From Bacteroidales bacterium (GTDB lineage Bacteria; Bacteroidota; Bacteroidia; Bacteroidales; UBA6680): a stretch of 37,140 bases of DNA. Below the pieces are notes generated by a model. The model made no database searches and had not been told where the DNA came from. It worked only from the letters and a program-made list of their open reading frames with translations. This document shows positions 1 through 37,140 of this stretch, in pieces. A program made the translations under genes and the position numbers. The stretch covers positions 1 to 37,140 of the forward strand of contig JAFGOQ010000058.1 of the NCBI GenBank assembly GCA_016926405.1, given 5' to 3'. Within the stretch, counting starts at the first letter, position 1; each line of letters starts with the position of its first letter.

Positions 1-83
1 GAGAGAGAGGGATTCGAACCCCCGGTACGTTGCCGCACAACGGTTTTCAAGACCGCCGCATTCGACCACTCTGCCATCTCTCC
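1..83 (-). tRNA. tRNA-Ser (anticodon UGA), 3' end cut by window edge
   Basis: Read on the minus strand, the sequence folds as a class II tRNA. It has an acceptor strand GGAGAGA, a D-arm, an anticodon loop CTTGAAA with anticodon TGA, a long variable arm typical of serine tRNAs, and a T-loop TTCGAAT on a five-pair stem. The complementary acceptor strand reaches only TCTCTC, so its last pairing base and the discriminator base lie outside the window. The gene would read UCA and, by wobble, other UCN serine codons. Confidence 0.95.
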
Positions 84-230
84 AATATGTCTGCTTTGTT
101 GTTGAAAGCGATGCAAAAGTATGAAAGATTTTTTATTCTCCAAATATTCCAACCATTTATTTTTCGCACAAAACATAGGTAAAACGGGCAAATAACAACA
201 AACAGTTTAATAATCACAATTATACTCAAT

Positions 231-869
231 CTATTTTTTTTGAAAAAATTTACAAAAATCTTTCAATCCGCACTCCTCGCACTTAGGTTTACGAGCAATA
301 CAAACATATCGACCATGTAAAATCAGCCAATGATGGGCTTTTGGCAACAATTCGGCAGGAAAATATTTCACCAACTGCTTTTCGGTTTCTAAGGGTGTCT
401 TTGCACTTGTCGAAAGACCTATTCTCTTTGCCACTCTAAAAACATGAGTATCTACAGCCATGGCAGGCGCGTTAAATACTACCGAAGCTATAACATTTGC
501 TGTTTTACGACCTACACCTGGCAATGTCTGCAACTCTTTTATATCAGAAGGAACTTGATTATTAAAATCCTCAACCAACTTTTTTGACATCCCTGCAAGA
601 TGCTTTGCCTTGTTATTGGGATACGAACAACTTCTTATAAACGAAAAAATTTCTTCAACAGAAGCCTTGGAAAGAGCCCTTGCATCGCTATATTTTTCAA
701 ACAAAGCCGGAGTCATCATATTAACTCTTTTGTCGGTACACTGCGCCGATAAAATTACAGCAACAAGCAATTCGTATGGATTATTATAATGCAATTCCGT
801 TTCTGCAACGGGCATGTTTTTTGTAAAATATTCTATTGTGCGCTTAAAACGTTCCTCTTTTCTCATCAA
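231..869 (-). CDS. nth: Endonuclease III (DNA glycosylase/AP lyase)
   Basis: This 212-residue protein is a base-excision repair glycosylase that removes oxidised pyrimidines and nicks abasic sites. The helix-hairpin-helix LPGVGRKTAN carries the catalytic lysine (K122), and the catalytic aspartate is D140 in VDTH. Near the C-terminus four cysteines (190, 197, 200, 206) have the C-x6-C-x2-C-x5-C spacing of the 4Fe-4S cluster. The length is normal for the family. The protein begins Met-Met, so the start could be one codon later. It is divergent from the ABC-F gene, with 112 bp between the two starts that must hold both promoters. Confidence 0.97.
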   Translation of the reverse strand: MMRKEERFKRTIEYFTKNMPVAETELHYNNPYELLVAVILSAQCTDKRVNMMTPALFEKYSDARALSKASVEEIFSFIRSCSYPNNKAKHLAGMSKKLVEDFNNQVPSDIKELQTLPGVGRKTANVIASVVFNAPAMAVDTHVFRVAKRIGLSTSAKTPLETEKQLVKYFPAELLPKAHHWLILHGRYVCIARKPKCEECGLKDFCKFFQKK

Positions 870-936
870 TTGATATTAATCTTCTTACTTTTGCCACTCA
901 AATCATTCGAATAACAAAGTAGCAACAATGTTTCTA

Positions 937-944
937 TATTTTTG
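937..944 (+). promoter_or_regulatory. Candidate -7 box (TAnnTTTG type) for the ABC-F gene
   Basis: TATTTTTG matches the Bacteroidota -7 consensus TAnnTTTG and lies about 38 bp before the ATG at 982. No good TTTG -33 partner is visible at the expected spacing, so this is a weak call from one half of the promoter. Confidence 0.3.
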
Positions 945-981
945 TTTGAATGTACTAATTGGAAAAACATAAAAAAGAATA

Positions 982-2847
982 ATGATAAGTTTTTTACAAG
1001 TTGAAGGGCTAAGAAAATCGTTTGGCGATTTAGAACTGTTCGAAGATCTAAAATTTGGTATCGACAAAGGCGAAAAAGTAGCTATTGTTGCACGAAATGG
1101 AGCAGGTAAAACAACCCTACTAAATATATTATCGAATGTTGACAGCGCCGACAAAGGAAGCGTAATATTTAGAAACGATATAACAATTGCGTTCTTACCT
1201 CAAGAGCCAAATCTAGACCCTAAAAAATCTATTATCGAAGAGATTCACGCCTCGTCAGAAGAGGTATATAAAGCTCTTAATAGCTACAACAAAGCTCTTG
1301 AAAGTGGCAATGCCGATAGTATTCAAAAATCGATGGAAGCTATGGACTTGCTTAACGCCTGGGACTTTGAAACCAGAGCTAACCAAATACTTGGGCAACT
1401 TAAGATATACGATACATCGCAAAAAATTGGAACCCTTTCGGGAGGACAACAAAAGCGCGTGGCTTTGGCTTCGGTAATTCTTCAGAATCCCGACTTTTTA
1501 ATTCTCGATGAGCCTACCAACCATTTAGATTTAGATATGATTGAGTGGCTCGAAGAGTACCTTTGCAATGCCACTATTACACTGCTTATGGTTACTCACG
1601 ACCGCTATTTCTTAGATCGTATTTGTAATCTAATACTTGAAATAGACGACAAGCAGATGTACTCATACAAAGGAAACTACTCGTATTATCTTGAGAAGAG
1701 AGCCGAACGTATTGAGATTGCACGAGCAGGTGCCGACAAAGCAAAAAATTTATTACGCACCGAACAAGAGTGGATGCGACGTATGCCTAAGGCTCGTGGC
1801 ACTAAAGCTAAATCAAGAATCGACTCGTTTTACGAATTAAAAGATGCTGCTTCGTACAAAAAAGTTGAAAAAGACATAAATATTAATATCCAGCAAACCC
1901 GCATGGGTAAGAAAATTCTGGAAGTTAAAAACCTTTATAAGTCGTTTGGCGATAAAGTTATTCTTAAAGATTTCTCGTACCTATTTAACCGAGGCGAAAA
2001 AATTGGCATTGTGGGCGATAACGGTACCGGAAAATCGACTTTCGTTAATATTATTACCGACACCTTAAAGCCCGATAGCGGATTGGTTGACGTAGGACAA
2101 ACTATACATTTTGGGTATTACAGCCAAAAAGGTATTGAGTTTAACCCTAACGATAAAGTTATCGATGTGGTTCGCGAAATTGCCGAGGTTGTTACGCTTG
2201 GCGACGGGTCTATTATGTCGATAACACAATTTCTAACATACTTTTTATTCCCACCCGATACTCATTATGCTTTTATCGAAAAGCTAAGCGGTGGCGAAAA
2301 ACGTCGCTTATATCTTTTAACTGTATTAATGCAGAATCCAAACTTCTTAATTCTAGATGAGCCTACTAACGATCTAGATATTATGACTCTTAATGTTTTG
2401 GAAGATTATCTGCAAACTTTTAATGGCTGCGTAATAATTATATCGCACGACAGATTCTTTATGGACAAAGTTGTTGACCATTTGTTTGCTTTTAATGGCA
2501 ATGGCGACATAAAAGATTTCCCTGGCAACTACACCCAATATCGCGATTACAAGCTAGAGAAAGAACAACTTGAAAAAGAGACCAAGCAACCTGTTGCCCC
2601 TAAAGAAAAGCCAAAGAAAGCTCCACAGGTAAGCAACAAAAAAAGCTTTAAAGAGAAAATGGAGTTCGAAAAACTTGAGAAAGAGATAGAAGAACTTGAA
2701 AAACTTATAGCTACGCTTGAAGAAGAACTAAGCTCTGGAACTCTTTCGGGCGACGAAATAACCGAAAAATCTATTCTTTACCAACAAAGCAAAGACTCGT
2801 TAGAAGAAAAAGAGCTTCGCTGGTTAGAGCTTTCGGAGAAAGACTAA
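982..2847 (+). CDS. uup: ABC-F family ATPase, Uup-like
   Basis: This 621-residue cytosolic protein has two ABC ATPase domains and no membrane segment, the ABC-F layout; the family acts on ribosomes or, for Uup, on branched DNA and ribosome-linked functions. Domain 1 has a Walker A ARNGAGKT (Ala in place of the usual first Gly), signature LSGGQQKR and Walker B LILDEPTNHLD. Domain 2 has GDNGTGKS, LSGGEKRR and LILDEPTNDLD. A charged linker joins them. The last 80 or so residues are rich in Glu, Lys and Leu and read as the antiparallel coiled coil typical of Uup rather than of EttA. The gene is single, divergent from nth and convergent with uvrA. The family is certain; the Uup subtype is likely. 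Confidence 0.93.
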   Translation: MISFLQVEGLRKSFGDLELFEDLKFGIDKGEKVAIVARNGAGKTTLLNILSNVDSADKGSVIFRNDITIAFLPQEPNLDPKKSIIEEIHASSEEVYKALNSYNKALESGNADSIQKSMEAMDLLNAWDFETRANQILGQLKIYDTSQKIGTLSGGQQKRVALASVILQNPDFLILDEPTNHLDLDMIEWLEEYLCNATITLLMVTHDRYFLDRICNLILEIDDKQMYSYKGNYSYYLEKRAERIEIARAGADKAKNLLRTEQEWMRRMPKARGTKAKSRIDSFYELKDAASYKKVEKDININIQQTRMGKKILEVKNLYKSFGDKVILKDFSYLFNRGEKIGIVGDNGTGKSTFVNIITDTLKPDSGLVDVGQTIHFGYYSQKGIEFNPNDKVIDVVREIAEVVTLGDGSIMSITQFLTYFLFPPDTHYAFIEKLSGGEKRRLYLLTVLMQNPNFLILDEPTNDLDIMTLNVLEDYLQTFNGCVIIISHDRFFMDKVVDHLFAFNGNGDIKDFPGNYTQYRDYKLEKEQLEKETKQPVAPKEKPKKAPQVSNKKSFKEKMEFEKLEKEIEELEKLIATLEEELSSGTLSGDEITEKSILYQQSKDSLEEKELRWLELSEKD

Positions 2848-2874
2848 AAAAACTTACACTAAGTTATATTTACT

Positions 2875-3004
2875 GAGGGTGTACAAAAACTAGATTAAAC
2901 TGTCATCCTGAGCAAAGTCGAAGGATTATTTCATTGAAAACAAAACGTTTCGACTCCGCTCAACGTGACATTTTAATTTCTTTTAATTGTTTTTGCACAC
3001 CCTC
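2875..3004. repeat. Dispersed palindromic element, copy 1
   Basis: A 130-bp element begins GAGGGTGTACAAAAAC and ends in the near complement GTTTTTGCACACCCTC. Inside is a second inverted repeat, TGTCATCCTGAGC against GCTCAACGTGACA, extended by AAAGTCGAAGGA against CGTTTCGACTCCGC, so most of the element can form one long hairpin. Close copies lie at 24421-24540 and 33120-33244, each just after the 3' end of a plus-strand gene. There is no coding capacity. It is MITE-like or REP-like and may also act as a terminator for the ABC-F gene. Confidence 0.88.
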
Positions 3005-3147
3005 TTTTATTTATCCGAAAACATTTCCTAACAGACTAAAAAACAAAAACGAACCCGCTGTTTGGGCTGTTTTATACTATTATATATTTCAGAAATATAA
3101 AAACTATTGACAGCTTTGTTAAGCTTTATAATAAGATTACTATATTT

Positions 3148-3425
3148 CAACCATTTCAATGTTTCGCTACAAGCGAAAGTCCCAACTGCAACCATTTCAG
3201 TGTTTCGCTCCAAGCGAAAGTCTCAACTGCAACCATTTCAGGGTTTCGCTACAAGCGAAAGTTCCAACTGCAACCATTTCAAGGTTTCGCTCCAAGCGAA
3301 AGTCCCAATTGCAACCATTTTAGTGTTTCGCTCCAAGCGAAAGCTCCAACTGCAACCATTTCAGTGTTTCGCTCCAAGCGAAAGTCCCAACTGCAACCAT
3401 TTCAAGGTTTCGCTCCAAGCGAAAG
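3148..3425. repeat. 41-bp tandem repeat array 1 with embedded hairpins (6.8 copies)
   Basis: Six full 41-bp units and a 32-bp seventh fill exactly 278 bp. Each starts CAACCATTTC and carries TTTCGCT, a three-base loop and AGCGAAA, a perfect 7-bp hairpin, followed by a segment like GTCCCAACTG. Unit differences are single bases, including an A/C switch in the loop. The array lies between the converging 3' ends of uup and uvrA. Because 41 is not a multiple of three, the open frame through it shifts with each unit and is not coding. Confidence 0.95.
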
Positions 3426-3499
3426 CAAAAAACAACACCCCGAAATTGCTTCTTTAAAAAACAACGCTTCAACTACTATTCTACGTAACTTTTTCTTAA

Positions 3500-6277
3500 T
3501 TATATTTTATCTTTCAAAAAAGATCCTGTATACGACTCTTTAACAGAAACAATATCTTCGGGGATTCCTTCAAAAACAACGTTTCCACCCTTATCTCCTC
3601 CTTCGGGACCTAAATCAATAATCCAATCGGCACATTTAATAACATCGGTGTTATGTTCAATAACTAAAATAGAGTGACCGTTTTCAACCAGGGCATTAAA
3701 CGAAGCCATAAGCTTATTTATATCGTGCAAATGCAAGCCTGTAGTTGGCTCATCAAAAATAAATAACACATGCTCTTTAGTGCTATCTTTTTTCAGAAAC
3801 GAAGCTAGCTTAACCCTTTGACTCTCTCCCCCACTAAGGGTACTAGACGACTGCCCAAGCTTTACATACCCTAAACCAACATCGCTAAGAGGCATAAGCT
3901 TTTGAACAATCTTTTCGGTTGCCGCTTTTTTATCTTCCGAGAAAAATTCTATAGCCTCAGAAACCGACATCTCTAGAATATCGTGAACATTTTTCGACCT
4001 ATATTTTACATCAAGTACATTCTCTTTAAATCGGGTTCCTTTACACTCTTCACAAACAAGAGTAACATCGGCCATAAACTGCATTTCAACATGAATAACC
4101 CCCTCTCCTTTGCACTCTTCGCAACGCCCACCATCAACATTAAACGAAAAATCGGCAGGTCGTAATCCCGCCAGTTTAGCCGACTTAAGTTCGGAAAACA
4201 ACTTTCTTATATCATCGTAAACTTTTAAATAAGTAGCCGGATTCGAACGCGAAGATTTACCAATAGGATTCTGATCTATCATCTCAATCACCCCAACAGT
4301 TCTCGACTCATCGGTAACAGAATCGTGCTCGCCCGGACGAAGTCCTAGTCCCATTAATTGTCGTGCCATTGCCTTATACACAATATCGCTAATTAATGTA
4401 GATTTACCCGAACCACTAACCCCAGTAACAGTAACAATACATCCTAAAGGTATTTTAACATCAATATTTTTCAGATTGTTTTCGCGCGCTCCAACAACGT
4501 GAATAAAGTCTCGCCATTTACGTCTTTTTGTTGGCATAGGAATAGACATCGCTCCAGTTAAATACTTGGCTGTATAACTATTTTCGGCTGTTGCCAACTC
4601 ATTAAAACTACCCTGAAAAACAACCTCTCCACCAAATCTACCAGCGTCGGGTCCTATATCAATTATCTGATCGGCTGCTTTAATCATCTCCTCTTCGTGC
4701 TCAACAACAATTACAGTATTACCAACATTTTGTAACTGTTTTAACGAGTGAATTAACCTGTGTGTATCGCGCGGATGAAGACCTATTGAAGGCTCGTCGA
4801 GAATATAAAGCGAACCAACCAAACTACTACCCAAGGCCGAAACCAAGCTTATTCGTTGCGATTCGCCACCCGACAATGTAGACGACAATCTGTTTAAAGT
4901 AAGATAACTCAATCCTACATTAATAAGAAAGTCTATTCTCGATGTAATCTCAATAAGAATTCTATCGGAAATTTTTCTATCGCTTTCCGATAATTTTATC
5001 GATCCAAAAAAGTCTACCAAATACTCAATAGGCTTATTAACCAACTGCTGAATTGAGACATTATTAATTTTAACGTAAGAGGCCTCTTTTTTTAATCTCG
5101 ACCCTTTACATTCACCACAAGTAGTTTTTCCTCTGTATCGCGAAAGCATTACTCTATGCTGAATTTTATACTTTTTCTCTTCCAGATAATCGAAAAAGCT
5201 ATTTATACCTTCAAAATCTTCGGTTCCATTCCACAGCATATCTTTTTGCTCTTCGTTAAGCTCAAAATATGGTCTATGAATAGGAAAATTGCATTTATCG
5301 GCATTAGCAATAAGCTGCATTTTCCACTCGCTCATCTTATCGCCTCGCCAGCACAAAACAGCATCCTGATAAACCGAAAGCGATTTATTTGGGATAACCA
5401 AATCCTCGTCAATACCAATTACTTTTCCGTAACCTTCGCACACCGGACAAGCACCAAGTGGACTATTAAACGAAAAAAGATGAGGTGTAGGCTCGTCGTA
5501 AACAACACCATCCTCCTCAAAAATATTCGAAAACGACTCTCGTTTCCATTGGTTGTCGCCCCAATAAACAATCTCGCATTTTCCTGCCGACTCCTGAAAA
5601 GCCGTTTGCACCGAATCGGCAACCCTGCCTTTTGTCTCGTCAGCACTATCGGCCTTAACCCTGTCTACAAGAATATTTATGTTGTCATTAATAGCTATAT
5701 CTAAACTAAGATTTAAAATCTCGCCATTCATTTCATATCTTGAATATCCTTCATTCATAAAATTCTGAATAAGACTCTCTTTATCAGCCTCTGAATTCAA
5801 GTTTACAGGCGAAACAATTAAGGTTTTTGTGCCAGAATCTAAAGAGGATACAAAATTAACCACATCGGCCACCGAATGACATTTTATCTCTTTTCCCGAA
5901 GTAGGCGAAATAGTCTTACCTATTCTGGCAAACAACAATTTTAAATAGTCATAAATCTCGGTAGAAGTACCAACAGTCGATCGTGTTGACTTTGAAGTAA
6001 CCCTCTGTTCAATAGCTACAGCCGGAGGAATACCAGAGATATCGTCAACCTCAGGCTTATTCATTGCACCAAGAAACTGACGTGCATACGACGACAAACT
6101 TTCAACATATCTGCGTTGTCCCTCGGCATACAAAGTATCAAAAGCCAACGACGACTTTCCCGATCCCGATAAACCAGTAATAACTATAAATTTATCACGT
6201 GGTATTTCAACACTTAGGTTTTTAAGATTGTGAACCTTGGCACCTTTTATTATAATAGAATTATTTTTATCACTCAT
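3500..6277 (-). CDS. uvrA: Excinuclease ABC subunit A
   Basis: UvrA is the damage-scanning ATPase dimer of nucleotide excision repair, handing lesions to UvrB. Both ATP sites are visible: GLSGSGKSS near the N-terminus with a later LSGGESQR, and GVSGSGKST with a second LSGGESQR in the C-terminal half. The UvrB-binding insert is present, between the first Walker A and the first zinc module. The C-terminal zinc module has two CEEC pairs. The first zinc module keeps CPVC (residues about 277-280) but its first C-x2-C pair is missing: the stretch reads [21 protein letters not shown] chose the ATG at 6277 (MSDKNNS), which leaves 925 residues, over an upstream in-frame ATG at 6295 that adds an unlikely MYFCFA extension. 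Confidence 0.96.
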
Positions 6278-6448
6278 AGCAAAGCAAAAATACAACTAAT
6301 TAGGAATTATCGCGTACAAATAGACCAAACGAAAACAATTAAATATTAACCTGTTTATATAAACCATTCACCAACCCATACATTTTGTTAGTGTAATTTT
6401 TGTTGAAATAAAAAATATATTGTTTCTTGCATCAAATTAAAAATCGAC

Positions 6449-6460
6449 AAGTGCCTATGA
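6449..6460 (+). promoter_or_regulatory. 12-base direct repeat ahead of the sigma-factor gene (copy a)
   Basis: AAGTGCCTATGA occurs here, 24 bases before the sigma-factor ATG, and again at 7156-7167 where it contains the start codon of the small downstream gene. In this copy ATG ATG TAA follows, a possible two-codon leader frame. Its role is unknown and it may be chance. Confidence 0.3.
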
Positions 6461-6483
6461 TGTAAATCTACTCCGAACCTTTA

Positions 6484-7089
6484 ATGGAAATTGATATGAA
6501 GAATCATAATCAACCTTCAGATTACGACTTAATTACTAAATTCGTAAACGGAGAAGACAATGCACTTGAAAGCCTCATTCGCAGACACAAGAATAAGGTT
6601 TATACCTATATATATTATACTGTAAAAAGCGAATCGTTTGCCGACGATATCTTTCAAGACACTTTTATTAAGGTTATTGACACCTTAAAAAGAGGGAAAT
6701 ATCAGGATAACGGAAGATTTGTTTCGTGGGTAACAAGAATTGCTCATAACCTAATTGTTGATCATTACCGAAAAGCAAAAAAGATAAACACTACATCTGA
6801 CGACGACCAAGAGTGGAGCTTACTAAACGACAAATCGCTTTCGGAAGAAAACATCGAAGATCATTTAATTAAAAGTCAAATCCATAACGATGTTCAGAAA
6901 CTGGTTAAAGCTCTTCCACAAGAACAACGAGAAATCATTATGCTTAGACACTATATGGGACTGAGCTTTCAGGAAATAGCCGAACAAACTGATGTAAGCA
7001 TAAATACAGCTCTTGGTAGAATGCGATATGCTATTCTTAATTTAAAAAAGATGGCTACTAAAAATAACATTTCACTTTCGGTAATATAA
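6484..7089 (+). CDS. ECF-type RNA polymerase sigma factor
   Basis: The protein has 201 residues. Region 2 is recognisable (YYTVKSESFADDIFQDTF, then GRFVSWVTRIAHNLIVDHYRK, the core-binding and -10-binding helices), and region 4 follows an acidic linker (LPQEQREIIMLRHYMGLSFQEIAEQTDVSINTALGRMRYAI, a helix-turn-helix for the -35-like element). There is no region 1.1 or 3, hence ECF. A second ATG lies four codons in. No anti-sigma gene is adjacent; the next gene is a 57-codon frame, an arrangement I recall from other Bacteroidota. The regulon cannot be told from the sequence. Confidence 0.93.
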   Translation: MEIDMKNHNQPSDYDLITKFVNGEDNALESLIRRHKNKVYTYIYYTVKSESFADDIFQDTFIKVIDTLKRGKYQDNGRFVSWVTRIAHNLIVDHYRKAKKINTTSDDDQEWSLLNDKSLSEENIEDHLIKSQIHNDVQKLVKALPQEQREIIMLRHYMGLSFQEIAEQTDVSINTALGRMRYAILNLKKMATKNNISLSVI

Positions 7090-7163
7090 AATTGAGTAGT
7101 CTGCAATAAAAACCTTTTTTGTTTCGTTCTGAAAATATTAAGAACAAAATTAAAAAAGTGCCT

Positions 7164-7337
7164 ATGAACCAATTTTCTACTTTTTTATACAACATCGATA
7201 GCATTAGCGGAGACGAATATTTTGAAGATGTAGATAAATTATTCGAAAGTTTAACCTCGCTAAATTTAAAATCGCTAAAAAAAAGACCTTCAAATAAAAC
7301 TCTAAAAAGAGTTATTGAAGAGATTTATAAACATTAA
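7164..7337 (+). CDS. Small hypothetical protein downstream of the ECF sigma factor
   Basis: This 57-residue protein is read from the ATG at 7164 (MNQFSTFLYNIDS); a frame opening at 7119 adds 15 residues but begins with an unconvincing lysine-rich leader. It is soluble and acidic in the middle (GDEYFEDVDKLFESL), with a basic C-terminus KKRPSNKTLKRVIEEIYKH. That tail resembles, from memory, the RPS-x-x-T-x-x-x-I endings of small proteins encoded after sigma factors in Bacteroidota. It lies 74 bp after the sigma gene and before a strong terminator, so it is probably cotranscribed. A sigma-modulating role is only a guess. Confidence 0.65.
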   Translation: MNQFSTFLYNIDSISGDEYFEDVDKLFESLTSLNLKSLKKRPSNKTLKRVIEEIYKH

Positions 7338-7339
7338 TT

Positions 7340-7396
7340 TAGGTTAAAAAAAAAGACGACTCTATTAAAACAGAAGTCGTCTTTTTTTTTAACCTA
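7340..7396. terminator. Strong hairpin terminator
   Basis: TAGGTT, an A-run and AAGACGACT pair with AGTCGTCTT, a T-run and AACCTA around a 13-base loop. The A-run on one arm and T-run on the other make it usable in both directions. It ends the sigma factor and small-protein unit. Confidence 0.85.
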
Positions 7397-7472
7397 AAAC
7401 AGACCACTTAAAAATACTTTTGTATTCCAGATAAATAAACTTATTTTGTTACTCAAACAAAAAAATCATGCA

Positions 7473-8597
7473 ATGGATATCCAAATAAAAGAAGTTTGTT
7501 CGAAATCAGAATTCAAGCAATTTGCAAAACTACCTTTTAAAATTTACAAGAAGAATAATTTCTGGGTTCCTCCAATAATTAACGACGAGATAAAAGCTTT
7601 AAAAAGCGATAGCAATCCTGCTTTCGACTTCTGCGATGCTAAATTTTGGCTTGCCTACAAAGGCAATGAAGTAGTAGGACGAATTGGCGCAATAATAAAT
7701 CGTAAAGATATTGAAAAGACAGGCGAAAAAGTTGGCCGCTTTTCGCGATTCGAAACTATTAATAATTTTGAAGTTGCCAATGCTCTTTTAACAACAGCCG
7801 AAGATTGGGTTAAATCACAAGGAATGGAAACTGTTAGAGGTCCACTAGGTTTCACAAATCTCGACCACCAAGGAATGCTTATTGAAGGATTCGATCATTT
7901 ACCATCCATAGCTTCGGAGTACCAAATGCCATATTACCAGGAATTGGTAGAGAAAGCTGGCTACCAAAAACATATCGACTGGGTAGAATTTAGATTGACT
8001 ATTAATGAAATTCCAGAGAAAGCAAAAAAATTAAATAAAATCATACAACAACGATTTAAACTTAATGTTGTAAACTTCAGCAGCTCAAAAGAATTAAAGC
8101 CATATGGAAAAAAGGTTTTCAACCTATTAAACTCAGCCTTTAAAGATTTATTTAGCGTTGTAGAGCTTAACGAAAGAATGATGGATTATTATATTGGAAG
8201 ATATTTCACAATATTAAACCCGAAATTTGTAAAGGTTGTTACCGACGAAAACAACGAAATGGTTGGTTTTATTGTTGGGTTACCATCACTATCAAAAGCA
8301 ATGCAAAAAACTAACGGAAAGCTGTTCCCTTTTGGCTTCAGACATATTATGAAAGCTCTTAAAAACCCGTCGGAAGTTGATCTTTTACTAACCGGTGTTG
8401 ACCCAGAGATGCAAGCTAAAGGAGTCTCAGCAATTCTAATAACGGAATTACAACAGGTTATGCTCGACCACAATGTTCGTCACGTAGAAACAACAGGAAT
8501 ATTTGAAACTAACCAAAAAGCAATACAGCACTGGAAAAACTACGATCATATTCAACACAAACGTAAACGCTGTTTTACAAAACAACTTGATAAATAA
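7473..8597 (+). CDS. GNAT-like acetyltransferase, unknown substrate
   Basis: From the ATG at 7473 (MDIQIKEVCSK) the protein has 374 residues; an ATG at 7446 adds a basic nine-residue leader and is less likely. The N-terminal half has an acceptor-like fold (FWVPPIINDEIKAL, FWLAYKGNEVVGRIGAIIN), and the C-terminal half reads as a GNAT domain: a beta strand ending in EMVGFIVGLPSL, then LLLTGVDPEMQAKGVSAILITELQQ, which fits the acetyl-CoA-binding segment, and VRHVETTGIFETNQKAIQHWKNY. It matches a widespread Bacteroidota protein of about 375 residues that I know only as hypothetical or GNAT. It stands alone between two terminators. Confidence 0.75.
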   Translation: MDIQIKEVCSKSEFKQFAKLPFKIYKKNNFWVPPIINDEIKALKSDSNPAFDFCDAKFWLAYKGNEVVGRIGAIINRKDIEKTGEKVGRFSRFETINNFEVANALLTTAEDWVKSQGMETVRGPLGFTNLDHQGMLIEGFDHLPSIASEYQMPYYQELVEKAGYQKHIDWVEFRLTINEIPEKAKKLNKIIQQRFKLNVVNFSSSKELKPYGKKVFNLLNSAFKDLFSVVELNERMMDYYIGRYFTILNPKFVKVVTDENNEMVGFIVGLPSLSKAMQKTNGKLFPFGFRHIMKALKNPSEVDLLLTGVDPEMQAKGVSAILITELQQVMLDHNVRHVETTGIFETNQKAIQHWKNYDHIQHKRKRCFTKQLDK

Positions 8598-8615
8598 AAA
8601 AAAATATTTATATTG

Positions 8616-8650
8616 AAGGTCGACAAAAATAACGTGTCGACCTTTTATTT
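8616..8650 (+). terminator. Rho-independent terminator
   Basis: AAGGTCGACA and TGTCGACCTT form a perfect 10-bp stem around a nine-base loop and are followed by TTATTT. It closes the GNAT-like gene and isolates the formate dehydrogenase operon. Confidence 0.88.
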
Positions 8651-8728
8651 TGATTTTTTGATTTTAAAAAACTAGTGATTTAATATTTTTTTTACTTATC
8701 TTATCAATCTGATTAATATATATACATT

Positions 8729-10378
8729 ATGTCGAACAACTTAAGCAACCAATCAAAGAAAAACGGCAAAAATCTTAGCCTTTCAGAAGAGATAAAAGAG
8801 TTATCTAAAAACAGATCTGCTGAAGAAGCCGCTGCCCATATTAATAATATTTACAATGTGGGGTTAGCCTCAATAAGAGGAACTAAAACATTTTACGATT
8901 TCTTAAATACAAGAAATCGAGTTGCCATATGCGATGGATCAGCCTGTTTAGTTTCCAACAAACAAAATAAATTAAAGCAAGAACTTCTTAAATATTTCGG
9001 CGAAGATGAAATAACAGAAGTTACATGTTTAGGTCTTTGCCACAAGAATTCGGCGTTCATGTATAATGGCAAAGCTTATTCAACTGATAATCCCGAAGAA
9101 ATTAAAGATATTATTCGATATAATATAGACTCAAAAATTACTTTCCCTGTATATACAACGTTAAAAAAGCCTATTTTAACCAAACCTTGGCGTGGAATAT
9201 CAAAACAATTTGACATACTATTAGATTATTTAAAAAATACAGATACTATTATTGATGAGTTAGAGAGATCTAAACTTAGAGGTCGTGGTGGTGCAGGATT
9301 TCCATTTCACAAGAAAGTGAGATCGTGCAAAGAAGCAAAATCGGATAAGAAATACATAATATGTAATGCCGATGAAGGAGATTCAGGAGCTTATTCTGAC
9401 ATGTACTTAATGAACGAGCATCCCTCAAAAGTTTTATTTGGAATGGTAGCAACAGCCCTAGCAGTAGGTGCCGACGAAGGTATTGTATATATAAGAGGAG
9501 AATATCCATCGTCTATTACTTCAATGCGAAAAGAAATTGGTAAACTTTATGCACGCGGATATTTAGGAGAAAACGTTTTTAACTCAAAAAGAAGACTTCA
9601 TTTTAAAGTTGTTACAGGCGAAGGAGCTTATATATGTGGTGAAGAAACTTCACTTTTAAACTCAGCAGAAGGAATACGTCCTGAAGTAAGAGTAAGACCT
9701 CCATTCCCTGGTGTAAAAGGCCTTTTTAATCACCCTACGGTAGTTAGCAATGTAGAAACCTTTGCTAATCTGTTCCATATATTATATAAAGGAGGCGGTA
9801 AATTTAGTAAGATTGGCACAGAAAAATCGACAGGAACAAAATTACTTTCGTTAGATGCCGGATTTAACAAACCAGGTATTTATGAGGTAGAAATGGGAAC
9901 ACCGCTTCGCGATCTTATTAAAGGCGAAGCCAAAGGATTCGACAGAAAAGCAAAAGCAATTCAAGTAGGCGGACCATTGGGAGGAGTTATACCAATTGAA
10001 TATCTAATAAAACTAACAATTGATTTCGAGAGCTTCGAAGAAAACGGATTTTTATTAGGTCATGCAGGAGTTATCTCTCTACCTGTCTCAACAATTTTTG
10101 CCGAATACGTAAAACATCTCTTCGAATTTGCAGCAAAAGAATCATGTGGCAAATGCAGCCCTTGCAGACTTGGAACTATACGCGGCTACGAACTATTTGA
10201 CAAAGCCTTAAACGAAGACTACTTAATAGATTTTGATCTATTTACTGATCTTTTAGAAACTATGAAAAACACCTCATTATGTGCCTTAGGTAGCGGTATA
10301 ACACTACCAATTTACAATATAATGAGACACTTTGGAATAGAATTAAAACCTTACTTTAAAGGATATCGTCAAATGTAA
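8729..10378 (+). CDS. NAD-reducing formate dehydrogenase, NuoE-NuoF-like fusion subunit
   Basis: This 549-residue diaphorase subunit passes electrons between iron-sulfur clusters and NAD(H) through FMN. Residues about 1-130 resemble NuoE/HoxE, with a 2Fe-2S pattern CDGSAC...CLGLC. The rest is NuoF/HoxF-like: GRGGAGFP (glycine-rich NADH/FMN region), NADEGDSGAYSD (FMN contact), GEGAYICGEET, and a C-terminal 4Fe-4S site ESCGKCSPCRLGT with the fourth cysteine about 40 residues later. Only 18 bp separate it from the catalytic subunit, so the two form an operon. The same module also occurs in NAD(P)-linked [FeFe] hydrogenases, but the partner gene here decides for formate. It is probably cytosolic, as there are no signal or membrane segments. 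Confidence 0.9.
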   Translation: MSNNLSNQSKKNGKNLSLSEEIKELSKNRSAEEAAAHINNIYNVGLASIRGTKTFYDFLNTRNRVAICDGSACLVSNKQNKLKQELLKYFGEDEITEVTCLGLCHKNSAFMYNGKAYSTDNPEEIKDIIRYNIDSKITFPVYTTLKKPILTKPWRGISKQFDILLDYLKNTDTIIDELERSKLRGRGGAGFPFHKKVRSCKEAKSDKKYIICNADEGDSGAYSDMYLMNEHPSKVLFGMVATALAVGADEGIVYIRGEYPSSITSMRKEIGKLYARGYLGENVFNSKRRLHFKVVTGEGAYICGEETSLLNSAEGIRPEVRVRPPFPGVKGLFNHPTVVSNVETFANLFHILYKGGGKFSKIGTEKSTGTKLLSLDAGFNKPGIYEVEMGTPLRDLIKGEAKGFDRKAKAIQVGGPLGGVIPIEYLIKLTIDFESFEENGFLLGHAGVISLPVSTIFAEYVKHLFEFAAKESCGKCSPCRLGTIRGYELFDKALNEDYLIDFDLFTDLLETMKNTSLCALGSGITLPIYNIMRHFGIELKPYFKGYRQM

Positions 10379-10396
10379 AACTTTATATATAAGAGT

Positions 10397-13117
10397 ATGA
10401 ATAGGCAAGCATACATAAACAGAACTCGTTTCACAATAGTTGAGAACGAGACTATTTACCAATTTATTTCTCGAAATATGGGGGAAGAATTTATCCCTGT
10501 TTTATGCCACGACGAAAATTTGGAAAATTATGGTGCTTGCCGATTATGCTCTGTTGAAGTTGCTCTAAAAGAAAACGGAGCAACTAAAATTATGGCATCA
10601 TGCCACACTCCTGTTCAGGAAAACATGAGAATAACAACTCATTCAAAAAAAATTGAAAAAATACGAAAAAACATCCTCGAACTATTGCTCACCAATTATC
10701 CAAAAGAGAGTTTAAGAGCAAAGTCAGGGCATAATCCAACAACTTTTCAATCTCTATTAAAACGATACAATATTTATGATTACCGATATCCAGAAGGAAT
10801 CAATCATAATTCTATAGAAGAGGACTTTTCACATCCCTATATTCATTCCGATTTAAAGGAGTGTATTCACTGCTATAAATGTGTTAGAGTATGTGACGAA
10901 GTGCAAGGTGAAATGGCATTAGGAATTGCATATAGAGGTTTCTTTAGTAAGATAATAAAAGGATACGATGAAAATTTTATGCAGTCGCCATGTATCTCTT
11001 GCGGAGCATGTGTTCAGATATGCCCAACAAACGCTTTAACAGACAGATACCTATCCAAGACTGTTAAGTATGACAAAGTCATTAAATCAATCTGCTCGTA
11101 TTGTGGTGTGGGATGCAATATTAATATAAAAGTTAGAGATAATGAGATTATCGCTATTGAAGGAACAAAAGATGCAGAAGTAAATAACGGACACACATGC
11201 TTAAAAGGACGATTTGCTTTTGATTTCTACAAACATCCCGATAGACTTAAAACACCTCTTATAAGAAAAAATGACAAATTTGTTGAGGCAACATGGCAAG
11301 AAGCTTATGAGTTAATCGAAAAAGAATTTAAGAGAATAATAAAACAAAACGGTCCAGATGCTCTTGCAGGAGTATCGTCAGCGAGATGCACCAACGAGGA
11401 AAATTATTTAATGCAAAAATTCTTTAGGATTGTTTTAGGGACAAACAATATTGACGGTTGTGCACGCGTTTGCCACGCTCCTACTGCATACGGAATGCAA
11501 CAAGCATTTGGTACAGGAGCCGCTACTAATTCAATTAAAGAGCTACCAGATACAGAATGCATTCTATTAATTGGTGCTAATCCAACTCTTGCTCATCCAG
11601 TAACTGGAGCAAAAATCAAACAAGAGGTTCTAAAAGGGAAAAAGCTTATTGTTATTGACCCTATAAAAATTGAATTAACAAAATACGCCGACGTACACCT
11701 ACAACTTCGCCCTGGGACAAACGTTCCTTTACTTTTAATGTTTGCAAAAGTAATAATAGATAAAAAACTAATAGACGAAAAATTTATTACAGAGCATACT
11801 AAAGACTTTAAAACATTTGTAAAGAAGTTAGAAATATTACCTTACGAATACCTTGTAGAGATTACTGGTGTAAAAAAAGAACTAGTCGAAAAAGCTGCCA
11901 CAATATATGCCAAGGCTAAAGTTGCTATGGAATTTCACGGACTCGGAGTTACAGAACACTATCAAGGTAGCCAAACAGTGATGCTTATTGCAAACATTGC
12001 TATGATGACTGGTAATATCGGAAAAAAAGGATCAGGAATTAATCCTCTTCGCGGACAAAACAATGTTCAAGGAGCTGCAGATATGGGAATACAGCCTCAT
12101 CAAGGGCCAGGATATCTTAATATTGCAGATCCAGATGTTATTGAATACTATTCAAAATTTTACGGTAAGCCTCATCCTACCAACCCAGGTTTAAGAATAC
12201 CCGAAATGCTAGAAGGATCACGACAGGGTCGCATTAAAGGAATGTGGATAATCGGAGAAGATATTCTTCAGACTGATCCAAATGTATGCGATGTAAAAAG
12301 AGCCCTTTCGTCACTTGAATTTCTTGTTGTCCAAGAAATATTCATGACCGAGACAGCAAAAAAAGCAAACGTTATCTTACCTGCTGCATGCAGTTTTGAG
12401 AAAGATGGCACGTTTACAAACAGTGAACGAAGAATCCAAAGAGTTAATAAAGCCATAGAGCCAATAAAAAATGTAAAACCTGATGGTCAAATTATTACCG
12501 ATATAATGCGTCGGTTTGGACACGTACAAAACAATTTCTCTGCTAAAGAAATTCTTAAAGAGATAAGTCAAGTTGTTCCTTTTTTTGAAGGTGTAACATG
12601 GGAGAACTTAGGCGAAAACGATCTTCAATGGCCTGTAAATAAAGATGGGCAAGGAACAGAAATCCTTCACAAGGATGGTGATTTTAAATCAAAAAAAGGG
12701 AAATTCCACTTCTTCGATTACAAAGAGTCACCAGAATTAATTCACTACAAAAAAGATTACCCATTTATTCTAACAACTGGTAGAATACTTGAACACTACA
12801 ACTGTGGAACAATGACTAGAAGGACTCCAAACGGTAATCTAGTTACCGAGGATTTATTAAAAATAAATACTATTGATGCCAAAGAGCGGAAAATCGTCAG
12901 TGGTGATATAGTAGAATTATTTTCACCTCGTGGTCATATTAAAATTAAAGCTGAAGTGACAGACGAGGTAAATCAAGGAGTTTTATACTCTACCTTTCAT
13001 TTTCCTGGAACAACAATAAATAAATTAACAAGTAACATTGGCGACCAAGAAACTCTTACACCAGAGTTTAAAATTGTAGCTGCCGATATTATAAAATACA
13101 TCGAAAGTCCTATTTAA
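10397..13117 (+). CDS. fdhA: Formate dehydrogenase alpha subunit, molybdopterin type (Cys form)
   Basis: This 906-residue subunit oxidises formate to CO2 (or runs in reverse) at a bis-MGD Mo/W centre. In order it has a NuoG-like 2Fe-2S ferredoxin domain (CHDENLENYGACRLC, then CHTP), a His/Cys cluster region (HSDLKECIHCYKCVRVCDEV), a second 4Fe-4S stretch (CISCGACVQICPTNAL), and the molybdopterin domain opening with CSYCGVGCN...CLKGR. The metal ligand is Cys359 in RVCHAPT, where many homologues have selenocysteine; the codon is TGC. The C-terminal MGD-binding domain includes TTGRILEHYNCGTMTRRT. With the upstream NuoEF fusion it makes a soluble NAD-dependent enzyme. No FdhD or formate channel gene is nearby. 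The terminator at 13126 follows directly. Confidence 0.95.
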   Translation: MNRQAYINRTRFTIVENETIYQFISRNMGEEFIPVLCHDENLENYGACRLCSVEVALKENGATKIMASCHTPVQENMRITTHSKKIEKIRKNILELLLTNYPKESLRAKSGHNPTTFQSLLKRYNIYDYRYPEGINHNSIEEDFSHPYIHSDLKECIHCYKCVRVCDEVQGEMALGIAYRGFFSKIIKGYDENFMQSPCISCGACVQICPTNALTDRYLSKTVKYDKVIKSICSYCGVGCNINIKVRDNEIIAIEGTKDAEVNNGHTCLKGRFAFDFYKHPDRLKTPLIRKNDKFVEATWQEAYELIEKEFKRIIKQNGPDALAGVSSARCTNEENYLMQKFFRIVLGTNNIDGCARVCHAPTAYGMQQAFGTGAATNSIKELPDTECILLIGANPTLAHPVTGAKIKQEVLKGKKLIVIDPIKIELTKYADVHLQLRPGTNVPLLLMFAKVIIDKKLIDEKFITEHTKDFKTFVKKLEILPYEYLVEITGVKKELVEKAATIYAKAKVAMEFHGLGVTEHYQGSQTVMLIANIAMMTGNIGKKGSGINPLRGQNNVQGAADMGIQPHQGPGYLNIADPDVIEYYSKFYGKPHPTNPGLRIPEMLEGSRQGRIKGMWIIGEDILQTDPNVCDVKRALSSLEFLVVQEIFMTETAKKANVILPAACSFEKDGTFTNSERRIQRVNKAIEPIKNVKPDGQIITDIMRRFGHVQNNFSAKEILKEISQVVPFFEGVTWENLGENDLQWPVNKDGQGTEILHKDGDFKSKKGKFHFFDYKESPELIHYKKDYPFILTTGRILEHYNCGTMTRRTPNGNLVTEDLLKINTIDAKERKIVSGDIVELFSPRGHIKIKAEVTDEVNQGVLYSTFHFPGTTINKLTSNIGDQETLTPEFKIVAADIIKYIESPI

Positions 13118-13125
13118 TACAAAAT

Positions 13126-13159
13126 AAAAAAGCGACTGAAGGAGAACAGTCGCTTTTTC
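13126..13159. terminator. Bidirectional terminator between fdhA and the DUF4097-like gene
   Basis: AAAAAGCGACTG and CAGTCGCTTTTT form a perfect stem around an eight-base loop. The A-run and T-run flanks let it stop both the plus-strand formate dehydrogenase operon and the minus-strand sigma operon that converge here. Confidence 0.9.
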
Positions 13160-13178
13160 TATTATGTAATATTTTCTA

Positions 13179-14261
13179 TTAATCCACTGCATTTATTTTT
13201 ACCGTAGTATACTTAGCGGTTATTTTCATCTTTCCAACAGGCTCACCACTTCCAACTGTACCGCTGATAGTAGTTTCACTCGACTCTGTAATTTTGTTTA
13301 TCTTACTATTATCTGGATAACTAATACTTCCATAACGAACATGACCAATTATTTCGAATACCGACATTGGATCAACATTTACTTTAATAGAACCATATCT
13401 GTTATCTAAATCAAGAGATGTAAAATCTTTGCCCAGCATACCAATTTTTATATCTGAATAGCTTGCATTTATGTTCACTTTACGTGATACATTTTTTAGT
13501 ATATAGTCAGAATATCCACCAGAAGTTAACACAAAGTTATTTACTTTATCTACAGTATAATTATCGTACCTACTTTCTGCTACAATAGAGCTTGCATCTG
13601 CAACTTTTAGATTCGAATATTTAGTTATTAAAGAAACAGCGTGAGCCTTTTCTATATTAAGCTTAGAATACTTCATCTCTATCGAGATCCAATCACATTT
13701 CTCTATTTGTGCAACCTTAGAAGTATACGACAGATAAATTCTATTAAGTGGCTGAACTTTACCACGGCTAAGGTTCTTAGCCTGCAAAGTACCATACTTT
13801 ACAGCAATGTTCGAGTAACCAAGAATTTCATCAATATATACGTTTCCATATTTATTAACCAATTCAAGACTAATATAATTTGGAACTTTTATGTTATAAT
13901 TAATCTTAAGTGAGTTTGAATCATAGTTATGACTACGCTTATTATATTTATCGTCAATTGTAGTTATAGCCTGAATAACATCTCCATCTTTCGAAAGATC
14001 AATTATAATATATTCTAAAAGCTCATTAGCTCTTTCTTGATTACCGCTTTCCACAGCAACAGTAACCTCAAGATATGCCTTATTCGAATCCCAATTCGAA
14101 ATAGTAACATCACCATATCTATTATCTACTTTAAGTAGAGTTTTTGCATCAACCGTAAACTCCTTTTTGTACTGTTTAGTATATTCGGCGGCTTTTACAA
14201 TACCAACCCCTAAAATTATCCAAACTAATACCGACGCGATAACAAATTTTAAAGTTTTCAT
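13179..14261 (-). CDS. Secreted DUF4097-like repeat protein
   Basis: This 360-residue protein has a clear signal peptide (MKTLKFVIASVLVWIILGVGIVKA), so it is exported. The mature part is a run of about ten short units of the type Y-G/S-x-x-x-I/V roughly every 20 residues: RYGDVTI, KYGNVYI, KYGTLQA, KYSKLNI, KYSNLKV, RYDNYTV, GYSDYIL, SYSDIKI, RYGSIKV, RYGSISY. This regular pattern fits a beta-solenoid like that of DUF4097/DUF2807 proteins. It is the last gene of a three-gene operon with an ECF sigma factor and a membrane protein, with nine bp between it and the preceding gene. It may be the envelope output or sensor of that switch. No enzymatic function is suggested. Confidence 0.82.
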   Translation of the reverse strand: MKTLKFVIASVLVWIILGVGIVKAAEYTKQYKKEFTVDAKTLLKVDNRYGDVTISNWDSNKAYLEVTVAVESGNQERANELLEYIIIDLSKDGDVIQAITTIDDKYNKRSHNYDSNSLKINYNIKVPNYISLELVNKYGNVYIDEILGYSNIAVKYGTLQAKNLSRGKVQPLNRIYLSYTSKVAQIEKCDWISIEMKYSKLNIEKAHAVSLITKYSNLKVADASSIVAESRYDNYTVDKVNNFVLTSGGYSDYILKNVSRKVNINASYSDIKIGMLGKDFTSLDLDNRYGSIKVNVDPMSVFEIIGHVRYGSISYPDNSKINKITESSETTISGTVGSGEPVGKMKITAKYTTVKINAVD

Positions 14262-14270
14262 AATATCTCC

Positions 14271-14789
14271 TTAATTAATTATAGTATTTGCATTTTTTAA
14301 ATGTGTTAAAATATTATCCAACACCTCAACCTTTTGTTGCATAGCAAGAATCATTGTTGAATAAACGTACTCGTTATTAGGACCCTGTCCTATGTCGGTA
14401 ATCTCTTTTGTGAACGATTTTTCCACTTCGTTAATGTCTTTAGAAACCTCTTTAACCTCCTCTATATCGGCCGCAGAAGGAATTAAGTCTCTAATCTCAT
14501 TAATTTTAATATCAATAACCGACATATAATATTGTTCTGTCTCAGCATATTCTTGAGTAACAAACATGCTTCTGTCAACAGTTTTATTATTCAAAACATA
14601 CATCGAAAAACCAATACCAAACAAAATAACAACTGATGCCGCTGCTCTAAAATATCCATCGTGAATCCAAGAATTTAAGGTAGAAGAAAGACCTATTCTT
14701 TTCTTGAATTTAGAAAAATGACCTACTGAAGGTTCGAAAGAATCGAACATCTCGGCATTTTCGCTAATGTATTTTTCAAAATCTCTCAT
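14271..14789 (-). CDS. Membrane protein, candidate anti-sigma factor
   Basis: This 172-residue protein has one membrane helix at about residues 48-66 (AAASVVILFGIGFSMYVL), a short cytosolic N-terminal part (MRDFEKYISENAEMFDSFEPSVGHFSKFKKRI) and a longer outer part rich in acidic and helical sequence. It follows the sigma-factor gene by two bp and precedes the DUF4097-like gene by nine bp. Size, topology and position are those of a membrane anti-sigma factor. No zinc-binding HxxxCxxC motif is present, so it is not a ZAS-type anti-sigma factor, and the role rests on context. Confidence 0.7.
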   Translation of the reverse strand: MRDFEKYISENAEMFDSFEPSVGHFSKFKKRIGLSSTLNSWIHDGYFRAAASVVILFGIGFSMYVLNNKTVDRSMFVTQEYAETEQYYMSVIDIKINEIRDLIPSAADIEEVKEVSKDINEVEKSFTKEITDIGQGPNNEYVYSTMILAMQQKVEVLDNILTHLKNANTIIN

Positions 14790-14791
14790 AG

Positions 14792-15346
14792 TTATTCTTT
14801 GTTATTTAATTCTTTTATCAATCTCTGCTTTGCTCGCAAATATTGCGATCGAGAAGTAGAGTTTGATATATTCAATATTGAGGCTATCTCCTCGTGATCG
14901 TACCCTTCAAACAAATATAAACTTAAAATAACTCTGTACCCATCGGGTAACTCTTTTATCTTCTCTTTTATACTTTCAACAGATACATCATCACTTATCT
15001 GATTATCGTCCTCATATAAATTGCTTGTAACAGCTTCGTTAAGCTCTATCAATTGCAATTTTCTTTTCTTTACATAATCCAAAGCATTATTAACCACAAT
15101 CTTCTTCAACCAAGCACCAAAAGCAACCTCGCCTTTGTATGTTTCAATCTTATTAAAAGCTTTCAAAAAGGATTCCTGCATTAAATCTTCGGCCTCTACA
15201 CTGTCGTTAACTATCCTTAAACAACTATTAAACATAGCTTTGTAATACAACTTATAAATTTCGAATTGAGCTCTTCGGTCTCCTCTCCTACACCTTTCAA
15301 TCAATTTTTCGTGTTTAAAATACTTTTCCTTTTCTTCTTTATTCAC
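14792..15346 (-). CDS. ECF-type RNA polymerase sigma factor
   Basis: The protein has 184 residues. Region 2 is clear (CLRIVNDSVEAEDLMQESFLKAF, then FGAWLKKIVVNNALDYVKKRK), as is region 4 (LPDGYRVILSLYLFEGYDHEEIASILNISNSTSRSQYLRAKQRL). It is the first gene of the operon with the membrane protein and the secreted repeat protein. It is divergent from the histidine kinase across 170 bp. Such units are often self-regulated by their own sigma factor; no repeated promoter motif was identified to support this here. Confidence 0.95.
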   Translation of the reverse strand: MNKEEKEKYFKHEKLIERCRRGDRRAQFEIYKLYYKAMFNSCLRIVNDSVEAEDLMQESFLKAFNKIETYKGEVAFGAWLKKIVVNNALDYVKKRKLQLIELNEAVTSNLYEDDNQISDDVSVESIKEKIKELPDGYRVILSLYLFEGYDHEEIASILNISNSTSRSQYLRAKQRLIKELNNKE

Positions 15347-15516
15347 CCTAATGACGATTTATTAATTTAAGTGTTGCACTTAAAACAAAAAAAATATAAT
15401 AATATATTCCTTAATAGTTTCGTTTGATAAAAAGCTTTTGATTTGGTTTAATACTAAATTAACCTAATAAAGCAGCTAAACTAAATTTTACATACCTTTA
15501 TACAAACCGTTTTTCT

Positions 15517-17565
15517 ATGTACAGAATAATATTTATTTCAATCCTAATACAATTAATGTGCTTTACTACTACAATAGCACAATTTAGTAATAATATTACT
15601 CTTTTGTCTGATAGTACTTATGCCGAAAAACTTAACCAGAAACTTAAATATCACATCTTAGAAAACAATTCCGACAGTGTATTTTACTACTACAACAAAA
15701 GCGTAGAATTAACTAAAGAAAAGAGCTTAAAACTCTTTGAAGCACAAGCTAATTACTATATAGGAATGTATTATCATAGAAATAAGCTTAGCAACGAATC
15801 GACAGAATATTTAGAAAAAGCTATTACTATCTATAAAGAAGCTAAAGATACTTTTCATCTAATAGAGTGCTTAAACCAGAAAGTAGTTTGTTTATCGGCC
15901 TCAGCAAGCCATACAGAAGCAACAAAAACTACTCAAATAATTATGGATTATTACGATCATTACACCAATGAATCACAAAAAAACATAACCATAATTAATG
16001 CAGGAATAAATTATTTTAGAGCAGAGGATTATCCTAAAGCAGCAGAATCATTCAAAAAATCGCTCTCAATGGCAAAAACTTTAGCCGACACAAAACAAAT
16101 TCAATCTACAGCTACCAATTTAGGATCGGCATATACAATGCTAAATAAATACGACAGCGCTAAATTATATTACCAAACAGCCTATTTCAATACATCATTA
16201 AACGATTCTGCTATTAAAGCAACATATTTTCATAATATAGGATTTATTAACATTGAAGAAAAAAACTACAACGAAGCTATCATAAACCTACAAAACGCTC
16301 TAAATATTAGACGTAAATTAAACGACAAAAAAGTAGCCGACACTTATGCTTTAATTGGAAAACTGTACAGCCGTAAAGGTGATAACGATATTGCCATTAG
16401 TTATTATTACAGAGCTTATAAAACAATTATTGGAACTAATGATTTGAGCGGAATAAAAACAACATCGTTAAAACTAGCTAATCTATATAATAATATTGGC
16501 AACTATAAAAATGCTTCTCTTTATTACAAAGAACATATTAAATATAGCGACTCCATACACAGCCTAAACGATAAAGCCACTATTGAAAGTCTTAATAAGA
16601 AAATGGAGTTAAAAGAAAAAGCAAAAGAAAACAAACTACTAGAATCGGAAAATCAACTTCAAGAATTACAAATATCGAGTAAAAAACAGACTATCTATCT
16701 TTTAACTGCCGTAACATCACTTGTTGGCTTGATACTAATAGGATTACTCTTTAGAATTAAAAACAATAAAAAACACAATCTTTTACTATCAAGCAAAAAC
16801 AAAACAATTACCGAACAAAAAGAAGAATTAGAGTCAACCATATCAGAACTAAACAAAACCATTAAGTACTTAGAAATTGCTAACGCTACTAAAGAAAAGT
16901 TCTTTTCTATAATAGCTCACGATTTAAGAAACCCTTTCGGAGCAATAAGAGAAGCTTCTGAGATACTTAATAATAAAAGCTTTCCTATTGACGACGAAAC
17001 TAAAGATTTATTAATTAACGATCTCCATGTATCGGCTGAAAACACCTACAAATTATTGGAAAACCTTCTAAATTGGGCTCGCTCGCAACAAAACGCTATA
17101 AAACTTGAATTCTCATACCACGATATTACCGAAGTTATCGACGAATCAACAGAACCATATATATCAAATGCTAAAGAGAAAAACATTGCTATAAATAAAA
17201 AGAATGTAAACCATTACAATTTAAAAATAGATAAAAACACAATTCAAACTATAATTGGTAATATTATTAATAATGCAATTAAGTTTACGCCTACCAATGG
17301 TAAAATAGATATTGAGACATCTTTCTTTAAAAATTATTTCTCGGTCTCAATTTCCGACAACGGTGTAGGTATGAATAGCACACAATTAAACAACCTTTTT
17401 AAAATAGAAAAATCGCAATCTACGCCAGGGACTAACAACGAAGCAGGAACAGGACTAGGACTAATTCTTTGTCACGAATTTATTAAATTAAATGGAGGCC
17501 AAATAAGAGCCGAAAGCCAAGTAGGACAAGGAACACGTTTTAACATCGACATACCAAACATATAA
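15517..17565 (+). CDS. TPR-containing membrane sensor histidine kinase
   Basis: This 682-residue kinase begins with a signal peptide (MYRIIFISILIQLMCFTTTIAQ). Residues about 60-350 are tetratricopeptide repeats outside the membrane, followed by a coiled coil, one membrane helix (about 392-412, TIYLLTAVTSLVGLILIGLLF) and a second coiled coil. The dimerisation domain carries the phospho-acceptor His468 in IIAHDLRNP. The ATPase domain has an N box (NIINNAIKFTP), G1 (SDNGVGM) and G2 (GTGLGLIL). No receiver domain is fused and no response regulator is adjacent, so the partner is unknown. This layout is common in Bacteroidota. The start codon gives the signal peptide directly. Confidence 0.93.
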   Translation: MYRIIFISILIQLMCFTTTIAQFSNNITLLSDSTYAEKLNQKLKYHILENNSDSVFYYYNKSVELTKEKSLKLFEAQANYYIGMYYHRNKLSNESTEYLEKAITIYKEAKDTFHLIECLNQKVVCLSASASHTEATKTTQIIMDYYDHYTNESQKNITIINAGINYFRAEDYPKAAESFKKSLSMAKTLADTKQIQSTATNLGSAYTMLNKYDSAKLYYQTAYFNTSLNDSAIKATYFHNIGFINIEEKNYNEAIINLQNALNIRRKLNDKKVADTYALIGKLYSRKGDNDIAISYYYRAYKTIIGTNDLSGIKTTSLKLANLYNNIGNYKNASLYYKEHIKYSDSIHSLNDKATIESLNKKMELKEKAKENKLLESENQLQELQISSKKQTIYLLTAVTSLVGLILIGLLFRIKNNKKHNLLLSSKNKTITEQKEELESTISELNKTIKYLEIANATKEKFFSIIAHDLRNPFGAIREASEILNNKSFPIDDETKDLLINDLHVSAENTYKLLENLLNWARSQQNAIKLEFSYHDITEVIDESTEPYISNAKEKNIAINKKNVNHYNLKIDKNTIQTIIGNIINNAIKFTPTNGKIDIETSFFKNYFSVSISDNGVGMNSTQLNNLFKIEKSQSTPGTNNEAGTGLGLILCHEFIKLNGGQIRAESQVGQGTRFNIDIPNI

Positions 17566-17635
17566 TACATTTAACATTATTTATATTGGTAACACCTGAA
17601 ATTATCACCAACTTTGATAATAAATCTCTAAAACT

Positions 17636-19840
17636 ATGAATTCATTATATAGCGACGATCGCGAAAAACGTAGAATAATTAACCGATACAAAAAACTTCT
17701 TATAGCATCGGAAGGAAAACTAAACGACAAAGCTAAAGAAGAGGTTCGCAAAGCTTTCGAAATAGCTGTTAGGGCTCACAAAGACCGCAGACGTGAATCG
17801 GGCGATCCTTTTATCTTCCACCCTCTTTCTGTTGCTACCATTGTTGCATCTGAAATAGGATTAGGAAGACGATCGATAATTGCATCACTCCTTCACGAAG
17901 CGTACCGTAGTGGAGAAGTTTCAAAAGAACAAGTATTAGAACTCTTTGGCGAACCTGTTGCTAATGTGCTAGAAGGACTTAAAAAAATTGCACAGTTAGG
18001 AAACAACGACAATAAGGTTCAGGCCGACAATTTCCGAAATCTATTGCTTTCAATTTCGGGCGATGTAAGGGTTATTCTTATTAAAATTGCCGACCGCCTA
18101 GATTTAATGCGGTCCATGAATTATATAACTCAAGAAAAACAGACTCGTAAATCGCTTGAGACATTTTACCTTTATGCTCCTCTTGCTCACAGGCTAGGTT
18201 TATACAATATAAAGTCGGAGTTAGAAGATTTGTCGATGAAATATACAGAGACAGAACAGTACAAGTTTATTATTAAAAAGCTTAAGGCATCGAAGGCCGA
18301 ACGCGACTCTTTTATCAATAATTTTATTGCTCCTATAGAGGAAAAACTTAATTCAACAAACCTAAAATTCGAAATTAAAAGCCGTACAAAGAGCGTTTAC
18401 TCTATATGGAAGAAGATGCAAAACCAAAACGTGCCATTTGAGCAGGTTTACGATTTATTTGCCATCAGAATAATTCTTCATAGCGAACCCGCAAACGAAA
18501 AAGCAGAGTGCTGGAATGTTTACTCGGTAATAACAGACAAATATCAGCCTAACCCAAAGCGACTGCGCGACTGGATTTCTGTACCTAAGACAAACGGATA
18601 CGAATCGTTGCACACTACTGTTGTTGGACCCGATGGAAAATGGGTTGAAGTACAGATAAGAACAAACCGTATGGACGAAGTGGCCGAAAGAGGTTTTGCT
18701 GCTCACTGGAAATACAAAGGAATTAAAGAAGAGGCTACGCTCGATAATTGGTTACTAAAAATTCGCGATGTGCTGGAAACACCAGAACAATCGGACGATA
18801 TTATTGACAGCTTTAAGTTAAATTTATACAACAAAGAGATTTTTGTCTTCACCCCTACGGGCGATCTAAAAAAATTTCCAAAAGGATCGACACTACTCGA
18901 TTTTGCCTACGATATACACTCGGTTGTTGGCGACAATTGTGTTGGTGGTAAAATAAACAACACTAAAAATGTTACCATTAAACACGAATTAGAGAATGGC
19001 GACGTAATACAGGTTACAACAAACAAAAAACAACACCCAACAATAGACTGGCTTAACTTTGTTAAAACATCAAAAGCCAAATCGCGTATTAAACAATATT
19101 TAAAAGAAGAGAAAGTTCAAGATGCAAAGAACGGAAAAGAGATTCTTACCCGTAGACTAAAAAACTGGAAGATTACTTTTTCCGACAATGTTCTGTTTGA
19201 ACTTACTAAACACTATAAATTTAAAAGCTCGCTCGATTTTCTTTCGGCAATTGCTAAAGACGAGATTCCTTTGTTAACCATTAAAACTCTGCTTACAAAG
19301 GCCGACGACGAAAAGACGGCAGCAGCAGAAAGCAACGAAGAAGAAAAAACAACTTCTCTTCACGAGTCGTTAACAGCCTCGTCAACCGACTATTTACAGA
19401 TAGATAATAATCTGGCAAATATCGATTATAAATTATCTATCTGCTGCTCGCCAGTTATGGGCGACAATATTTTTGGCTTTGTAACTATTGGCGAAGGAAT
19501 AAAAATTCATCGCTACGACTGTCCTAACGCTAAAAATATGCTCGAAAATTATCCTTACCGAGTTGTTAAAGCTATATGGAAGACATCATCGACAAACACA
19601 TCGTTTGCTACAACAATAAAAATTATTGGCGACAATAATGCGGGTATCATGAATCATGTTACCGATATAATATCAAAAGACTCTAAAGTAAAACTTAAGG
19701 CTTTCTTTATAGACTCCGATCAGACCGAATTTGTTGGACGTGTACAAATACAGGTAGCAAACACTAAACACTTAGATTTTATTATTCGTAAAATTGCTGG
19801 AATAAAAGGTGTCGATAAAGTTTCGAGAGTTGTTAGCTAA
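17636..19840 (+). CDS. RelA/SpoT-family (p)ppGpp synthetase with degenerate hydrolase site
   Basis: This 734-residue full-length RSH protein makes (p)ppGpp in the stringent response. The HD domain is present but altered: H62 (FHPLSV) remains, whereas the usual HDxxED reads HEAYRS (H87, E88, R91, S92), and the usual ADRLHNMR reads ADRLDLMR, losing the Asn (L157). The hydrolase is therefore probably dead. The synthetase domain looks intact: RTKSVYSIWKKM, YDLFAIRI, RLRDWISVPKTNGYESLHTTV, then WVEVQIRT. TGS (EIFVFTPTGDLKKFPKG), zinc-finger (CCSPVMGD...HRYDCPN) and ACT domains follow. A second, hydrolase-competent RSH elsewhere in the genome would be expected. Confidence 0.93.
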   Translation: MNSLYSDDREKRRIINRYKKLLIASEGKLNDKAKEEVRKAFEIAVRAHKDRRRESGDPFIFHPLSVATIVASEIGLGRRSIIASLLHEAYRSGEVSKEQVLELFGEPVANVLEGLKKIAQLGNNDNKVQADNFRNLLLSISGDVRVILIKIADRLDLMRSMNYITQEKQTRKSLETFYLYAPLAHRLGLYNIKSELEDLSMKYTETEQYKFIIKKLKASKAERDSFINNFIAPIEEKLNSTNLKFEIKSRTKSVYSIWKKMQNQNVPFEQVYDLFAIRIILHSEPANEKAECWNVYSVITDKYQPNPKRLRDWISVPKTNGYESLHTTVVGPDGKWVEVQIRTNRMDEVAERGFAAHWKYKGIKEEATLDNWLLKIRDVLETPEQSDDIIDSFKLNLYNKEIFVFTPTGDLKKFPKGSTLLDFAYDIHSVVGDNCVGGKINNTKNVTIKHELENGDVIQVTTNKKQHPTIDWLNFVKTSKAKSRIKQYLKEEKVQDAKNGKEILTRRLKNWKITFSDNVLFELTKHYKFKSSLDFLSAIAKDEIPLLTIKTLLTKADDEKTAAAESNEEEKTTSLHESLTASSTDYLQIDNNLANIDYKLSICCSPVMGDNIFGFVTIGEGIKIHRYDCPNAKNMLENYPYRVVKAIWKTSSTNTSFATTIKIIGDNNAGIMNHVTDIISKDSKVKLKAFFIDSDQTEFVGRVQIQVANTKHLDFIIRKIAGIKGVDKVSRVVS

Positions 19841-19893
19841 TAACTAATATTGCGAGATACTATTTTTAAGTAATTATTCATAATTCCATTACC

Positions 19894-19909
19894 TAGGTTG
19901 TAAAACCTA
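19894..19909. other. Small palindromic hairpin downstream of the RSH gene
   Basis: TAGGTT and AACCTA pair around GTAA, 54 bases after the RSH stop and 16 before the next ATG. There is no T-run, so it is not a standard terminator. It might be an operator or may be incidental. Confidence 0.3.
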
Positions 19910-19924
19910 ATTCACTTAAATAAA

Positions 19925-20377
19925 ATGATAACAGACAAAATTGAAAATATCGACAAATACAAAAGCTTGTCGGAACGAATAAAAAAAGGTATTGAATTCA
20001 TACAAAACACCGACCTTGTAAATGCAAAAACAGGTAAATACATTATTGAGGGCGATAATATTTATGCGGGAATAGACGAGTACAACACTCGCAGCAAAGA
20101 TGTTTCGATGCCCGAAATACACAAAAAATATCTCGACATTCAGTACATTATATCGGGCAACGAACTAATGGGGTACGCTCCGTTTAACAACCAGAAAGTT
20201 GTTACTGAATATAACGCCGAAAAAGATATTGCTTTTTTAACTGGCGAGGTATCTTTTTTCGATTTTAAAGAGAACCACTTTGCCATATTTTTCCCCGAAG
20301 AGCTACACATGCCTTGCATAAGCAAAGACCAAAGCTCGCCTATAAAGAAGGTTGTGGTAAAAGTATTAATAGAATAA
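19925..20377 (+). CDS. YhcH/YjgK/YiaL family protein
   Basis: This 150-residue protein belongs to the YhcH/YjgK/YiaL cupin-like family, whose members appear in sialic-acid and other sugar operons and are thought to act as sugar anomerases or isomerases. The recognisable blocks are PEIHKKYLDIQYIISG, FFDFKENHFAIFFPEELHMP and the C-terminal KKVVVKVLIE; the His and Glu residues in them are the likely metal ligands. Here it is not in a sugar operon: it follows the RSH gene by 84 bp and ends at a strong terminator. The substrate cannot be inferred. Confidence 0.9.
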   Translation: MITDKIENIDKYKSLSERIKKGIEFIQNTDLVNAKTGKYIIEGDNIYAGIDEYNTRSKDVSMPEIHKKYLDIQYIISGNELMGYAPFNNQKVVTEYNAEKDIAFLTGEVSFFDFKENHFAIFFPEELHMPCISKDQSSPIKKVVVKVLIE

Positions 20378-20382
20378 AAAAA

Positions 20383-20413
20383 AAGAGGGTATCCCAAAAA
20401 TGGATACCCTCTT
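20383..20413. terminator. Hairpin terminator, ends identical to the dispersed element
   Basis: AAGAGGGTATCC and GGATACCCTCTT form a perfect 12-bp stem around a seven-base loop, with an A-run before and TTAATTATTT after. It serves the YhcH-family gene and the converging DUF6261-like gene. The stem contains GAGGGTATCC, the same ten bases that open the dispersed elements at 24421 and 33120. Confidence 0.9.
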
Positions 20414-20433
20414 AATTATTTAGGCAATATGCT

Positions 20434-21171
20434 TTAGTTTTGCTCTGCTACTTCTGGAGTAACCTCGTCGGTTGCTTTACTTCTTAGGCTCATACGTATT
20501 TTTATATTGGCATCTTCAATAATACGGCTAACATCTTCGGCTAACGAAGCGTATGTTGATGGATTTACCTTTGCCATCGATTCTAAATAAAGTAAAAGGC
20601 TATTATTAAGTATATCCATAACAACTTTTTTCTGCTTGCTTGCCGACACAGTATTATCCATATCAACATGAAGCTTCGAAACTTCGCCTTGTATTACCTT
20701 AAACTCCTCGTTAGTGGTGTTTAATAGGTTTAATCTGTTAGAGACATCACTAAACTTGGCTAAATCGTCGGCATACTCTGTAGTTAACTTTTTATACATC
20801 GACGTTAACTCAGCAGTCTCCTCGTTGTACGACAAAATATTAATTTTCCCAAAACTATTAACAACGTTTAACAAACGCTGAGCACTTTCTCCTTCTAAAC
20901 TGGGGAAACAAGCGTAACCTCGGAGTAAATACTTAATACCTGTGTTATAAGCATCACGCTGCGAGTCTTTATTAGACTGTCGCTTTGTTACCTCGCTCTT
21001 ACTGCTATTACCTATCGAGGTGGTAAGAGTTCCATTACTTGTGTTAAGGGCAGACACAGTAGTTGTAAAATAACTATCGCTAATATCGCCTACCGACAAA
21101 CATTTTTTACAAACTAACTCGGCAGCATTATTTACTTGATTAGAGTTAGCTCTTGATATTAATTTTTCCAT
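20434..21171 (-). CDS. Hypothetical protein, DUF6261-like (divergent member)
   Basis: This 245-residue protein is soluble and mostly helical, with no signal peptide or membrane helix. The segment RDAYNTGIKYLLRGYACFPSLEGESAQRLLNVVNSFG followed by SYNEETAELTSMYKKL matches, from memory, the core of DUF6261, a Bacteroidota family of about 240 residues and unknown function. The N-terminal 60 residues are rich in Ser, Thr and Asn. It is the same length as the two closer paralogues at 30655 and 35991 but differs widely from them. The large hairpin array begins about 150 bp upstream of its start. Confidence 0.7.
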   Translation of the reverse strand: MEKLISRANSNQVNNAAELVCKKCLSVGDISDSYFTTTVSALNTSNGTLTTSIGNSSKSEVTKRQSNKDSQRDAYNTGIKYLLRGYACFPSLEGESAQRLLNVVNSFGKINILSYNEETAELTSMYKKLTTEYADDLAKFSDVSNRLNLLNTTNEEFKVIQGEVSKLHVDMDNTVSASKQKKVVMDILNNSLLLYLESMAKVNPSTYASLAEDVSRIIEDANIKIRMSLRSKATDEVTPEVAEQN

Positions 21172-21320
21172 AGTATAAATATGTTAGTTATTAAAATTAG
21201 ATACTAAAAATAACAATTCAATTTAAATACACAAACAACTGACCACCATATTTATAAACAAAATACCAACCCATACGTCACACGGGCTTTTCGGGATATA
21301 CTTTTTTTAAATTGAAACAG

Positions 21321-21845
21321 TATCATCGTGTGTTATACCTGTCAGGTTTAGCAGAGCGCACATTTTGTCGATGTAAAAATCACTAAATATTTCGTAGCGG
21401 CAATTTTGTCGATGTAAAATTGTTCGCTACAACGTAGCGAAGCTTTTGTCGATGTAAAAATCATGAAATATTTCGTAGCCGTAATTTTGTTGATGTAAAA
21501 TTGTTCGCTACAACGTAGCGAAGGTTTTGTCGACGTAAAAATCATGAAACCTGACAGGTATTTATGTCGTCGTGTGTTATACCTGTCAGGTTTAGCAGAG
21601 CGCACATTTTGTCGATGTAAAAAATTATAAAACCTGACAGGTATTTGAGTCGTCGTGTGTTATACCTGTCAGGTTTATCGTAGCGAAGGTTTTGTCGATG
21701 TAAAAATCATGAAACCTGACAGGTATTTATGTCGTCGTAAGTTATACCTGCCAGGTTTAGCAGAGCGAACATTTTGTCGATGTGAAAATCATAAAACCTG
21801 ACAGGTATTTCAGTCGTCGTGAGTTATACCTGTCAGGTTTAGAAT
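21321..21845. repeat. Complex hairpin array 2 (about 41/82-bp period)
   Basis: The word TTTTGTCGATGTAAAA (with small variants) starts at 21363, 21404, 21444, 21485, 21525, 21607, 21690 and 21772, so the spacing is 41, 40, 41, 40, 82, 83 and 82. In the first part, alternate units carry TTCGCTAC-AAC-GTAGCGAA hairpins (21423-21441, 21504-21522). In the second part, four hairpins have AAACCTGACAGGTAT and ATACCTGTCAGGTTT stems (15 bp, one with a mismatch) around 17-base loops (21547-21593, 21630-21676, 21712-21758, 21794-21840). A right half-stem alone opens the array at 21335. It is intergenic, between the pyk 3' end and the DUF6261-like gene start. Confidence 0.93.
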
Positions 21846-21846
21846 C

Positions 21847-21882
21847 AAAAAAAAGTCGACTCAATATTGAGTCGACTTTTTT
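21847..21882. terminator. Perfect-palindrome terminator of pyk
   Basis: A 34-bp perfect palindrome (21849-21882) reads six A, GTCGACTCAAT, then its exact complement and six T. It lies nine bases after the pyruvate kinase stop on the minus strand and marks the edge of hairpin array 2. Confidence 0.88.
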
Positions 21883-21891
21883 AAATATATA

Positions 21892-23310
21892 TTAATCTGC
21901 ATTCTGCAAATTCTTTATCTGAGCAATCTCCATAAAGCTAGCTCCGTTACTAGCACCAAAGCTACCTCCTACAACAATTATTAAGTCGTCGGGACTAAAT
22001 TCATTTTTATCTAAAAACTTATCCATTGCCGTACGTAAAAACATTGTTCGCGACGAGTGATTTGGCATATACTCGGCCTTAACACCATACGAAAGAGCCA
22101 TCTGACGCATTATCGACTTCTTATAACAAATGGCATAAACAGGATACTTTCCTCTAAAAGCCGAGATATAACGCCCTGTGCGACCCGATAAAGTATCAAT
22201 TATTACAGCCTTTACAGGTAAATGCAATGCAGCTTTAACAGCACTCTCGGCCAAAGTAGCAGTAATCTCATTATCTATGTTTACAATTCTCGATTTTGGT
22301 GGATTAGTCTCCATATCATCCTCAATCTCGCGAGCTGTACGAGTCATAACAGCAACAGCCTCTACAGGATACTTTCCGTAAGCTGTTTCGCCACTAAGCA
22401 TAATAGCGTCGGTACCCATATACACAGCCTCGGCAATATCGCTAATCTCGGCACGTGTAGGACGCGGATTCTCTATCATTGAATGTAACATCTGCGTAGC
22501 AACAATAACTGGTCGTTTGCTCTGAACACACTTCTGAACAATCATACGCTGCACTACAGGAACCTTATGAGCAGGGATCTCGATAGCTAAATCGCCACGA
22601 GCAATCATAATACCATAAGCACATTTCAGAATATCGTCTAAATTATCAACACCCTCTTGATTCTCAATTTTGGCAATAATCTTAATATCGCTACCATATT
22701 CATCAATAATACTCTGAACAGCCATAACATCGTCTCTGTTCCTTACAAATGAGTGAGCAATAAAATCGGCATCATTCTCAATTGCCATTTTAATAAACTC
22801 TTTATCGCGCTCGGTTACCGATGGAAGATTAATAGAAACATTTGGCACATTAACACTCTTACGACGTTTAATAACACCCGAATTCTCTACCTCGGCATAT
22901 AAAAAGCTGTCGTCTTTTTTAAAAACCTTAAGCTCCACATCGCCATCGTCTATAAGTACCGACGAACCAACAGGCACATCTTTCACAAAATCGTTGTACG
23001 ACACGTAAAGACACTCATTGGTTGTTTTTGCATTGGTATCACCAGCAATTTTTAACTTATCGCCCTTAGCAACAACTAGGTCGTCGCCATCGCGCACCGT
23101 TCTAATCTCGGGACCTTTGGTATCAACCAAAATAGCTATCTCAGGCGACACTTCGCGTGCAATATTAATAACCTTAATAGCCTCATCGGGAGTTTGATGA
23201 GCAGTATTAAGTCGAACAACATTCATACCTGCATCAAACAGTGTCTGCAAAAATTCTACAGTGCAAATTTTATCCGATATGGTTGCTACAATTTTAGTTT
23301 TCTTCTTCAT
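21892..23310 (-). CDS. pyk: Pyruvate kinase
   Basis: This 472-residue enzyme converts phosphoenolpyruvate and ADP to pyruvate and ATP in the last step of glycolysis. The visible landmarks are the N-terminal KKKTKIVATISDK, VDTKGPEIRT, the catalytic lysine in IIAKIENQEG, the Mg/substrate loop IMIARGDLAIEI, and ATQMLHSMIENPRPTRAEISDIAEAVYMGTDA with LSGETAYGKYPVEAV. The usual RLNFSHG is RLNTAHQ here. The C-terminal regulatory domain is of normal size and no extra PEP-utiliser domain is fused. It is a single gene with a palindromic terminator. A possible -7 box on the minus strand lies at 23428-23435. Confidence 0.97.
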   Translation of the reverse strand: MKKKTKIVATISDKICTVEFLQTLFDAGMNVVRLNTAHQTPDEAIKVINIAREVSPEIAILVDTKGPEIRTVRDGDDLVVAKGDKLKIAGDTNAKTTNECLYVSYNDFVKDVPVGSSVLIDDGDVELKVFKKDDSFLYAEVENSGVIKRRKSVNVPNVSINLPSVTERDKEFIKMAIENDADFIAHSFVRNRDDVMAVQSIIDEYGSDIKIIAKIENQEGVDNLDDILKCAYGIMIARGDLAIEIPAHKVPVVQRMIVQKCVQSKRPVIVATQMLHSMIENPRPTRAEISDIAEAVYMGTDAIMLSGETAYGKYPVEAVAVMTRTAREIEDDMETNPPKSRIVNIDNEITATLAESAVKAALHLPVKAVIIDTLSGRTGRYISAFRGKYPVYAICYKKSIMRQMALSYGVKAEYMPNHSSRTMFLRTAMDKFLDKNEFSPDDLIIVVGGSFGASNGASFMEIAQIKNLQNAD

Positions 23311-23427
23311 ATATGTTTTTTTATAATTCTACTTTATACTTAAACAAATTAGTGATTTATTCTTGTTTATGATAATTTCAATATTTACTTCATAAATCTT
23401 ATATCTCAACTAAGTTAATTTCCTTAA

Positions 23428-23435
23428 CAAAAATA
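23428..23435 (-). promoter_or_regulatory. Candidate -7 box for pyk
   Basis: Read on the minus strand this is TATTTTTG, matching TAnnTTTG, about 118 bases before the pyk start. A partial -33-like sequence lies at a slightly short spacing, so the call is weak. Confidence 0.28.
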
Positions 23436-23485
23436 TAAATACTATTTTCAACCAATGTTAACAAACCATTAAATATTGGGTAATT

Positions 23486-24409
23486 TTGAGCAACTGGGAT
23501 TATAAAATTGAAGAGTTCAGCACATATATTCAGCTCGAAAGAGCTTTATCGAAACACACCATAGAAGCCTATCTTTTAGATGTTAGAAAGCTACGCGAAT
23601 ATTCCGATTCGTTAACTCCTGCCCGAAATCCCGAAGACCTATCTACCGACGATATTATTAATTTTCTTGTTGAGCTTAATGAATTAGGCATAGAGCCTCG
23701 TACTCAGGCTCGTATTCTATCGGGGGTAAAAGCCTTCTTTAAATTTTTACTGTTAGTTGACGATATCCCAACAAATCCGGCAAACCTTATTGAATCGCCA
23801 AAACTGGGTCGTCACCTGCCCGATGTTTTATCTATGGAAGAAGTTGACAAGCTTATTGCAGCTATCGATTTAAGCAAAAACGAAGGTCACAGAAACCGTG
23901 CTATTATAGAGACTCTTTTTAGTTGCGGCCTGCGAGTTACCGAGCTTGTTGAGCTAAAAATATCGAACATAAAATTTAGCGACGAATATATTATTGTTAC
24001 CGGAAAAGGCGACAAACAGCGCCTTGTTCCAATAAGCCCTAAAGCCATTACCGATATTAACAACTGGCTATTAGACAGAAAACAGATGTCGAACATTAAC
24101 GACCACGACAGAGATATTCTATTTCTTAACCGACGGGGTAAAAAACTTACTCGTGTAATGATTTTTACAATTATTAAAGATCTTGCAAAACTGGCCGGAA
24201 TAAATAAAAACATAAGTCCTCACACCTTACGACACTCATTTGCCACCGAGCTTATTAATCGTGGTGCCGATTTACGAGCCATACAAGAAATGTTGGGACA
24301 CGAATCTATTAGCACAACCGAAATTTACACACACCTAGATACTAGTCAGCTAAAAGAGACTATTTACCAATTTCACCCACGCAGCGAATTTTTTATAGGT
24401 AAAAAGTGA
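23486..24409 (+). CDS. xerD: Tyrosine recombinase, XerD-like
   Basis: This 307-residue site-specific recombinase of the Xer type resolves chromosome dimers at dif with a partner. The N-terminal SAM-like domain begins right at the start (WDYKIEEFSTYIQLERALSKHTI). The catalytic set is complete: R150 (CGLRVTEL), K174 (TGKGDKQR), H246 and R249 (HTLRHSFAT), H272 (GHESISTTEIY) and the nucleophile Y281. The only plausible start near the conserved N-terminus is TTG at 23486; ATT codons at 23483 and 23468 are less likely. It is a single gene with no integration signs around it, so it is probably the housekeeping enzyme rather than a phage integrase. Confidence 0.93.
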   Translation: MSNWDYKIEEFSTYIQLERALSKHTIEAYLLDVRKLREYSDSLTPARNPEDLSTDDIINFLVELNELGIEPRTQARILSGVKAFFKFLLLVDDIPTNPANLIESPKLGRHLPDVLSMEEVDKLIAAIDLSKNEGHRNRAIIETLFSCGLRVTELVELKISNIKFSDEYIIVTGKGDKQRLVPISPKAITDINNWLLDRKQMSNINDHDRDILFLNRRGKKLTRVMIFTIIKDLAKLAGINKNISPHTLRHSFATELINRGADLRAIQEMLGHESISTTEIYTHLDTSQLKETIYQFHPRSEFFIGKK

Positions 24410-24420
24410 GAGTAAGGAAT

Positions 24421-24540
24421 GAGGGTATCCTGAAACTAAATTAGACTGTCATACTGAGCGTTGCCGAAGGATTGTTTCCTTGAAAAGACAACGCTTAGAC
24501 TAAGCTCAACCTAACATTTTAATTGTTTTTTTACACCCTC
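24421..24540. repeat. Dispersed palindromic element, copy 2
   Basis: This 120-bp copy opens GAGGGTATCCTGAAAC and ends TTTACACCCTC. The inner arms are TGTCATACTGAGC and GCTCAACCTAACA, more diverged than in copies 1 and 3. It lies 12 bp after the xerD stop and 14 bp from the nrdG stop, filling the spacer between converging genes. Confidence 0.87.
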
Positions 24541-24553
24541 ATTAACACAAACA

Positions 24554-25192
24554 TTAGTCCATTAATAAGGGTTCCAATTCAAGCGAGCTATCTAAATAAA
24601 CATCGGGTTTAAACTGCTGTAATTTATAATTTGTTTTAAATCGTTTTTGTAAAACTTCAATATCCTTATGTGTATGAAAACCTTTAACAACAGTAGTACG
24701 AAACTGATATCCAATATTTGCGCTTTCAATTAGTTTAATAGAATTCAATATCTGATTGAACATATTATTTGTTAAACAGTTTCCTACCACAACATTGTAA
24801 GCGTCAAAATCTAAAACCTGCTTAATATCCATTGCAACAAAGTCTATTAATTTATTGCTAAGCAAATATTCTAACATTATTGAATTAGTGCCATTTGTAT
24901 CGAGCTTTACTTTAAATCCCATATTTTTTATTTCAGAAATAAAATCGGGCAAATCGCTATGAATAGTAGGCTCACCACCCGATATACATACGGCATCGAG
25001 CAAGTTTTTATACTTGTTCAGATAGTCGAAAATTGTAGGTAAGCTATATACTGTTTCAAACTTTTCGGGTAAAACAAGATTTGGATTATGACAAAACCCA
25101 CATCTAAAATTACACCCCTGGGTAAAAACAATAGAGCTAATGTTTCCGGGAAAATCGATTAAACTTTGCTTAGTAAAGCCTGCTATTTTCAT
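24554..25192 (-). CDS. nrdG: Anaerobic ribonucleotide reductase activating enzyme
   Basis: This 212-residue radical SAM enzyme installs the glycyl radical on NrdD. The radical SAM cluster cysteines are C27, C31 and C34 (CNFRCGFC), and the SAM-binding GGE motif is SGGEPT. LDTNGT and MDIKQ are typical family landmarks. It lies downstream of nrdD across a 205-bp spacer with strong hairpins. Compared with the short E. coli NrdG this is the longer form common in Bacteroidota and Clostridia. Its function depends on anoxic conditions. Confidence 0.94.
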   Translation of the reverse strand: MKIAGFTKQSLIDFPGNISSIVFTQGCNFRCGFCHNPNLVLPEKFETVYSLPTIFDYLNKYKNLLDAVCISGGEPTIHSDLPDFISEIKNMGFKVKLDTNGTNSIMLEYLLSNKLIDFVAMDIKQVLDFDAYNVVVGNCLTNNMFNQILNSIKLIESANIGYQFRTTVVKGFHTHKDIEVLQKRFKTNYKLQQFKPDVYLDSSLELEPLLMD

Positions 25193-25275
25193 GTGAATAT
25201 AATTAGGTTAAATATTTGTGTTTTAATTAAAATTCATAATAATAATTTTCAACTTTTAATACCGATACTAGCACA

Positions 25276-25326
25276 CTAAGGCGCAAAGGTTAACTTTTAA
25301 TTCCCCTTTGCGCATTATAGCCTTAG
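25276..25326. other. Nested hairpin in the nrdD-nrdG spacer
   Basis: GCGCAAAGG and CCTTTGCGC pair perfectly around a 15-base loop, and the flanking CTAAG and CTTAG extend the stem after an internal bulge. A second weaker hairpin (ATTATCA / TGATAAT, 25349-25378) lies closer to nrdD. Neither has a following T-run on the minus strand, so RNA processing or partial attenuation is more likely than full termination. Confidence 0.6.
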
Positions 25327-25397
25327 CAGAGTTTATTAAAATGTTGTATTATCATCAGAACTCATTCGGGTTGATAATAAAATCTCTTAACTACAAA

Positions 25398-27551
25398 TCA
25401 ATCGGCTAACTCCAGAACCTCTTCGGGTTGATTAACAATTGCTTTATCGAATAATTTACGATCGTAAAACTCACTCTGCTTTCCATCGTTCCACTGATCG
25501 ACAGGTCGCAAATAGCCAACAATGCGCGAATATACTTCGCATTTATTTACTTTACCTTCGGCACTACATTTTGGACACTCTTTATGCTCACCATAAATAT
25601 ATCCGTGCTCTGGACAAACACTAAATGTAGGTGTTAACGAAAAATAGGGAAGTTTAAAATTCTCGCAAACCATCTTTGTAAATCGTTTTACCGACTCGGC
25701 AGGCAGTTGACTCTCGCCAACAAAAACATGGAAGACTGTGCCTCCAGTATATTTTGTCTGAAGATTATCTTGCAGCTCAAGAGCCTCGAAAATATCTTCG
25801 GTAAAACCAACAGGCAACTGACTTGAATTAGTATAATATGGAGCAGCATTTTCCTGACGAACTTGCTTTTCGTTTGCTACAATAATGTCGGGAAACTCGG
25901 CCTTATCAAGCTGTGCCAATCTATACGTTGTACCCTCGGCTGGTGTTGCCTCTAAATTGTAAATATGCCCCGTCTCGCTCTGAAACTCCTGAAGCTTTTC
26001 ACGCATAAACGACATAATATTTTCGGCAACTTTATTACCCTCTTTCGTTGTAATATCCTTTCCGTAGAAATTCAACAGAAGCTCATTCATCCCCACCAAT
26101 CCAATTGTCGAGAAATGGTTATCCCAATAGGCTCCGTTTTTCTGGCGTATATTTCGTAAATAGAATTTCGAATATGGATACAATCCGTTTTCGGTAAGCT
26201 GTTCAATAACCTTACGCTTAATTTCCAAACTATCTTTGGCAAGAGTCATAAGCTTATCTATTCGTTGATAAAGCTCTTCTTCGGTTTTTGACTCAAATGC
26301 TAAACGAGGTAAATTAAGCGTTACAACACCCACCGATCCGGTAAGCGGATTAGCGCCAAACAGTCCTCCCCCACGCGATTTCAGCTCGCTAGTATCAATT
26401 CGTAAACGACAACACATTGAGCGAACATCGTCGGGCGACATATCGGAATTTACAAAGTTTGAGAAGTAAGGAATACCATATTTAGCTGTCATCTCCCAAA
26501 TAGGTTGACGGTTTTCGTTGTCCCAGTCGAAGTCTTTGGTAATATTATATGTAGGAATAGGAAACGAGAATATTCGTCCATTAGAATCGCCTTCGGTCAT
26601 TACATCGGCAAAAGCACGATTAAACAAATCCATTTCGGGTTGAAAATCACCATAGGTATGTTCAGTAATCTCGCCACCAATAATAACCGAAAGATCTTTC
26701 ATATTATTAGGCACAACTAAATCGAGAGTGATATTTGTAAACGGAGTTTGGAAACCTACTCGTGTAGGAATATTCATATTAAACATAAACTCCTGAAGAG
26801 CTTGCTTAACCTCAACATAAGAAAGATTATCGTGTCGGATAAATGGAGCTAGATAAGTATCGAAATTAGAGAAAGCCTGAGCACCTGCTGCCTCACCCTG
26901 CATAGTATAAAAGAAGTTTACAATTTGCCCCAACAGAGTTCTAAAATGCTTTGCTGGTTTACTCTCTATCTTACCTGGCACTCCTTTAAAACCGGTCATT
27001 ATAAGCTCTTGCAAATCCCATCCTACGCAATACACACTAATAAACCCTAGGTCGTGGATATGCAATTTACCCTGCTTGTGAGCATTTCCTATCTCCGAAG
27101 GGTAAATCTTATTAAGCCAATACTGAGCACTTATAATTGTAGATATGTGCTGATTCATACCCTGCAATGAATAGGTTGAGTTAGCGCTCTCTTTAATACG
27201 CCAATCGTTATTGTTTATGTAATCGTCAACAATATCGATATTCGAAAACAGCTCCTTAACATTTCTAATTCCATCGTGCTGCTTACGATAAATAATGTAT
27301 GCCTTAGCAACATCAAAATGTTTTTGCTCGAAAAGCTCCAGCTCAACTAAATCTTGAATCTCTTCAACACTAGGAGTGTTAGTTTTTAGTTTCGATATTA
27401 CACTCTGCATAATAGCCTCTGCAAGCTCGCGGTTAGGATTACCTGTGGCTCTGAGGGCTTTAAATACTGCAAAAGTAATTTTGTCCGATTCAAAAGGGAC
27501 TACACGCCCATCACGTTTTTGTACAGTTTTAATAGCACCATTAATTTTCAT
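25398..27551 (-). CDS. nrdD: Anaerobic (class III) ribonucleoside-triphosphate reductase
   Basis: This 717-residue glycyl-radical enzyme makes deoxyribonucleotides without oxygen. It opens with an ATP-cone allosteric domain (VQKRDGRVVPFESDKITFAV). The barrel has the landmarks SGGGLFGANPLTGS and FSVCPEHG. The C-terminal zinc site uses CPEHG, CPKC and a further Cys. The radical glycine is G679 in RIVGYLRPV, followed by WNDGKQSEF. Length and order are standard. The start is the ATG at 27551. Transcription comes from beyond a cobalamin riboswitch at 27657-27811, which should lower expression when B12 is plentiful. nrdG follows on the same strand. Confidence 0.97.
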   Translation of the reverse strand: MKINGAIKTVQKRDGRVVPFESDKITFAVFKALRATGNPNRELAEAIMQSVISKLKTNTPSVEEIQDLVELELFEQKHFDVAKAYIIYRKQHDGIRNVKELFSNIDIVDDYINNNDWRIKESANSTYSLQGMNQHISTIISAQYWLNKIYPSEIGNAHKQGKLHIHDLGFISVYCVGWDLQELIMTGFKGVPGKIESKPAKHFRTLLGQIVNFFYTMQGEAAGAQAFSNFDTYLAPFIRHDNLSYVEVKQALQEFMFNMNIPTRVGFQTPFTNITLDLVVPNNMKDLSVIIGGEITEHTYGDFQPEMDLFNRAFADVMTEGDSNGRIFSFPIPTYNITKDFDWDNENRQPIWEMTAKYGIPYFSNFVNSDMSPDDVRSMCCRLRIDTSELKSRGGGLFGANPLTGSVGVVTLNLPRLAFESKTEEELYQRIDKLMTLAKDSLEIKRKVIEQLTENGLYPYSKFYLRNIRQKNGAYWDNHFSTIGLVGMNELLLNFYGKDITTKEGNKVAENIMSFMREKLQEFQSETGHIYNLEATPAEGTTYRLAQLDKAEFPDIIVANEKQVRQENAAPYYTNSSQLPVGFTEDIFEALELQDNLQTKYTGGTVFHVFVGESQLPAESVKRFTKMVCENFKLPYFSLTPTFSVCPEHGYIYGEHKECPKCSAEGKVNKCEVYSRIVGYLRPVDQWNDGKQSEFYDRKLFDKAIVNQPEEVLELAD

Positions 27552-27656
27552 GATAATTGTTTTTAAAAAATTAAATAATCAATGGTAGCGGTGGATGAAA
27601 AATAAGAAAGATAAGATACCTTTTCTCTGCTCTTCTCCCGAAAGCTACGAGTAATT

Positions 27657-27811
27657 CAAAAGTTGACAGGTCTTCCGGCTTGTTACGCTTTGATTTGCCT
27701 TCCCATCGAATAAGATATCGACAGTGACTTTTATTAACCAAAACTATTTATGCAACTTACGGCTGCGGGGACAGCTACCGATTCAAACGGTATTCCCTTG
27801 TTCAATTTTTG
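27657..27811 (-). promoter_or_regulatory. Cobalamin (B12) riboswitch upstream of nrdD
   Basis: Read on the minus strand the aptamer has the conserved blocks in order: GGGAATACCG, GAATCGGTAGCTGTCCCCGC, then GCCGTAAG, CACTG, GGGAAGGC, and the B12 box AAGCCGGAAGACCTGTC (27665-27681). The closing P1 stem pairs CAAAAATTG (27803-27811) with CAACTTTTG (27657-27665). Between it and the nrdD ATG are 105 bases with a small hairpin CTCG...CGGGAG (near 27635-27651), positioned like the kissing-loop partner P13. No T-rich terminator is evident, so control of translation initiation is more likely than termination. Confidence 0.93.
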
Positions 27812-28170
27812 TTAGAGTAAATATATCTACACTTAATAAATAAGCTAAAAAATAACTGACTTTGTTATTAACAATGAATTAACATTTTCAAGAGAAACAG
27901 ATATACACAACTGGTTATCAATCCATAAAACAACACCAAAAGAAGAGATATTAAGGGTAAAAAGAAAATAAAAGTTACTGATGCACTTTCTCCCTATATA
28001 AACTAAACACTACTCTAATCTCTAAATCAAAATTCTTTAGTATCACCCATTACAACTTTATGTTATTAAGTTAATAAACCAGTATTTTACTAAATCGCTA
28101 ATATAATTTTAACACCGAGCATATATTCTAAAAAAAAACTATATTTGCGCAAATTTAAAACGCTTTAATA
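27812..28170. other. Intergenic region with divergent promoters (nrdD leader and polyamine operon)
   Basis: This 359-bp AT-rich spacer has no open frame of interest. It must hold the minus-strand promoter for the riboswitch transcript and the plus-strand promoter for the carboxynorspermidine genes. The only motif I can point to is the -7-like box at 28140. Confidence 0.5.
28140..28147 (+). promoter_or_regulatory. Candidate -7 box for the carboxynorspermidine operon
   Basis: TATATTTG is an exact match to TAnnTTTG and lies 23 bp before the ATG at 28171. This is close enough for a short leader. A matching TTTG at -33 is not obvious. Confidence 0.42.
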
Positions 28171-29364
28171 ATGAGTAGAGTATTGATTATCGGTGCAGGA
28201 GGAGTTGGAACAGTTGTTGCAACCAAAATGGCGTCTCTTCCTGAGGTTTTTACCGACATTATGCTAGCTAGTCGCACAAAGAGTAAGTGCGATGCTATTG
28301 CTGAGAGAATTGGTGGAAACCGAATCCAAACAGCTCAGGTTGATGCTGACAATGTGCCTGAACTTGTTAATCTTATTAACAGCTTCAAGCCCGAACTAGT
28401 TGTTAACGTTGCTCTTCCATATCAGGATTTAACTATTATGGATGCTTGTCTTGAGACTAAAGTTAGTTACCTAGACACAGCTAACTACGAGCCACTTGAC
28501 GAAGCTAAGTACGAGTATAAATGGCAATGGGCATACCGCGAGAAGTTTGAAAAAGCCGGTATTACAGCTATCCTTGGTTGTGGTTTCGACCCAGGTGTTA
28601 CTAGCATTTTCACTGCTCACGCAGCTAAACATGTTTTCGACGAGATTCATTATCTAGATATAGTTGACTGTAACGGTGGTGACCACGGTAAAGCTTTTGC
28701 TACCAACTTTAACCCAGAAATTAATATCCGCGAGATTACCCAAAAAGGTAAATATTGGGAGAATGGACAATGGGTTGAAACAGAGCCACACGAAATTCAC
28801 AAGCCTCTTAACTACCCAGAAATTGGTCCTAAAGAGTCGTACCTTATTTATCACGAGGAGCTTGAGTCGTTGGTTATTAACTACCCAACAATTAAGCGTG
28901 CACGTTTCTGGATGACTTTTGGTCAAGAGTACCTTACTCACCTTCGTGTTATCCAAAACATTGGTATGGCAAGCATTGAGCCTATTAACTACGAAGGCAA
29001 AGAGATTGTTCCTATTCAGTTTCTTAAGGCTGTTTTACCAGCTCCTGAGACTCTTGGTGACAATTACACTGGCGAAACATCTATTGGATGTCGTATTAAG
29101 GGTATCAAAGATGGACAAGAGAAGACATACTATATTTACAACAACTGCTCGCACCAAGCTGCCTTTAACGAAACAGGTACTCAGGGTGTAAGCTACACTA
29201 CTGGTGTTCCTGCTACTATTGGAGCTATGATGTTCCTTCAAGGACAATGGAAAAAACCAGGTGTTTATAATGTAGAAGAATTTAATCCAGATCCATTTAT
29301 GGAACAACTTAACATACTTGGTTTACCTTGGGTTGAGGTTCATGAAGCGGATTTAGAATTGTAA
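28171..29364 (+). CDS. Carboxynorspermidine synthase (saccharopine dehydrogenase family)
   Basis: This 397-residue NADPH-dependent enzyme condenses aspartate semialdehyde with a diamine to carboxy(nor)spermidine, in the alternative bacterial polyamine route. The Rossmann fold opens the protein (VLIIGAGGVGTVVATKMA), followed by the saccharopine dehydrogenase landmarks YLDTANYEP, GCGFDPGVTSIFTAH and GVPATIGAMMF. The following gene, the matching decarboxylase, settles the pathway over lysine synthesis. Codons lean to CTT, GTT and GCT more than in neighbours, which suggests high expression. A hairpin lies in the 84-bp gap before the decarboxylase gene. Confidence 0.94.
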   Translation: MSRVLIIGAGGVGTVVATKMASLPEVFTDIMLASRTKSKCDAIAERIGGNRIQTAQVDADNVPELVNLINSFKPELVVNVALPYQDLTIMDACLETKVSYLDTANYEPLDEAKYEYKWQWAYREKFEKAGITAILGCGFDPGVTSIFTAHAAKHVFDEIHYLDIVDCNGGDHGKAFATNFNPEINIREITQKGKYWENGQWVETEPHEIHKPLNYPEIGPKESYLIYHEELESLVINYPTIKRARFWMTFGQEYLTHLRVIQNIGMASIEPINYEGKEIVPIQFLKAVLPAPETLGDNYTGETSIGCRIKGIKDGQEKTYYIYNNCSHQAAFNETGTQGVSYTTGVPATIGAMMFLQGQWKKPGVYNVEEFNPDPFMEQLNILGLPWVEVHEADLEL

Positions 29365-29394
29365 TATTTATTACAATAAAATATTTTACAATTT

Positions 29395-29422
29395 GTAGAG
29401 GCGCACGACTGTGCGTCTCTAC
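29395..29422. repeat. GTAGAG...CTCTAC palindrome between the two polyamine genes
   Basis: GTAGAGGCGCAC and GTGCGTCTCTAC form a 12-bp stem (one G·T or mismatched pair) around a four-base loop. No T-run follows. It sits in the 84-bp gap inside the presumed operon. Similar GTAGAG-type palindromes are, from memory, a common dispersed repeat in Bacteroidota and other bacteria. Confidence 0.8.
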
Positions 29423-29448
29423 GTGTATAAAACCAAATAATTATTTAA

Positions 29449-30585
29449 ATGATCGATTTCACAAAAACTCCTTCTCCATGCTATTTACTAGACGAGCAAC
29501 GTCTGCGTAATAATCTGGAGCTTATTAAATCGGTAAAAGAACGAGCAGGAATTGATATTATTCTTGCCTTTAAAGGTTTTGCAATGTGGAGTGCTTTTCC
29601 TATTGTAAGAGAATATATTCAAGGAGCCACATCGAGCTCAGCATACGAGACTCAGCTTGCTTTTGAGGAGATGAAGACTCGCGCCCATGTTTATGCTCCA
29701 GCATATACTCAGGCCGATTTCGACACCATTAAACCAATGGCTTGCCATATTACATTTAACTCGTTAGCGCAGCTTAGCACATATCTTCCGCAAATAAAAC
29801 CAGAAGATAATATTGAAGTTGGATTACGTATTAATCCAGAATTCTCGGAGGTAGAAACCGACCTGTATAATCCTTGCGCCGTAGGTTCGCGACTAGGACT
29901 TACAGCCAAACAGCTTGGCAATACCCTACCCGATGGTGTCGATGGATTACATTTTCATGCTCTGTGCGAATCGGACTCTAGCGACCTAGTAAAAACTCTT
30001 GCCGCCGTTGAGAAAAACTTTGCGCACCTTCTGCCTAAGGTAAAATGGGTAAATATGGGTGGGGGTCATCTAATAACCCGCAAAGGATACAATATTGAGT
30101 TGCTTATTGAAACCTTAAAGGCTTTTAAAGCAAAATGGAATGTTGATGTTATTCTTGAGCCAGGAAGTGCTTTTGCTTGGGACACAGGTTTCCTTATTAC
30201 TACTGTTGTTGACGTTATTGAGAACGGCGGAATAAACACAGCAATCATCGATTCGTCGTTTACTGCTCATATGCCCGACTGTCTTGAGATGCCATACAAA
30301 CCTGTTATTTTAGGAGCCTCGTCGGAACCTGTTGAAGGAAAACCATCGTACCGTATTGGCGGTAACAGCTGTTTAGCGGGCGATTACATGGGTAATTGGT
30401 GGTTTGACAAGCCTTTACAAATTGGCGACAAAATTGTTTTTAACGATATGATTCACTACACAATGGTTAAAACAACAATGTTTAATGGTATCGACCATCC
30501 TGCAATAGCAATTAATCGCACAAATGGCGAGATTGATGTTGTTAGAAAATTTAACTATTTAGATTACAAGAATAGACTTTCGTAA
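29449..30585 (+). CDS. nspC: Carboxynorspermidine decarboxylase
   Basis: This 378-residue PLP enzyme of the alanine-racemase-fold decarboxylases converts carboxy(nor)spermidine to (nor)spermidine. The PLP lysine is K42 in LAFKGFAMW. Other landmarks are HFHALCES, WVNMGGGHLI, the phosphate-binding EPGSAFAWDTGFL and the second-subunit active-site motif SCLAGDYMG. The length fits NspC and is shorter than LysA. With the preceding synthase it completes the pathway from diamine. Most Bacteroidota make spermidine this way, so spermidine is the likely product. It ends at a hairpin at 30594. Confidence 0.95.
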   Translation: MIDFTKTPSPCYLLDEQRLRNNLELIKSVKERAGIDIILAFKGFAMWSAFPIVREYIQGATSSSAYETQLAFEEMKTRAHVYAPAYTQADFDTIKPMACHITFNSLAQLSTYLPQIKPEDNIEVGLRINPEFSEVETDLYNPCAVGSRLGLTAKQLGNTLPDGVDGLHFHALCESDSSDLVKTLAAVEKNFAHLLPKVKWVNMGGGHLITRKGYNIELLIETLKAFKAKWNVDVILEPGSAFAWDTGFLITTVVDVIENGGINTAIIDSSFTAHMPDCLEMPYKPVILGASSEPVEGKPSYRIGGNSCLAGDYMGNWWFDKPLQIGDKIVFNDMIHYTMVKTTMFNGIDHPAIAINRTNGEIDVVRKFNYLDYKNRLS

Positions 30586-30593
30586 TATTAGAT

Positions 30594-30642
30594 ATTGGGT
30601 GTTAGGTGTTAGATATTTTCTTCTAATAACTAACACCCTAAT
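30594..30642. terminator. Imperfect hairpin between nspC and the DUF6261-like gene
   Basis: ATTGGGTGTTAGGTGTTAGA and TCTAATAACTAACACCCTAAT pair with a few mismatches around a short AT-rich loop. It lies between two converging genes and is the only candidate terminator for both. The repeated GTTAG words suggest partly tandem origin. Confidence 0.6.
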
Positions 30643-30654
30643 TAATTCATTAAA

Positions 30655-31392
30655 CTAGTTTCTTTGTCCTAAGGTGATAGCGGTGCTTTTAGACTTCCCT
30701 TCCTGCGAAAGTGCAATTAAATTATATTCATTTGTTACTGCATTAATTCTTGAAGCAATATCAAGCAGACCTCGGTTTCCATTAAACTTATAAAAAAGAT
30801 CAATTGAGCTAAACAATATATGGCAACATTGACGCACCTCCTTATAAATTTCTAGCCTATCGGAATTCTCATTATCGGGTTCTATAGTTATACGCGTAGC
30901 ATCTATAGTTATAAAATCGGTGTTAATGTAACACATATCTTTATACAAATCGTACAAGTTTAGAGCTTCTATACAATTCTTATTATCTGCGCTGTCGAGT
31001 TCGGCTATTAAGTTATTCATAACAGCTGTTTGCAATTTATTACCTTTTAAATGCATGCTCCAGCCATGTTTAATAATTACCAATTCTAAAGCACGAGCTT
31101 TGTCGGCTATATTAGGATTAACACTATATGTATTTGCTTTTACCGAATCGCGAAATGCAATAAAACTATTATCTCTTAACTTTTCTAGCTCATTAAAACT
31201 CTCGGTAAACTCGTTACCACTATTTTCTTGACTTGCATTAAGGGCTGTATGAAAAACCGATATAAAAGAATCGGAAAATTGTTTAATCTGAAGAGCTTCG
31301 GTATTACAAACCTCTATTAACTGGACAATTCTAGAATAATAATCCATCTCTTGATCAGTACGTAGCTGATTATCGTTTATTCTATTCATCAT
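30655..31392 (-). CDS. Hypothetical protein, DUF6261-like paralogue A
   Basis: This 245-residue soluble, helical protein has no signal or membrane segment. It matches the gene at 35991 along its whole length: QLRTDxExxYYxR near the N-terminus, IKQFSDSFISV, LEKLRDNSFIAFRDSVKANTYS, HGWSMHLKGNK and IYKEVRQC. The central RDN...V.AN pattern fits the DUF6261 family as I remember it. Function is unknown. The start is Met-Met (31392 or 31389). A block TGAATTAATAAACCTAAA just upstream is shared with the other close paralogue. It stands alone on the minus strand between plus-strand genes. Confidence 0.75.
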   Translation of the reverse strand: MMNRINDNQLRTDQEMDYYSRIVQLIEVCNTEALQIKQFSDSFISVFHTALNASQENSGNEFTESFNELEKLRDNSFIAFRDSVKANTYSVNPNIADKARALELVIIKHGWSMHLKGNKLQTAVMNNLIAELDSADNKNCIEALNLYDLYKDMCYINTDFITIDATRITIEPDNENSDRLEIYKEVRQCCHILFSSIDLFYKFNGNRGLLDIASRINAVTNEYNLIALSQEGKSKSTAITLGQRN

Positions 31393-31403
31393 AACACGGT
31401 TTG

Positions 31404-31421
31404 TTTAGGTTTATTAATTCA
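31404..31421 (-). promoter_or_regulatory. Leader block shared by the two close DUF6261-like paralogues (copy A)
   Basis: TTTAGGTTTATTAATTCA (plus strand) occurs here, 11 bp before the paralogue A start, and identically at 36739-36756 before paralogue B. It may be a promoter or leader element, or simply a relic of duplication. Confidence 0.55.
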
Positions 31422-31788
31422 CAAATATTTAACACACAACTACAAGATACTAACACTACGTCGGAAATCAAATATACAAGTAGCATTTCGATAAACGTAA
31501 GAGATGTTGTTAGTTTCTAGTCGTTAGTTAGTAGTCTCTAGTTGTGAATGCCTAAATAACGTTGACCGTTTTCACACTTCACATCTTACTTCATACTTAT
31601 TGTCGTTAGTAATTAGTATGAAAGTTATTTAGTTTTTTTTGAAGTCTGAACTCAATAGACAGCATTTCACCTTAATACAAAACCCTTACCTAACATCACA
31701 AAAGAGGTTACACTAGTCTATTCTGTACGTTATAAATAGTAAAACGTTTAGTGTAATTGTTTTTTAGCAACAATCTTAATTTAATTGC

Positions 31789-31796
31789 TATGTTTG
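31789..31796 (+). promoter_or_regulatory. Candidate -7 box for the triple-RidA gene
   Basis: TATGTTTG matches TAnnTTTG and lies 46 bp before the ATG at 31843. No clear -33 TTTG partner is seen at 19-21 bp. Confidence 0.33.
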
Positions 31797-31842
31797 TCGA
31801 ACTTAAAAAACACAATTATTAATATTAAAAGAAGTAATTATC

Positions 31843-33108
31843 ATGAGTAGTAATATCATTAAGAATTCGAGAAACACCGATAAAGCGCCAATTAGTGCTC
31901 TATCGACGCAGACGGTAGCTTTTTCTCACTACAACAACTTCTCGGCTCAGTTGCCAATCGATCCAAAATCGGGTAAAATTGTCGATGGTGGCGTAAAAGA
32001 GCAGGCAGAGCAATGTCTAAAAAACATTAAAGCAATTGTAGAGAGTATCGATCATACAATGTCGGATGTTGTTAAAATTACGGTATTCCTAAAGAACATA
32101 ATGGACTTTGATGCTGTAAACGAGGTTTATGCAACATTCTTCCAAAACTATCTTCCTACACGTACAACACTCGCTGTTGAGGCTTTACCTATGGAAGGTG
32201 CATTGGTACAAATTGAAGCACTTATATCAAACGGCGAGGGTACATACCCACAGGCGCCTTGCGACTTAGTGAAACTTGTTAAAAACACAGATAACGCACC
32301 AAAAAGTGCTATATCTACACAATCTGTAGCTTTCTCGCACTACAATCACATTTCGGCACAATTACCTATCGATCCTAAAACAGGAAATATTGTAGTTGGT
32401 GGTGCAAAAGAGCAGGCTGCACAATGTCTTAAGAACATTAAGGGAATTATGGAAGGTATCGACGTTCCTTTCGACGATATTGTTAAAGTTAACATCCACG
32501 TTACAAATCTTTCGGATGTTGATGCTGTTAACGAAGCATACACAACATTCTTCCCAGACTCTTCTATTGCCAGAACATTAGGATATGTTCCAGCACGCTC
32601 GGTAGTGGTAGCGTCTGGATTACCTATGCATGCATTAGTGCAAATTGATGCTACTGTATCGCACGGCGATGGTACTCCTCCTCAAGCTGTTGAAGATAGA
32701 CATGGTTTAGTTATCAGACCAAACAACACTGATAATGCACCTATTAGTGCTCTATCGACACAAACTGTAGCTTTTTCGCATTACAACAATATTTCAGGTC
32801 AGTTACCTGTTGACCCAAAAACTGATGAAATTGTTGCTGGTGGCGTTAAAGAGCAGGCCGAACAATGTCTAAAAAACATTAAAGCAATTGTAGAGAGCAT
32901 AAACCACGTTATGGACGATGCTGTTAAAATAAATATCCAACTTAAAAATATTGCAGATATTGATGCCGTAAACGAAGTTTACAAAACATTCTTCAATAGC
33001 GATCTTCCTGCAAGAACAGTAATTGGTGTTTCGGATATAGCAATGAATGCATTGGTACAAATTGATGCTATTCTTTCTAACTGCGAAGGCACACCTCCTT
33101 CTAAATAA
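31843..33108 (+). CDS. Protein of three tandem RidA-like domains
   Basis: RidA/YjgF proteins are normally single domains of about 130 residues that form trimers and hydrolyse reactive enamines and imines. Here three copies are fused: about 11-135, 148-280 and 295-418. Each has TQ-(T/S)-VAFSHYN, S-(A/G)-QLP-(I/V)-DPK, EQA-x-QCLKNIK, DAVNE and ALVQI. The arginine at the place of the catalytic Arg is kept in all three (R107, R252, R391). The acidic residue after it is E125 in the first and D269 and D408 in the others. Domain 2 has a short insert (SIARTLGYVPARS). Domains 1 and 3 are nearest to each other, also at DNA level. The N-terminal tyrosine of typical RidA is absent, so specificity may differ. 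Confidence 0.92.
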   Translation: MSSNIIKNSRNTDKAPISALSTQTVAFSHYNNFSAQLPIDPKSGKIVDGGVKEQAEQCLKNIKAIVESIDHTMSDVVKITVFLKNIMDFDAVNEVYATFFQNYLPTRTTLAVEALPMEGALVQIEALISNGEGTYPQAPCDLVKLVKNTDNAPKSAISTQSVAFSHYNHISAQLPIDPKTGNIVVGGAKEQAAQCLKNIKGIMEGIDVPFDDIVKVNIHVTNLSDVDAVNEAYTTFFPDSSIARTLGYVPARSVVVASGLPMHALVQIDATVSHGDGTPPQAVEDRHGLVIRPNNTDNAPISALSTQTVAFSHYNNISGQLPVDPKTDEIVAGGVKEQAEQCLKNIKAIVESINHVMDDAVKINIQLKNIADIDAVNEVYKTFFNSDLPARTVIGVSDIAMNALVQIDAILSNCEGTPPSK

Positions 33109-33119
33109 AAAGACTAATA

Positions 33120-33244
33120 GAGGGTATCCAGAAACTAGATTAAATTGTCATGCGTAGCTGAAAGATTGTTTCATTGAAAAAACAACGTTTCGACTCCGCT
33201 CAACGTGACATTTTAATTTTTATTAATTGTTTCTGGACACCCTC
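33120..33244. repeat. Dispersed palindromic element, copy 3
   Basis: This 125-bp copy opens GAGGGTATCCAGAAAC and ends GTTTCTGGACACCCTC, with 14 or more paired end bases. Its right half matches copy 1 almost base for base (CGTTTCGACTCCGCTCAACG), while the left inner arm has lost a few bases (TGTCATGCGTAGCTGAAAG). It lies 11 bp after the stop of the triple-RidA gene. Confidence 0.88.
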
Positions 33245-33636
33245 TTTCTTATCTACTCTTTTCCTTAAGAGATTAGTCGTTAGCTTATAGAGTTACAATT
33301 CCTTCCTAACAATTATTGCTTCATAAAGCATATTGCATTTGCTTAAAACAAACCTTACAAAAGGAGCCGAATATTTATTTTATTATTTATTTTTAGTGCA
33401 CTATATACAACAGCTATGCAAAGCATATATCCAATAAAAATTTAAGTACCAGTAACAATCCATTGAATGATATTTTTAATTGCTAAAGCAAAAAAAACAA
33501 TGATTTTGCACACACGTTGGTGGCAATTTGGCAAGAACTTACAACTAAAGACAAGACTAAATAAACAAAGGATTTATAAAGAGCAAAGTAATGATTTCTA
33601 AATAATCCAAAATAACAGAAACTAAAATAATATAGT
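33245..33636. other. Intergenic region with no recognised gene
   Basis: This 392-bp AT-rich spacer lies between the dispersed element and the membrane-protein gene. I see no convincing frame, tRNA or terminator. A stretch around 33510-33535 (CACACGTTGGTGGCAATTTG) is less AT-rich than its surroundings and may be remnant sequence. Confidence 0.4.
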
Positions 33637-34191
33637 ATGATTAAGCTAATTAATTTAAAACCCATAGCATTTTTATTCATGACAATTGGATTAATTCCGA
33701 TTTTATTTTTGATAGTTTGGTTGCTAGCAAATGTAATTGGACCAGAAGGTGCGAATTTTAATGCCTTATTATTTTTTGGCGGGTTTATAGGATTTTATTT
33801 ATTCTGGATTAATACCATATGTTTTAGCCTTGATTTAATCAATATAAAGAATGGACTTTCAAGTAATATGAGAAAAAACAAGATTCTATTTATTGTGTTT
33901 TTTTCAATTTACGCATTGAGAATGCTTATTTCTTTGCCGTGCTTTGACTCTACAGAAACCATAATTGGATTGACTTTAAATATTTTAATAGGCGTAGTAG
34001 GAATTATTTTAGCGACTTACATGTTTTACAAAATTTCGGATGATTATATATTACTGACTAAAAATCGTTATCCAAATCTAATAGATTATTTTATTATGAG
34101 TTTTCATTTTAGTTTTTTTCTTGTTGGATTAATGATTTTGCATTCACATGTAAGACTTTTACTTAAAGACAACAATCTCCTTAAGGAATAA
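33637..34191 (+). CDS. Hypothetical membrane protein
   Basis: This 184-residue protein has about five hydrophobic helices: roughly residues 9-33, 43-66, 82-98, 107-129 and 146-166. The loops are short and basic on the KNGLSSNMRKNK side. It has no motif I recognise and could belong to an orphan family. It is isolated between AT-rich spacers and its AT content is higher than that of the neighbours, which fits an accessory or acquired gene. Coding is supported by the long open frame with consistent transmembrane spacing. Confidence 0.68.
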   Translation: MIKLINLKPIAFLFMTIGLIPILFLIVWLLANVIGPEGANFNALLFFGGFIGFYLFWINTICFSLDLINIKNGLSSNMRKNKILFIVFFSIYALRMLISLPCFDSTETIIGLTLNILIGVVGIILATYMFYKISDDYILLTKNRYPNLIDYFIMSFHFSFFLVGLMILHSHVRLLLKDNNLLKE

Positions 34192-34433
34192 AAACTACCA
34201 CAAACAATGTATAAATATAATAAACTAAATAGTAGTAATATCAATGGTTTTAGCCCGCTTCAACTTTCTTGTAACTTGACAGTAAAGAGCCACGCAAATG
34301 GCTACTATTAATAGCCATCTGTTTTACGTCATAAACATAAAAACCTACATATACAGATAAAAAAATAACTGCACTCAACTCTTACCCCAAAATAAATCAG
34401 TCGAGTGATATTATAGATACACTCCAATAAAAC
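34192..34433. other. Intergenic spacer without recognised gene
   Basis: The stretch between the membrane-protein gene and the 34434 terminator is AT-rich. A short palindrome AAATGGCTACTATTAATAGCCATCT near 34297-34321 is visible. Nothing else is supported. Confidence 0.4.
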
Positions 34434-34467
34434 AAACCCGACAGGTATTTTAAAACCTGTCGGGTTT
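34434..34467. terminator. Bidirectional hairpin terminator (CCCGACAGGT type)
   Basis: AAACCCGACAGGT and ACCTGTCGGGTTT pair perfectly over 13 bp around an eight-base loop, followed by TATTTTATT. It lies between the converging membrane-protein and brnQ genes. The stem differs by one base from the AAACCTGACAGGT stems in array 2. Confidence 0.85.
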
Positions 34468-34539
34468 ATTTTATTACAGTGCTATATCGGTTGATTACAA
34501 TACTCATAACCCAATCACACTAATGTAAATGGTAGTATC

Positions 34540-35835
34540 TTATTTCACCCTCTTAGTGTTTAATCTCAATTTGTAAATCTTAATAATTAGGGGGTACGAA
34601 ATAGCTCCAGCAATAGCAGGCAGTACCCAACCCATTTCGTATTTCACAAACGGAAACGAATAGAAGAATGCTTTTATTGGCTCTACCGAATTGCCTAAAT
34701 AGAAAAATGTTGTAAATATTAAGGTCGAGAATATTGTTCCTCGGTATATATTTTTCGACATGGTGCCATTATCGATAAGGTTAAGAATAACCAAAACAAT
34801 AAGAACAGGATACGATATATTAAGCATAGGTCCTGCAAACTTAACAATATTGGTAACACCTAAATTTGCCAGCACAAAGCTTATTATTGTAATTACAACA
34901 ACATTAAATCGGTATGTAAGTTTATTATTACTAATAGTCATAAAATATTCCGACACTGTTGCTATAAGCCCAGCAGTAGTAGTAAAGCAAGCAAAAAGAA
35001 CAGTTACAGCAACAACCCAAATACCAGCATTACCAAACACATTCTTAACCAAAGCCACAAAACAGTCGGTACGGCTTAGTTGGGTGCTTACAATGCCACT
35101 TCCTGTTGCACCTAAATAAATTAAACCACCATAAACAAAACCTATAATAGAAAAAGCTACAATGCTCGACTGAATAGTCATAGAAATCTGCGTTTTAGTA
35201 CCCGTATATCCTTTCTCTTTAAGAGCTAAAAGAATAATTGACGAAAACATAACAGCAGCAATTCCGTCGACAGTTTGAAAGCCTTGCAAGAAAGCGTAAG
35301 TGTATACATTATCAGTTATAGCATCGACAGGTGTACCTATTGGCGAAATTATATTTACAATAATTATTGTTGCTAACGAAATTAGAAGTGTTGGCGTTAA
35401 CCACTTGCCAATTTTATCTAAAACACCCTTTGGGTTGTAGACAAAGAAAAAAGCTAATGCAAAATATACAAAGGTGAATATTAACTGATTATTGCCTCCG
35501 AATATAGGAGCAAAACCCATTTCGTAACTCACTGCACCAGTACGAGGAATGGCTAACAATGGCCCCACTGTTAACATTAAAAATATACCCAAAGCAAGAG
35601 AAAACCCCTTTCCCACCTTGTCGCCAAAGTGCGAGAAGGTACCACCAGCCTTAGCAATGGCAATAATAGCAAATACCGATAATACCACATCGGTAGTAAA
35701 GAAACCAAGAATAGCCTCTAACCACGAATTACCACTAAAAAGACCTAACTGAGGTGGAAATATAAGATTCCCTGCACCAAAAAACATTGCAAATAGCGCC
35801 ATCCCTATCACAATACAATCCCTTCTTCTGTTCAT
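34540..35835 (-). CDS. brnQ: Branched-chain amino acid transporter (LIVCS family)
   Basis: This 431-residue inner-membrane protein with about 12 hydrophobic helices imports leucine, isoleucine and valine with Na+ or H+. The N-terminus has the family signature ALFAMFFGAGNLIFPPQLG, and later GPLLAIPRTGAVSYE and the central DGIAAVMFSSIIL are typical. The length matches the family. It is a single minus-strand gene, with about 150 bp between its start and the end of the next minus-strand gene, which has its own terminator. No regulatory element is apparent. Confidence 0.95.
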   Translation of the reverse strand: MNRRRDCIVIGMALFAMFFGAGNLIFPPQLGLFSGNSWLEAILGFFTTDVVLSVFAIIAIAKAGGTFSHFGDKVGKGFSLALGIFLMLTVGPLLAIPRTGAVSYEMGFAPIFGGNNQLIFTFVYFALAFFFVYNPKGVLDKIGKWLTPTLLISLATIIIVNIISPIGTPVDAITDNVYTYAFLQGFQTVDGIAAVMFSSIILLALKEKGYTGTKTQISMTIQSSIVAFSIIGFVYGGLIYLGATGSGIVSTQLSRTDCFVALVKNVFGNAGIWVVAVTVLFACFTTTAGLIATVSEYFMTISNNKLTYRFNVVVITIISFVLANLGVTNIVKFAGPMLNISYPVLIVLVILNLIDNGTMSKNIYRGTIFSTLIFTTFFYLGNSVEPIKAFFYSFPFVKYEMGWVLPAIAGAISYPLIIKIYKLRLNTKRVK

Positions 35836-35923
35836 CTACAATATTTTTTTTATGATTTAGGGGTGCAAAAATATGTAAAGCAAAGAACGAAAGACATGAT
35901 AAAAATCAGCCTTACAACAATTC

Positions 35924-35960
35924 AAAAAAAAGCCTCTTTCCTATTACTAGAAAAGAGGCT
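35924..35960 (-). terminator. Rho-independent terminator of DUF6261-like paralogue B
   Basis: On the minus strand AGCCTCTTTT and GAAAGAGGCT pair around a short loop and are followed by seven T. It lies 30 bases after the stop of the gene at 35991. Confidence 0.88.
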
Positions 35961-35990
35961 ATCTCTAAAAATATCCACTTCTACTTATAG

Positions 35991-36728
35991 CTAATTTTTT
36001 TGCTCGGGATTAACAATAGCATTTTGTGCCTTTGTTTTTCGCGCACGAGCAACAGCGTTATACTCTTTTGTTATTGCATTAATTTTTGCTGCAATATCAA
36101 GTAAAATACTACTACCATTTATTTTATAGAAAAGATCGATAGAATTAAAAAGGTTTTGACCACATTGGCGCATCTCCTTGTAAATCTCAACTCTATCAAA
36201 AACCTCTTTACTAGCCTCATCGTTTAATCTAATAGACTCCATATTTACAAAATCGGTATGACTACTAACCATATCTGTAAAAAGGTCGGTTAAATTAAGA
36301 GTGGTAATACAATTCTGATTTGCTACACTTTTAAGGTCTGCTATTAAGCTATCGCTAATAGCTGTTTGCACTTTATTACCTTTTAAGTGCATACTCCAAC
36401 CATGACTGCGTATAACAATCTCTAGTGCTCGAGCACTTTCAGCTCTTTCGGGTCTAATACTATAGGTATTTGCCTTTACCGAATCGCGAAATGCAACATA
36501 ACCATTGTCTCTAAGTTTTTCTAACTCCTGAGAACTAAGTGTATGCTCGCTACCATGCTTCTGGTGAATTGCCTTCTCGGCTTTTTCTACCACCGATATA
36601 AACGAATCCGAAAATTGTTTTATCTGAAGCTCTTCGGTATTATAGCCCTTAACTATCTGGGCTACTCTAGCATAATAACCTATTTCCTCGTCAGTACGTA
36701 GCTGACTGTTGTTTAAATTATTTATCAT
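35991..36728 (-). CDS. Hypothetical protein, DUF6261-like paralogue B
   Basis: This 245-residue protein is the closest relative of the gene at 30655. The shared blocks include IKQFSDSFISV, ELEKLRDNxxxAFRDSVKANTYS, HGWSMHLKGNK, CITTLNL/CIEALNL, IYKEMRQC and DLFYKxNG. It has no signal peptide, membrane segment or catalytic motif. The C-terminus is basic (VARARKTKAQNAIVNPEQKN) and diverges from paralogue A. Both copies have the same leader block just upstream, and this one has tandem array 3 starting 122 bp upstream of its start. Function is unknown. Confidence 0.75.
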   Translation of the reverse strand: MINNLNNSQLRTDEEIGYYARVAQIVKGYNTEELQIKQFSDSFISVVEKAEKAIHQKHGSEHTLSSQELEKLRDNGYVAFRDSVKANTYSIRPERAESARALEIVIRSHGWSMHLKGNKVQTAISDSLIADLKSVANQNCITTLNLTDLFTDMVSSHTDFVNMESIRLNDEASKEVFDRVEIYKEMRQCGQNLFNSIDLFYKINGSSILLDIAAKINAITKEYNAVARARKTKAQNAIVNPEQKN

Positions 36729-36738
36729 AAAAAAACAT

Positions 36739-36756
36739 TTTAGGTTTATTAATTCA
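36739..36756 (-). promoter_or_regulatory. Leader block shared by the two close DUF6261-like paralogues (copy B)
   Basis: Identical over 18 bases to the block at 31404-31421 and at the same distance (10-11 bp) from the start codon, although the bases between block and start differ. That difference argues for selection on the block. Confidence 0.55.
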
Positions 36757-36849
36757 TAGATATTAATAGAGTGACACTAAGATAATAAGAAGCTTAAAAA
36801 AAACAAACCACTAAAGCATTTTTTATACGAAGAAAAACACTCTAGCTTT

Positions 36850-37140
36850 ACCATTTACCAGTACAGACCACTTTTTGTTCGACAAAATCGACCATTTACC
36901 AGTACAGACTACTTTTCGTCCGACAAAATCGACCATTTACCAGTACAGACTACTTTTTGTTCGACAAAATCGACCATTTACCAGTACAGACTACTTTTCG
37001 TTCGACAAAATTGACCATTTACCAGTACAGACTACTTTTCGTCCGACAAAATCGACCATTTACCAGTACAGACTACTTTTTGTTCGACAAAATTGACCAT
37101 TTACCAGTACAGACTACTTTTTGTTCGACAAAATTGACCA
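36850..37140. repeat. 41-bp tandem repeat array 3 with embedded hairpins (7+ copies, cut by window edge)
   Basis: Seven full 41-bp units and four bases of an eighth run to the end of the window. Each begins ACCATTTACCAGTACAGAC and carries TTTTGT-TCG-ACAAAA, a 6-bp hairpin with a three-base loop, sometimes altered to TTTTCGTCCGACAAAA. Units differ at only a few positions. The period is not a multiple of three, so the open frame across it is not a gene. On the minus strand the core reads ATTTTGTCGAACAAAA, close to the core word of array 2. Confidence 0.95.

Follow-up and report, generated by a model that had tools for sequence, protein, structure and literature searches.

A cobalamin riboswitch upstream of the anaerobic ribonucleotide reductase gene nrdD in a Bacteroidales genome, and a candidate expression platform

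The riboswitch and the genes around it

Why should a cobalamin (B12) riboswitch precede a gene for a ribonucleotide reductase that does not depend on B12? The question is posed by a contig of a Bacteroidales bacterium (JAFGOQ010000058.1; the stretch of 37,140 nucleotides that was analysed is called the window below), on the minus strand of which the initial annotation had placed a B12 aptamer in front of nrdD. The features first needed are these:

27648-27845, minus strand: complete cobalamin (B12) riboswitch aptamer (RF00174)
27781-27787, minus strand: L5 loop, UUUGAAU, which from its place in the Rfam alignment would be the partner of L13 in a ligand-dependent kissing loop
25398-27551, minus strand: nrdD, anaerobic (class III) ribonucleoside-triphosphate reductase, 717 aa (PRK08270, TIGR02487, PF13597, PF03477)
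24554-25192, minus strand: nrdG (NrdG2), radical-SAM activating protein for NrdD (TIGR02495)

The covariance-model scan (cmscan, Rfam) confirmed the aptamer as a complete Cobalamin riboswitch, its score of 87.9 bits (E 1.4e-20) exceeding the gathering score of 31.5, and the match spans positions 1-189 of the model with neither end truncated. The span first assigned to the element, 27552-27811, includes the expression platform, i.e. the gap of approximately 96-97 nt from the aptamer to the nrdD ATG (27551), but starts 34 nt into the aptamer, so that the 5' arm of P1 and some of the stem after it are missing. From the riboswitch class, the ligand sensed by the nrdD leader is presumably B12 or another cobamide.

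The identity of the next gene as that of a B12-independent reductase also held: the predicted protein scores 1091 bits with PRK08270 and 582 bits with TIGR02487, both above cut-off, and its domain matches are an NRDD domain and an N-terminal ATP cone. Downstream lies nrdG (TIGR02495, 191.5 bits, cut-off 131). The gene on the other side of the riboswitch (28171-29364, plus strand; best match to the carboxynorspermidine pathway) is divergent, so the element can serve nrdD only.

Several other observations concern this region. Between nrdD and nrdG (25281-25313, minus strand), reading by eye showed an inverted repeat, GCGCAAAGG / CCTTTGCGC, whose 9-bp stem is perfect and encloses a loop of 15 nt; no T run was seen after it. 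Just 5' of the aptamer (27847-27874, minus strand), TTG is followed after 17 nt by TATTTTTT, which may be a promoter of the Bacteroidetes type; on the minus strand of the leader, a sigma-70 scan detected no match that rose above chance. The nrdD region is flanked by two 245-aa DUF6261 proteins (20434-21171 and 30655-31392, both minus strand), and a 421-aa protein (31843-33108, plus strand) has three Rid (L-PSP) domain matches in a single chain.

Ribonucleotide reductases and B12 riboswitches of the genome

The initial annotation reasoned that turning down NrdD in the presence of B12 would make sense if the genome also encoded the B12-dependent class II enzyme, NrdJ. The genome (2.9 Mb in 233 contigs, 92% complete) does possess nrdJ: its 856-aa product is the only large-subunit reductase found by PF02867, and scores 569 bits with TIGR02504 (NrdJ_Z; cut-off 399.95). 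There is no riboswitch at the nrdJ locus. The small subunit of a class I reductase was not found in the genome, an absence that at 92% completeness is not proof.

RF00174 has seven matches in the genome, that of the nrdD leader included. The other six are:

L005: before genes for precorrin-8X methylmutase (cbiC) and cbiD
L007: before genes for a CbiX-like chelatase and cbiM
L002 and L006: before genes for TonB receptors, of which the best matches are to BtuB models, under cut-off
L003: before a gene for a secreted-looking protein without a family match
L001, 1501-1685: no clear gene within the next 500 nt

The B12 uptake genes that had been suggested as a check are thus present, together with genes for B12 synthesis and cobalt uptake, under sister riboswitches. 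In L001, P13 is followed by a short hairpin and by nine consecutive T.

Association of the riboswitch with nrdJ

The DNA upstream of nrdD was scanned with Rfam in 89 nrdD-bearing genomes of the order, in two samples. A riboswitch on the strand of nrdD precedes the gene in 49 of 73 genomes that possess nrdJ and in 2 of 16 that do not (Fisher p 1.2e-4); when counted by genus cells, which handles kinship to genus level only, the association has p 7e-4. The first sample alone gives p 0.10 and the second 4e-4. The remaining 24 of the 73 genomes with nrdJ have no riboswitch before nrdD. The two genomes with a riboswitch and no nrdJ (G075 and G030) are drafts, 94% and 96% complete, and congeners of theirs (G099 and G101) possess nrdJ, so that they count less as exceptions to the rule. 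In a single genus, G155 possesses both nrdJ and the riboswitch and G079 lacks both. A riboswitch is present at 19 of 20 nrdD loci that were selected from the genome records of strains in culture or with a name. This co-occurrence across the order, judged from genome sequences, lends independent support to the isozyme logic. Two B12 riboswitches are found near nrdD in L073 of G188 (divergent, 518-723 on the minus strand and 868-1081 on the plus strand) and in L150 of Chlorobium phaeovibrioides (tandem, 1-165 and 538-777).

The association bears on the direction of the response. That the element instead activates nrdD in the presence of B12, or is a decayed riboswitch devoid of function, is very improbable: co-occurrence with nrdJ fits repression, the aptamer is complete, conservation extends to the P13 motif, and in most relatives such an element stands at a similar distance from nrdD. 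Activation by a corrinoid riboswitch of a novel kind has been described (PMC10653944), but B12 switching on a B12-independent isozyme has no evident use.

Expression platform

Between the aptamer and nrdD, and extending into the coding sequence, the following elements were delimited:

27629-27645, minus strand: P13 hairpin, GCUUU / AGAGC with loop CGGGAGA, a conserved motif
27637-27647, minus strand: segment A, 5' arm and loop of P13, UAGCUUUCGGG, complementary to B
27576-27594, minus strand: segment B (anti-P13 / anti-start), CCACCGCUACCAUUGAUUA, able to pair with A or with C
27535-27546, minus strand: segment C, AAUUAAUGGUGC, within codons 2-6 of nrdD, 12 bp with B

The P13 hairpin, with the motif GCUUUCGGG, lies directly 3' of the aptamer in the window. 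The motif CUU(U/C)CG(G/C) follows all seven aptamers of the genome (7/7), and 64 of 80 relatives have GCUU(U/C)CGG ahead of nrdD. A B12-box regular expression failed to recognise almost all of the leaders and was left unused. By inspection only, in the window, L5 and the UUCGGG of P13/L13 could form six pairs, of which three would be G-U.

Segment B, 25-43 nt 5' of the nrdD start codon, can pair with either of two partners. Complementarity of A and B has a mean z of -1.93 against dinucleotide shuffles in 65 leaders (64 relatives and the window), and that of B and C a mean z of -3.19 over 54 leaders (p<0.05 in 81%), with -0.42 for control segments of the same leaders; these z-scores are not blind, the tests of A, B and C having been designed after the same leaders had been viewed. 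In the window leader alone, A:B pairing is not significant, and B:C, in which 27589-27577 of B pairs with codons 2-6 (27546-27535) over 12 bp, has z -3.83. Over the leader set, B is thus a segment with two possible partners, the start region and a competing arm, and B:C pairing is frequent among leaders whose nrdD is of the window's family.

Two further tests were run later as checks on B:C, both in 28 non-redundant leaders. Leaders matched with their own coding sequences have -10.8 kcal/mol versus -7.7 kcal/mol for swapped pairs, a value reached by none of 20000 permutations, and the pairing is stronger than with synonymous recodings of the nrdD start (Stouffer z -5.0); the window, taken singly, does not reach significance in the synonymous-codon test (p 0.32).

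B:C could not be generalised beyond the nrdD family of the window, either to the second family or to the genome's other riboswitches. In the second family the pairing is mostly absent (p<0.05 in 2 of 17 leaders, one of which, L095, has a start of the window type), and none of the four other riboswitches of the genome that were tested gave a significant result, so the platform is not general. In L006, the AUG is folded into a hairpin of another kind.

Proposed mechanism of control

The explanation that we consider probable from these comparisons is a B12-repressed (OFF) riboswitch that would lower NrdD when cobamide is plentiful and NrdJ can work, by occlusion of the start region. In the absence of B12, segment A would pair with segment B during transcription, leaving the nrdD start region open. 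With B12 bound, an L5-L13 kissing loop would keep P13 closed and segment B would be freed to pair with the first nrdD codons, blocking ribosome binding with no need of a Shine-Dalgarno site. We infer the direction of the response, the kissing of L5 with L13 and the translational level of control; direction and level are drawn from the riboswitch class and from Bacteroides thetaiotaomicron, in which B12 represses the mRNA of one riboswitch-controlled gene (PMC8941943).

That same effect on mRNA also speaks for the main competing explanation, repression by B12 through transcription termination, either by Rho or at an A/U-rich hairpin with AUUUUU behind it that is situated between P13 and segment B (about 27630-27600). 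B12 riboswitches are transcriptionally active in 10 of 15 Gram-negative taxa (PMC12121620), which also favours termination. A terminator scan of the minus strand of the leader found none, although the scan requires at least three G-C pairs and may miss A/U-rich terminators; the stem is indeed A/U-rich, the T run after it is missing in many relatives, and termination leaves the covariation of B with C unexplained. On balance, termination in place of start occlusion appears unlikely.

The two forced states of the window leader are 1.9 kcal/mol apart, and its unconstrained minimum free energy (MFE) fold already contains B:C without ligand. Therefore, a switch must be kinetic or aptamer-dependent, and A:B would have to be favoured first by the succession in which A, B and C are transcribed. 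The same fold might be taken to mean that B:C is a constitutive hairpin of the start region, standing outside the switch, but this seems a poor explanation of why the P13 arm is a second partner of B in most leaders, why pairing of this kind is not seen with control segments from those leaders, and why matched B:C pairs are stronger than swapped ones; we regard it as improbable. For occlusion by a full three-strand platform, in which one segment pairs with either the P13 arm or the first codons, B12 controls translation without a Shine-Dalgarno site, and the coding sequence evolves to keep the pairing, the chances appear to be even.

Comparison with known systems

The group to which the window belongs is generally held to rely little on Shine-Dalgarno sites. 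The locus offers a testable proposal for riboswitch control of translation in such a group, as well as a quantified association, within one order, of a riboswitch before nrdD mostly where nrdJ exists. A limited search of open-access papers found no description of the A/B/C expression platform.

The arrangement of riboswitch and nrdD and the isozyme logic are already known from publications on other phyla, contrary to the hint in the initial annotation that a class III target might be novel. In Desulfovibrio vulgaris and Desulfuromonas, whose genomes also contain nrdJ, B12 elements in front of nrdDG were described in 2004 and explained by the same isozyme logic (Rodionov et al., PMC545781, with reference to Rodionov et al. 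2003). The comparison with the window, which takes in RNA class, target genes, presence of nrdJ in the genome and isozyme logic, shows likeness in all four; the phylum is another. In Ca. Chlorobium antarcticum, nrdD is among the targets of cobalamin riboswitches, and control in Chlorobi is called mainly translational (PMC8620254; 2021). The position of a cobalamin riboswitch upstream of nrdD is shared with the window, whereas the GCUU(U/C)CGG motif of P13 was not found in the Chlorobium-type nrdD loci examined.

Two further systems share the logic and differ in the target. The B12 riboswitch of Streptomyces nrdABS (Borovok et al. 2006, via PMC4991794 and PMC5962746) likewise lets B12 turn off a B12-independent reductase where NrdJ is present as well, but its target is of class Ia and its control is transcriptional. 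The Cbl riboswitch of metE, opposite MetH (PMC9600662), is similar in repressing a B12-independent isozyme where a dependent one exists and in its L5-L13 kissing loop, but metE encodes a methionine synthase, not a reductase.
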